Shown piece after piece: positions 1 to 64,000 of a stretch of DNA of 64,000 nucleotides. A model generated the notes under the pieces. It saw only the letters and a list, made by a program, of their open reading frames with translations. It made no database searches and had not been told where the DNA came from. The translations under genes and the position numbers were made by a program. Source of the DNA: Anthostomella pinea (Eukaryota > Ascomycota > Sordariomycetes > Xylariales > Xylariaceae); the NCBI GenBank assembly GCA_963556695.1, contig CAUWAG010000018.1, forward strand, positions 868,001 through 932,000. The letters are read 5' to 3'. The number at the start of each line of letters is the position of its first letter. Positions within the stretch are counted from its first letter, which is position 1.

Positions 1-890
1 TGGTACTGCCGGTATCGCGATTTAAAGAGCATGAACAGTGACTGGACACGATTGCCAATAGCTTCAAGAAAAGGGTGGACCTGAGAAGGGCTGGACGGCG
101 GAAAGATCAAGAGGCCTTCGCCGTATCACCGTGCGGTGATTCCGAGATGTGGTTCATATTACCGCTAAAGTGGCACTGGCCGCTGGTTGCTGGGCCGGAA
201 AGTCACTGCTCCACTGTGGCTTCCCAATGCACCCGCTCGCAGACGACGCGGGAAAGACGCGCCTGACCGCGTTAATTGAAAAGATGTGTGTGGCTGTTTT
301 GTGTGGCTTACCAGGCTGGCCGCACTGGCCCCACTGGCCCCACTCGGTCCATGTTGGTGGTGTGTGGCTTATTAGTGGGGGAGGTGGGGGCAGAGGGAAA
401 AACAATGGGCGAAGGGGCGGTTGCCAGAGAAACCGGCAGATCGCCCCTAGATGTTTTTACTAGAGGGGGCCGACTTGCACTCGCGCGTCTTTCCCGTGGC
501 TTTGGTACGCTCGACAGAGCGAGCCGCATTGCTGCACCACCACCTAAAAAGGTATTGTATCTTTCCCACCAATTGATAGACGACAACCATCTCGGCGACG
601 ACCTCCCCTTCCACCAGTTCACTCGACACTGTCCATTTTTATACATGCAATCCTGTCGCCGTCCAAGCCCAGTCGCAGCACACGCACGCCGAATGTTGAT
701 ACCCGCGATCGCTGTAAACATCGCGACGCGGTCGACAACCCCACGAGCCGCCCGAGCCACTATCGCGAATACCGCCACCAGCACCACAACCACACATTGA
801 TCATTGCGCACACCACTGAATGGCCGCCAACTAACCAGTCTCGACTTCTGCCTTTCAGTGATATCAATAGATTAGCCGCATCCATCCATC
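1..890. other. upstream region, no gene seen
   Basis: No convincing coding region is visible. The short open frames on both strands have no recognisable domain. Around 318-345 there is a short degenerate run of ACTGGCCCC units. The last few hundred bases presumably hold the promoter and 5' UTR of the SIN scaffold gene starting at 891. Confidence 0.6.
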
Positions 891-3800
891 ATGTCACACG
901 CCTGGCTCGATTCGCTGTCTGAGGACTGGGTATCTCAACCAAGATCCGACACTTCTCAAGGCCAACTGCCTAGCTTCTCAAGTCCACCAGCCCATGCTCG
1001 TTCGAAAAGCGTGCGCGAGACTGCCAGCCGCATACCACGATTACATACCGGCAATGCGGGCACAAGGAGACCGCAGCCGCCACCACGCGACGGCAGTATC
1101 AGTGCTCTGAGCGAGCGGAGTCCCAATGACATCAACATCAAGGGGTCGCAAAGTGCTCTCTCGAAGCTGTCACAAGAGATGAAGCTTTCCCAACGAGGTC
1201 GACATTTGAGTAGATCCGTGTCGGCTTCCACAGCTGGTTCCGTCGTCCACAACACTGTCCAACACAAATCGCAAAGCGCCTCGCCTTCGAAAGGCAAGGA
1301 ACAAGCCCCGGAATGGAAAAGACGATTGTTATATGGGGAGCTTGACTATGGCGATTCGAAAGATCTGTTCAGCTCGGCGGGAACCGGTCTGGCGAACATG
1401 TTTAAGCCACCTGTGGAACACACGTCTCCGGAGGAAGAGTCGAATGAGGACGAGGCCTATACAGTGAACGAGACGACTTTACCATCGAGTCCACCCCCGT
1501 ACTTGAGGTTCCGGCGAGACCAATTACACGATGACGAGACCCAGGACCTGTCCGTCAACGACTCGTCTATACAACACGCCCCACCCCTTCCCAAGCAGAT
1601 GGCATTTCGAAGGACCGAAGATGACACCAAAGACATGAGTGTTGGACCAGAGTCGACTTTGGAAGGAAGCCGTGATGAGCAAGCCACGGGAACGAACGCA
1701 GCCAGCGAGACCTCCATCACTTCGCTTAATGTAATGCAGCGTCTCGACGCGTCACGGAAGATTAGTGGCCAAAGCGACGTGAGGAACGAGGACCTCAGCC
1801 CCATATTGATATCGCGTCACAATACTGGAGATGGTAAGATCAGTTACGCACCAATTGATCTGCCTGCTCAACAACTGCGGAAACAACTCGAGAAACTGCG
1901 AATGAGCCAGATGATATTAGAGTCTGAGCTGAACAGCGACCCGGACCGCGATACTGGTGCCGTGGGTGATGGAACCCAGACTTTCGAAAACACGGATGAC
2001 TATGCGAAGAATGGAGGGTTTCTGAACCTCGAAAGGGTTGGACGGTCTGGTGAAGGGTCTTTTCGACGCCGTCCTCTGAGTCCCTCAGTCAATACGGACA
2101 CGTCCGAAATGCTACCGGAGTCGTCGCTCCAGGCCAGTACCCCAAAGCAGTTCCCAACCATCAGGACAGATCGTTATGCGTCGGCTGAGAGGATAGACGA
2201 GCCGACATCTCCCGTCAGCCCTGTTGTACCTCGGGCTCCCCATCCCAGCCCAGAGAAGCGGCTACAACCACCCCCTGGCCACAGTGGGAGTCCGTTGAAG
2301 CTCTTTGGGCCCTACGACACATTCACAAATCAGACCCTGCTACGACGTATAAGTCAATTCGAGGATCAGATAAGCAACAGTCCTCCGCGCTCGACAGAAG
2401 GCGCCGCCGTTGCTTCGCCAATGCCAGACTCGCTGCCGAAACCTGACACCAACGAAGGCTTTGTGGGTATGTCCAGCTCGGGAAAGATGCAGCACCATAT
2501 CAGTCATGCTCACCACGAGACATTCGGCGCGATCAACAGATTTGGCGCTGGAGAGCTTGATGGTTACGAATTTGATGAGGACATCTCGTTGAGCTCCAAC
2601 GAGCCCTCGCGTTTCGAGGACAAGGAAAACATGACACCCGCAGAGACTCGAGTGCCATCGAACCATCCTTTGAAATTTGAGATTCACAACGACCACTCTT
2701 CAGATGGAGAGTCGCTTGTCGTCCAACGGCAACGCCACCGCTCGAGCAGTTCCCTATCATCTAAGCACCGCTTAGGCGCAACCAAGTCCGTCGACGGCTC
2801 ACAGCCACGTACCGCTTCTGACACGAAGAGGGAGACTGGTGACTTCCAAACAACTCCGCAAAGGGAGGGCTCGGAAGGCAAGAGGCCGCGGACTTCGCCG
2901 ACCAAAGACCCCACGCCGAAAAGGAGGAGGACCTTACACAGGTCCGACATTGCATACGGGCTCGAAGACCGACCGGCAGCCATAGAACCCGTGCAATCAT
3001 CCCATTACAGCATGCAATCTGCCATAGGAAGGAAGCGCAAAGACGTACGCTATGGTGAAATGCAACAGGTTGCTGAGCCGAGTATCCTGGCAATGCGTCA
3101 AATCCTGCGGCCTCGCTCGCCAACGCCAAGCCAGAAAATGTCGGCGATGCGCGAGCGACAACCTCTTGGAGATATCGGATTGAATCTGGATGACGGTCAC
3201 AGTGAGATATCAACTCAGGATCAAACCTCACCCGGATTTGCTCAAGATTTCGCTGTTGATGGGTCTCGGAAAACATCCATGAAAACCCAAGACTTTTACG
3301 ACGCAGCCGAGGAGATCATGGCGATGATACGGAACAAAGCCCGGCCCAGGACTGATCTCGCCAGTGTGGAGGAGTCTGAAGTTGAGAGTTCCGAACATCG
3401 AAGCTATGACACGTCAGGCGCCATCGAAGATTCGTTCCAAGAGTCCACAAGGGAGCCTTTCTCACGTCCGCCAAGCCGAGAAGGGCGCCCAGTCTCCAGG
3501 ATGCCAGTGCGTCAAGAGGATCCGGAGCTTGCAGATCGGCTTAGGAAGTACGAAGAACAAAGCGACGTCCTGGGTGGAATCATTTCCCACTCAATCCAAT
3601 CTATGGGACGAATCCAGGATGCCATTCACGGAACCAACAGTTTCAATGAGTCCATAGAACGCAGTGTTCGAGCTGATGAGATGCGGCGGAGCTCACATGA
3701 TGACGAAGAGGTTATCAGCGACCTGTCCAACGTCAGGATCTCGCGGAATCCAGACCGCAGTACCGCTGGCGAGAATGTGGTCGAGTTCCCTTCAAACGGG

Positions 3801-6416
3801 TCACGGTCCTCTGGAGCATCTACTGGTCGCTCGGTCCCCACGGGCTCCTCTCGGGGCTCGGACTCAAGACGGCTTATCGCTCCCGACGTGGTCAATGCAC
3901 TCATTGGCGACCATGTTGGCAACATGGTGTTTGACAAAGAGAACAAGAGATGGCAAAAGGTGAAGACGCCGAGGCCATCACGAGTGATGAACGTTCTCCC
4001 TTCCGAAGATAGTGAGGAGGATCCGTTTGCTAGCATCCCAGATCTCTCTGTTGATGCTGTCAAAGAGAACCGGAATCTTGGATTAGTCACTGGACAGAAC
4101 CTCGATGACCTCCAGCAGTTCCTACAAGACGATGCGCCCCCCGGAGACTCCTCAGAGATGGCGCCCACTGTCGGTGGAGAAGCTACCGATGCTAGAAGTA
4201 TCATGAGCCACACGAGGGATACATTTACGAGGGTCAAGCGAACGCTCGTTGAGACTGCCGTGGAGGACGACGAGGAAATCGAACATGAGATTACCATACA
4301 CGAAGATCGGATGCAGAACTCTAGTCCTTCGCGACGGAGAAATCTCACGATTACGTTTTCATCGCCAATTGCCTCGATCATCCAAGATGTCGCCCACCGG
4401 TCGGATGAAGACAACACAGATAGAGATCTCAACTCCATGGACCAAGCAGTTGGTACCATGGCTGCCGACTCTATTAGGAGAGGCCGGCATAACTGGTCTA
4501 ATATATTTGCAAAGAGCGGAGCAACGAGGTCGAAATCCCGAAGTCGATCGCGCGGCGTGTCCCGGAATCTGTCGGTCAGAGGGAATAGGTTCGTGCCGAG
4601 GCCAGTATCGCGAATTGACGAACGGGATGAAGATGCGTCTGCTCAGCAGGCCACGTCAGAGCAACAGCGTCAGCTCAGCATATGTGGAGAGAGCAGCCTG
4701 GTCGGACCGGAGCCAGAGGACAGGCGAAACAAGAGCTTGAACTTTGTTGTGACCACGCCGGCTCCACCAAGAACTGCACCAAACTCCGGAACCCCTGTCA
4801 TTGGGAAGTACGTCGGTACTCTGTCCTTGAGCCCTCTGTCCGAATTCACGATGCACCAGGCAGACGAGTCATGCGGTCTGGAGGTCAGTTACGTTGTCGG
4901 CAACGAGTACCTCATGACGGGCGATGGGTCGAAGAAGGTCATGTCGAAAGCTATCCGAAGCCTGGTCGAGAAGATCACAGAAGTCGAGCCGTTTGAGCCC
5001 GACTGGGAATCAATGCGTGAATTGGATATCAGCAATAAACAGCTGGAGACGCTGCACATGCTCGACGAGTTCTGTACCAGCGTTGTCACCCTCGATGCCT
5101 CCAACAATGCCATTGGTCATGTGGATGGGGTCCCTGGTAGTGTCCGCAACCTGCGATTGGCACACAACCAGCTGTCCGAGCTGACGGCATGGGGACATCT
5201 TATGAATCTCCAGTACGTCGATGTATCCAATAACCAGATCAACAGCTTGTACGCTTTCAAGGACCTGGTTCATCTCCGCACCCTCCGAGCCGACAACAAT
5301 CAGATCACCAGTCTGGACGGAATCAAGTTCCACGACAGCTTGCAGGTGCTTCGGGCAAGGGGCAACCTCATCGAGGAGATCGATCTCGATGGTACCAAGA
5401 TGCAACGCCTAACCGAGCTGGACTTGGAGAGCAACCAGATTGATTCAATTCATAATATTGAGCAGCTTTCCTGTCTCATCACGCTCAATCTCCAGCACAA
5501 CCGTGTGGCGTCCTTCGCTCCTTCAACGGACTACGCCATGCCACATCTCAAATACCTCAAGCTCTCCGATAACGAGTTGAGCAGCCTCGACCTTAGTGCG
5601 ACTCCCTCATTGCATCTTCTCCATGCAGATCGCAACCGACTTACTACTGTCACCGGGTTTTCCAGGTGCCGCCGTCTCGACAGCCTGTCACTACGCGAGC
5701 AAAACGGTAATGCGACCTTGGACACATGTTTCCTCAACTCTGCATATGAGGTGAGAAAGCTGTTCTTGTCCGGGAATCTGCTCTCCGACTTCAATCCACA
5801 GATGGATTTCCTCAATTTACAATACCTCGAACTGGCGAACTGTGGCCTACAATCTCTGCCGCCCCATCTCGGACAGCTGATGCCGAATCTAAGGGTCGTG
5901 AACCTCAACTTCAACGCCATCGAGAATCTGTCAGGCTTGCGCTATATCCCGAGACTGAAGAAGCTCTTGGTGGCCGGCAACAGGCTGGCCGATGCCGGGG
6001 AGGTGGCCAACGTCCTGGCCGAGTTCCCGCACCTGTCGAGGCTTGACTTCAGGGACAACCCTGTAACACTTGGTTTCTACCCTCCTGTGCAGACTCTCGT
6101 ACCTGTGGAGCGAAGCGGGAATGAGGGCGAGTTTGATCCATTCATGCTGCCAGACGTGGATGTCGACCGCGACGAGAAGTACATCAGCCGACTGGATATG
6201 GGTACGAGGATGCGAAAACGACTTTATGAGATGGTCGTGGTGGAACGCTGCTACCAGCTCAAGCTGTTGGATGGCCTACCCGTCGCCAGAGACAGCATAC
6301 AGATGAAGGACAGAGTGTGGGAAGCACTTGTCACGAGTGGCGTCATCGACGATGGATGTTGCGCCGAAGAAACGGATGCCGGTACAGACGCGGCCGATGG
6401 CGAGACCTTGCTGTAG
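891..6416 (+). CDS. septation initiation network scaffold, Cdc11/Nud1 family LRR protein
   Basis: This is an uninterrupted 1841-codon frame. It begins MSHAWLDSLSEDWVSQ, the N-terminal signature I associate with fungal Cdc11/Nud1/SnaD proteins. A second conserved block (EWKRRLLYGELDYGDSKDLF) lies near residues 140-160. The middle is long, Ser/Pro/charge-rich and probably disordered. From about residue 1370 to 1760 there is a run of leucine-rich repeats (LxxLxLxxNxI), capped by a C-terminal conserved segment near LLDGLPVARDS. Family members sit at the spindle pole body and anchor the septation initiation network / mitotic exit network kinases that time cytokinesis and septation. The start is chosen because the N-terminal motif begins at this ATG. 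No intron is needed. The family assignment is confident; details of partners are by homology. Confidence 0.9.
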   Translation: MSHAWLDSLSEDWVSQPRSDTSQGQLPSFSSPPAHARSKSVRETASRIPRLHTGNAGTRRPQPPPRDGSISALSERSPNDINIKGSQSALSKLSQEMKLSQRGRHLSRSVSASTAGSVVHNTVQHKSQSASPSKGKEQAPEWKRRLLYGELDYGDSKDLFSSAGTGLANMFKPPVEHTSPEEESNEDEAYTVNETTLPSSPPPYLRFRRDQLHDDETQDLSVNDSSIQHAPPLPKQMAFRRTEDDTKDMSVGPESTLEGSRDEQATGTNAASETSITSLNVMQRLDASRKISGQSDVRNEDLSPILISRHNTGDGKISYAPIDLPAQQLRKQLEKLRMSQMILESELNSDPDRDTGAVGDGTQTFENTDDYAKNGGFLNLERVGRSGEGSFRRRPLSPSVNTDTSEMLPESSLQASTPKQFPTIRTDRYASAERIDEPTSPVSPVVPRAPHPSPEKRLQPPPGHSGSPLKLFGPYDTFTNQTLLRRISQFEDQISNSPPRSTEGAAVASPMPDSLPKPDTNEGFVGMSSSGKMQHHISHAHHETFGAINRFGAGELDGYEFDEDISLSSNEPSRFEDKENMTPAETRVPSNHPLKFEIHNDHSSDGESLVVQRQRHRSSSSLSSKHRLGATKSVDGSQPRTASDTKRETGDFQTTPQREGSEGKRPRTSPTKDPTPKRRRTLHRSDIAYGLEDRPAAIEPVQSSHYSMQSAIGRKRKDVRYGEMQQVAEPSILAMRQILRPRSPTPSQKMSAMRERQPLGDIGLNLDDGHSEISTQDQTSPGFAQDFAVDGSRKTSMKTQDFYDAAEEIMAMIRNKARPRTDLASVEESEVESSEHRSYDTSGAIEDSFQESTREPFSRPPSREGRPVSRMPVRQEDPELADRLRKYEEQSDVLGGIISHSIQSMGRIQDAIHGTNSFNESIERSVRADEMRRSSHDDEEVISDLSNVRISRNPDRSTAGENVVEFPSNGSRSSGASTGRSVPTGSSRGSDSRRLIAPDVVNALIGDHVGNMVFDKENKRWQKVKTPRPSRVMNVLPSEDSEEDPFASIPDLSVDAVKENRNLGLVTGQNLDDLQQFLQDDAPPGDSSEMAPTVGGEATDARSIMSHTRDTFTRVKRTLVETAVEDDEEIEHEITIHEDRMQNSSPSRRRNLTITFSSPIASIIQDVAHRSDEDNTDRDLNSMDQAVGTMAADSIRRGRHNWSNIFAKSGATRSKSRSRSRGVSRNLSVRGNRFVPRPVSRIDERDEDASAQQATSEQQRQLSICGESSLVGPEPEDRRNKSLNFVVTTPAPPRTAPNSGTPVIGKYVGTLSLSPLSEFTMHQADESCGLEVSYVVGNEYLMTGDGSKKVMSKAIRSLVEKITEVEPFEPDWESMRELDISNKQLETLHMLDEFCTSVVTLDASNNAIGHVDGVPGSVRNLRLAHNQLSELTAWGHLMNLQYVDVSNNQINSLYAFKDLVHLRTLRADNNQITSLDGIKFHDSLQVLRARGNLIEEIDLDGTKMQRLTELDLESNQIDSIHNIEQLSCLITLNLQHNRVASFAPSTDYAMPHLKYLKLSDNELSSLDLSATPSLHLLHADRNRLTTVTGFSRCRRLDSLSLREQNGNATLDTCFLNSAYEVRKLFLSGNLLSDFNPQMDFLNLQYLELANCGLQSLPPHLGQLMPNLRVVNLNFNAIENLSGLRYIPRLKKLLVAGNRLADAGEVANVLAEFPHLSRLDFRDNPVTLGFYPPVQTLVPVERSGNEGEFDPFMLPDVDVDRDEKYISRLDMGTRMRKRLYEMVVVERCYQLKLLDGLPVARDSIQMKDRVWEALVTSGVIDDGCCAEETDAGTDAADGETLL

Positions 6417-7526
6417 GGCTGCGAGGACAGCTTTGGCTGACGCGCGTATCGCTTCTGATTTTGTCTATAAGACCTGAGTGAGCCGCTGGGCGGCGGCTAT
6501 TTGTGTGTATTCGTTGCTGGCCTTTGTGTTATTTCTGTCGTTCGGAGTTCGTGTTGCATCTTTCGGCGGCGGCGGGCCTGGCTGGGCGAGCTAGAAAAGA
6601 GGGCGCGAGGGGAGTTGTCCATACGGTAAAAAGAAGGGCGGATGGATGGCGTTTATATGACTTGATGTGTAGGATTAGAGGACACTGCATGGTTGATATG
6701 GTATTGCATGAGTACCTATACGTTAATGAGAGATGAAGTTTGGAGCCGCTGACATTGTGGCTTGTGTTATATGCTGGGTCTTTGTGATTGAAGTAGTAGT
6801 GCTTGCCTCTGCATTCGTATGCTAACGCTATGTCGTATAGGGAGTTAGATCTATGGTGAAACCTGCCCTTACCTGGTATGACACGACTCCACAGCTCACC
6901 TCGGGTAGCATAAGTACCTAGGTACTCGTCATGTTCTCAAAATCTCATAAACGCATCCAATTGTAAACATACACGCAACGACAATCATCCCTACCCCTAT
7001 CCCCAAATTCTTAGGTTCGGGGCTCCTCAACTATCAACCATCAACCATCATAGCCTAACTCACCCCAAAATCCTATATATTAGAGCACAAGGCCAAGCCG
7101 AGAAGGAAAGGGGTGTACGTGTTAAAACATCACTCAATCAACCCAGCAACCCCCGCATCCTGTTGGATGGCGCACAAGCCACCGTGGCGTTCAGGGAGGT
7201 GGCAGTGCACCAACAAGGCCAATAGGGCATTTTTAGGCCACCTAGCCCACAGAAAGATTTTCACAGACACACAACACAGAAACACAACACTCAAATCAGA
7301 ATCACCAGAATATACGTTATCAACCAGATCAACCATAATACACGCTGTTTGACACATCAGCTCATCCGCTCATACCACGCCCCTCAAGCGCATCGCACCA
7401 ATCGCGAGGTCGACCTCGCGAGTTGTGACGGCCTGCACAGACCTTCCCACATGACAAGCGGATACTTCCCAATAAGGGAAGGATCTGACCAGAGGATCCC
7501 CTTAAAGGGGCAACCTCCCACTGTAC
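6417..7526. other. intergenic, no gene seen
   Basis: This is the 3' flank of the SIN scaffold gene. The short frames of 75-80 codons lack domain or splice support. A CT-rich microsatellite lies near 7530-7555. Nothing functional is assigned. Confidence 0.6.
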
Positions 7527-7876
7527 CTATCTCTCTCTCTCTCTTCCTTTCCTCTCTAGTCTTGATATTCTCGTCAATAGAGTAATAGCTGCTTGCTGCC
7601 GGCCCTGTCCCAGCTCCTCAGTACGCTCGCCGTGACACGAGTCGTCTTTGCGTCTCTGGCTGTAGACGTCGTCCGGATCGAGATAGTGAAGGTGGGCCCA
7701 CGGTTGGGCGGCTGGTACTAGTACCTCCAGGGGAATAGGAGTATTTGGGGGTGGAGCTGGAGGTGCAGCTTTGGACATTTGGCGGACGTGGACCACGTGG
7801 AGAAATAAAGCTCCAAAAACTACACCAATTCCGACTCCTGCTGGTGTTGAGGAGGTAGGGGATGTAGATGACGGTG
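7527..7876 (-). CDS. possible 3' exon of a single-pass membrane protein (partial)
   Basis: Read on the minus strand from a TAG acceptor near 7877, the frame gives a Ser/Thr-rich stretch (PSSTSPTSSTPAG), a Gly/Val/Phe membrane segment (GVGIGVVFGALFL) and a cytoplasmic tail rich in Pro and charge. That layout is common for Pezizomycotina cell-surface sensors and uncharacterised one-pass proteins. The upstream exon was not found with confidence; a GTAAGA donor near 7985 preceded by a short open segment is one candidate. The annotated stop lies inside a CT microsatellite, so the true end may differ. It could be a decayed remnant. No function is assigned. Confidence 0.3.
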
Positions 7877-8495
7877 CTACTCATAAATGAGTTTAGAAGC
7901 AGAGATACGTCCTTGTAAGTCGATCGGATGAAGCGGCGAGGGATTGTTACATCAGACTGGCCACCTTTAAGCAGTGAACTTTCTTACCCGTATATGTGCC
8001 TGAGTCCCACCGAGGTCCTTGTAGCATGGTCATGGAATCAATACCATTGGGGCTCAACTCGACGCCTTGATCATGATTTCATCCGTTGCTGGTCTCCGAA
8101 CTTGAAGATCTGTCGTGAACTTGACAAGTAAAAGCAATATAATTGCGTACAAGACCAACATCAACCTCAGTATCTGTGAGATTTCAAACCGTTCTGTATT
8201 GAAAGGAAAGAGAAGAAGATCTCTGGGGGAGAAGCCCCCATATGTACAGGTGTGCCATCAGGGTGACCAGATAATCATACGATAATGGCGCCAGGATCCT
8301 GGTGGCCTGAGGGTGGGCTGACTGCCCTGAAGCTAAACCCATTAGCGCATTCAGCCCCGAAAGCCTCAGCCTGGTATGATATCCAACAGTATCTCAGCAA
8401 GTCAATCGCGCCACCCACCCTCCTGATCTTTGTGCAAATGGTAAACCCTTCTTGTAGTGTTACATTCCTCTGCAGTTCTGCACGATGCGTCGAGC

Positions 8496-9583
8496 TCAAA
8501 CATTGAGCATGACCCTAGTCTTGGGGTCCTTGCAGCTAGGCTTGTGTGCCTTCCAATGACCCTTCTTGCAGTCCTGATGTCGCAAGAAGTCAGCCTCTGT
8601 AGGCACAAACAGCAAGGGGCGAGGAGACAGACCTGGTCGCAGTACCACGCGCCCTTGCACTGTCCACACTTCGAAGGCGCCTTCCCACTGTCCGCCTTTA
8701 CCTTGCCGCAGTTGAAGCAGCTCGGCTCCTGGTAGTTGCGGGGAGTGCCATCCTTGTACTGAACAAGAGCGCGAATGAATTGTACCCTTCCAGGTCCGCG
8801 GAAACCCTCGTCGAATATCGGCAGGGCATAGCCCGGGTTGCAGTGGATTTGAGGCACGAGCTCACGCAGATGTTCAAAGTCTGATCTGAAAGAGTGCGTG
8901 GTATTAGCCATTGGGCGCCATGAGATTCATCGTGCACTCTACTGAGAGAGACCAGATGGATGACCCCAAGGTCATACCGCCGCAACAACGGGGATGGGCC
9001 CGTGAGCGGGACTGACTGTACTTATTATCTTGAGACCTCCACAACCCTGCGATACAGAGGCTCTGGGAGGCGTGGTTTGCACTACTGAGGAGCTACCCCC
9101 CACGTTAAATACAATCAATCAATCAATCAATCTACTGAGAGAGAGTGCCAGGTGCACTGGGGCGGGACCTACTCCTTGATCTTGGCACCAGCACGCATCA
9201 TCAAGGCCCCAGACAGGATGAAGCGGTATTTGCCACCAGGGTCGCTCTCCTTGGCCCGCCAGTGGGCGAGGAACTTGTCCCCCGTGCCATTGGCGTCGAG
9301 TCTCTCGCGGGCGTCGGCCAAAAGGTTGTCGAGATGGTCTACGTACTCTTCGGACTCGTAGAAATATCGCGCCTCGGTAGGGGCTAGCATGTCGGTTTGG
9401 TGGACTAGGCATGAGAGGTGCAAATATTTGTCGTCTTCGCCGAACGTGCAGTTCAGTTCCAGGGCGATGTCAAGATCCCGATCGCCCTCGAAAAGACCTG
9501 TGACGGTGGGTTGGTATGACTGTGGGCGCCTTGTCTCGTGGCTCGATTAGAAGTCTGGACTTACGCATTCCCCAGCGACCCAT
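8496..9583 (-). CDS. MYND-type zinc finger protein, four exons
   Basis: Exons on the minus strand: 9565-9583 (starts MGRWGM), 9173-9497, 8633-8885 and 8496-8573, giving 224 aa; all junction phases agree (GTAAGT/ACAG, GTAGGT/TTCAG, GTCTGT/TCAG). The N-terminal half resembles an uncharacterised fungal family that begins MGRWGM. The C-terminus is a MYND finger: CFNCGKV, then KCGQCKGAWYCD, then DCKKGHWKAHKPSC across the last intron, so all zinc-ligand Cys/His are present. MYND fingers mostly mediate protein-protein contacts, and the specific role here is unknown. Intron 2 is unusually long at 287 bp because it contains a truncated LINE insertion (8952-9130) with a target-site duplication. The coding frame itself is intact. 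Confidence 0.8.
8938..8951. repeat. target-site duplication, left copy (LINE in MYND intron)
   Basis: TCTACTGAGAGAGA, identical to 9131-9144. Confidence 0.9.
8952..9130 (+). mobile_element. 5'-truncated LINE 3' end in an intron of the MYND gene
   Basis: About 179 bp closely matching the 3' end of the larger LINE at 21850-22036 (shared segments such as CCTCCACAACCCTGCGAT and GAGGCGTGGTTTGCACTACT). It ends in an (AATC)n tail instead of the (AAAC)n tail of the other copy. It is flanked by a perfect 14-bp direct repeat TCTACTGAGAGAGA at 8938-8951 and 9131-9144, the expected target-site duplication. Orientation is antisense to the host gene. Severe 5' truncation is typical of target-primed reverse transcription. 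Confidence 0.9.
9131..9144. repeat. target-site duplication, right copy (LINE in MYND intron)
   Basis: TCTACTGAGAGAGA directly after the AATC tail, identical to 8938-8951. Confidence 0.9.
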
Positions 9584-10460
9584 GTTGACAGATCGCGACG
9601 GTGTCAGATGCAGATACGACGGGGCGTCCTGGTCGGTTCAAGTGCTACTATCAACTGCCCAGTGTGATATGAGGACAGTGATGCGTCGAGTGGTGACTGT
9701 CAGACTGTGGTGACCGTGGTGGCTCTCGAAGCGGAAGAGAAAGGCAGCACAGTGGAGGTGATCAAGAGATGCAGGTGTGTCAGGTCGTGTGTCGTTTGTC
9801 GACATGTTGGAAGGAGCGGCTGCTTCATGTTTGCAGTTCGCCTGACACGGCTGGCAGCTGCTGCCCACCTGCAGCCCAAACACGAGCCCTCTATGTTGAT
9901 GAGGATAGTTTGCTCCTGCCCAGGTGCGGAAGCCACGCCCGGTGCCCTCAAGCTTGTAAGGCGATCTCAATCACAGTACCTTCCTGGTTAAAACAATTTG
10001 GTGCTTTCCCTTCGTGTTGAAATGACCACCACCTGCAGGCGGCCCGGGGAGCATACCTAGATAACGGCGATCATTCTCTGCATGTGGATAAACCACCGAC
10101 TGTTCATTGCATTGTACATCACACTGTGGCAATATACCTATCTTTCGTCTCTCAGCATCGATTGAGTAGGATACCTACCACCTACTAGTACCTGTGAGGC
10201 CGGTGTGTTCAACAAAGGGACTGTCGACGGCTAATCGGAAAACATCACGTCGATCAGACTTTTATTCCGCCTACAGTCCCATGATCAAGCTATTCATCAT
10301 CTAGTCCTTTCTATTTACAAGCGATTGTACAGTGTTCGTCAGCCCTGTCGCCAGCATGCGTGGCCTTATTCCTTTTAGATGAAAAGGTGAGTAAGCCATC
10401 TTACGGTTCATCCCCAACACGCAATTCGAAATGAGGGAGAGCAGACTTCTTGTTTTCAAC
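9584..10460. other. intergenic, no gene seen
   Basis: This is the upstream flank of the MYND gene. Overlapping 65-110-codon frames on both strands show no domain, no consistent splicing and no coding-like composition. Confidence 0.55.
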
Positions 10461-10682
10461 CTAGCAGATTGAGAGATGGTATCAATTTGTCAGATCAGTT
10501 CAGGCTCTGCCGTAACCTCGAGCAGAAATTTTAATTTTTTGGTGGCTCATGGCTGACTTCGTGTTCCCGACCCAGCAGATTCAGCTATTATTAATTATGT
10601 GTTTTTAATTCAGGCTCTGCCGCCACCTTGAGCACATTAACGATGGTTTCTTTTTGGTGGCTCATGGCTGAACTCTGTTCGT
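10461..10682. repeat. two-unit imperfect tandem repeat, about 111 bp per unit
   Basis: AGCAGATT, TTCAGGCTCTGCCG and GTGGCTCATGGCTGA each occur twice in the same order, the first two about 111 bp apart and the third slightly further because of small indels. A GAGGGAGAGCAGA motif recurs just outside at about 10432 and 10727. The units lie directly upstream of the gene at 11069 and may be promoter or 5' UTR duplications. Confidence 0.6.
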
Positions 10683-11068
10683 CTTCTCCCTCGACCTCAA
10701 GGCCAACCTGGCACCAGCGAACCTGAGGGAGAGCAGAATTCCCGCGCAAGAAAAGGTTAGCCTTGAGAGAAACTTTAACCCCGGAACTTAAAGCTACCTA
10801 ACTCACTCTCATAATGCACTCAAGTGGCGCATATAGGGCAAAAGTTAAAGACCCATTGCGGTACCAAATTGCTCGCTGCAACGCCATAAAGTTTTGGAAA
10901 CTGAATAAAAAAAGGAAGGCCAGCTTCCAGCTTCCCATCATTTCAGGTTCGACACCAATACAAGCCCTTCGGAAACCAGAACACCCCAGACACAAGAACA
11001 CACCGCAAATACCCAAACCTGCTCTCAAACTGCGACACCGTGTGAGTTCCAAGACGCACACCCTAGAA

Positions 11069-12160
11069 ATGATGCTCACCTTCGTGCTGCTGAAAAGCCT
11101 CGGGGCGTTTCGCCGCCGCAATAAGCAGCATGTCTACCCCTCGAAGCCACGCTCGTTCGAGGAGTACCGCCGTTATGCCCGCGACCTCGTGGAGCTCCAC
11201 GAGGAGGCAAACCGCGGGCACGGCATAAAATGGTTCTACCGAGAGAACCAGCTCGTCGAGAACGACATCAAGGCCTTCGCACGAGGCGAGCTAATGAACA
11301 TCCACAACAAACTGTACGTCATGGCCGTTCTCGACGAGTTCCAACTGCTGCCGCACTACGTCGACTTGCTCGTGGATTGCATGGGCCTGAAGCACGCGGA
11401 CGGGGCTGCAAATTGCGCTGCTTGGTTGCCCCAGAGGGATGGAACTTCGGAGCTGATAGAGCAGCGGGATTCCTTATTTAAGCGGGTGCGCGACAAGCTT
11501 TGGTGTTCGTGGGAAAAGCTTTCTTGGCATTCCGGGCAATACAACACGCCCACGCCAATCGTCCCCTTCATCTACCTCGCGACCTGTGTCAACGAATCCA
11601 CCACCAACGAAACACAGGTCAAGGCCCTGCTGCACGCGATCGACATCCTCGACAAGAAGTTCTTCTTTCTTCGTTTGCAAAACGGTTGCGTGGGTCCCTT
11701 TCCACCACATCCACCGGCACCGGGACAGAAAGACAGCCACTCTACCTTCGCAGCTGTACTTACTGAACTCAAGCGTGGGAATCTCGACTTGAGTGAGTTT
11801 GAGTCGCGAAGGGACCTTTGGCGGGATTTGTTTAGCAAATCCGACACGTTCATGGATGATCTGTTCGGTCCGCGCACTGTCGACGAGGACACTGCCGACG
11901 AGGAAGCAGAAGACGAGGAATCAGCAGAGGAGGAATTCTTTGACAAAGGATTCTTTGACGGGGATCCCTCTGACGGGGATTCCTCTGACGAGGAAACCGA
12001 AGACGAGGGGGCAGAAGACGCGGCTGCAGAAGATACGGGTGCGGAAGACGCGAATGCAGCAGAGGAGGGATCCTCCGACGAAGGATTCTTCGACGGGAAT
12101 TTCACCGACGAGGAATCCGAAGACTGGATGACATCGGAAGGATCGGAAAATGGGGAATAA
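11069..12160 (+). CDS. orphan protein with a long repetitive acidic tail
   Basis: No known domain is recognised. The frame is open from an ATG at 10814, but the 85 residues before the MM at 11069 look like translated leader, so the start is placed at 11069 (363 aa). The N-terminal two-thirds is a basic/hydrophobic mix with helices (FEEYRRYARDLVELHEE, NKLYVMAVLDEFQLLPHYVD). From about residue 270 the protein becomes a degenerate Asp/Glu/Ser repeat (EDE-A, DGDSSDE, SDEGFFDG). The matching DNA is a GACGAGGA-type minisatellite, so tail length may vary between isolates. GC-rich codon use in the first half supports real coding. No function is proposed; a lineage-restricted gene in an accessory region is likely. 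Confidence 0.6.
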   Translation: MMLTFVLLKSLGAFRRRNKQHVYPSKPRSFEEYRRYARDLVELHEEANRGHGIKWFYRENQLVENDIKAFARGELMNIHNKLYVMAVLDEFQLLPHYVDLLVDCMGLKHADGAANCAAWLPQRDGTSELIEQRDSLFKRVRDKLWCSWEKLSWHSGQYNTPTPIVPFIYLATCVNESTTNETQVKALLHAIDILDKKFFFLRLQNGCVGPFPPHPPAPGQKDSHSTFAAVLTELKRGNLDLSEFESRRDLWRDLFSKSDTFMDDLFGPRTVDEDTADEEAEDEESAEEEFFDKGFFDGDPSDGDSSDEETEDEGAEDAAAEDTGAEDANAAEEGSSDEGFFDGNFTDEESEDWMTSEGSENGE

Positions 12161-12538
12161 CTATGCGGTCCTACGACAGACATAAAGGCGGGTTTTGTTT
12201 ATGAGACGACTATGTAATAACTGCGAACTATCGTCGTATCCGCTGGTCTTATCGGCATTGCAGGGGGCCAAGAAAGTCACGACAGAGCGCTCGTGATGCT
12301 GCCAGGAAGGCATCTAGAACCTAGGTAGTCGTCGTTTTCGATGAAAGTATTCCATAGTTTCTTCTTTATGTCGCTGTACACAAAGAATAATTGATAAAAT
12401 AAGTGTCCAATGCGTCTCTTGGGGCCGATGGTGAAGTCTTTGTCATGGGCTTTAACTTAGAGGCAAACTAAACATTCCACTTCTTGGTTACTTCAGACTT
12501 ACACTCACCACTTGATTAGACATTGCAGCGCATCAAGC
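12161..12538. other. intergenic, no gene seen
   Basis: Short convergent/tandem gap with nothing recognised. Confidence 0.6.
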
Positions 12539-13549
12539 ATGACGCTTTTACCGCCAATACCAGGGCCAAAATTACACCCATTCTTCTCGGATCGCGAGAC
12601 TTCATCTACCGAATGGGTTAAAGAGATTGGACAGGGCGTCGACGCAGTAGTATGGAAGGTCGAGATAGCCGGAAAATCGTATGCATTGAAACTGGTAAGT
12701 TGATTTCCAGACTCCCAAGCTCTTCTATTCATTCTCCTTATTGAGAAACCGAAGTTTATGCCAGCCAGATATGACCTCGGTGAATGCATCGAGTGGGGCG
12801 ACAACGACGACGAAGACGCCCGGATCTTCGAGAGCCTCGAATCGTACGAGAACGCCTTCTTCAGCGAGTGTCGCGCCTACGGTCGGCTCAAAGAAGCGGG
12901 AAACGAGGCCCTGGCCGTCCAATGCCACGGCTACATCTTGTTCACAGGCTCAGCCGATGACCCACCGTCCAGCGGTGAAGACCCCCTACGTCTCCGCGAC
13001 CCCAGGGACCCTCGACCAATGCGAGCAGTCGTCAAAGACCTAATCGACAGCTCAGTCCCGAATTTCACCAGAAAAATGGTGCCCGGTATGATGAAGGACC
13101 TCGAGGGCATGCACCGGATCGGTATATACACAGGTGGCGACCTCCGAGAGGACGCCTACCTCAACGGCAAGCTGGTCGACTTCAGTCGAGCGCAGACTGT
13201 GCCAGACGAGCGGATGGGAGGCAGCAAAATGTTAACAGATCGCGATGACGCCGCCATGAACTTCACCGTCTTCGACTGCATAATCGATCGCTGGAACGAG
13301 GAACACCCTCCGAGAGAGCAGATACGACACAGGTTCCTTCCTAATCTAGAAATCATCTGGCGTCTGCGAGGTCGCAAGCGGGCTGTGAGAAGGCGACGCC
13401 TGGATCCGTGGGGCTTGAAGCGGTTTAATCCCGTGGACTACGATTGGGAGGGTGCTCTGGCACGGAGGGAGGCCGCGGGCAAAGATAGGGGCACGAAACC
13501 TCGCGTAGGCGTTAGCGAGTCGGGCGTTATTAAGACGCAAAGAAGATGA
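12539..13549 (+). CDS. FTA2-like (kinetochore Sim4-subunit-like, kinase-fold) protein
   Basis: Two exons, 12539-12694 and 12755-13549, separated by a 60-bp intron (GTAAGT / GAAG), give 316 aa. The N-terminus LPPIPGPKLHPF, then a lobe-1-like EIGQGVDAVVWKVEIAGK and YALKL, match the FTA2-like family that is common in ascomycetes. These proteins resemble a kinase N-lobe with the conserved Lys in YALKL, followed by ECRAYGRLKEAG and VQCHGYI. A C-lobe-like region contains YLNGKLVDFSRA. The name comes from the fission yeast kinetochore protein Fta2, but many paralogues are not kinetochore proteins, so only the fold is asserted. An in-frame ATG 27 bp upstream (12512) is possible; 12539 fits the family start better. 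Confidence 0.75.
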
Positions 13550-13928
13550 CCGACGGCTACAACGGCCTGGGGTGGGCACGAGGCTTCCAGAGTCTCACAA
13601 GCTAACCTGAGAGGTCTAAGTGATGAATTGCAAGCTCCTTTATATATGAAGGGGTAGACGTTGCTCTGGCTGAACATTAACACCGGTACATTGGCCGGAA
13701 GAGTCCAGGGAAGTCAAAGCATTCAAACTCGGGTATGTCTACCTGAGTAGCAATGTTAAAGTCTTAATATCCCTTAGGATGGGGATTGCCTTTTTTTACC
13801 TGTTACTTTTGATTTTTCTTGCTCGCCCCGGGATTTATTGAAGCTTGCCTCCAATGTGGGTTTGCCTCCAACTCGAAGTTCATGAGTTTTACCCGAAGAT
13901 CCATCTCTGGCTCAAGGTCCCGACCAAC
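13550..13928. other. intergenic between convergent genes, no gene seen
   Basis: 3' flanks of the FTA2-like gene and the C2H2-RRM gene. Nothing recognised. Confidence 0.6.
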
Positions 13929-16900
13929 TCAATCCACGTCAACGAGACCCCTTCGTGGAGTTGAGTTGACACTATCCATGACCTTGTCGTCGCTTAATTG
14001 ATATGCGTGTATCAACGAGGGGTCCTGTCTACGGAGATTGACATTCTCGTGGGTTGATATATACCGGGGACCAGAGTCTGGCTGCATCAATCGAATCTCA
14101 ATGTCGGAGCGAACACCCAATGGATTCTTGGGAAAGCTGAGGCGAATACCACCCTTCGTACTGTTATGGAGAGGATGCCCGTACAGTTCGTTCAGGGCTT
14201 TAGGCGCAAAGGAAATATCCTCGAACTCGACGAAACACATAGGACCATTGGTCTTGGTGCGGAAAAGGAGACGCTTGTAGCCACGTTGCTTGGAAAATAT
14301 GGCCTTGAGCTCCTCCTCGGCAGTATCAATCGGCAGATTGCCGACATAGAGCGTGTTGCACGGAGGGTTCTGGTCGGCAGGATTCACAGGTGGGTATTGG
14401 GACCGCTGAAACTGCTTGAGCTCGGAAGTCCTAGCAATAAATGCAAATGGGTCCTGAGGTTCCCCAGACAGCTCCAAAGGGCCGCTTGTTGAAATCATCT
14501 CTTTCTCAGGCTCTGTGTCTTGACGATCTGTTTCCTTGCCGAAGTGTCCTTCGTACTGCTGCCCATTTCCTCCAGGGGAGGAAATCAACGACGACTTGGA
14601 GGTATCTCCCACGAGTTGCTCTCCCTGTTGCTCAGTGACTGCGATAGACTGGCTGCCCAAGGCACGCTCAGCTTCATCTTTTTTATACTTATCGAGCTGC
14701 TGCCGCAGCTCGATGCTCTTTCGCTGGAATAGCGACGCCTTTGAAGAGTCGCCCAATCTTTCTAGGTGTTGGACTATGTCCTGGTTGGCCTCGACTTGTA
14801 ACTCGAGAATCTCACGGTTTTGTCCATCTGGTTGATTGGGCTCCGGATCGAAGGTGTCTTCTACGTCGGTGTTTATCGCGTCTTCAGCCTCCTTCTCGCG
14901 GTACAAGCTCTCGGCGAAGGCGGCCTCCGCGTCCCTAAAGCGCATCCTCTCTAACTTCTGCTTGAGGCGGCGATCGTGATCATCCTGTTCGTTCTTTTCA
15001 CGGATGGCGTCGAGCTCCTGCTTGGCGTAGCGCAGCTCGCGCTCCTCGTGCATAGTGCGTTCGTGGAGCCTCTCGTGGCCCTCGATCTGGGCGACGAGTT
15101 TAAGCTCCTGCAGCTCCATCTGGGCGCGCTCGATTCCAGAACCATTATAATCCTCTGGGGAAAGTTGTGCATCCGGAGTATCGTCTCCAGGCTTTCCGTA
15201 TTCAAGTGTGGTGAGTTTTCGCTTCCCTATTTGGCGATCTGTGTCATCCCCAGCGTCATCTAGTTTTGCCTGTACATCATCTTCCGTGGTCATGTCGCTC
15301 AAGCGAGAGCGCTCTTCGTGGGAAGATTGGCTCATATATCTGTATAGCTCCTGCCTGAAGTCGCTTGGTACGGAATCCATGTAACCCCCCTCGAATAGCT
15401 GCTCGGTTAAACTGATACTCCTGGCACTCTTGTCCTGGGCATGTCATTCGTATCTTTTAGTTCCGCAAGAAATTCTTCGAACGTCAATGAAAAGGGGTCT
15501 TACAGAAGCAGTGTCATTGATTTCCTCTTCCCCTTGACTTTCACCATCTTCGTCACTGTCGAAGCCAATGCTCGCAGGAATCGCGAATAGAGCGAGGTCT
15601 TCCTGATGGCGACCGACATGGCGACCGTATTCTTTAGCGGATGTCAAGACCTGGCAGCAGAGAGGGCAAGTCATTTTGTCGTTGAGTGGTTTCGGGCGTT
15701 CACACAGGGTCATGGTGGACTCCAAACGTTCTTCTGGCACCAAGCCGCGGTGATGTGATCTGAGATGACCTTCGAACGCATCCACAAAAGGAGCTTGACC
15801 TGGCGGGCAGAAAGGACAGACCCAGAGCTTCCAATGATGCTGCATGTTGTGTACCATCCATTGGTGGCGCCGAGCAAAGTCACGTCCGGTATCTGGACAA
15901 CTCGGAGAAAGGCAGATGTAAGGCCTTAAATCTGAGAAGACGTGTTTTCTGATTCCACTGTCAGATTTGAGACTGGACTTGGAAGAATGGACTTCCGCTT
16001 TTCCCCAAGGAGACCAGGGTAAACGTACCTCCATGAATCCTCCGATGTTACTGAGACAATCATATAGCACAAAGGACACTCAAATGGTCCTTCTGATGCC
16101 GCAGCTGGCAAAGGAGGCACACGAAGCCTTCCGGACCTTCCGAGGGAGGTAGCGTAGGACGTCTGTGTGATCCCACTATCAGACAGCTCATCTTCGTCAA
16201 CATGACCCGAAGACCCTTGTTTCAGCTGTTGTGGTATGGAAGATGCGATTGTGCTTGGCGCGCCATCGTTGGCGACCACTGGCTGGGCGCTTTCGGCTGA
16301 TTCGAGTCCCATGGACAGCTTGATATGATGAGAATGTCTGTACTTGAAGTATTGACGTCGACGGGTGATTGCACGCCCAAGCCGCTTTGTCAACGACTTG
16401 TCTGCCGCGCCAAACTTAGATTGTACGTGTGAAACGTCGTGGGGTTCGAAGTCAGAGAGATCGACACCGGCGCCCATCATAAGTCGGTTATGCGGCGCTG
16501 GGTTGCGGATAACCTGCGAAAATCTGAAGAGGCAGTCGATTATCTCGGTGACATCAGCAGATGTTTGCGCAAGTTCAGAATCGAAGCCGATGTCCAAGTC
16601 GGAAAGATCGATAGATCCTTGATCATCCTCGTCATCCTCGTCAGACTCATCATCCGCCTGTTCATCTTCCCAGGGGGTCTTCTCTCCAGTCAGGATTGAT
16701 GAAGCTTGGAAGGTCAGAGGGCTCATTCTATGACACAGCGACATTGCGGAGCCATACTCACCGTTCTGTAGAGCAGCATGTAGATCTTCCAACAACCTAG
16801 TCACCTCTATCTGAAGATGAGATGCGTCGCGGAGCCGGTAATCTAGGGAACTTCTGCCTTTGTGATGTGCGCCAATATTTCCAGACCATAGTTTCAACCG

Positions 16901-17035
16901 CGTTTGGCAATTGACTATCGATGCGAGTTGGGTTTGCCTTGACTGATCCCCATTAGGGTCATTGGGCATAGAATTGAATTCCTGGAAATTCTGGAGGCAC
17001 TGCGAGACTCGGTCCGAGATGAATAGGGCCGTCAT
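13929..17035 (-). CDS. C2H2-finger / coiled-coil / Whi3-like RRM fusion protein
   Basis: Three exons (16029-17035, 15504-15948, 13929-15434) join in frame to 985 aa (GTACGT/TCAG and GTAAGA/CCAG). The N-terminal third has an acidic patch ([15 protein letters not shown]). Degenerate C2H2 fingers follow (ECPLCYMIV then [59 protein letters not shown]); this finger set is widespread in Pezizomycotina. Residues about 584-662 are a charged coiled coil. Residues about 844-927 form an RRM with RNP2-like LYVGNLP and RNP1-like [11 protein letters not shown], ending [14 protein letters not shown], very like the RRM of yeast Whi3/Whi4 and fission yeast Scw1. Without the second intron the locus would look like two genes. 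It is divergent from the DUF7580 gene, 258 bp apart. RNA binding is inferred from the RRM; the role is unknown. Confidence 0.8.
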
Positions 17036-17293
17036 CGTGAAAACAAATGGGATGGGTCCTCGCGGTGGGAGTGCCGTTGCTTGCTTCCCCTCACGACAAG
17101 GAAGTACAGTGCCGTGTCACACGTGACTGACTCTTGCTTCGCTTATATGCCGGTCATCGAATGCAACCGGTTCCGATCGGCACAGCCCCTCGAGCGATAT
17201 TACTGACGCGGCTGCCGTCACAAGGTTGCACGCGCCGTTCCCCTCAATTCCATGGTACATCGATCAACAACAAGTCGTTAACCAGACATCGTA
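17036..17293. promoter_or_regulatory. shared bidirectional promoter region
   Basis: 258 bp between the start codons of two divergent genes, the C2H2-RRM fusion and the DUF7580 protein. It contains GTCACACGTGACTGACTC, a near-palindrome around a CACGTG core at about 17115-17132. Confidence 0.45.
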
Positions 17294-19290
17294 ATGTCTG
17301 GTTTCGAGGTCGTTGGTGTCGTTCTGGGGGCCCTCCCACTTATCGTTACTGCCCTGGAGCATTACTCGGAAGGTATAAACACCATCATGAAGCTACGACG
17401 GTACAAGTCAGAGGTAGATGGCATTGGTCGACAACTGCGACAGCAGCAAGCCATTTTCATCAATTGCTGCGAAAGGCTACTTGATGGCGTCGTGACCGCA
17501 GAACAGGCCGAGACTCTGATAAGACGTCCAGGCGAAGGTTCTTGGTCATCCAAGGAAACGAAACGTCTGATCAAGGTGCGACTTGGCAGTGACCTAGAGG
17601 ACTTTCTGAGCACAATTGAAGATACACGCAAGAAATTGATCACGATTCAGCGAAAGCTGGATCTTGGGCCGAACGGAGAGGTATGTTGATTCATCCTTTG
17701 CGTGTCACGTCCAATTCCACCGGGCCAGCCAAAGCTCGTTCTTAGTATCTCATCGCTTCATAATGGTCTTCGTATCCCCACCAGCAATTTTCCGTGGATG
17801 AAGTGGTGGTTGGCTTCAGGTGTAGTACTATTCCAAGCGGTATACAACCTGCTGAAGCTCGACATGTCAAACACAAAGACAGGCAGTCTATCAAGAGAGA
17901 ATTCAAACGCGCGAGTATTGTTCTCGTGCGAGCCGAGTACACGGAAACACTGGACTCGATCCATCGAAACAACCAATATCTCAGCGACATTCTGATACAC
18001 AGCCTTGATGTTCACATCAGCAAGAGGAGACGCAATCAGACTCAAAAAAGGATTATAAGCCTTCTTCACAATATATCAAGAAGTATATATCATACCTTGC
18101 GTTCGAGCATATCTTGCAGCTGTCCAGAGACCCACAGAGCCAACTTGGAGCTGACCAAGCCAAAGCTGGTTGCCGAAGACGATGATGAGCAACTTGCCAG
18201 CCAGTTCAACTTCCGAGTAGCTCTAAGCTCGGAACGAAGCGATGCCGGACTCGGGCCGACTACTACAGGCTGGAAAGAGATGATATTACGCGTTTATGAG
18301 CAGGAGACCTACTTGACCGAGCCAGAGCAGCCCTCCCGCCGACCGACCCTAGCAAAGCCGAGGAAGAGCGTCAGGTTCTCAATTGTGGCTAAATCACAAG
18401 ATCAGCCGCACATGGTGGCACACACCGAAGATCTGAGCAGTGCCTCTTTTGGCCTTCGTGGGGCCGTGGCAAGTGTTGCGTTAGACAACGCAATCGCAAT
18501 GGGCCTACCTTCCTTGATATCGAGATTCTCGAGTGGCCTTCCCCAAGTAGTCGACATATGTCGAACTCTGGCGGACGCCCAAAGCCAGCCAACGGTGGAA
18601 TGTTACGGATACCTCACCGACACTTTGGTGCAGTCACGCAGATTCGGTATATATCCGGCCCAAACATCGGACACAACACGAGCTTGGCCAACCTTCACTC
18701 TACGTGATGTTTTGAATGACAAGAGCAAAAGTCTTCCCAGCTTGTGGTACAGGCATCAGCTCAGGCTAGCGGTGGTCTTGTCTTGCAGCGTTCTGCAGTT
18801 GTACAACACACCCTGGCTTCCTGGCTTACTAACAAGCAAAGACGTCTTGTTCGTTCGACAGAACGACAGGACAGTGTATGACCGACCATACTTGGCGAAG
18901 CGGCTTCCAGAAGATACTGTCAACACCTCCACCCAGGTGACGGCCGCAGGCCATACGCCAACGGTCCAGAACCCAACGGTATTTTACCTTGGAATCTTGC
19001 TCATCGAGCTCCTACTCGGGGACACCTTGGACAACATACGCACAGCAAACAACTGGAAAGTTGACCCAAATGTTCCCGAGCTAGAGCGCGATTTCGACAC
19101 TGCGCAGAAGCTCCTGCCGCGCGTGATGGAAAAGGGGGAGGCCAATTATCACACCGCCGTTAAACGCTGCGTCAACTGCATGTTCGAATCTGAAAATGCT
19201 GGGGACCTGGAAGACGCTGCGTTTCGGCAGGAAGTATACGAGAAGGTCGTTGGGCCGTTGGAGGAGGGTCTGCAGCTCACTCAAATGTGA
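17294..19290 (+). CDS. DUF7580 / HeLo-like domain protein
   Basis: Exons 17294-17680 and 17785-19290 (GTATGT / CCAG, phase 0) give 630 aa. The N-terminus MSGFEVVGVVLGALPLIVTAL is the hydrophobic helix typical of fungal HeLo-like and DUF7580 proteins. A helical region follows, with a Ser/Pro linker near residue 300 and a C-terminal module. That module contains WPTFTLRDVL, LWYRHQLRLAVVLSCSVLQLYNTPWL and NPTVFYLGILLIELLLGD, which is characteristic of DUF7580, a degenerate kinase-like C-lobe. Such proteins are often neighbours or relatives of fungal NLR and prion-signalling proteins involved in self/non-self recognition. No catalytic motif is visible. The function is inferred only from family context. 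Confidence 0.75.
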
Positions 19291-19404
19291 GGGAGCAGTG
19301 TTAGCGACTCATTCAGGTGCTACTCTTTATCAAGGAGTTCAGGAAGGCCACGCAGGACGACACAGAAGCAAGCATGTAAGGAATAGACACAACGCGATGG
19401 ACTA

Positions 19405-19677
19405 TCATGACTTCATCGCCCCAGCAGCGGCATGCTTGGCCTTCTCCTGCTGGTCCAGGGTCCACCGCACTGTGCGCTTGACACCGTCGCTCAGGCTGAC
19501 GAGGGGCGCGTAGCTGAGGCGCTTGCGAGCCTTGCCAGTGTCGTAGTAGCGCGTCATTGAGCTGAAGATCATGCGCTGGCGGTTGAAGGTGGGCTTCTTC
19601 CGCAGGATGGCGAAGGCGAAGCTCGCCGAGGGCCCCGACCATGACACACAACTCGCGGCTCATGATTTAGGTGCACT
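19405..19677 (-). pseudogene. C-terminal fragment of an ERG26-like sterol/3-beta-HSD dehydrogenase
   Basis: The minus-strand frame ending at 19405 reads KKPTFNRQRMIFSSMTRYYD, then TGKARKRLSYAPLVSLSDGV and KRTVRWTLDQQEKA. This matches the C-terminus of fungal C-3 sterol dehydrogenase (Erg26, 3-beta-HSD family). Only about 80 codons remain. The Rossmann N-terminal domain with its TGxxGxxG and YxxxK motifs is absent; upstream sequence runs into the 3' flank of the neighbouring secreted-protein gene. I read it as a truncated, non-functional duplicate, or debris left by rearrangement. Confidence 0.65.
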
Positions 19678-19884
19678 TCTAGGCTGCTTCTAGGGGAGCC
19701 AGGATTGGCTTCTATGCGACTTCAAGTTGCCAATGTCAATTAGTACTTGGTTTTCACCTCAAGGGACAGTACATGACAGCTTTCTTGGGTCCAGGCCACT
19801 TCACGTCCCTAGAAGGCCATCTTCCCAGCAATGGCAGATACCAGCACACTCAGCCCTCCATCATGTCCCCAAGCCCAACCTATA

Positions 19885-20264
19885 TCACTGGCCCGCCTCA
19901 TCCTCCGAACCAGCCAAGCTCACGAAATGCATCCGCAGGCCCTGTTCATTGTACACCTCCACCGTGCCATCGTCCGCGGTGCTCGGAAGCCTTCTGAGCA
20001 GCAGGCTGTGAACTGTAAGGCAGGGGGGCGTGTCAGCAGATATTACATCATGGTCAATTCAGACATACGCGCAGGAAAGGAACTGCAGCGGTCAGGATCA
20101 CAGCTCTTGCCGGAACACTGGGTGCATCCGGGGAAGCAGCATACACCGCCTTGGTTGGAGGCAAGTTCCGTCGTCGGGATTGGCTCGGCGAGGGCGGAAA
20201 GGGGCGTGGCGCTGGTCAAGGCCAGAGCGGCGAGGAAGGTGGTGAGGGTGGCGAGGGCGTACAT
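19885..20264 (-). CDS. small cysteine-rich secreted protein
   Basis: Two exons, 20069-20264 and 19885-20012, separated by a GTATGT / TTACAG intron, encode 107 aa. Residues 1-20 are a clear signal peptide (MYALATLTTFLAALALTSA). A compact cysteine cluster follows (VCCFPGCTQCSGKSCDPDRC: six Cys, spacing CC-x3-C-x2-C-x4-C-x4-C), then a C-terminal segment containing STADDGTVEVYNEQGL and MHFVSLAGSEDEAGQ. Size, signal peptide and Cys content fit the broad class of small secreted, effector-like proteins. No family is recognised. A 1.6-kb LINE copy sits about 170 bp upstream of its ATG, so its promoter is split from distal sequence. Confidence 0.65.
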
Positions 20265-20425
20265 GGCTCTGGTGAGTTGAAGAGGAGGTATTCGAGAGTG
20301 CTCAGGGTATCTGCGTTGGAGCGAGTTTTTTTCAGTAAGTTGTGGGTGTGTGCTTGTGTGCTTGTCTGGATGCCTGGCTGGACAGGAAAGAGGAAGCCAT
20401 CACTAGGTCCCGACGACGGGTATAT

Positions 20426-20437
20426 GTATGTTCAGTC
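20426..20437. repeat. target-site duplication, left copy (1.6-kb LINE)
   Basis: GTATGTTCAGTC, identical to 22037-22048. Confidence 0.85.
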
Positions 20438-22036
20438 GCAAATCACCTTCGAGGACTATGCAAGACGGTCAAAGGACTTCCAGTAAAGTCAACCAGGAGG
20501 GCTGTGATAGCTTGTGTTATCCCTATTCTTACACACGGCTTGGAAGCCTGGTACCCAGGAATGGAAAAGACTAAGAGCTCAGGCGTGACATCAGCGTGTC
20601 GCATCAAGGGGCTTCTCAGAACGATGGATGCTGTATTACGAACGGCGATCAGAGCTATCTTGCCGGTCTGGAAAACACACCCTGGACATATCCTACATTT
20701 TGAATCACAGATTCCCCCAGCAGGAGTTCTCACGGAGTCAATAAGACGATGTCACCGCCTCCGGCTCGGACGAATAGACCAGAGACACCCTTTTGTCGGC
20801 AGGCTCTGAATATAAGCTCGCAAGGAACTGACAAGGCTATAAAAGAGATACCAGCTAGTTCCTGACTTCCAGAGACCAACACTCACTAAGCCATCGTGGA
20901 AGAAGCCCCCAATCTGTAAGGATAAAGACAAAAAAATAAAGCTCTTCAAACAATGGCTATGGGGGAGAAACGTGAACACTGACCTTGTCATCTACTCGGA
21001 TGGATCGCAGCTGGACGACCAAGGCACAACCCGCACTGGATGTGGTTTCACTATCAGGAAAGGCGGCATTACACAAGAAGTGTATCAGGAAAGGGCAGAC
21101 TTCTCCAAGCAGAAGTGGTAGATGCTGAAGTCCGTGGCGCTCTCTAAGGTCTTGCAGCAGCCAGGGCAATTGGGCGCGAAAAACGGCTGTAAATCTGCCT
21201 TGACAATACGTCGGTGGTAGATGGGCTCAATGGGACTCCACCCGAGACATCACAGAACATTTTTCTACGATTCCAAGAACTCGCCACAGCACACACTCCT
21301 GGGGTGACCGTTAAGTGGATCCCTGGACACAGAGATATCGATGGTAACGAAGCTGTTGATATATTAGCAAAAGAGGGTGCCATGCTAGAAACAGAAGTAA
21401 TGAACCTTCCCATAATCTCTTGGGTAAAGAGAGATCTCAAAAGAAAGGGCAAGAGAGAATTTGATCAATGGTGGGAAGGTCGATCAGAACCTAGGTATCA
21501 AGAAGTATACTTATATATAGTAATTAAAAGGGACCTCATATCTTTTAAAAGGAGTATTTTACACAGACTTCTAGCGGCCAGATCTGGACATGGCGACTTT
21601 GCTGGATACCACGAACGTTTCGGGCATACAGACTCAAATGACCACTGCAGCTGTGGTAAAAGGAAAACACTACAGCATATTTTCTTTTGCGAAAGGCTTA
21701 GGAAGAACTGACTGCTGCCCAGGTACGCGCCTCGGGCAGCCTGTTTACAATACCTGGGGGAGAGGAGCGTGGAATGAGCAAGATTTGTGGAGAAGAGCAA
21801 GTTCTTCTCATCAATCTGCCCCCGATAGATAGCTATTTTTGAAGGACCAGATGGATGACCTTAAAGTCATGCCACCGCAACAGCGGGGATGGGCTCGTGA
21901 GCGGATCTGACTGTACATAGTATCTTGATACCTCCACAACCCTGCGATGCAGAGGCTCTGGGAGGCGTGGTTTGCACTACTGAGGAGCAATCCCCCACGT
22001 TAAATACAAACAAACAAACAAACAAACACAAACAAA
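20438..22036 (+). mobile_element. 5'-truncated, decayed non-LTR retrotransposon (LINE, Tad1-like)
   Basis: About 1.6 kb. From the left end the translation reads the end of a reverse transcriptase domain (ILTHGLEAWYPGMEK). An RNase H domain follows, with its first catalytic Asp in VIYSDGSQLDD and its end in WIPGHRDIDGNEAVDILAKE. A CCHC-like C-terminal finger (HCSCGKRKTLQHIFFC) comes next. The frame is broken by several stops and shifts (for example near 20838, 21120 and 21215). The 3' end carries an (AAAC)n tail, and a 12-bp direct repeat GTATGTTCAGTC flanks it. RT followed by RNase H with an A-rich tail is typical of fungal Tad1-clade LINEs. The element is dead because its 5' two-thirds is missing and the remaining frame is disrupted. 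Confidence 0.9.
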
Positions 22037-22048
22037 GTATGTTCAGTC
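22037..22048. repeat. target-site duplication, right copy (1.6-kb LINE)
   Basis: GTATGTTCAGTC directly after the AAAC tail, identical to 20426-20437. Confidence 0.85.
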
Positions 22049-23899
22049 TCCCGAGGAAACTGGTCTGAGGAGATTGCCATTGCCCCAGCTTCTCAGTTGG
22101 ATCAGACGAAGCCAATGGCGGTGAGAATCTTATCTTCTCCATAAGGTGAAAACCAATTGATCGCCTACTGTCAAAGGTGACTAGGGCTGTGTTGTCCTTG
22201 TACTGTTTGTTGTTTGCCTTTGATGAGCTTGAGTGGAATGCCGAATTCGACTGCGTCAACGCGATGGAGCCTACGAGTCGTTTGCAAAGCATGGGAATAG
22301 CCACAGCTCATAGCAAACAAACAGTAACAGACATGAGATTTACCTCCTGGTAGCCAACCACTGATCATCACGGACACAGTGAAATGCTCGATAATGGAAC
22401 CCAATGATAGTAACACTCGATCAGGCATTCGATGCGATCCAAGTCGTTGCTCCATGGCATACCACGACAATCCCTCCAAGGCTTATGTGCGATTTCATGA
22501 TAAGTTACTTCGCTCTAACACACTCTTCACCGATGAGTAAAGATCCATGCCGAGGCGACTACTCCTGTTTGTGCGGTGAGGACCTCCACTTAATCAATGA
22601 ATGCGACGATAGATGAGCGGACATCCTAATCTCGCATCGAACTTACAGCCTCACTACACTCACTGCCACCTTGGCTCTTTGGCTATGCTCACTTTCGACC
22701 CAGAATAAGGGGAATTCATCGCTGTTTGGCACCTTCTGCTTGTGGTATATCCAGCCCAGCGCCGCATTTCATCATAATACCTAGGTAACGTTAGTAGTTC
22801 CCCGAATTGTGCTGCCGAGTTTGGGGTGTCTCGTTGGCATCGTGCTGTGGGTCGTGTGCCCCCTGACGAAGTTTATAGTTGGTTTTAGAAGTCGGAGCTA
22901 ACACAAGATGGGTTGTGCATGGTACCAGCATGCATTAGACGGATTGGCATGGCGGTGGGTTGTGAGAGTGGATGAGAACCTAGACTACTACGTGGTTACT
23001 GCCAAGTGTTAGGAATATACATTCATTAACCTGACGGCAGCAACAATCGACGTGTCACAAGATTGTATATTCTACCGTTCCTGTTTTAGGTGCGTTGATG
23101 CAGATTTGGTACTCTCACCTACCTCGGTAAGTATGGGGCCATGGGGCGCGCTCGTGATTATCATCCTTCCGGATATATATATGGCTTCGCGTCCTCCACA
23201 ACCCAAACTGGTACCTGGGTCCATAGCTAGTTGCTACGTAGATAGACGTTGATAGCTAGTGTAAGGATTTATTTCCACAATTCTCAGACACACTTGTAAT
23301 CCAGACAATCCATCCGTAGGTGTCAATTAAAGATTGCCGATCCCTACTGGATACCTAGTAACCAATGCGGCTCGTGATACGACTGCATGTCATGACTTGT
23401 GGGCCATGAGTACACGTCAGTCAAGTTGTATGAACCCATAATTGCGAAATCACGATTCGGTGGGCCTACTTCAGTGCGTCATGAATTGTGAGATTTCAAA
23501 GTGTTCTATTAAGAGGAGGAATTCCAGCTCCTCTGCAGCGGCCAGAATGGCCCTATATATATCCAAGATACTAAAGGAAAGGATACGTGGCCTTATATTG
23601 GCCACGTATGTGACAGAGTCACAAATGGGGATGGTGATCCTGAAGGATGACTATGGATGGGCTAACGTAGCCCAGAATCCAACATGAATGGGGGTCTCGT
23701 ATAAATTTAGAGAATTGCTATTTCTAGAGTCGCTAGATTTGAGAGTACCACGTATGCTATAATCAGTGGTGCAAGTAAGCCTTCGATGAAGCTTGAGATG
23801 CGCAAAACTACATAGGTTGCTGCTGTTCCAACCTGGGAATGAATAGTATCCTGCAAATCAGAAAATTCCCATCGCACAACGCTGTCCCTGCAAAGCCAC
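22049..23899. other. intergenic, no gene seen
   Basis: AT-richer sequence with only short frames. It contains a perfect 10-bp-arm palindrome at 23583-23609. The proximal part is the displaced distal promoter of the small secreted protein gene. Confidence 0.55.
23583..23609. repeat. perfect inverted repeat, 10-bp arms, 7-bp loop
   Basis: ATACGTGGCC at 23583-23592 and its exact complement GGCCACGTAT at 23600-23609. The ACGTGGC core resembles a bZIP/bHLH site. Confidence 0.6.
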
Positions 23900-25326
23900 A
23901 TTGTTCTCCTTAGTATCGTATCAGTCGCACTCGCATGGCCATTAACCACGAGAGACGCAGGCGAATGGACCAGGGCCACATTGTTCGATAAAGTATGCGA
24001 CTCCAAGCATGCTGATCACATACCCTGGCACAGCCCCCTCATCGATTGGGGCACAAAGGCAGACAAGAATCCCCTGGACTATCTGAAGCCTACTTCCCAG
24101 ACCACCAACAAGCAAGCTAGCCAATGGCTGCAGGAGTACTTCGACAAGTCCGACATCTCGGACTACGACTCATCCGGCGACGAATCATCCGATGACGAGA
24201 CCGGCACCACCTCAACTACCAGAGCTCCTACCCTCATCGCCCATTACTACCCGAACCCCAACGAGCAAGGAGCGCGGGAAAGCCAGAAGTCCTATCTCGA
24301 CAACCTCAAGTGGCTCATCCAGAAGGGTGATCAGATGATCATATATACGCCACCGGGGCAGGCATCTGAAATCCAGTCGTGGCGCTCTCAGAAGGACGGC
24401 CTGTGGGTTATATTCGACTACGAGAGTATCTGGGACTTCCCCAACAACCACGAACAGCATGACAACTTCGAGAAGGACCAACAGAAGCTCTTCAGCAAAT
24501 TCGACGGCTTCGGTCCAAAGTCCCAATGGCGCCCGCAAATACAGTACATGATCCCTTCTTGATGGCTGTTTTCAACGCTAAGTTTTTCGTCATCTGGAAC
24601 GCGGTCCTCCGCGACCCCTATGGCTCTAGTTCGTGGGTCTACGTCGACACTGGCCTACTGGACCATCTCGGCCCTCGGGACGGGAATGGGTGTTACGGTA
24701 CAAGTACATTATACCTCCACATGTACCTATATATATGGGAGGCCCACCTCTCACCTGAAGCGGCCTGCCTTCTTCCTTCTTCCTTCTTCATAGATCGTTG
24801 AATCTAGCTTTATCTATCCATCAGTCCTGACCAGTTGTACTGCAGGCCTGATCGTCACAATGGGGAGCTCTGGGGCATGATCCAGGGCACGTACCTGGAT
24901 CCCGCGAAGCTAAAGCAGGGTCTGGACTTGATTGGTAACAAGGGCGTGATCGTGGGCGAGTACCAGACCCTCGCCCCGGGCTTCATATCAGCCTGCTGGA
25001 ACAAGCCAACGAGGACATGGGCCTGTCTATACTTCCTAGCCATGGTCATAGCCGGCGACATGCGTGCTATGTTGGACTTCGCTGTCAAGTCCATGAAGAC
25101 GGCCGACGACATGGGCGCGAATGGCGTCTACAAGGGCAGCGAGGAGCTGGTCATGTCCTTCACGGCGGCTCGCTACCCCAAAACGATCTTCTCTCTCCCG
25201 TACGCCCCACCGCCGGAAGGGGTGAAGACTCTGGGCTATATGATCAAGACGGCGTTTACCACGCTCGGTAGTCCGGCGAAGGTGAGGGATCCGGTGCAAG
25301 ACTATTTTTGCAAAGAGCGGGTGTGA
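23900..25326 (+). pseudogene. HtrL/YibB-like glycosyltransferase-related gene, probably broken
   Basis: Coding-like sequence runs through three segments. Segment one (to about 24544) has a hydrophobic leader VLLSIVSVALAWPL but no in-frame ATG; the codon where it would be expected (23900) is ATT. It continues with YLDNLKWLIQKGDQMIIYTP and WVIFDY. Segment two (about 24545-24689, shifted frame) contains KFFVIWNAVLRDPYGSSSW and VYVDTGLLD. Segment three (24846-25326) follows an intron-like gap ending TGCAG and contains GVIVGEYQTLAPGF. The order resembles the fungal HtrL/YibB-type glycosyltransferase family. Segments one and two meet with no normal-length intron, although a 119-bp GTATCT/ACAG intron (24426-24544) would restore frame at the cost of coding-like sequence. 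Either this is a pseudogene or the start and first intron are misread. Confidence 0.5.
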
Positions 25327-26048
25327 TGTAAGCCTGTTGGGGTGTGTGGCGTGCGTTTAAACACGTGCACCAACACACGGCGGATGAATATCTATTTATT
25401 TAGCTCTATAATAGGAGGACTCCAAAGTCACCATATTCGTATATCAGCTATGTATGTACCTATAAAATTAGTTCACCAGCTCTACCATCGCTTGACCCGG
25501 TCGTACTTTCAGGTCTAGTCAATTAACTTTGTTACTGTTGGATCTATGCAATTCCATCCTGCAAACCATCTATACCAAGACCCACATGTATGATTAGATA
25601 AGAGATAGATACCGGATTGCGAGGTTACTTAGCCAGACCTTCAGGTCCAGCTAGACCTCCCAATCCAACCATCAGCAACATCATGACCTTGACCCCATAC
25701 TCGAGTATTATGATTGATCGTTCAAGCCTGTTCCAACAGTTACCTATATAGGGCAATGGTGTCGTCTATTGTACTTCGCGTGTGAACAAGGGACAAACGA
25801 CTGGCAATCTGTCACAGTTCGACTGCTTGTGACTCCAAAAATGACATTGTTGATGTACGTGAAGAAGGAAAGAAACTATGAAGCTAGCTAGGTGACATGA
25901 TCTGGTATATATACCCCTGGGGCTGTCATCTAGTGCCGTGACACAATCGGACCTATCAGCTAAATGACCACCGCACAGTAACCAGGCTAACGCCTAACAT
26001 TCTAGTAGATCTAAGGGTACATAGTATAATACAATCATCGTTCTGTCC
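25327..26048. other. intergenic, no gene seen
   Basis: AT-rich gap between convergent genes. Nothing recognised. Confidence 0.6.
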
Positions 26049-27111
26049 TTATGCAAGGAGGTCATCGCCTTTGATATCGTCTAGCATCTTCAATGCTTTC
26101 TTTACGTCGTTTACTATACCCTCGTGGGTCCAAGCAAAGAACTTTGCAGGCTTCTCGCCCATTTTCTTTCCCCCCGCATTGCCGCTATACAACTGTTGCA
26201 CTGTCTCGATTTGCTTGTCTTCGTTAAGCTGATTGAAGTTGTCGTCGTTATCCGATTCTTCCTCAGGCAGCTCCGGGAATGGTATGCCATAGAGCATCTG
26301 GTAGGAGACCTCTGCCATCTCCGGAATGTCCATGTCTTTGTAGAACCCGTCTTTAGGCCCTTTGTCAGTTTCTAGCCTCTCGACACGGAGTATATGTATG
26401 TGTTGCTGACTTACCGTCCTTGGCAGCCCAAACGAAACCTGTGGTCAACATCCGTCCCGACGGGCCTTTTTTTGCCCGGTGTACCCATTCGTTCTCGAGG
26501 AGCACGTTCTCTGCTCTGATATCCCTGTGAGCCCACCCGGCGTCGTGGATCTGTCCCAGTGTTTTCCACAGTTCCACGACGGCCCGCAGCCTGTTTTCGT
26601 TCGTCTCGATCTGTGCGTACTGTTTATAACAGTCTGCAAGAGATCCGCCTCTTGCTCGCGTCATGATGTAGCGTAACACGGGCCCTGATTCTTCCGTTTT
26701 CTCAGAGGCGTAGATCTCGGGGATATTGATGTTGGCGACTTTCTTCTGCAGATCTTCAATGGCTGCCATTTCAGTGTCGCCGTGCTCGATATTCTTTTTG
26801 CCCTTGAATTCCTTTACTGCGACCTGCGATGGGATGTTCTTGCCACCGGTTGTTCCCGGCTGAACCTCTCCACCGTAGACTTCGGCATACTCCCCCTTTT
26901 CAATGTACTCCAAGTCATTTACGACAACCTCGTCGATTTTGCGCTTATTGTCTATAAACCCTCTTTTGTGGCCGCGCCCGCGCAATGTATGGCGTGAATG
27001 ATCCGTGGATCGTCGAGCCGGATTCGCAACCTCATCGGAGTGATGGAGAGCGAAAGACAGAGCCGGGGAAACGGCGAATAAGATGAGAACGAGCTTAAAT
27101 ATCGAGTGCAT
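26049..27111 (-). CDS. secreted protein-kinase-like protein lacking DFG (probable pseudokinase)
   Basis: Two exons, 26415-27111 and 26049-26350 (GTAAGT / TAAAG), give 332 aa. Residues 1-20 are a signal peptide (MHSIFKLVLILFAVSPALSF). A short pro-like region ends in a dibasic KR at 49-50, then a kinase fold begins. It has a loop with GEYAEVYGG (72-80), VAVK with Lys100, helix-C acidic residues near 114, and HRDIRAEN at 195-202 carrying the catalytic-loop Asp and Asn. Where DFG should be, the sequence reads LTTGF (222-226), so the metal-binding Asp is missing. A degenerate C-lobe follows, ending GIVNDVKKALKMLDD. Secretion plus a damaged metal site suggests an extracellular pseudokinase or effector-like protein. 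Start 27111 is chosen because the signal peptide begins there. Confidence 0.7.
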
Positions 27112-29122
27112 GGTCCCCTTCCGCTGCGCGACGATGAGAGTTTGATGTGGAAAGGAGAAGGTAAGCGTGATTGCGGCTTCTATGAACGTGAAAACTAGGA
27201 ACGGGGCTAGATGCCTTAAGTGAAATAAATACATGGAAGTGACGTCCGGAGATGCCATCAAAACACGTAGATATGTAGGAAGCATGTTCCAGCGCTGTCC
27301 TCGGTAACCATTTCGGGGTTGTCCTCGGTGGCGAAGAATCGATAAGCAGCAATAATGCCTGTTGTCGGGCTTCCCGATGCTCCATTGCCACGAGATGGGT
27401 GCGCGCAACAGCTTCTTTCACATCCAGCCTATTTGTGGGTTAGATAACAATCGAAAGGTGAGATTAGTTGATGAGCCATTTTGTCCGCCGCGACGAAGCA
27501 CATGTTGCAGTCACCGGAACCGGAAAAAGCCCTGTTGTCCGTTAGGCAGGACTGTTGGGATTACTGACTGGGCTATATTAAGCACAGCGAAAGAGGGGCC
27601 CATCCTGCTCGAAGTTCTCGACCCTCAAGTACCGCACGGATGGATCACCCGCTTCCTGGGACCGAGAGGCAAATCGTGACCCAACCGTCAGGCCGGATAT
27701 CGGTGCCTATGTCAGCCAAGCTCCCTCCCCTATGATGTATCTCAGCACAAGCACACGCGGTATCATATTTGGCATCATCAGGCGTCGGTAAGCATGCTTG
27801 AACTAGAAACCGCTACAAATCGTACGAACAAGGCTGCTGTTGAATCCTCTGGGATCACTCAGGTGCCATATATATTCCGTCGGGCCCACGTTGTTGGCCA
27901 CCCCGCCACCTCCTTCCAACCCCAAGGCTTTCTAGACCGAGTCGGCTGGCCGGCTGTGCCGCTGGACTGCTTGACAGCGACGCGAATGTTGCCGCCCTAT
28001 ATACAGTAGTAGCTGCTCTGAACCTAGGCCGCCTTGACCCACACCTGGGAATCATCTCGTAGGTCAAGGTTTCGATGCCCGTAACGAATAATGTCCATGG
28101 GCATCGGCACTGCTGAACAAGCTGATCCCATGCCCTAGGGATTCCGTGAGGTTTCGTACCTGGTGTATCTCTTGCGGATATCATCGTCTGTCGAAGTGGC
28201 AGAGCCGTTTACGACCCGTCCGTCCGGTTCGGCCCGGCACGCACGCCGCGGTCACCTCACACAGGAAGAAGAGTAAGTCACAAAACGAGTTTTTGATATC
28301 AGGTAAATTAATATGGATGGAAATTGTCAGCAGGCAACTCCAATTGGATGCACGCTCAAACTTATGATGGCTGTCTATCAGGAAAAGCAAAGGTACCACC
28401 GTGCCGATTTCCTAATCCCAGCTTGCCGCCATCAATCCATTCGTTGAGTTCCCTCCATCGCCAACACAGATCCGCCCCGCCAATAAAGGTATCCTCCACT
28501 ACAGGGCTCGGGAGAAGACGACAGTCCCCACCGACTGCGCGACCCCTTGGGGCATGTAAGTATGGGTAACCGAAGGCCTTATCGTCCTTTGGGCCCTAGA
28601 TTTCGGAAATCATGTGCTCTCGTGTTCGTTCGGTAAGTTCCTTGCAAGGTCAAACATATGAATCGCAGGCGCGTCTCCGTGTCTCGTCCCATCATCTCTC
28701 GTGCTGCCCATTCCTAGTACTCCTGCCTTTCCACCCAACCACTGGCTGGTCACAGATGCTCTACATAATTGGCCCAAAAGAAGAGAAGGGATTTCGTGAT
28801 AAAATCAAATTGAGAAAGGGAAAAGTGCGGTTTCGTGCTTCTCGGCCCAGCCAGGCGACATAGGACGCGCCGACGGGATGTGATGTTGGCAGTAAGAGTC
28901 TCGGCCTGAGGCTCGTATGAAACGCGATGGGATTTATCTTGCGGTTCAATCGGATGCAAATAGCATAACTTTCGTGGTGGTCGGTCACAGGTGGGCTGAG
29001 AGCTGCTCATTCAGTCATAAAATGTGCGGAATCATAACTTCCAATTTGGTACATGTGAATGAGAATCGAGGATGGAGGGGAGAGAAATGAGTTTCAAGTC
29101 GTCCAGATGGAAGACCCTTCAT
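27112..29122. other. intergenic, no gene seen
   Basis: 2-kb gap between two minus-strand genes. Short frames on both strands have no domain or splice logic. The left part should hold the promoter of the secreted kinase-like gene, the right part the 3' UTR of the large kinase gene. Confidence 0.6.
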
Positions 29123-32100
29123 TCACCGGCTCTGCATGAGAACCTTCTTGGCAGTTTCTTGGCTACCAATACTGGTCTGCGTGTCGCGTCTTCTGGCCTT
29201 GGTCATCGGCTTGCCGATTGGCGAGCTCATATACTGTTTGACGCCACTCTTCTTCCTGGACTTTGCCATGGTAAGGCCCTCGTCGCTATCGCTATCTTCC
29301 TCGTCATCTTCCACTGCCTTCGAAGACAAAAGAGAAGCCGTGCCAAGACCATGGGTAGCCCGAGAGAGCAGCAGCGTTGGGTAGTGCTCTTCGTCGGCCA
29401 AAGGAAACCCTTCAATAGGCTCTTTCGTCAAAGCAGGAGGGGTCAAAGACTCTGTCGTGTCGATAAGAGACGGGCGATTAACGGATCCAGGCCTCAGTAG
29501 AAAATCCCCCTCGGTATCAGCGGAAACGGAGCTAGCACCACTGAGAAGAGCGGGGAGCGAAGGGTTTGATGGGTAGGTGTGTGATTCGTCGTTTTGTCCT
29601 GGTGATTTCACTATGTTGATAGGGCTGGTCACCTCGCTCGGACTTGTCAACGGAGTGGAAATTGCGTCGCTGGAGGCAGACGTGAACGTCGTTGCAGTGC
29701 CCACAGTGTCGCCCCTTAAACTTAATTGAGGCTTTGGCATTGCTATGTGGTAGTCGTGAGAGGGAGAGGTAGGACACGACGCGTAATCAGAAGCGATGCC
29801 TCTGCGGGACGGGACAAACTCGTCACGCCTTCCTTGCTCCTCGATTTCGCGTTCTTGCCGACGGACCATTTGCGCACGGGCTCTACCGAATGACGCTGGG
29901 GTGGAAGAATTCAAGACCCTCGGTGACGGCGTCTGTCCTTCTCCGTCGAAAGTCCGATGGGCAGTCATGGGTCGTTGTTCGATATCGACAGCGCCGAAGT
30001 GAATTTGGTCGGAACTTGGATCTAAATTGGGTTGGCCATGTCGATAAGACTGAAGTGCTTTGGGTCGGCTTGCTCCCGGAGGATGAACAGATAGTGTACG
30101 TTTGGGTCGCTCGAAATTACCTGGTGCGACAGCAGTACTTAAGGCAACTTTTGCTTCTGCTCGTTTGTCGACGCTTGCGAACAGGCCACGGTCTACTGAT
30201 CGTGAGCGGGATGAGTCATCTTTGGATCGCATGTCCCGAGCCTTTCTCAAAGAGGCAATCTGGCCGATTGAAGTTTGACCTGCGGGAGTCGCAGGCACAC
30301 TCTGCCTCGCAGTTGCCAGAGGGAGGAACGTGTTGTCGTTGACGGAAGACCTTTTCCATTCGTAGCGGTAGCTTTGAAAATCCTGGGTAGACGACAGAGA
30401 TGTGGATGTAGAGGGCGGAGCTCCTAGATCTGGCAATACGTTAAAATCGCTGGTCGAGCCCTTGGCAACTTGTCTGGAATCTCCGCCTACCAAAGTCGGG
30501 TCCTGCTGACTGGGACACGGCCCTTCTTCAGTCGGAGATTCCTGGGGTGTCACGCTCACGCTGTGCGACAGGGGATGATCGCTTTCCTTGACAGTGGCAA
30601 AATAATCATCGCCACGTAAACTCTTCCGGCGAGTATCTCGTGACTGTGGCGTCGATGCCATATTTGACAGGTCCCCGGCGGAGCTGGCAGCACTACTTGT
30701 TGCCCGCCTTCGTGTCTGACTCTCGCCCTTGTCTGTGCGGTGTATCACCTTGCCCACCGCCTTCTTGACAGCTGATCGGGCTCTCTCCAGAAATGTCAGC
30801 GGGACAACCGCGCGAGTGATCTCTCGTTCGTCGACCTCAATCTTGCGACCCGCAGTGCGATGCGAAGGGTCCGTCTCGTCAATCCAGGATATGAGATTCT
30901 GGATGCCAATCACAACCCAGGGGTGGCGCTTGACTTCTCTGAGCCTGATCCTTTTTTCCGGATTCTTGGTGAGCATTCTACGTAGAAGGTCATATAGTAG
31001 ATCATCAACTTCTTCGTAGGCTAGAGTATTATCGTCGCGGTACGGCTCGCCGCTGACACGTTTGTATAAGGACGTGGATGCGGGGAAATGATGAGGGTCG
31101 ACGGGTTTGAGGCGACGGCGCGGTATGTATATTTCTTCCTTGGCAATCTTCTTGAACATCTGGAACTCGTCCTCGGCCATGAACGGTATGCGGGCGAATA
31201 TCAGGCAGTAAAGCGTTACACCGAGGGACCAAACATCAATCTGCTCAGAGATCTTGGGTTGTTCCTCGTCCAGGTCCGTGTAGCACAATTCTGGCGCGAA
31301 AAACGCAGGCGTACCAACAGTCTTGGCTAGCTCAAGATCGTCATCAAAGTCGCGCGCCTCGGATTCCGATACGAGATCGTCCGGTTCGCCTTCACGGATA
31401 GGTCGGCCGAAATACGATACGCCAAAGTCGGAGATCTTGACTCTCTGATCTCTAGACCATAACAGATTGGCGGGTTTGATGTCACGGTGCACCACGCCCT
31501 CATAGTGTAAGTATTCCAGGCCAAGGACGGTGTCTCGGAAGGTAGCGCGAGCGTGGTCGATTGTGAAACAAGGCACGTACGAAAAGTCGTCGGCGAAGGG
31601 ATCGTGAGGCTGAGTGTTGTAATCGACGGAAGACATGTGAGAGATGATGGAATCGGCCATGCTGGGAGATCTGCCACGTAACATGGGATCATCGGAATAA
31701 GCGCCATACATGGTACCCTCAAGAGCAGTCGAGGATCCAGTTTGGGAGTATAAAGGCCCTGGTGTCTCAATTTCGCTCCCAGCATCGTTATCGGCATCGA
31801 CACCGACAGACGAGATGTCAAATTCGGAAGGCAGCGGCGTACTCGCGCGCGAAGCTGACATGGCAGACGGGCCATGAGAGCGAGAGATTGAAGGCGCCCT
31901 CGACGCGGGCCGGGAAGACGAAGGGGCCATTCTAGCCGCATGAGCCTCCGAGTAGGTATCTCGTCCAAGAGAACGGGCAATAGCCTCTGCCTCATCCTCG
32001 TTAGCAGCACCATACTCGATACTCCAAAAGTCATCGGGCCCCTTCTGGGTTTCCTGCATCTTGGCCCTCTTGAGCTCATTGAGCGCTTGCCGTCTTTCGA

Positions 32101-32929
32101 GCAATTCGACGTAGCGCTCTTCTTCTTCGGTGCTCAATTCGCCGTGCATCTCTGTCTCGACCCTTCTCCTCTCAATGTTGCAGATTGTCGGGAGACCCTT
32201 CTTCCGCCAGACAACTTCGCCAAGCTCGACATGTTCCAGGACCATATAAATCTTCTTAAGTTCCGGGTCATCAATGACCTCGAGCAGGGCGACGACGTTG
32301 GGGTGGCGAATTTTCTTCAGGATGGCGATTTCTCTCTTGGTCTTGTCTTGGGGTGATGCGGTAACTTTTCCCAAGCGGCGCTTCTTGGAAAATCGGGGAA
32401 TGATCTTGATGGCAACATTGTCGCCGGTCTCGAGATTTCGTGCCAGCTTCACCTTTCCATGCACACCACGACCGAGCTCTTCGATGACCTCGTATTGGTT
32501 GATAATCTTGCGGCCGGTCATCAGATCAAGATCTACGAGGGCCTTATGTGTTCTGCGGAGGATGGTCAGTGGTGATGAAACCCGAGCGCGAAGTCTGCAG
32601 GCAGTATGATGGCCGAATATGGGTGAAGTCTGCGCAGCCCAGTATTCCATATCGGCTGCCCAAAATACAAAAGCACTCAGCGGTACTTACTCTCTGACCC
32701 GATGGTTCTGCAGAGGGTGTAAATAGGGACTGCTCAGGACAGGCGCCGGTGTGGAGGCTTCAGAGGCCGCATGGGGTGGGAAAGCGGTTTGGCGTGGATT
32801 CGAAGGGCTAAAGAGGCCCGGCGACGACATCGGAGTGCTGTTGGCGGTGCGCGACGGATTGGTTAGGAGGGTAGGGTTATTGCCGGCGGCGAGGTAAGGA
32901 CGCTGCGGCTGCGGCTGTTGAGGATCCAT
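29123..32929 (-). CDS. serine/threonine kinase, CaMKK / Ssp1 / Sak1-Tos3 family (SNF1-activating)
   Basis: Exons 32691-32929 and 29123-32552 with a 138-bp intron (GTAAGT / CGCAG) give 1222 aa. The N-terminus MDPQQPQPQRPYLAAGNNPT and THKALVDLDLMTGRKIINQ match filamentous-fungal homologues. Kinase motifs: glycine loop GRGVHGKVKLA (about 107-117), VAIKI, HRDIKPANLL (about 437), ISDFGVSYF, and an APE-like FFAPEL. Between the N-lobe and the catalytic loop lies an insert of about 190 residues, rich in Ser and charge, which is usual for this fungal family. The 600-residue C-terminal half is Ser/Pro-rich and presumably regulatory. Homologues phosphorylate the SNF1/AMPK activation loop and link glucose, stress and Ca signalling to growth. 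The insert and tail look disordered. Confidence 0.88.
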
Positions 32930-33358
32930 GGCGGCGGACGAGGAGATATTGTGAGGGTGTCGGCAGGGCGGTCGTCGTCATTCTGATAGAGGGACGTCGA
33001 AGCATCGTTACAGTCCTCGGCGGACGTGAGGGGCGGAGAGATTGCAGAGTGGAACGGCACCGACGATGACGATGGTTCAAGAAGCCATTGCGGGCGCGAA
33101 AGACGAGGGGAGGGGGAAGTGGAAGTAGATGCCAAAAGGATGTTGTTGTCAAGAAGAGAAGCAAAAGCTAAAATGCGAAGAGGCCGTCGGGTCGACGATG
33201 GACGATGGGGGCAGAACGGAACAGGCACTGGGACAGACGGGACTGCAGCGGCAGTAAACGTCGATTGGGCTGGGCGGGATGGGAGAAAAGTGTTGGAAGG
33301 GTTTGGCCTCATTCTGGCGTGGTCACTGGTGGTGGTGCGGGAGGTGCTGGTGGTGGCC

Positions 33359-33396
33359 ACTGGTGGATGGTGGACGGTGGACGGTGGACAATGGAC
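33359..33396. repeat. short G-rich minisatellite
   Basis: Degenerate TGGTGGA/TGGACGG units in the upstream region of the large kinase gene. Confidence 0.6.
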
Positions 33397-36300
33397 TGCA
33401 GGTACATGTCGGTTCCCTGTAGACCAGCATGAAGTACAAGTACCACGAGAACTCCCAACACCGCCCGTACCGCACCGTGCCGGATGTACTTGTACCGTTT
33501 GGACCTAGCGGCTGGAGGAAGATGTAGACCTTCCAAGCAGCCCAAGCCTGTTGTGCCCTCAAAGAGCCAATGGCGGACGGGATACGTACCAGACGTGGGC
33601 CTGAGATTGATAATCGCATGTGTTTTATGGGCGCACTTGGCGCGCTGCAGCCAGTGAGGGACGACTCAGAGGCACCTATTGCACAGTACGAAAAGTGACG
33701 GGAGTTCATAGCCGTGCGAATAAGCCCGGCAATCTTGTCACTTGAAAGTTGAGCTGGAGGTCAATCCACATGCAGCCAGTTCTGCCAGTGTGCTATCCTG
33801 GGCAAAGCGCGGCTTGCACATGCAAAGAATGTTCAACGATACGCACAGTCCCAAAGGTGATCGTGGCTTCCTCAGCCTGGTAGAAGCTACACGCATAGTC
33901 CCCAGCCGAGTCGAGAGAGACTGAGAAATCCTGTGTTCCTGAAGATATAACTGATGCGAAGTAGAGGTCAGGCAAGATATTCGCGTCTGGGCTCATCCAT
34001 GGTAGGCAAATAGGCGCGTATCATGCGAGGTTACGTGTTGATATGTACTAGTATTTCCCAACCTGGGCGGCATAGGCCCCGCCGCACGAGGGTCCAGTCG
34101 GGACTCGGAACATGACGAACGAGAGTTCTGGACCAGTGACGACAGACAACGCACCGCCTTTGTATCACGTCTGGGTTGGTCAGCCTGTGATGTTGAGCCT
34201 CACAGCCCACTTGGGCACGCTTGCACGTCTCGACGGCGCGGCCATGAGAACATTCTCGCTACATTGCTCGACTTTGAGTCCATGTGAAGAGGCCCAGCAC
34301 CAGCCCAATTGCCCGTAGAGAGACAATGTTAACGTGTGCTGCTAGTGGCGTGTTATCTGTTATGATGATGCTGGATGGGGCTTAGTAGTGGATAAATAGC
34401 GGGTGTGACCAAGAACACAGTACAGATCGTCATCACAGCGAATATAAAAAAATTAAAGTGAAAAATAGTTGGGCGGACGAGTCGCAGGGAACAGGGCAGC
34501 CAGGGAAGAGAGGGGCAGTCAAGCAGGGACTCCCTTTCTCTTTCCACCTTATCACTCCGAGAGTCTGTGCTTTACCGGGGCTCTGATTGGTTCAGGCTTA
34601 GAGGTCTTGGCTCATCTTGGCTTGTCTTGGACTCGCCGTTTACAGCACCTACTCGTGAACGCTGGTGTTGTGCAACACTGAAGAATCAAGTCAACACCGT
34701 CCTTGAGCTGGACATCAGAGAGCTGTGTCTTGAGCACATCACTGTGTTTATGCAGGCAGATACGTTTGGCTCGGTCAGGACACACTGGTCGAAAGCCGGG
34801 AATAATGATATTTCCTGTTGATCATAGCCCGGATCAACATCTCTTCTAATGCCACATACGCGGAGAGGGTGACACTGAGGGCACTCTGCACGCACGACGG
34901 CCAGCACGGCCCCAAGTAGCTACCGAAGGTTGGCAGGGCTTCACGAAGAGAATCGTCGATTTCAGTCTGATATACAAGACACAGCCCGACGAACGTTATG
35001 TGCCTTGCTATTCTAGAATTGGTAGGTTGTTTGCCATCGCGACTAAACTCGGGAACACGGACTCGATACGGCACGATCCATGGCTTATCATTGATCGACA
35101 TCCAAGCGACAACTAACCGCGGTAACTTCGGACGGTCCTTTTATATTTTTTATCTTTTTTGCGCGTGGGATATTCAGCGAGAGCAGACACGTGCGCGAAT
35201 TTCACGGTTGATAGAGTCAACATTCCAATGTTGAGCAGATGAAAAACTACTCAGATGTTCCCAGACGATTCCCTCCTCCCGCCGGCGCCGGCGCCATCGT
35301 CATCTATATCCACATTCACTAGTACTGTAGTACTCCATATGGAGATGCAACGAACGATGGCCGGATGGTGGGCTGTGGAGAAGATGCCAGACGCATCTTT
35401 GGGGCCCGTCTGCGGGGTCTTGACTCTCGCGTCTTGGAAGCCGGCAAAATAATCTCAAGTCTCACACATGTCATCCCAATTGCTGGATCAGGTCAATTGT
35501 GGAAACAGCACCACAGTCGTGAATAAAAAGCTTGGCTTCGAGTGGCAATACGTCGGTTACGTGTCGTGTCCGCGCTCCCTTGCAATCATAGCTGGATCCG
35601 ACGGCTCTCCGTGCAGACCCACGAGAGCTTCAGTTGCCGGATCGCACTGCAGACATATTGGCGCTGCAATGTTTGTTCTCTCATTGCTACGATGCCATCT
35701 CTCCCAGCCACTGTGCGTCTCGGACGGAACCCCGTCAATTTCCGGCGACGGTGAACCTGTTGTCCATACTACTATGTCATCCTCCCGAGGGGCCTGCATC
35801 GAACGCAGTCTGGACCGTTGGCTCGGCATGCTGAATGAGGCTTGGGACATGGGAGATGTTCACGATGCCAATCACAGCTACAGGCGCCATCGGCGACTGT
35901 AAATTTTGTATTACACGTCATGCAGTCAAGGACAGCTCAACGGCGGCATGCAAGGTCCGGAACCACCCAGAACGGGACACGATGGCGTCGTGTCGTGTAC
36001 ACTTGGGAGAGTGGAAACTTGCGAATAGCCTCTTAGCGCCGGTCAGAGAAATTATGTCCGCCGCCGCCCTCGAGCACTCTGTTCAAGTTGAAAGAAACAC
36101 GGTTCAGGAATGGGTAAAGAGCATTAATGCAGATAGATGCAGGGACAGAGGCTGATGAGGTACCAAACTCACAGCAATGAGCTACAAGTCTGCATGAGAA
36201 AACCCTCCAAGGAGAGCAGAATGCTTCACCGATCGTCGGCGATAATTGCCTCTCCGCCAGAGTAGCAGATGAAAAACTCACTCCTAGATGGCCTGCAAGG

Positions 36301-37656
36301 TCCAGAACCCAGACTAGACCCTGGATGATGAATGTTGGAGAAGGCGGGCAGCGCATCGTGCTCTCCAGCTTCTTCCCTCCTCGCTCTCTCCGCCTCCGCA
36401 TTCTGCCGACTGGACCCCAGGTGAATCGTGATGACCGCATTATTGCTGCATCACAGCTTTTCCCACTCCGGTATGCTTTCGTCGGGTCCTGAATTTGAGG
36501 TCCCTCTGCATGCTAGCATCTCCTGCAGTAGTCCAAGTCCGTTGGCGCCAATCAACCGCCTGCCTGCCGCGGTTCGCGAGCAAGTTGACGACGGCATGTC
36601 CAGGGATCATTCAATATCAGTAAGCAGGGAGGGGTCCCGAGGGAACTTCCGCCCTCTTCTGGCACGCACTCTTAGTAGGATCATGCGATTAATTAATTGA
36701 GTTGAGCGAGTGGGTGAGATTGGCGATGCTGGCAGCCGCTGCAGTGACGGTGGTCGGTGGTCGGTGGTGAGCCAGTCAACACTCCCGGACCATTGGCCCG
36801 CCTTTGCCCGCCATCTAGTATCATCGAAGCCGGACTGCCGGACCTCGTCTGCTCCGCGGCATTGCTCTCAATGCTCATTGCTCACCAGTGGGACGTGACG
36901 TCCTGGTTTCCAGTAGGAATCGACGCGCATCGGCATCCGCGTTAAGCCTCTAGTGTTGCGATTCATCGTTAGACGGGCTACACGGTATCATGAGTCGGTA
37001 CTGTGCTGTAGTGCAGATACCGCGGTAACTACCCCCATTATCCGTCATCGCCCTCAGTCCAGCAACGACCCTATGTTAAACTATCACGAGCTAAAGCGGA
37101 AACAAGGTGCAGGGGTCGGGACTAGCAACCAGCTACGCACACTCGACGCATGTTTCGAGCACATTGTTATCCGCCACAAGCGACTATCGCGATGCTCTGA
37201 TGTTAAAGGACGGCATACCAGTCTGTATCGTCCCGCTGTAGATCGACGAGTCAGTATGGCGGGCAAATATACTGACCGAACCCAAGCATGATATGATGAG
37301 ATGATTAGAAACGCCCATGAATCTTCAAGTAAGCCGGAATGTCGTCTCTATCTGCGAGCAGGATATTAACTAGACGGCGGCAAAAGCAGCATGTGAAGGT
37401 CAATTAGGTTCAGCTAACAATGTCAATTGCCCCATACTACCTGATCAGTAAGAGTAATAGCTTATGTCTTATCTTCTCACAGCCTCATCTAATGGATCGA
37501 GGTAAGGCTTAACCAACCCCAACAAGAATTACATAGGCCTCAAAGGACTGGAGGTGATTGCATGCATAGGTGTTCCTGGCAGCAAGACCTCACTGAACCC
37601 TCAGAAGTCTCCGTCACACGCAAAATCTTCGATATCCAGGTCTAGTTACACTCTAT

Positions 37657-37716
37657 GGAATAACTACTCTTAAATAAGCATTAAGTGCGGCTTAGTAGAG
37701 TAGAACTGCTTATTCC
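37657..37716. repeat. imperfect inverted repeat (possible MITE-like hairpin)
   Basis: GGAATAACTACTCT at the left is answered by AGAGTAG and, a few bases later, TTATTCC at the right. A further TTATTCC follows at about 37724. Too weak to call an element. Confidence 0.3.
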
Positions 37717-40700
37717 AGGGTGCTTATTCCACCGTCTATATCCCATCGAAATGAACACTTTCGAGGTGTGCGGACGGAGACTTATGAGGGTTCATTGTAG
37801 AAACCATGATCAGGTACCGAAATAGCGTCGTCTTCTGAGCATATGTCCTTGGCTACACTAACTACATCGTAGACATTCCTTGCGCAAATCTACAACATGT
37901 ATATTGCGGTACCATTGAACCAATGAAGTTGACAGCTCATGGAACCCGACACAGTAAGTATTTCCCTCCCGAGACATCCCTGACTCGTCCCTCGCACGGC
38001 ACGTTTCGCGCATCATGCACACACCTCGACGTTAAAAAATGACCTGTCAGTTCGCGTCACTTTTTATTCTCGTGGAACGGCTGCAGCCTCCATCACATCA
38101 TGCTGCAACCAGGCCTGCTGCTTATATTAGCCCTTTGGCGGTAATACTACCAACTGGCCCAGCATCAGGACGATCGATCATGCTATCGCGGCTTGGCGGC
38201 ATCTTGCAGCCGTCTCTCTCTCCTCTATCTCATCGACATACATACGCGACTGCGACTATCCTTCCCACGTTCATGGGTATATATGCGATCAGATGGAGTA
38301 GTTCTCGGGCCGAGTGTGCATGCGCAGCGTTGCGACAGGGACCTTTAGGGACCTTTCGGACAACACTTGTGTGATTCAGGGCAGCCCTGCTTGGATCGCA
38401 TTGGGTTTTGGACGAGTACGGTGACACGAGAAAACCGTGCGCCGCTGCTGTGCTCGCCGTCGCGCGCACGTTTGTCCCTGTCACATATCATGAACTCAAT
38501 TACCATGGTACTGCGGTACGAACTACAGTTCAACTGAATATGGTACGTTGGGTAACCCAGGCGAAGAGTTGGTCCTCCGGCTCTACAGCTGCGACTCTGT
38601 GCATTAGGCCGTTTGTGGCTTGTCTGAATCGGGACGCCGATATTGCCGCACGCCGACAAGGTTCAGGAGACAGCCTCCCTGCGTACCTATCACCCCATGC
38701 GACAGGGAATGGGAATAGATCGGCAGACGGCTGTCTACTGCACCCTGAATGTTCATCGGCGGGAAACATGTAGGGATTGTTGCCTGCCGCGAGCCCTTCG
38801 AAACAATCAACGATAAGCAAGTCAGACGAATCTCTTGATCCTATATCTTGAGACTTCAAGATGTTGGGGGGTGACTAAAATTATAGCGCGTCTGCGGCCC
38901 AAACACTCCGTCTGTTCATGTTTGGGTTTCCCCAGATCCAGGCCCAGTAAAAAGAGGGATGTCGAGAAGATGCGGAGGTGGATGGCTCGCGGCTGGACAA
39001 GGGCAGCATTCGGCCTATTGCATTCGGCCGTTCATCCCAGATGTGACGATTGCTACCTTGCCATCAACTGGACATCAATATCAAGTTCCAGACTTCAATC
39101 GCGAGCGCTGGAATACTATGCTCACTGTGTACCAACCTACACAGTACATTCAGTCTGTCGGTCTCCTGTTCAACAACCAAAGGATGAACGACATACGGCA
39201 CATGGCATACAATATTTTCCATCAGGACTGCCGTAGTAAAGTCAATTCTAACCAGATGATCCTCTGTTCGGCGAACCCTCCATGCATCCATGCCTTCGCC
39301 TCGTTCGACCCCTGCTTCCGCAGAACACCGTCGCCCGTTCCTGTATCACCACAAACTTTCTTACTTGTGTCTTCCAGACAAGGCAAGACGAGGCACTGTT
39401 GTTACCCGCAGCGCATGAGTAGCAGTGTGTATGTATGCCGGCGGCCGAAAAGAGGTGATAGGTCGAAAGGGATGCATGTTATGCCAAGGCCAGAGACTCC
39501 TTGGGTAGTCCCCCGTCCTCCTGCGGCAGGAGTCGTGCCACAGCCAATACCTTCTCCGCGGCGCAACCCAACTGGAATTATACCTTGCCTCATGAGCTGC
39601 ACGTCATTTCCTCCTCCTCCATTGAAACTTGCCTGCAGCGAGAGCGCATATGCAAGTTGCCCGTTGTGGCTGTGGTGGGAGACTGGGAGCATACACACAC
39701 GTTGACTTGGACATGCCAGACATAAGGTAGACACCCCTTTTGATGGGATTAATAGAATGCCTCTGTCATGCTCAGCTCCCTGCCACAGTGCCCCCGTACT
39801 CTTCCCCATGGGGTCTGTTTTGCTGGACCCGCCACATGTGTCAGCCACTCCCATAAATAACATGTGAAGCGCCAAGCCCAGCGGATGTCATATCATTGAT
39901 TTCTTCTGGGGATAAAGAGAGCGGGAGATAGGTACGAGACACACATTTCGTGCCGAGACATGAATGTCGCGTTCAATGCTCCCATTCGGTGGTCTTGGTG
40001 TGGTCGTCTGTGAGTCGTGACTGGTCTTGAAGATGCAACTTCCCATTGCCCCACCCACCAGCCACACTGCCACAGCGCCCCATGACTTGACTTCGACTCT
40101 TCCATGCACGACGAAACTCGCCGTCGCTGCCAGTGTGTGTGTATGAGCGGTGATGCTCCAGCATTTCCTAGGCTCTAGCACAGTATAACCAACCCTCCAC
40201 AACCGTCAAGTCATGATAGTCAAGTTTATCTTGCAGGGTTCTCCGCATTCGAGACGCAAGTTCGCCACAACTCTTCATTAAGCTCAACTGACAGATCCTG
40301 CAACTTTGCCCATCACAGAAACCTGCATGCAAGGCCAGAACCCGGTATTTTTCTTCAGGTTTCACCACTTCCACACTAGGTGAGACATGCATTTAATGCC
40401 TACTAGCCCATATCGTGGTACCTCACCTCCATCTTCGAACCAGTTAGCGGGCCCTCCCTCATTCTGTTTCGCCACATACATGTCCTTCTCTTCCCCTCCA
40501 CACCCTCCTACCCCCTATCTATCTGCCTACATAAACACTGTCGTACATACTACCCTCCCGCCTGGCATGACAAGCTTCGGCCGTCGCACTGTCTCGATTG
40601 GCTCACGAACTCTATCACGAGGCGGCGGAATGCAAGATAAGGCCTCGGAAATCGTCCGTCCCGCGTATCGCATACATATCTCATCAAGGTGCCGTTGTGT

Positions 40701-43700
40701 GAGTGGGTTGAGTTCGTGTGGGTGTGTACTACTACTACAGTATGACAGTGTATCCATGTGTTGTGTGCTGCCTCGCCCAGAACACCCAACCCATGGGATC
40801 ACAAACCCCGCAGAGGGGAAGGGCGAGACACTACACGGACACTGTGGACTGTGGACTGTCTTACGCAGTGTATGGTTGATTGTAAGTGCATAGGTGGGTG
40901 CTCACCTCCCCAAGCTGGTGTAGGACACGGAGGTTGACTGGATGCCTAGGTACATGCCCTACCATACCAACGCGAGATTTCAGTATGAAGACCAACCAGC
41001 CTCGTCCTCGCGCCCAAATGCTGCTTTGCGGCCAGCTGCGTGTCTTGAGAACTTGTCTTGAGAACGTGTCTTGCGGCGCTATCATTTGGCTGTCTGCCTA
41101 CGCGTTGGTCAAGGGCGGAAGCGGAATCATCTTATGGTTGCCTGCCACACCCGCATCGCGGAATTGTCTGCTTCTGAGCCAGGTCCTGGGTGTTCGCCCG
41201 CACACCCACCAACTTCATCCGTGCCCCTCATGATGTCAACTAACCAGTTTGCTGGCAACTTGATGGGTCTTCTGATCCAAAGGCCCCCAACAGCTGCTGC
41301 TCTGATGGTGTATCACGCTTTGCAACAGATAAGGTAGGAAAGGGAGGATGACAGAGGTGCGCGCAAGTCCTCCCATAGGCAACACTCGTTGCCACTGACA
41401 GGTTTAATGTCTGCTGCTCTGCGCGTCCTTGGCCAAGATCAATCTGGCTCATTATCGTACCCCTATCATGTCTGTTCCACCCACCCTCTAGGCGCCTGTC
41501 TGCAATCTGCAATCTGTCTTTGAAAGCTGCTTTTGCTCATGGCCTGAAGCTCAATGCTCTCCTATATGGTTGATCTGCAGGCCCTACACTAGATGGACTG
41601 CTTGACAATGTGAGGTATAGGCGCGGTGAGCGTTATGTCAATGGCCACCACGACGTCAACGGCGGTCTCGCAATCACCGATATCTCTGGAAGGCAGGGGG
41701 TGCAGGCTAGCCTCAATTACGGTTTTCCAAGCCCAACGCCACTCGCCGCCCGTAGAAGTCTATAGGAGGCTAGACATAACAGAACAGCATTATGCTGAGC
41801 GGGCGGCCTCATCGCCGTGTTCTTGCGTGGTGTGAGCTGAGAGACAAGAAAGAAGGCAGGATGGAGAAAAGAGGGAAATGGGGGGGCCACGCAGTACAGC
41901 GGGAGGCTACGGCGACTTTGGAACCGCCAGGTTGATGTGTCCCGCCCGGTCTGATCCGTGCATGGAGCGCGTCAATAGGAGACGCGGCAGCAGGGCTGCT
42001 GCTGGTGGCAGGATACTTGTATCAAGACAATGGCAGTTCCCCATAACATCAATTACACAGTGGTCAGGATACAAAGAATCAGTGGAGGATGATCGCCCCC
42101 AACACGTGGGTTCATCAGAGAACGGGAATCGGGTTATCGATGAAGGATGAAGAATTGCGGTAGAGTCAGCGAGTGCATTTGAGGCCCTGACCTCATCAGC
42201 CTTCTACGTAGACGACCAGACTCAACACTTCTCCTTGAGGGCTTGAACACCGTCTTGCGCCATCGTGTACATGTGGCTTTGCGTCTACGTCTCCGGCTTG
42301 TTGTCGTTTCAGCCACATATACGAATAAGCGTGCAAGTGGCTTGTACCGTCTCGTTTAGTCGTTATTTCAATGGACTGTATAGAAATGCGCAGTGAACAG
42401 GGAGGGCAACTATAGCCGAGCGTCAGGGTGTTGACGAGGGTCTGCTGCCGGTCGCGATAGGGACCATGCACGTCTCTCGGAACACGAAGTCCTGATCCAG
42501 TGATCCTTGTACAAGACGTCCAGTCGTTCGGTGAGCAACGGGTATGCACAGTAACCTGAGTACCTAACCTTCTTTGAGAGATCTGCTTGATTTAATCGCT
42601 CCTAGATACTTCCCAGTAAGCGTAAGCAGCCGGCGGCGTACCCTAGCCTGCCATGCAATCCCAAATACAGACAGACTTGCGCTTCCGTTTACACAGTCCT
42701 CGTGGTGCAGCGTGACACAGCATGAGCCGATGGACAGACAGACAGACAGACCCTGGCTGGGGTTTTGGACCGGTCTAGACCACTGCAGACGGGCAGCCGG
42801 TAGTTGCGGAGGTGAGTGCTTTGGATATCAATCAATACATGCATGCGCTGAGGGGTTGGGTGGCTGCTGCTACTAGCTCTTAGTATAGATGATTGTTTAT
42901 AGGTGAGTGAGGATCGTTCGATGGAAGGTTTGTTGGGCGCCGAGAACTTTCGGGCATACACATTGTGAGGGGTGTTGATTGGGTGAAAGGGACCATGGGC
43001 TTGGTGTCTATGGCGGAATCGGATTGGCTGAGGCTGATAGCTCACGATGGTCTTTGGTGGCTGGATTGGATCGCTCGAGTTCAAAACTCAAAAAGAACTT
43101 GGAATCTCAACAGAAATTTCCATCAAAGAATTTAGTATCCATTGCGTCCGTGTTGGGCATCATCAGCGCTAAGAGTGAGAAAAGGGGTAAGGGGGGAAAC
43201 CGTGGATGTTTAGCGAAAGAGTCCCCTGGGAAAGAAGGCAGTGTTTAAACTGTCGCCAGGTTGGTGATCATGACCTAACACCCCTTCAATATGTAGGGTA
43301 TTGCTTGACCCAGAGGCTCCCACACTCTGGGGTTAGGGGAAAAGATTACGCACGGGTTTGTAGGTTGCGGGTGCTCAAACAGAGATCTTCGACTACTGTG
43401 TTTCACTATGATCTCGTATATGGCAGAGACTGGAGCGTCAGTATGGAATAGGAACAGCTTTAGGAAGAACCCAGGCCATTGGTAGAAGAGCTATGAGGGG
43501 GACATCAGAGACTGTTAGTCGCGCATTCCGACACAGGCCAAGGCACAGTTCGCCCAAAAGTTTAGGAAACATAAGAGATTCATTGCCAAAGTGGTCTATC
43601 CGTGTCTATCTACCCATTTATTCATTTAAGGAAACCGTATCCTCCTAAATATCCTACAACCATGTGTTCCATATTATTTCCCCGGAGTTCGACCGTTCAT

Positions 43701-43862
43701 ATCTTCCATGATATTGCAGCTCAGATCTCTCCAATACAGAAGAACCGCACCTAGCTCTACCAGCAGAGCAGCAGCATCCCCTTCCTCGTAGGTTTCGCGA
43801 GTGATCGAATAGACAATGGCCATGGTAGGTGATCCCCAAAGCTCCGTCTTCTGGCTATCGGA

Positions 43863-45173
43863 TCAATTTGACAAGGTGACAGACAGCTTCTGTATATTCG
43901 ACGCCTTAAGAACGCCGGCTACATTCTCTGTGCCAGCGTTCACGTCATCGTAAGAAAAGGCGTATCCCCGACCGTCTTGCAGACCTTCATGTACAAGGCG
44001 ACCATAGTGATTAGTCGGATCGGCTGTGTAGTACTTCGCAGACGGTAGCGATGGTTGTACGCTACCGCCATCTAGGAGGAGAGTACTGCGGAAGAAAGCA
44101 GCGCAGAGTCTAGGTATGATTTCCTTTTGCTTTTCATTCGCCCCCGGGGGAACCACAAATGGACCTGTGTTGCAGCCCCAGACATCCAGAGTGGTGGGCT
44201 TCACGTATTGGCCAGCATCCGCGCCGCAATCAAGTACTTCGCCGGTAACCTTGCAGGAAACTTGCGGGCCAGACGGCACTTTGGTGTGATTGGCATCCTG
44301 AGTGTCCATGAGCAGAGGTTGAGTTTTAAATGCGTTCCAAACATCGTCGATGTATTTCGTGTAGTAGTCGTCCATATCGCGATTGGGAGGTTGGGAGCTG
44401 TACATGTTGGGCGAGATGGCTCGTATATACTTGTCCCCGTCTTGGAGACACATCTTGTCCCAAGATCGATTGTCTTTCTGCGCCTGGCTCTTGAGCCCAT
44501 CGCAGACGGTCGTCAGAGCATTTCTATAGAGACCCGGGACTGCTTCTGTCGAGCCGTTCTGATAGGTCATGGCCATGCCGAGTACAAGGCCGACAAAATC
44601 CACAAAGGAGAGATTGACGAAGACAGTGGGTTCGTTGGTATCTCCGGCTGGGTAGAAGTTCAACTCGATGAACCCATAAGACACGTTGTAATTATCGTCT
44701 ACCTCGGTAGCAGGAGCGGGCTGGACGAGACCGCCGTTAGTGAATTTGAACACAAGCTCGTTCTCAGACAACCATATACGAGCGTTCCACAGCCAACCCG
44801 GGAGCGTGATTAAGGTGGTGTCTGTAGTAAGCGGTATTGCAAAACCTTCCGTGATGGGCACCGGCACATCGCTGCCGGTATTAGCGGGTTGGACGTATTT
44901 GTACCCAGTGCCATCTTGTTGTAGGACTTGAACGATTTTGCTGGTTTGCTCAGGATTGCCTAGGATGTAGGCGTTGTACTTCTTGCTTGGGTCTGTCAGG
45001 TTCGTGTGGATTTCGAGTTTCAGTTCGACATCGTCGGTAGACCGAAGGACGGAAGGGACTCGAGCGAAGATATGGTCGTGGGTGGTGCTTCCGTGAAGCC
45101 TCATGGGCCAGACGAAGGATTGGTGGAGAAGTACTGCGAGAGCAACGACGGAAAAGTGAAGTAGAGCATGCAT
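43863..45173 (-). CDS. secreted glycoside hydrolase family 64 (beta-1,3-glucanase)
   Basis: Single-exon 436-aa protein with an N-terminal signal peptide (MHALLHFSVVALAVLLHQSF). The body matches the GH64 fold order as I know it: an N-terminal beta domain (YNAYILGNPE, VPITEGFAIPL, LPGWLWNARIWLSENEL), then FIELNFYP and VNLSFVDFVGLVLGMAMTY in the region carrying the acidic catalytic site. A C-terminal domain with WGCNTGPF and cysteine pairs follows. GH64 enzymes release laminari-oligosaccharides from beta-1,3-glucan, so roles in wall remodelling or attack on other fungi are plausible. Several NxT/NxS sequons (NLT, NVS, NLS, NGS) fit a secreted glycoprotein. It lies next to the RiPP locus but is not obviously part of it. 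Confidence 0.8.
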   Translation of the reverse strand: MHALLHFSVVALAVLLHQSFVWPMRLHGSTTHDHIFARVPSVLRSTDDVELKLEIHTNLTDPSKKYNAYILGNPEQTSKIVQVLQQDGTGYKYVQPANTGSDVPVPITEGFAIPLTTDTTLITLPGWLWNARIWLSENELVFKFTNGGLVQPAPATEVDDNYNVSYGFIELNFYPAGDTNEPTVFVNLSFVDFVGLVLGMAMTYQNGSTEAVPGLYRNALTTVCDGLKSQAQKDNRSWDKMCLQDGDKYIRAISPNMYSSQPPNRDMDDYYTKYIDDVWNAFKTQPLLMDTQDANHTKVPSGPQVSCKVTGEVLDCGADAGQYVKPTTLDVWGCNTGPFVVPPGANEKQKEIIPRLCAAFFRSTLLLDGGSVQPSLPSAKYYTADPTNHYGRLVHEGLQDGRGYAFSYDDVNAGTENVAGVLKASNIQKLSVTLSN

Positions 45174-46393
45174 CGCAGGTGTTTTGGAGAGGATATCTGG
45201 GAGGGTCGATGATTAAGCAAGGCGAATGAGTGTGGTGTCGCGGGCTGTGGAAAGGCAGTGTGGGTATGTGCTACAAGGTAGCACGAGATGGGGTTGAAAG
45301 TAAAGTTTTTGGGATACCACGAACTGCGAATTACCTGTTAAATAGACGTATGACAGTTGCTATGTCTGAAACATTCGGTTGCCGCGCATTCAGCTGCACG
45401 GTCGAGTAGGTTGTGGTTGTTGATTCATCGGACAAAGGAATCCATGAGAATCACCAACACCCAGCGACCAACATCAACACCAGACAAAGCAAATTGTTGG
45501 ACTCAGGTGTCAGACTTCATCACAGGTCGGCATGCACCAACAGATTCGCCAAATCGCCTGTGTGACTCACGAACAATGCATTTCCAACAGGCAACTTCTG
45601 TACTGGTCCAACACATCAACTCGCCGCCCGGGGAGCTGCACCTTTTGATACCAAAGTCACAAGCAACCATCACGAGAAATTATGCTCATAACGGCTGGTC
45701 CATTTAAGTGAAGAGTAAATAAGTGATGGAGTGACTGGTTGAATATATCATTCCCCAGTGATGCACTGGAGGGTAATAGAACCCAACCGTTCATTCACCA
45801 ATACTAGGTGCAGACGAGGTAAGCAGTGACAGAATTGAACAAGTGAATTGCCAATCCGTGAGACGCACCCCGGGTGAGTTCAAACGGCTCGCAAGGTTCG
45901 ATCTCGCTGCACTCTGCATAGTAGAAGGCGAAAGAGGCATGCGGGCGCTGGTGACAAGTCTCGTTGCTACCCTTTCAACCACCTGCTCCACACCATACCT
46001 GGTGACTATGGTGCAGCCCTCGTCGGACTTGGCCAGCGACCACGGTAGTAGACTTTCGATCGGTCGAGCGTTCTCAACCACAAACGGCACAATATCATGG
46101 GCAAAAATTGGCTTTGTCAATGCTGGGTTTGCGAAACGGGGTGATGCAACTGGTGGGCTCGCGAGGAATCGCCTCAGGGGTAATCGAAAACCTGATTATA
46201 TTCTAGAAGAACTAGCCCAACATGGATTTCGCTCTGGTGACATGAAATACTCAGACATGAGGAACTCGCTGATCTTTAGAAGCGCTGATCCGTCTCGAAA
46301 AGCTACGTAGATATGGTACTTTACTTAAGTGATGCACCGAACGAGAAGGTAGGACCGACCCCCTTGGCAACCGAATAGCAATATGGAATGTGC
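45174..46393. other. intergenic with unexplained open frames
   Basis: Overlapping frames on both strands at 45791-46310 (155 codons plus, 109 codons minus) have no recognised domain. The minus frame (PIFAHDIVPFVVENARPIES) looks slightly more protein-like and could be a decayed exon. Not called. Confidence 0.4.
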
Positions 46394-47450
46394 TTAGAAA
46401 CCCTCATGCACATACTCGACTGGCTCGACGTGCTTAACCGCCGCTCCTTCGGGCCGGATGATAAGCCCCTTTGGCGCGGACGTCATCGCAGTGCGCTGGT
46501 GGATCCAATCCATGATGCTGTCGTAGTTCCTGCACTGGCGGCTGACGCTGAAGTCAGGCCAAGGTGTGTCAACGTGAGCTACCCAGTCGTACGTGATGAT
46601 ATGTAAATCGGCTGAGCACATGATGACTTGGCGAAGCATCTCGATACAGTGGTCTGCCGTCCCTGTCAGTGGTTGCTACCTACCCATATGTAGCGCCACT
46701 CACCCATGTGCGTCCTCAGCTTGTCAGGGTCGGAGAAGGGCGCTGATTTGTCGGCGTAGTACTCCCTGTACGAGAACTTTCGCAGCATGTCCTGGGCAGT
46801 GGGTCAGCTGCCACCTATGGATGGATATGTATCCGGGAGACTTACCACGCAGTGCATCTGGTGAGTAGCTTCCAACGAGGCCATGTAGCCACCACCGGAT
46901 TCTGGAGGCAACATGACGCTAGTATTGTGCAGCTTGTTAAGCCTCTCCATCTGCTCTCTGGTGATGGAGAAGACGCCAGCTGGATCGAGAAGTCAGCTAA
47001 GAACGTCTCTGTGCTGGGATATGCACATGCCATGGGTGATATTCTCCCACGCAGCATCAACGTCGGCATTAGGTTGCCCACGCCATGGCGACGGCTGCGC
47101 GAATTCCCCATAGTATTGCCACGAGTGCCGCAGGCCAACGGACTCGACGGCCTTGCCTTTTGAAACGTCAGCAGTGTTCAAGCAGTAGACACGCTCCACA
47201 TACTGTATTCTTGAGTGTATCCTGGCTCGTCAAAACCGGCAGGCCCCAAGCTCCGATGGTAATTGGCAGCAGCCGCCACGAACAAAGAAGCTGAGATCAG
47301 GAAGGAAATCACGTGAAGGATCCAGGGCCACACTCGACGGCGAGGTCCAGTCTGATATGACGAACGCGGGAGGAAGGTACCGGACTCGCTGTCCGAGTCT
47401 CTCGACTCCGAGTCCCCAACTAAGGAGTATTTAGATTCAGAAGCCGCCAT
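46394..47450 (-). CDS. UstYa-family (DUF3328) oxidase, RiPP cluster copy 1
   Basis: Five exons (47204-47450, 47031-47156, 46846-46979, 46704-46791, 46394-46653) give 284 aa, all in phase. After a Ser/Asp-rich N-terminus comes one membrane helix (WPWILHVISFLISASLFVAA). Next is YSKAVES, then SPWRGQPNADVDAAWENI, then the two family hallmark motifs: EATHQMHC and, split by an intron, HMDHCIEMLRQ. It continues MCSADLHIITYDW and ends near VEPVEYVHEGF. UstYa proteins carry out oxidative cyclisation of ribosomal peptides (ustiloxin, phomopsin and asperipin pathways) and act in the secretory system. Intron 2 needs a GC-AG donor (GCATGT). Transcribed away from the precursor gene at 48223. Confidence 0.88.
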
Positions 47451-48222
47451 GCTGCCAACAAGTGCAGGTAAGAGATGGAGTGTTGGGTATGAGGATGGAG
47501 GGTAGTAGAGTGAAAGGGAGCGGGACTATGAGCACAGGCTCATTAATACCATACACGTAGGGGGGCACACTTGGTCTGGATTTGACCCATGCCAGCAAAT
47601 ACATACGGAGTCTGGACCACGTCACTACCATCCGGGCTGAATATGTCCGTCTTATCACATGGATTCCATGAAGGGACATAAGATCTGCATCTCGTCCTTA
47701 CTAGGTAAAGCCAACTCTGCGAGCACAATGTCGAGGGGTGGTGATCTTGCCTGGAACAAGTACCGGACAAGGTTCCAGGCATGATAACCACCCCGGAATA
47801 TTGCACTGTGACAAATCCACATGCAGCCGTAGGCGCATACAGGTGCCTGCCTGGGTCTTTATCAGCAACGAGAAGAAGACTGCATGTCGATGTACACAGA
47901 AGTGGCAAGTGCGAGCTCTTAGACGGGGCCAGATGTGACAGAACCCCTGGATCTTGCATCCGACTGACGATGGTAGTCATGCAGCACGAGGGAGCACATC
48001 ACCTAGTGTTGACCAGGTCCGGAAGAAACCCGGGAGGAGCAGGCAATTGGACCGAAGCTGCCTGACGAGTATAAAGTATACCATAATCCGTCACTGATGA
48101 GAGTCCCGCGGACACACAACACCAACGTCTCAAGTTCATCACGCTTCAGCCAACCAAGAAGGACCGCAGCACCTCGTCCCCATCATCACCAATCATCAAG
48201 GCAACTTCAGTTCATCTTCATC
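47451..48222. promoter_or_regulatory. divergent intergenic region of the RiPP locus
   Basis: 772 bp between the first UstYa start codon and the precursor start codon, holding both promoters. It contains the large inverted repeat at 47735-47794 and a TATAAAG-like box at about 48071 some 150 bp before the precursor ATG. Confidence 0.55.
47735..47794. repeat. large imperfect palindrome, 23-bp arms, 14-bp loop
   Basis: The left arm 47735-47757 (starts GGGGTGGTGATC, ends TGCCTGGAAC) pairs with the right arm 47772-47794 (starts GTTCCAGGCA, ends GATAACCACCCC) with two mismatches. It sits between the divergent UstYa and RiPP precursor genes. Confidence 0.75.
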
Positions 48223-48808
48223 ATGCATTTCCACCTCACGACTACTGCCGTTGTGGCCATCTTGAGTGCTTTGGCCTCAGCTGCACCTACCCGTCAGTAC
48301 CCCTATGCTGTTCCAAGAGTCATCGTGTAGACCCAAACTGACGAGCTTAGCAGCTGACCGCAGGGGAGTTGACCATCTCCACAAGCGTGATGAGGAGCCA
48401 GTGGATGTTATGGTCAATACCCAGTACAAGCGTGATGAGGATGAGGAGCCAGTGGATGTCATGGTCAACACCCAGTACAAGCGTGATGAGGAGCCAGTGG
48501 ATGTCATGGTCAATACCCAGTACAAGCGTGATGAGGATGAGGAGCCAGTGGATGTCATGGTCAATACCCAGTACAAGCGTGAGGATGAGGAGCCAGTGGA
48601 TGTCATGGTCAACTCCCAGTACAAGCGTGATGAGGAGGAAGTGGATGTCATGGTCAACTCCCAGTACAAGCGTGATGAGGAGGAAGTGGATGTGATGGTC
48701 AACTCCCAGTACAAGCGTGATGAGGAGGAAGTGGATGTGATGGTCAACTCCCAGTACAAGCGTGATGCTCAGGAGGAAGTGGACGCGCTGATCAATCTTT
48801 TCTACTAG
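48223..48808 (+). CDS. ustiloxin-type RiPP precursor with eight Kex2-bounded repeats plus a ninth
   Basis: Exons 48223-48292 and 48354-48808 (GTCAGT / AGCAG, phase 1) encode 174 aa. Residues 1-20 are a signal peptide (MHFHLTTTAVVAILSALASA). A short leader ends in HLHKR, then the repeat array fills 48389-48808. Eight units each consist of an acidic spacer (DEEP, DEDEEP or DEEE), VDVMVN, T or S, QY, and KR; the ninth (EEVDALINLFY) is diverged and ends the protein without KR. Signal peptide, KR after every core and acidic spacers are the hallmarks of dikaritin precursors (UstA type), cut by Kex2-like protease and cyclised by UstYa oxidases; both neighbours are UstYa genes. Which residues form the core is unknown; the only Tyr of each unit is directly before KR. 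Confidence 0.92.
48389..48808 (+). repeat. coding tandem repeat array of the RiPP precursor
   Basis: Nine units of 15, 17, 15, 17, 16, 15, 15, 15 and 14 codons. The first four carry NTQY and the next four NSQY. Units 1-4 and 6-8 are almost identical in DNA, pointing to recent duplication or gene-conversion homogenisation. The last unit is divergent. Confidence 0.95.
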
Positions 48809-50165
48809 GAAGACTGGGTTTGGTCTTCCCTTCGACTGAGGGCAGAGGTCATCACACTGCTTTGGACGTCCAGGGGGCTGGGGCTGGGGGGTTTGCTGAT
48901 ATGGACTCGGTCGAGGGCATTTTTCTTCGACTTGGCTGGGCCGTCTTGAGCTTCTAGAAAATCTAACTTGCGTCACTCGTTCATATTCTGACTTTGTTCT
49001 TGCGGATTGCTACGTGTGTGCTGGTCCTGACGCACTACGTCGGTTTCGAAACCAATCAAAGAAAGAAGTTGGCTGTCGTTCTGCAGTAACCCTAGCAAGC
49101 TGTCAACGTCTGGCCTCTGACTTTCATGCTGAACACGGCCCCAATCACATATTGGGCATCGACCGGCGTAGAGGAGCATATCCTGTTCATGCCGTGATCC
49201 CCTCTTTCCGCCACATCGACAGGTCTAGAACATGACCAGAGGAGATTCGCTAAACGCTTGTTAGATATACACTGGCGATGGCAAATGCATACTACCCTCG
49301 TGACTATTCTGACTGGGCCACGTCTCGCGAATCTTCTTCCTAGACAGGTCATCCGTGGAGGTCCATCGCCAAGCAGGTAATCGGTTCGCTGAGCGTAAAG
49401 ATCATGCATGCAGCTTGGACACTCGTCATCGACCACTCGTCATTCCATGGTGGTATAACGGGAAAGCATGCTCGGACCGAGCCGCGGTATTGTGGGGAAG
49501 CGTTCCCGGAGAGCGAGACTCCAGACGGGTCACGACCCCGGAATGCAGGTAATGACGAAGTAGCTAACCTTCAAACATTCGAGAAGACCAATATTACGGT
49601 GATGCAGATCTCAGGAGCTCGGTATACAAGAGTTATAGGTCGGTTGCCCGGAGCTAATGCAAGACGCATGTAAGCCTCAATGTTACATACCGCGTAGTCA
49701 GCTTCACCCCTGCAACGGATAACGTTAAGCCGTTCGGTCAGCGAACCACATGCACCTGCATTCTGTGGCTCTCTCCTCGTCCGGTTTAGGAAACGTTCGA
49801 TGAGTAAACAGGGAAATCGATGCTGTGTGATGGACAGACATCGACACTTTTGAGACGCATACATGGGCATCACATAGCCTACTGCGGGTAGCCCAGTGGC
49901 AAAAACACCAATAGCATCTACTGGATAAGCTTCATCACGCCGACGATCGGTGCAAATGGTCCGGATCGTGCTGGCAATAACATGGCCTGGTGACAATGCT
50001 TCTTAGATCGCCCAGTCTATCCATGCGGGCGAAGGAGGATAGATTTCTTCCGTATGCGTGCAAGATCCCCAAGCATCACTCAGCACCTAGACCTGCACAC
50101 TTGTCTCTCAGGTCAGAAACTGGCCTGGACATGTATCTGTTCTTCGTCATCGTCGGAATCCCATA
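48809..50165. other. intergenic within the RiPP locus, no gene called
   Basis: Minus-strand frames of 114 codons (49092-49436) and 141 codons (49571-49996) show no recognised domain and no family motifs. They may be chance frames or remains of a decayed gene. The right end is the promoter of the second UstYa gene. Confidence 0.45.
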
Positions 50166-51325
50166 ATGCCTAGTTCACCGGACCATCACCACTCCCGCCA
50201 GATACGGCCCCCTACTACGGAGGCCAACTGTGATGATTCTGTCTCTCCTTCGCCCTTGGAGCGGTGCAGGAACTCGGAGTTCAGCTCAACTACTACTCTG
50301 ACCGCGAAGCCATTCTCTACAATCAAGGGACATCGAGACATGGTCGACCCGGAACGTTTCTCAGTACAACGCCCCCAGCGTCGCCGAGCGCTACCACTTT
50401 GTACATGGAGCACAGTTGCAGTGCTGTGGCTCTCCTCTATCGTACTCACGGCGTGGCTCTTTGGCCATTGTGAGACACGACCTAGGCATTCGTACGAGAC
50501 GGGCTTCGACACAGACTTAAGTGAGAACATCGGCCTCACTATGAGGCCTTCTGAAGACTTGAACCACGCTGACATGAACTCAAAGACCCCCTGAGGCCTG
50601 CCATCGAACTCAAGAAAGTGCGGTTTACGGGCGGTCTCAAGTTCCACGAGAACGGCACGACCTATCGCTACCTCGAGCCGGGCGCTACGCAGTATGTCGG
50701 CGAGCCGAGCGAGGAATTGGACCGGGCCTGGAGGCTGCTAATTCAAGGTGAGTATTCTTAGCAGCCAACTATCAGGCTGCCAAGGATACCAAGTTGACCA
50801 TTCTCTTTTCTTCGGCTAGGTCAGGGCGTCGATCTCCTCGGCGACGAAGCGGAGGGGTTGGAAGGAAAAACGTACCAGAAACCAGAAGGTTGGTGGCTAA
50901 CGGGTGCGGATGTGTTCCATCAGTTGCACTGCGTGGTGAGTATTGTCTAGCAGACCTTTTCAGTCGAGGTTCAGGTTGGAACGGACTTTACTCGCTAACT
51001 CACTGTCAGAATATGGTCCGCGAGGCTCTTCGCCCAGACTACTACACGCCACCTAATCCCGAGCCGATACATACCATGCACATAGGTAAGCACTTAGCAA
51101 TATCTTTACCCAGACAGACAGCCGACCATGAGTCTAGACCATTGTATCGACTATCTCCGCCAGGGTGTGATGTGCAGCGTGGACTTGACCATGATTCCCA
51201 TAGGGTGGTCCGACACCAGGAATCGGATACTCCAGAATACGGAGGTGGTCCATACGTGTCGGGATTTCGACAAGGTTCACGAGTGGTCTCTCGCGAGAGA
51301 TGCTGGGGCGCATCCTCTTCCGTGA
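50166..51325 (+). CDS. UstYa-family (DUF3328) oxidase, RiPP cluster copy 2
   Basis: Five exons (50166-50520, 50586-50747, 50820-50935, 51010-51085, 51138-51325) give 298 aa; every junction keeps phase. A basic, disordered N-terminus leads to one membrane helix (WSTVAVLWLSSIVLTAWLFG). It is followed by the family block VRFTGGLKFHENGT, YVGEPSEELDRAW, the motif VFHQLHCV, and HIDHCIDYLRQGVMCSVDLT assembled over the fourth intron. The two HxxHC motifs expected of UstYa proteins are intact. Together with copy 1 it would supply the oxidative cyclisation of the precursor peptides; asperipin-type and ustiloxin-type pathways also use one or two UstYa proteins. Same orientation as the precursor gene. 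Confidence 0.88.
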
Positions 51326-51519
51326 TGGTGTGCGATTCGATTCGGATCCGTTAGTAGACAGGACTAGGTAGCTGCTGGTAGAGAGGCTGGATGGGTACTT
51401 GAGATTTTGATAGATGCCAATCAAGTTACAGCCACTCCTCAAAGGTCTCTGTCTGCGCATCTCGTGAAGAAATCTGCAGGCATGCATACCAAGTACCTTG
51501 TGTGTTTGTGGTGTCTGGA

Positions 51520-52149
51520 ATAAGCGCGGTGGTGTAAGCTCGATGGGACTCTCCACGCACGCTTCCAGTAAACCCATACTTGGGCCGTTGACGGCTCAGC
51601 AAGGAGGCCAAGGCTGGCCCCATGCTCCAAGTCTTCGGTTTGCGGAATTATCCTCTTCAATTCGACCAGATGGAGGAGATGGAGCTGGACGTCGGCGAAT
51701 ACACGACATGGATGGAACTTGCTTTCATGCACTGGTCCGCGCGAATCGACGCGGCAGATGTCGAGTTCGTCCTCGCACCGCCGAGAGACTCCGAGCCTGT
51801 TACAAGGCGACGCAAATCGCCTGTGCTGGGAGACCACTGCCTCTGGATCCTCGACTTCGACTGCTGCAAGGTCATGACGATGGACGAGAACGGCATCCAG
51901 CGAGCGGCGGAAACGTGCTGGAGCAACGATCCGTTCTACCTACGGCCAGCCCACGGGGACGAACGCGATATCGATCTGTGGCGGCATTTCAGGGGCGCGT
52001 TCCTGGAGGCAAGCGCTAGGATCATCATCGCGTCCGAGGATGGTGGCCAGTCTCGAAGTTATTTCCCGGAGAGACTCGTGGGATTGATCGAGGATCGGGT
52101 CGCAACGTTTACGAAAACAACCAAGGCAGATGGTTTGAAAGGAGAATGA
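51520..52149 (+). pseudogene. DUF3669 protein, C-terminal fragment
   Basis: From about 51622 the frame reads MLQVFGLRNYPLQFDQMEEM, then ADVEFVLAPPR, CLWILDFDCC and ETCWSNDPFYLRP, ending KADGLKGE; this is the C-terminal half of a fungal DUF3669 protein. Upstream in the same frame, homology-like sequence (LPVNPYLGR) continues but is interrupted by TGA exactly where CGA (Arg) is expected, and then by TAA. The N-terminal half is missing. The CGA to TGA change is the kind left by C-to-T decay such as RIP. DUF3669 genes are often found in accessory and cluster-rich regions; their function is unknown. Confidence 0.65.
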
Positions 52150-52893
52150 GCATCGGTATTTCTACAATGCCTCTTAAGATCCTACCACGGCATCAAGGAG
52201 TAGAAATCCACGACGCAGCTTCGACCAAAAGCGACCTCGCACATGGAGACCTTGACCACCTGGCAATCACTCACCTACGTGGCAAGCAACCAGGTAAACT
52301 TCCTTCAACTCTTGGCGATGAATTGTTGCCACGAAATAACTAGCCCCTGGCCGGTGAGATCTCGAGGTTGGACAGTAAGCTATTCACAGACCGGCTGGGA
52401 ATGAACCGTGGAGGACCGTGTCCTCGATGGACGCCCATACTACCGGACCCTAAATGTGACGAGCACGAATTCGAAAGCACTTGTGCATAGGCACTGCCGC
52501 ATGCATTATCTACTTCTTTCACTCAGTTGCGCTGGATTTGCGTGCGCCAATACTGGCGCTTTTCTGGTGTGATACGTGAGTGATATGATGTAGAGATAAT
52601 AGGGGCCCTCTCGAACGGGAATTTGACGGAGAGTGTGAGGTGAAGAGGTGGAGTTGAAGGTTGCCGAGGAGGAACCGGTCATAGCTCTCAAGCCTACCTA
52701 GGTACCTAGGTATGTGGCCCAAGCTCCCGGTGATGGCGTTTAAGGTTTAGATAAGGAGCTCAACTGCCGATTGGCTTGGAGGGGTTGCCTGCCCAGCCGC
52801 CAAATGCCCTCCAGAGTCAGAGAGTCAACACCAAAGTCGCCCTCCATCTCACCATCTGCCCCTATCGCGCAAACAAAGACGACCCAGCGCAAG
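52150..52893. other. intergenic, no gene seen
   Basis: Boundary between the RiPP locus and the conserved gene block. Nothing recognised except the CENP-W promoter at its right end. Confidence 0.6.
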
Positions 52894-53326
52894 ATGGCTC
52901 CCGGCCAGAAGATGTACCCGCGGGCGACGGTCAAGAAGATCGTCAAGGCCCATTCCAAGTGCAATGTCAGCAAGAACGTGGATGTCATGGTAAGGATGAG
53001 CTTCGTTCCCAAGTCCCAAGTCGCGTGCATGACGCGCCTAACAGCCTGCAACCCTACACAGATCTTCCTCGACTATATGCTCTTCATGCAGACGTACGAT
53101 CAATTCCGAGTCCAACTGTCTAACCTCGAGGACTAACAATGTAGCACAGCCTGATGAAGGAGGCCGCCATCGACTCGAAACAAGCTGGTGAACGCAACAT
53201 AAGCCCCAAGAGCGTGAGTAAAGTGACCACCGTGAGCCTCTCCTGTTGCCCCCAGACAACTCGGTAGTCCAAGTCTCGGATAGCTAACATGGGATGCAGG
53301 ATGCCCTGAGTAAGTTCAAGGGATGA
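52894..53326 (+). CDS. CENP-W-like histone-fold kinetochore protein
   Basis: Four small exons (52894-52989, 53062-53093, 53150-53231, 53300-53326) join to 78 aa. The product starts MAPGQKMYPRATVKKIVKAH, continues SKNVDVM, then IFLDYMLFMQTLMKEA and AGERNISPKSVSKVT, and ends DALSKFKG. This is a minimal histone fold: three helices with the basic N-terminal helix and the LxFxxLL-type central helix of CENP-W (yeast Wip1, fission yeast Cenp-W). CENP-W pairs with CENP-T in the inner kinetochore and contacts centromeric DNA. All junctions keep phase; the acceptor of exon 3 must be the second AG (CACAG) to keep frame. Because every exon is under 100 bp the gene is easy to miss. Confidence 0.82.
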
Positions 53327-54367
53327 ATCGGAGTCGAGGCCATGCGACCAAATAAAGCCCTTGCAGCCAAACATTCGAATGGCGCAATCTGCCTCCCCGA
53401 CAGCCACACCGAAGCAGATCCTCACGTCGACCGAGATTACAGTATCTCTACACTGAGACCACAATTTGTCGCGCCGGTGCATATGATATCATCGACTTGT
53501 TCTGCTCTGTGTGAGCATCAGGACTAGCTGAACAATTGGGTCGGTCGTTCACGAGGACGAGAAGGATCATGTTAGGACACCAGGCTCCTAGTTGACGGTC
53601 TGCCAGATGCGATCCTACGCGGAAAACAGCTGCGCAGCTATCCAACAAGTCTCTGGTGATCTTGTAGAGGTTTAATTATCCCAATACGTGTTTGGAACAG
53701 CCCGTCGACGTCGAGGAGGCGGTTCAAGGTAAAGGCTGGTAGCTATAAAGACACGAGTGCATCTCCGAGCCCATCTGGGAGACGATGAAGTAGTGTAGCA
53801 ATGAACCAACCTTCGGCGAAACCATTGAATGTCTTGCAACTAGATGTAAAAAGTAACTCGCATTGAACGGTAATATGGACTTGTTTAGATTCGCTGCATT
53901 TCTTTGGCGGTGGTTGGAAGGGAGGGAGCACTGAGAGTCTGTGAGTGGTGCAGGGGTCCGCCAACCTTGAAGTTGCAACCCCAGAACCCCCAAATGGCAA
54001 AAAGTGCAGGGAAGGAAAAATTCCGATCTCGTCGCTGCAAAACACACACACCTGCACACACACACGCGCACCTCACAACCCAACCCTCCATCACAGTCTC
54101 AATCCACCTGCATTTCACCTACAAACCCAAGTTGCAACTCTCCGTCCATCTCCCACCAACTTTTAAACGTTTACCCGATATTCCTAGTACCCTCTCCCGC
54201 ACGATTCACATCTTCTGCAGCAAGACTCCGTCCTCTCGTGCGCCCACCTCCAGCCTTGCACCATCGTCGCCGTCGCTCTTGAGTGGTGTGAATAAGCTAC
54301 CTACCTACTCAAGTACCTCAGCTACCTACGCCGCACCGAGCAGACGACCAACTCCTCAAGGTTCACC
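53327..54367. other. intergenic, no gene seen
   Basis: Includes a CA-rich microsatellite at about 54042-54070 and a pyrimidine-rich stretch before the YAG7-like start, typical of a highly expressed fungal promoter/5' UTR. No coding region supported. Confidence 0.6.
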
Positions 54368-56028
54368 ATGCCTTCTTCTACCGTTCAGAACCCTCCCGTC
54401 CAGACCGAGTCCAAGTCTGCCATGAAGAAGAAGGCCAAGGCTGTGCGCGTCGAGTGTCCTGCCCCCTCCGCCTCGCCTGCCCCCGAGAAGCCTGCCTCCC
54501 AAGATGGCCAGGATGACAACTCCGAAAGCCCCTACGTTCGCGATTTGGCAAAGTCAGTCCTGCGCCTCCCAGAAAACACCCCACTGAGCTTCCCTGCTGA
54601 CCATTTCTGCCAGGAACATCCGCAACGTGAACAAGAAGATCGTCAGTCATACCTCCCCTCCCCTCCCCTTCGTAAAACTTTGGACTTCGCGGCTAACCAA
54701 TCACCTGCAGGCCAACGCTTCCAAGACCGACTCCATTGTCGAAGAGCACAAGGGCAAATCGCTTGACGAGCTCGTCGACGCCAAAATCATCAATGTCGAC
54801 CAGCGGACTCAACGACTCAAGAAGCCCCAACTCGAGGCCCAGCTTGCCCAGTACGAGGAGCAGCTAGCTCAATACAAGAAAGTGGACGATGAATACCGCA
54901 ACCGCGCCGCCGCCGACAAGGCTGCCCTCGAGAAGTCTTTGACAGAGAAGCTGGAGAAGGAGAAGGAAGAGGCCATTAGCGAGGTCAAGGAGAAGGCTGC
55001 AGCGGACCTGAAAAAGACCCAGCATGACAGCCTGCTGATCCTGTCTCAATTCCTTCGCCTAGCTGCTGCTCGACGAACCGAAGACGCCGATGCCGGTCTG
55101 GACGAGAACTTGGCTCTGGAAGGAGTTCTGCTGCATGTCTATTCCGGAGACGAGGATGCTGTCTCGACCATGATGAAGCTCATTGACGGATCGGACGAAA
55201 AGGCGCGAAGCGTCGGCGATGATGAGCTTGAGACTACTTGTACGTGGTTACCTTTTGCTTTGCAGTCCTAAGCTACAACTAACTCGATTGCAGTCGCCCA
55301 GGTGAAAGCCGCCTCAATCGCCCACATCAACGCCACTGAAGCAGCTTCCGAGGCCACCGAGGCACCCGAACCCGATGCGACTTCTGATGCTGTGGAAACG
55401 GACCCGACTGTCGCTCATGCCGGATTGACCGAGATCGATGCTACTGGTGCCACTCCTACCGCGACGAACGGCCACAACGAGTCAACAGCCCAGTCTGGTG
55501 CTCCTGCGAATGCCGATGTTAGCGATGGCGCCGCCAATGCTGCTGCTGAGTCCCAGTGGGACACTAACAATGACCTGAGTGCCTCGATAACTCAAGAGGA
55601 TTGGGTTGAGGTTCCTCGTGACCCCGCCGAAACCGATACAGGCTTGACAGCGACCCCCGCCGCTGCTAGCAATACTCAGTCTTGGGCGGATGACCAGCCC
55701 GATAGTACCCCTGAGGTAAGCAGCCCCCCCCTTGAATATGCTCAATTCATCCTTTTACGAAACTAATCTCTAATAGCCGCAGCAGTCTTCCGCCCCCACC
55801 GAAGCGAACGATGGATTCCAGTCGGTCCAGCGCAAAGGACCTCGCGGTCATGACCGAGAAGGTAGTGGAAATTTTAGAGGACGAGGTTTCCACCGTGGTG
55901 GTAGTCGAGGTGGATTTGGTGAGGGTCGGGGTGGACGTGGACGCGGTCGTGGCCAGGGTGGTCGAGGCCGCGGCGGCCCTGGCGGCTTTGGCGGCCCGAA
56001 GAAGGAACCAGCAGCAAACCAGTCGTAA
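54368..56028 (+). CDS. YAG7-like coiled-coil protein with RGG C-terminus
   Basis: Five exons (54368-54552, 54614-54641, 54711-55239, 55294-55715, 55777-56028) encode 471 aa with consistent phases. The N-terminus MPSSTVQNPPVQTESKSAMK with a Lys/Ala-rich stretch, then NIRNVNKKI, NASKTDSIVEEHKGKSLDEL and a long charged coiled coil (LEAQLAQYEEQLAQYK), match fungal proteins annotated as YAG7-like dimerisation domain proteins. An acidic, Ala/Thr-rich linker with TQEDWVEVPR follows. The last exon encodes an RGG box (FRGRGFHRGGSRGGFGEG...), usually an RNA-binding and arginine-methylation substrate region. A role in RNA or ribosome biology is inferred only from the RGG tail. Confidence 0.8.
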
Positions 56029-56904
56029 GGGAATGGATGCTTGGGAGGCCACAGACTGAGGAACAGTACAGGGAGCCAACCTAAGCATAGGACCCGTCCA
56101 TTTGCTGGCATCTCTGGGTGATGTCTAAAGCGCCCACGTTCTGGTGCTGACCACATCCTCAGCGTACCTGCATGTCGATCCCTCGTCGTGGCTGTATACT
56201 AAACAACTAATGAGGCACCAATACCACGACCTCGTCATCGATAATGAGCAATGGAATGGGAAAAGCCTTGGTGTGTGATGATATGCATTGGACCAGCCTT
56301 GATTTTCTGGAGTAAGAGGACGGACGGACGGATGGACACGCACAGTGGCGCCAGCTCGTCTTGTGCATCATGTCTCTCGCATTGCGAAGAGGGGATTCGG
56401 TTCTGTCTGTACAAACACAATGTCTGATAGCATTCCCGTGTTGACAAGCAATGACAAAAGCACCGGGCATCAAGTCCATATGCAGACCATGTGCCTTCAA
56501 TCAGAGGAAGATGTGATATATTTCGTTCCGTGATTGAGCAAGTACCTTACCTACAAATTCATCCATCATGATAGGCAGCGCGCGAACATAGCCGGAGCAT
56601 GACTTGCCATCCATCCATTTATGCTTAGGATGGATAGGGGATGGATGTCATGTCACTCTGATCTAGCTGAAATGATGCAAATGCTATGTACCTAGGTTTG
56701 GATATAAACATAACATTACGGCCTGAATGTAGGTAGATAGCAATCTAACTACTTGTTGGTATACCTAGAAGCCTGTCTGTCCCAAGGTCTTCCTTCCACC
56801 GCTGACTCCAGCTTCCCAATAAAAAGTCGCATCAAGCACCTGGCCCCTGAGCGCCGTGAACCCCTGACTCCTCTCCGAACAAGCCCACCGTCCATCATCC
56901 ATCA
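56029..56904. other. intergenic between convergent genes, no gene seen
   Basis: 3' flanks of the YAG7-like and POF1-like genes. A (GGAC)n run lies near 56320. Nothing else recognised. Confidence 0.6.
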
Positions 56905-58089
56905 TCACCGGGCGCCGTCTTCCCCTTCCCCTTCCCCTTCCCCGTAAAGCCCCTGCCCCCTAACCCAAGCCCGCACCCCCGGACTCACCAGCCGGCCCAA
57001 GGCCTCCCAGTCCGCCCTCAGCACCGCGTCCCGGACCTTGGTGCTACTCACCGCCGTCTCCTCCTCCTCCCCCTCCCCGCCGTCCACCATCTCGACCCTG
57101 TCCGCCCACTCCGCGCGGCCGCCCATTCTCGTTAGTTCGCCGTCTCGTAGGCGGGCTAAGTAGGCGCGCTGCGCGGGGACATCGCCCCACGAAGGGTCGG
57201 GCCGCGTGGTGACGCGCAGTCGCGCGTGCGCAAAGAACGGGTCTAGGGCAGATGCGATCCCGCCGTCTGCTGCGGAGGGGTAGTACTTGGGGTCGAAGAT
57301 GCGGATTAGGGTGTCGAAGCCTGTTAGGTAGATTTGTTCTGGTGCTTGGGGTGATTGTTGTGATTGTTGTTGGTGTGCTTCTTGACGGGAGGATGTGTGC
57401 GAGGTGGTAGTGGTGGTGGAGGAGGTGGCTAGAGTAGTACCACGGTAGAAATCGCAGGTCGAGATGGCGTTGCTCTTGGCGTGGAAGTAGGGCTCGGTCG
57501 TCACGGCTATGTCTACGGCTATGTCTACGGCCGCGCAGCCGGGGGGACTCCTTCCTGGTGTTGATTCGTCTCTTTCTCCTTCATTTCCATTGCAATATTC
57601 TTCTTGGTTCTGGGTTGTTGTTGCTGCGGCGGCCGCTGCCAGCAGGTCCTGCGCAAACACGTACATCATGGCGAGCCGCTGCGGGAAGGCCGCGGGCTTG
57701 GGTGCCTTGTCGGCGTTGTTGATCGCGAGGAGCAGGAGGAGGCGCGACTGCTGTCGGCCGTCTTCTGAGTCTTCACCGGCACCGCCGTACCGCGGGTCCG
57801 CCAGCGCGGAGAGCGCCATGCGCTGGTGCGCGAGCGTGGGCGGGTTGAACGAGGAGTCGAGGACTAATATAGACTTCGTCGGATGGTGCGGCGGCAGCGG
57901 TGTCAAAACCGACCGGGTATCGAGGGATGCTGCTGCGTGTGTGGGTGCAGGCGTGGCGGGCAACGAGCAGAGCACGCGGAATGTACTGTTCGAGAGCTGG
58001 TAGGTCTTCAGCGCCTGCGTGAAACGCGCGACGAGGTTCGGTGGGAGGCGCGCCATGGGGTCTTCGGATTCGGTGGCTGGCGGGGACAT
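56905..58089 (-). CDS. nicotinamide-nucleotide adenylyltransferase-like protein (POF1 family)
   Basis: Single-exon 394-aa protein. Near residue 78 is SSFNPPTLAHQRMAL, the nucleotidyltransferase (T/H)xGH-like signature in the form used by the POF1/NMNAT-like family. It is followed by LLLLLAINNADKAPKPAAF and QRLAMMYVFAQDLL, also diagnostic. A second conserved block is QIYLTGFDTLIRIFDPKYYP (nucleotide/substrate side), and the C-terminus ISXXR-type motif appears as SSTKVRDAVLRADWEAL. Yeast Pof1 has NMN adenylyltransferase activity, making NAD from NMN and ATP; that activity is inferred here. The protein contains low-complexity insertions (poly-Ala, Ser/Thr and Gln runs), and its tail is a GEGEGE repeat. 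Confidence 0.8.
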   Translation of the reverse strand: MSPPATESEDPMARLPPNLVARFTQALKTYQLSNSTFRVLCSLPATPAPTHAAASLDTRSVLTPLPPHHPTKSILVLDSSFNPPTLAHQRMALSALADPRYGGAGEDSEDGRQQSRLLLLLAINNADKAPKPAAFPQRLAMMYVFAQDLLAAAAAATTTQNQEEYCNGNEGERDESTPGRSPPGCAAVDIAVDIAVTTEPYFHAKSNAISTCDFYRGTTLATSSTTTTTSHTSSRQEAHQQQSQQSPQAPEQIYLTGFDTLIRIFDPKYYPSAADGGIASALDPFFAHARLRVTTRPDPSWGDVPAQRAYLARLRDGELTRMGGRAEWADRVEMVDGGEGEEEETAVSSTKVRDAVLRADWEALGRLVSPGVRAWVRGQGLYGEGEGEGEDGAR

Positions 58090-58654
58090 TGCCGCTGGGA
58101 TGGTAGGGGCGCTTCGGCTGGTGTAGGTCTCGTTGGTTGGAACAGGAGAGAGTCGTCGTCGTCGATGTCACAAGATAAGTGTAGCTCCGGGCTGCTGGAC
58201 ACAGTTGTTTCCCCTCTGCGCAGCAGATTGAGCGTTGGCTCTAGTCTGAGAAGTACAATAAACACAACAAAATGGCACGATGCAGTCGCTAATGCCAGCG
58301 AGGGGCCCTTGAGCAGCAGCTCATCTGAGAAGAGGAAGACGTGAAGTTGCAAGAAGCGCCGGGTCCCTGCATCTCCAGCTGTGAGCCGCCGTGGAGGACG
58401 GAGTGGGGTCCGATTGGCCACACCTTCTCGTATTCCCGCAACGGCCGACAGCGTGCCTCGGAATGCACCGTTATGTAAAACCGTACTGAAGTACAAAGCA
58501 AGACTGTCATTATAGTCGTTCGCATTCGTCGCACTCGTATAGGCTAGCAAAGGGGTATCGTAATGACCAAAGTCGACCTCCAAACGCCACTTTCCGAATC
58601 CCTGCCCTCCTTCTCCGTCTCCACCACTACGTTGCGGACCACTCATCACACTCA
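58090..58654. other. intergenic, no gene seen
   Basis: Promoter of the POF1-like gene and 3' flank of APC10. The long open frame across it (58008-58658 minus) is not protein-like. Confidence 0.6.
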
Positions 58655-59555
58655 TCAACGGATCTCCGCTTCTCGCATGAAGTCGGGTATGCTCAGTCCT
58701 CCATCTCCGGGAGCATGCTTCTTGGTGGCAGCCTTACGACGACGAGCCTTGGCCTCGAGTCGCATGGCCGCCTGCTCGTCGTGATCATGGAGATTTATCC
58801 GGGTCATCCTGTCGCGGTAGTCTTCAATGGCCTCGACCATGTCGTCCACCGGGTTATTCTCCGCCGTATCAGCCGTGTCGTCCAGCGCATAGACCTTGAT
58901 CCCGCGCAAATGCGTGTCCTTGCCGTTCTGGTGGTTCTCGAGGATCATGACACGGACGAACCAGCAGCAGAGCGAGTTGCCGTCTGGACCACCGCCCGCA
59001 CCGGCAATCGGGATATCGATCCAGCCCTTGGGCGCACTGAGCTCCATCGTGGTGAAGGGTATGGTGAGGTTGGGGCCTGTGCCGGCCGTGATCTGGATCT
59101 TGGTAGGCGTGTAGCTCTCATCTAGTTCGTAATCCAGGAAGAGCCGCAGCGCACGTATCTCCACACGCTTGATGAAATGAATGTTTAGGCGGTGCGGTTG
59201 AGGACCGTCGGACCTTCGGAAGAGCATCAGCCTGGTAGCAATGGGGAGAACTGAAAAATGGGAGCATCGTGTAACTTACTGCCAAAACTGGTTCACATCG
59301 TCATCGCGGAGCTCCTTCACGCCGCACCCTGGCTTGTAGCTGCTCACGGTGAAGCTGGCGAGGTTGCTGATTTCCTTGAGGCCGACGGCTGAGGCATCAA
59401 AAGGAGGTTCCTCTTCATCATGGGCCTCCTCCTCGTCCTCTGCACCTTCACCCTCGTCCTCTACACCTTCACCCTCGTCCTCCTCTGGAACATCAGCTTC
59501 CTCTTCTTCATCTTCATCGCCTTCTTCCTCTCCGTCCTCCTCCTCCTCCTCCTCC

Positions 59556-59587
<32 letters not shown>

Positions 59588-60217
59588 GTCTTCTTCCTCG
59601 GTGTCGTCGTACTCTCCAGCCTCACGCTGGCGTCTTCTTGCTGCTTCGGCTTCTGCTATGATTTCAGTAAGTAGTTGGCTTTGAGTGCTCTCTTCGAGAA
59701 TGACGATTGCATCCTCCCGCAAGCGATTTGTCCGTCTCCAGGTCTGGTCAGGAGGCAGTGTCCGATGCGCATGGGTCACCCTCCACGGAGGCGACTCATC
59801 CAGAAGTGAAACGCCGGTTCTTCGGGGAGTAGACATGGCTGCTGAGGTACAGAAGAGAGGTAATGGCGCTGTTGCTGGGTAACCAAGAAGGATGGAACAA
59901 AGTGATAATCAAAGGACGAACCACAGCTGCGCTCTAGGAGCTTCTTGGGTCTGGGGTGGGTTTAAGGTGAACCAACGCAGAGACTGACCTGGAGCTGGAG
60001 GTGTCTGAAGAGTCCATGGATTTGGATGTGTCTCGTTTGGCAGGTCCAAAGCAGGGACCCCACCTCTCGCAGCGAAAGGCGATGTTGCCTGGGCATTTGG
60101 TGCCCGAGGCGCGCGCTCCGGCCTCAGCAACCGTCGCCGGATTTCCTCCCGATGCTGTCGCATGGAAGCTGCGTTTCTGGTGGGCGCACCCCTCGCTGGG
60201 GCATCATCTTGTTCCAT
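58655..60217 (-). CDS. anaphase-promoting complex subunit 10 (Apc10/Doc1)
   Basis: The core is two exons, 59280-59836 (from MSTPRRTGVSLL) and 58655-59213 (GTAAGT / CCGAAG), 371 aa. A further exon 59989-60217 joins in frame (GTCAGT / CTCAG at 59842) to extend the N-terminus to 449 aa starting MEQDDAPARGAP; this exon could instead be 5' UTR. The DOC domain is clear: LKEISNLASFTVSSYKPGCG, VKELRDDDVNQFWQ, SDGPQPHRLNIHF, VEIRALRLFLDYELDESYTP and RVMILENHQNGKDTHLRGIK. Apc10 helps APC/C recognise D-box and KEN-box substrates and increases processivity. The N-terminal half carries a long poly-Glu/Asp tract encoded by a TCC/GAG microsatellite. The C-terminus ends GLSIPDFMREAEIR. Confidence 0.88.
59535..59581. 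repeat. (TCC/GAG)n microsatellite coding poly-Glu in APC10
   Basis: About 15 uninterrupted CTC-type triplets read as GAG on the minus strand, in a larger acidic tract (about 59420-59620). Confidence 0.85.
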
Positions 60218-61039
60218 TGCCGGCGAATTCAACCATGAGAAGCTAATAATTAAAAACAGACAAGAGAATAAGGGACCACAATCTGTAGGTTTTGACGTGT
60301 CAACAGCTAGGCAGTTTTCATCTCGTTGTGAAGAGTTGAGACATGACGATGAACGATGGTGTTGATGTGATGTATCAAAACAGACTTCCCTTCTTTGACT
60401 AGGGGCTGCACGATCGACATATCCGATCTCTATGCATGCATGCATGTACACGACATAACCCAATATCCTTCAAGACATCCGTATTCTCTTATCGCGTCTC
60501 GGTCAATGAGATCTCATCAAGCCGACAACCTGCATTTCTGCATTTCTCATCCTCCTGGAGTGTCTGTCCTTCGTCTATTTCCCAGCTCGATCGAAGGCTT
60601 GAGAGCTCTCGCATCGCATGCATTGGGATGCTGCCAGGCTAGGGTGACCTTTCAATCATCTCATTATACTTGTACCATTCTTCTGTATGTTCACTACCCT
60701 TTTGTGTATATGGTTCAACACTTTCGTTCCACCTCATGACCCTTAATACCCACAAGCTGCCAGGTCATAACTTGCTACCCCTATGAAGACTTCTGAGTTT
60801 CCTCCAAATCTACAGCTGACGAGACCTTCTCACCGGGTGGGATCGCGTGTGAGAGGGTGCCACCATCTATTTGCCTGATTTGACACGCACATATCGGTTC
60901 CGATGCTAGCCAGAAGACGGGTTCCATCCATGCACTCCTAGCAGCATAGTAGCACTGATTGGTAGCATCTATACTCAGCACACAAGCACGACACATAGCA
61001 ACAACATACCTAGCAGAGGAACGAAGCACCCGGCTAGCA
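60218..61039. other. divergent intergenic region, no gene seen
   Basis: Lies between APC10 and the aminopeptidase gene and holds both promoters. No coding region supported. Confidence 0.6.
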
Positions 61040-64000
61040 ATGGATGCCGCCATTGGTCTAATGCCGCGGGCCATGCTCCGGAATGCCAGCACGGCCGTGA
61101 TGAAGATGAGGGCGGTTGCAGGTCATGCAACCCGGGCCATTTCGAGAAGCTCCATGGCAGGGCGAGCAACAATTGCAAGACAAGATAACGAAACATCGTC
61201 CATCTTCACGGGCCGACATCCTGCAACTCCTGGGCCGTTGAACAGCAGCTGTAACCCTTTTATTTTCCGCCAATGTTTTGCGTCTGTCGCATCAAAGTTC
61301 GTGTCGTGGCCACCTGCCAATTTAGTCGGTGTTGGCGGTGTTGCTATTCCTACGCTAGACTTGCAACGACCCAAAAAGGGACCACCTGCAAGACCCCACC
61401 ACGCCCGCTTACAACAACTTCACCACACCCAACGGCAACGGTCCAGGACCTCTGCCAGGAACACTGCCTCCCCTGTCTCCTCTCGACACTTCTCAACCAC
61501 CCCGACAGCTGCCTGCAACGCCATCATCCCCTCCTCCATCATGGCCGACCGCGACATTCTCCCCGCCACCGTCAAGCCGTCTCACTATGATCTCTCAATC
61601 TCGGCCCTCAACTTCAAGGATTGGTCCTACGAAGGAAGTGTGACGTAAGTATGATAACATCTACCTAGGTAAGCTTTCTAACAGGGTGCAGCATCGATGT
61701 TTCTGTTGCGGAACCGACCAAGGAGATCGTTCTCAATGCACTTGAGCTGAAACTGCTCAAAGCCGAGGTCACCGTAGAGCACACAAAGTCCACCCAGTCC
61801 TTGCAAACCGCCACCTTTAGCTACGATGAGAAGAAGCAGCGCGCAACCCTTCAGTTCACCGAGGACATTCCCGCTTCGCAAAAGGCCACCCTGCAGATCA
61901 GCTTCCAGGGCATCATCAACAATGACATGGCCGGCTTCTACCGGAGCAAGTACAAGCCTGCCGTCACTCCCGCCGCATCAGTACCCAGGGATGATACCTT
62001 TCACTACATGTTCAGCACCCAATTTGAAGCCTGCGATGCTCGCCGCGCCTTCCCTTGTTTCGACGAGCCTCGCCTGAAGGCTACCTTTGACTTTCAGATC
62101 GACATCCCGGATGATCAGGTCGCCTTGTCGAACATGCCCGTCAAGGAGATAGTTCAGACCAAGCCGGGATTCCAGAAGGTGTCCTTTGAACGAACACCGC
62201 TCATGAGCACTTATCTGCTTGCCTGGGCTGTGGGAGACTTCGAATATGTTGAAGCCTTTACTGAACGACGGTACAATGGGCAACAGATTCCTGTGCGCGT
62301 GTACGCTACTCGGGGTCTGAAAGAGCAAGGCCGATATGCCTTGGAACATGCCCCCAAGACCATTGATCTCTTCTCGGAAAGCTTCGGTATAGACTACCCC
62401 CTCCCAAAGGCCGACCTGCTAGCTGTCCACGAATTCACCCATGGAGCCATGGAGAACTGGGGTCTTGTTACCTATCGCACAACTGCGGTACTCTTTGACA
62501 AGAATACTTCCGACGCGAGATACAAGAACCGTGTCGCATACGTTGTTGCTCATGAGCTGGCTCATCAATGGTTCGGCGACCTCGTCACTATGGACTGGTG
62601 GGATGAACTCTGGCTCAACGAGTCCTTCGCTACCTGGGCTGGCTGGTACGCCGTGAATAAATTCCACCCCGACTGGCAAGTTTGGGCCCAGTTCGTCAAC
62701 GAAGGAATGGAGGACGCCTTCGGGTTGGACGGAATGCGTGCTTCTCATCCTGTTCATGTCCCAGTCCAGGATGCTCTCGACGTAAATCAGATATTCGACA
62801 GTATCAGCTACCTCAAAGGATGCTCCACACTGCGAATGCTGGTGAACCATCTTGGAGAGAAGAACTTTCTCAAGGGTGTTGGCGCATACCTCAAAAAGTC
62901 TGCTTACGGGAATGCCAAGACTGAATATCTCTGGCAGGCCTTGAGCGAAGCATCGGGAGAGGATGTGAACGGATTAATGAGCAACTGGATCGAGAAGATC
63001 GGCCATCCGGTGTTAACCGTGGCCGAGGAACCTGGCCAAATCTCGATCAAGCAAAACCGCTATCTCTCTACCGGGGATGTCAAGCCCGAGGAGGACCAGA
63101 CCGAATGGTGGGTACCCCTCAGTCTGCAGGGAAAGGTTGGGCAGCAAGGTATCCATAACTTGACTCTCACGGCTAGAGAAACGACCATCCGAGACATTGA
63201 CGACGAATTCTACATGCTCAACTCCAATGCCACTGGCTTCTACCGAACCAACTATCCTCCGGCTCGCCTAACAAAGCTCAGCACTCAACTCGACCGGTTG
63301 AGCAACGAAGACAAGATTTCCATCATTGGCTCTGCAGCCGACTTGGCATTCTCCGGTTACGGCACGACCCCAGCGCTTCTATCATTCATTGAAGCATTTA
63401 GAAACGAGACAAACCACCTGGTATGGACCCAAGTTCTAGACTCTCTAAGCAGGGTCAAGACCATCTTCGGCGATGATGAGACCATCAAGAAGGGTCTGGA
63501 GAAATTCGCTTTAAAGCTTATTAGCAATGCGGTAGAGAAGATCGGCTGGGAGTTCTCAGACAGCGAGGATTTCCTGACTGGGCAGCTGCGCAAGAGGCTT
63601 TTACTAAATGCAGCCGCCAATGGCCACCCAGAGTAAGTCACGTTTTTCACGTTGCACTTTATCTGCGACATACTGACAAGTGGCTGTTTCACAGGGTAAC
63701 TGAAAAGGCCATGTCGATGTTTGATGCCTGGGCTTCGCAAGGAACTAGCATCCATCCGAATCTGAGAACCGTTGTCTACCGCACCGCCATCAAGACCAAA
63801 CCTGCCGAAGCAGTCAAAGCTCTGAAGAAGGAATGGTCGACCGGCACCTCGATCGACGGCAAAGTCCTCTGCCTGTCTAGTTTGGGCCATGTCCGTGACG
63901 CCGAGCTCATCAAGAAGTCCCTTTTCCCTTTCCTCTTCGAGCCGTCGCCCCCAGCCCCGGCTTCAGACTCCGTACCGTCCGGCGATATGCACTCTCTTGG
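61040..64000 (+). CDS. M1-family zinc aminopeptidase (APE2/AAP1-like), 3' end beyond window
   Basis: Exons 61040-61644, 61692-63632 and 63696-64000 (window edge). The classical start is MADRDILPATVKPSHYDLSI at 61541, but the frame is open upstream to an ATG at 61040, adding 167 residues. That extension is Arg/Ala/Ser-rich with no early acidic stretch and has RHFSTTPT just before the classical start, like a mitochondrial presequence with its cleavage site. The enzyme body has the exopeptidase motif HGAMENWG (near residue 284 from MADRD) and the zinc site HELAHQWFGD, followed 18 residues later by the third ligand Glu in LNESFATWAG. It belongs to the puromycin-sensitive/Ape2 group that removes N-terminal residues from peptides. 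The ERAP1-like C-terminal domain is cut by the window end at MHSLG. Confidence 0.9.

Follow-up and report, generated by a model that had tools for sequence, protein, structure and literature searches.

Organization of the locus

In Anthostomella pinea, spliced gene models show a repeat-protein gene with a gene for a UstYa-family enzyme immediately on either side. The locus was analyzed within a window of 64 kb, the whole stretch of DNA under study, in which the UstYa-1 and UstYa-2 coding regions reach outward to positions 46394 and 51325, respectively. Its features and one neighbouring frame are:

46394..47450, minus strand: UstYa-1 gene, five exons, 284 aa (spliced model)
47450-47204, 47156-47031, 46979-46846, 46791-46704 and 46653-46394, minus strand: exons of UstYa-1
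47735..47794, no strand: 60-nt inverted repeat between the start codons of UstYa-1 and the precursor
48223..48292, plus strand: precursor exon 1, signal-peptide-like start as judged by inspection
48351..48808, plus strand: precursor exon 2, with the leader end RRGVDHLHKR, then eight units ending in KR and, before the stop codon, the ninth unit DAQEEVDALINLFY
50340..51325, plus strand: UstYa-2 gene, five exons, 240 aa (spliced model)
50340-50520, 50586-50747, 50820-50935, 51010-51085 and 51138-51325, plus strand: exons of UstYa-2
51592..52149, plus strand: neighbouring open frame, perhaps unrelated to the locus, matching Pfam DUF3669 (1.4e-23), perhaps shortened at its 5' end

The inverted repeat consists of two 23-nt arms and a 14-nt loop containing CCGG, and the genes on either side of it are divergent. 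It is the best repeat of its kind in the window (score 17, compared with 11 for the next one; 12 simulated windows gave no score above 13). In a pattern search with a 21-nt piece of the arm, only the two arms matched at up to two mismatches. Since a reversed control pattern was also found in two places, the single match with three mismatches elsewhere looks like chance. We regard the repeat as a candidate shared control site of UstYa-1 and the precursor.

The precursor and its repeat units

The precursor comprises 175 residues encoded by two exons, which are separated by one 58-nt intron. Its N-terminus, MHFHLTTTAVVAILSALASAA, is hydrophobic and signal-like as judged by eye. Units 1–8 are near-identical and follow the pattern of an acidic spacer, the core VDVMVN[T/S]QY and a KR pair. 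The ninth unit has the divergent core VDALINLFY with the stop codon directly after the tyrosine. As this Tyr-stop stands where units 1–8 have Tyr-Lys-Arg, all nine units would end in tyrosine. Tyr9 and a β-branched residue at position 5 are kept in nine of nine units. The array scores as a tandem repeat with a period of 45 and 8.3 copies (score 527). The spliced model and this score confirm the description in the first-pass annotation of a precursor with a signal-like start, eight Kex2-site repeats and a divergent ninth.

Shuffling the same residues 2000 times gave 0.65 KR pairs on average and never more than 4, against nine in the precursor, and a finder for KR-bounded units (at least three similar units) returned no match in 10 x 355,050 simulated bases. 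Differences between the cores of units 1–8 are mostly silent (pS 0.214, pN 0.026). Of the three variable codons behind this contrast, two are silent and one is Thr/Ser; the repeats are recent, and the contrast may stem from repeat exchange as well as from selection.

A genome search found one copy of the precursor. None of 2553 candidates from 5.8 billion annotated proteins (about 96–306 aa, E up to 10) was a relative. No Pfam family scored above the cut-off, and none of three weak matches (E 0.002–0.01) was to a pheromone family. The core strings were absent from the main text of open-licence PMC articles. The proposed protein searches with the three products placed both enzymes in Pfam UstYa and left the precursor with no annotated relative.

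A second repeat locus of the genome (L026, contig C9) likewise has KR-bounded units beside a UstYa gene, from which it diverges. It differs in its core (three units ending ETAAWYGWD), in a precursor contained in one open frame and in having one UstYa gene. Four rows of the repeat finder at another place (L011) were rejected, as they had frames on both strands and units bounded by dibasic pairs other than KR. In A. pinea, 23 fungal RiPP clusters have already been predicted. A Kex2-type P domain occurs at one place in the genome, elsewhere than the locus.

The two UstYa enzymes

The motifs are HQMHC164 and HMDHC197 in UstYa-1 and HQLHC148 and HIDHC177 in UstYa-2. With a cut-off of 25 bits, Pfam UstYa matched UstYa-1 with 189.8 bits (7.8e-56) and UstYa-2 with 151.2 bits (5e-44). 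These scores and the spliced models bear out the earlier claim of two five-exon flanking genes with both HxxHC motifs intact. The second intron of UstYa-1 is of the unusual GC-AG type; the model is 100% identical over 284 aa to a deposited A. pinea protein (Uu.00g064230, P0001). NCBIfam, a bacterial and archaeal library, gave nothing for four of four proteins.

A structure prediction of UstYa-1 (38 sequences, mean pLDDT 69) contains an N-terminal membrane helix (residues 41–68) and two helices carrying the motifs (161–176 and 191–212). The copper enzyme CctR is reported to have both motifs on helices behind an N-terminal membrane helix (PMC12435403), and in its predicted model UstYa-1 shares this layout, with motif 1 and motif 2 each on a helix. 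None of 139 matches of the model to solved structures reached E 0.001. A first model (9 sequences, pLDDT 41) was discarded, and the 14 matches from a sequence search of solved structures (best E 0.058) were read as chance.

The closest listed relatives of the enzymes are 59–69% identical across most of their length. The ten best listed for UstYa-2 (61–69%) come from Xylariales, Xylogone and Trichoderma. Both HxxHC motifs are present in 36 of 47 listed relatives, the remaining 11 being in part short rows. When 38 of the 47 are aligned, invariance at the His and Cys positions of the motifs is 90% or more. The nine rows left out (P0010, P0014, P0016, P0027, P0036, P0039, P0040, P0041 and P0044) are mostly short or carry one motif. 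P0027, a close relative of UstYa-2, is full length with an altered motif 2 that has lost its Cys. Eight pattern matches in viral contigs scanned with the UstYa-2 family included no true relative.

In the leotiomycete Xylogone, the relatives of both enzymes carry the gene tags 859835 and 859837, with one number between, and each lies on a listed contig of 5,548,043 b. Those of Nemania NC0429 each lie on a listed contig of 162,415 b. Judged from the Xylogone tags and the equal-sized Nemania contigs, the enzyme pair looks conserved. In Trichoderma austrokoningii, the third strain with both enzymes, they are on separate contigs.

Genomic neighbourhood

We scanned 64 of the 73 window ORFs of at least 110 aa with Pfam; short exons could escape such a scan. 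Four of the other nine lie elsewhere in the window and five on or against the three genes. In the scanned set there were no P450, tyrosinase or methyltransferase domains, and for these ORFs the statement that the window holds none of the three stands. Transporter domains were likewise absent from the 64. Genome-wide, tyrosinase gave 18 matches, none of them on the contig of the locus. The nearest listed P450 match is ~54 kb from the locus; this search scored just 92 of 342 candidates and is weak alone, and the window scan backs the negative. No S41 peptidase, transporter or regulator was recognized beside the locus, and the only S41 match in the genome lies on contig C2. An M1 peptidase is encoded at 61669, 10 kb from the locus. 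The DUF3669 frame has upstream stop codons in all three frames, and a spliced upstream exon is possible.

If the locus were what is left of a larger cluster, decayed or silent, it would also lack a tyrosinase and an S41 peptidase nearby and might adjoin a shortened frame such as that of DUF3669. We consider this very improbable: no reading frame or motif of the three genes is disrupted, the splice sites yield full-length frames, the enzymes retain the identity to their closest relatives given above, and four genes suffice for asperipin-2a according to PMC6514808.

The repeat protein could also be an unmodified, Kex2-processed linear secreted peptide of the pheromone or surface-active type, with the UstYa genes serving another product. 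In a published survey, 6120 of 7878 Kex2 repeat proteins had no nearby UstYa gene and may be linear (PMC7329392), and UstYa enzymes are reported to work outside RiPP pathways as well, e.g. for cyclochlorotine (PMC12435403). The A. pinea precursor, however, sits directly between both enzyme genes, the scanned ORFs contain no further recognized biosynthetic domain, and in Xylogone a single tag number separates the two enzyme genes. According to the survey of PMC7329392, repeat proteins with a mating-factor or pheromone annotation stood beside UstYa genes in three cases only. With two flanking UstYa genes and no pheromone-family match, the precursor does not qualify as a pheromone precursor, and we judge the linear-peptide explanation improbable.

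Proposed pathway

The locus is very probably a minimal UstYa-type (dikaritin-like) locus for a ribosomal peptide (RiPP), as far as its sequence can tell, and the product is probably a ring peptide. We propose the following route. The precursor would enter the ER via its signal-like start, and Kex2 would cut after each Lys-Arg. Once Lys-Arg is trimmed off, peptides of 13 to 15 residues with a final Tyr would remain. The two UstYa enzymes would then oxidize the cores at a two-copper centre as reported for CctR, and through this oxidation by UstYa-1 and UstYa-2 the cores would most likely become rings. A peptidase encoded elsewhere would free VDVMVN[T/S]QY from the acidic spacer.

By analogy, the C-terminal Tyr9 may be joined to the β-branched residue four places earlier. 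Because Tyr9 and this residue are kept in all nine units, we tentatively suggest an ether or carbon link from Tyr9 to Val5 (Ile5 in unit 9), although this particular bond is rather less than probable. The calculated [M+H]+ of VDVMVNTQY is 1068.503 for the linear form and 1066.487 after loss of 2H; the values are 1054.487 and 1052.472 for VDVMVNSQY, and 1538.668 and 1536.652 for the spacer-bearing form DEEPVDVMVNTQY.

UstYa-1 and UstYa-2 might instead act as a pair in hydroxylating, dehydrogenating or halogenating a peptide that otherwise stays linear. DUF3328 enzymes are reported to hydroxylate and halogenate as well as to cyclize (PMC12435403), and the dehydroamino acids of the phomopsin pathway are described as installed by UstYa-family proteins. 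Two UstYa genes with a Tyr-bearing repeat precursor are, however, the layout of ustiloxin, whose ring formation needs the UstYa pair plus a tyrosinase (PMC6514808). Decoration alone is a minor possibility, and we place it, like the pheromone and decay explanations, below the RiPP ring peptide.

A broader and speculative extension of the ring-peptide route, which we regard as doubtful, is a three-gene pathway free of tyrosinase. Two different copper UstYa enzymes alone would convert the nine cores, set apart by acidic spacers, into rings joining the C-terminal Tyr to the β-branched residue four positions before it. The genes would have spread as a single block, in part by horizontal transfer, among Xylariales, a leotiomycete and Trichoderma, and one palindromic promoter switch would control them.

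UstYa (DUF3328) proteins were reported as copper enzymes only in 2025 (PMC12435403). The roles of paired UstYa enzymes are hard to separate in pathways that also involve tyrosinases and further enzymes. With three genes, a simple one-Tyr core and an enzyme pair that seems to be conserved between classes, such a locus would allow a clean test. The locus also suggests that a deposited protein set can miss a precursor and one enzyme, in which case annotation-based mining would under-count such loci.

Comparison with known systems

In the survey of PMC7329392, a UstYa gene was near 1758 of the 7878 Kex2 repeat proteins, and Tyr occurred in 65.6% of the repeat sequences with a nearby UstYa gene vs 38.2% of those without. 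The three mining features of ustiloxin-type loci described there (ust-RiPS, Umemura 2020) are all found here: an N-terminal signal peptide, by inspection of MHFHLTTTAVVAILSALASAA; highly repeated KR-site units, eight and a ninth; and DUF3328/UstYa genes nearby, in this case adjacent on both sides. This supports the view of the first-pass annotation that the locus encodes the minimal machinery of fungal cyclic RiPPs. Both enzymes also have the two HxxHC motifs of RiPP-related UstYa proteins, a criterion recounted in PMC12048977.

The label "dikaritin-type" suits these features but not the older definition by five genes that PMC12048977 ascribes to Ding et al., under which the tyrosinase is missing and, among the 64 of 73 window ORFs (≥110 aa), the methyltransferase as well. 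For the transporter or peptidase of that definition, the search gave the S41 match on C2, the M1 peptidase 10 kb away and no transporter domain in the 64 ORFs. The same source reports that working loci lacking one or more of the five genes were found later. It also gives a newer definition with UstYa as the class-defining enzyme and a ribosomal peptide modified by it; of these, the locus shows the enzyme and precursor genes. Its predicted peptides appear to be unrecorded within a known class of fungal RiPPs.

Like the asperipin-2a locus of Aspergillus flavus (aprA, aprY, aprT, aprR), it combines Tyr-bearing cores and a UstYa-type gene with no tyrosinase, and Tyr is likewise the last residue of the asperipin-2a core, FYYTGY (PMC6514808). 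The asperipin-2a locus has one UstYa gene, a reductase and a transporter, whereas the A. pinea locus has two UstYa genes, no recognized reductase or transporter and a dissimilar core that contains just one Tyr. With ustiloxin B and phomopsin it shares a multi-core KR-site precursor and at least two UstYa proteins (PMC7329392, PMC6514808). Those pathways are described as needing a tyrosinase and including methyltransferases, ustiloxin also a P450 and others, and Tyr comes first in their cores (YAIG, YVIP) but last in those of A. pinea. The topology proposed here resembles victorin of Cochliobolus victoriae, in which a C-terminal aromatic side chain is ringed to an internal aliphatic residue; victorin differs in using Phe instead of Tyr, in being chlorinated and in having cluster-encoded peptidases (PMC9233826).

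Organization of the locus

The locus at 46394–51325 comprises three genes, read from the DNA and spliced by hand, and an inverted repeat:

47450–46394, minus strand: UstYa-1, a UstYa (DUF3328) family enzyme, five exons, 284 aa
47735–47794: inverted repeat lying between the UstYa-1 and precursor start codons, 23-nt arms, 14-nt loop
48223–48292 and 48351–48808, plus strand: precursor, 175 aa
50340–51325, plus strand: UstYa-2, of the same enzyme family, five exons, 240 aa

The first-pass annotation had described two five-exon UstYa genes, each with both HxxHC motifs, around a signal-peptide protein with eight Kex2-bounded repeats and a divergent ninth. The spliced models agree with this, the signal being judged by eye, as do the Pfam UstYa scores of the two enzymes (189.8 bits for UstYa-1 and 151.2 bits for UstYa-2; cut-off 25), both of which keep the two motifs.

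The inverted repeat (score 17) is the strongest in the window; the runner-up in the 64 kb scores 11, and no repeat in 12 simulated windows scores above 13. A 21-nt piece of the arm has no other place in the genome at up to two mismatches and one at three, with two places for the reversed control. Our guess is that this palindrome is a candidate shared control site.

Precursor and proposed core peptide

The signal-like start is followed by RRGVDHLHKR and nine units. Units 1–8 read, in order, DEEPVDVMVNTQY, DEDEEPVDVMVNTQY, DEEPVDVMVNTQY, DEDEEPVDVMVNTQY, EDEEPVDVMVNSQY and three times DEEEVDVMVNSQY, with KR after each; unit 9 is DAQEEVDALINLFY, followed by the stop codon. Tandem Repeats Finder reported the array with a period of 45, 8.3 copies and a score of 527. 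KR occurs nine times in the 153 residues past the signal-like start; 2000 shuffles of those residues average 0.65 and never exceed 4. A finder for at least three similar KR-bounded units gave no match in simulated DNA (10 x 355,050 bases). A genome search found this copy of the precursor only, and a search of annotated proteins yielded no relative (2553 candidates, E as high as 10), not even in A. pinea. Such orphans are common: one survey counts 2560 of 7878 repeat proteins without a homologue (PMC7329392).

Three of the nine core codons vary in units 1–8, codons 3 and 6 silently and codon 7 between Thr and Ser. Over pairs, pS is 0.214 and pN 0.026, a small contrast that may in part reflect recent duplication. 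Val1, Asp2, Asn6 and Tyr9 are invariant in all nine units, with Val or Ile at position 5. Since unit 9 stops directly after Tyr, where the other units continue to Lys-Arg, Tyr is the predicted mature end in all nine. From this ending, the core variation and the invariant residues we propose a core of approximately VDVMVN[T/S]QY behind an acidic spacer, in which Tyr9 and the β-branched residue 5 would be the cross-link partners.

The UstYa enzymes

The second intron of UstYa-1 is of the GC-AG type, a choice supported by a deposited A. pinea protein that is 100% identical over 284 aa. On this identity the window is assigned to A. pinea (Xylariaceae, Xylariales). UstYa-2 has no identical entry among the deposited proteins (best listed match 69%); it and the precursor seem either to be missing from the deposited set or to have very different gene models there. 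Aligning 38 of the 47 proteins listed by the two protein searches shows the His and Cys of the motifs to be at least 90% invariant. Both motifs are found in 36 of the 47, the remaining 11 including several short rows; P0027 lacks the motif 2 Cys, and in P0043 only the second motif is seen.

Surrounding genes

Once frames half-covered by a longer one are discarded, the window holds 73 stop-to-stop open reading frames of 110 aa or more, and 64 of these were scanned against Pfam. Twelve matched: an LRR protein, two kinases, RRM, DUF7580, a MYND finger, FTA2, RNase H (below cut-off), GH64, DUF3669, APC10/CDC45 and an M1 peptidase. None of the 64 matched a tyrosinase, P450, methyltransferase, S41 peptidase or transporter, in line with the earlier reading that none of the first three is visible in the window. 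All 18 tyrosinase matches in the genome lie on contigs other than that of the locus (C14). The genome's single S41 peptidase match and a Kex2-type P domain are on C2. Among the P450 matches listed, the closest, C14:859710, is approximately 54 kb away (92 of 342 candidates scored).

The DUF3669 frame (51592–52149) lies directly past UstYa-2 with stops in all three frames upstream and is perhaps a cut-short gene; the genome has four DUF3669 matches. At 45939–46307, tail to tail with UstYa-1, an open frame of 123 aa begins with a hydrophobic stretch and matches nothing in Pfam or NCBIfam. The RNase H-like frame (21193–21708) is probably part of a retroelement.

Other UstYa loci and conservation of the pair

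Searches of the 53.7-Mb, 16-contig assembly, in which the window is C14:868001–932000, gave 51 UstYa matches in 27 places, including the present locus; the other 26 were examined together with some 2.5–5 kb of flanking DNA on either side. KR-bounded repeat precursors were found at two of the 27, a count that would miss precursors with fewer units, intron-split repeats or greater distance. The second place, L026 on contig C9, is predicted from its sequence to be another UstYa-type peptide locus:

L026:2942–3379 (C9:4002941–4003378), minus strand: repeat precursor, MQIKLLVTAALASASLAFPLF..., three KR-bounded units ending ETAAWYGWD
L026:4343–5315, divergent from the precursor: UstYa gene, read by eye

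The protein search with UstYa-1 listed 17 proteins, the identical A. pinea entry included, and that with UstYa-2 listed 30. Three strains are common to both lists.

Strains with relatives of both enzymes (UstYa-1 relative first; same contig assumed from equal contig size)
Nemania NC0429: P0006 and P0022, each on a 162,415-b contig; second UstYa-1 relative P0009 on a different contig
Xylogone PMI_703: P0007 and P0025, tags 859835 and 859837, contig of 5,548,043 b
Trichoderma austrokoningii: P0008 on a 7,484-b contig, P0026 on a 33,606-b contig

In Xylogone, a leotiomycete, one gene tag separates the paired enzymes, in the position that the precursor has in A. pinea. A midpoint-rooted tree (39 rows) places UstYa-1 and UstYa-2 in separate clades, with three distant matches from the UstYa-2 search on the UstYa-1 side. 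The Trichoderma row is nested among Xylariales rows in both clades (supports 86/84 then 99/94 for UstYa-1, 88/79 then 100/97 for UstYa-2). The placement of P0008 and P0026 hints at a transfer of the enzyme pair across orders. Horizontal transfer is possible on this tree, but support for the outer nodes is modest and paralogy is an alternative.

Comparison with known systems

The A. pinea genome paper gives 23 fungal RiPP clusters predicted with fungiSMASH (PMC10763133). Six core strings had no match in open-licence paper text, so that, within these searches, the locus is a further case of a known class with an unrecorded core.

The initial assignment as a dikaritin-type locus is supported. The three mining features of ustiloxin-type loci are present, and the gene content agrees with the newer dikaritin definition, but not with the older five-gene one, which includes the missing tyrosinase (both as worded in PMC12048977). 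Judged by its genes, the locus would work like a dikaritin locus, strict class membership depending on the product.

In the predicted structure of UstYa-1 (38 sequences, mean pLDDT 69), residues 41–68 form a membrane helix and the two motifs lie on helices 161–176 and 191–212. This layout of membrane and motif-bearing helices matches that reported for CctR, a UstYa-family enzyme. According to that report (PMC12435403), the motif of CctR forms a two-copper centre and the enzyme needs oxygen and electrons; AprY, the asperipin cyclase, is likewise copper- and oxygen-dependent.
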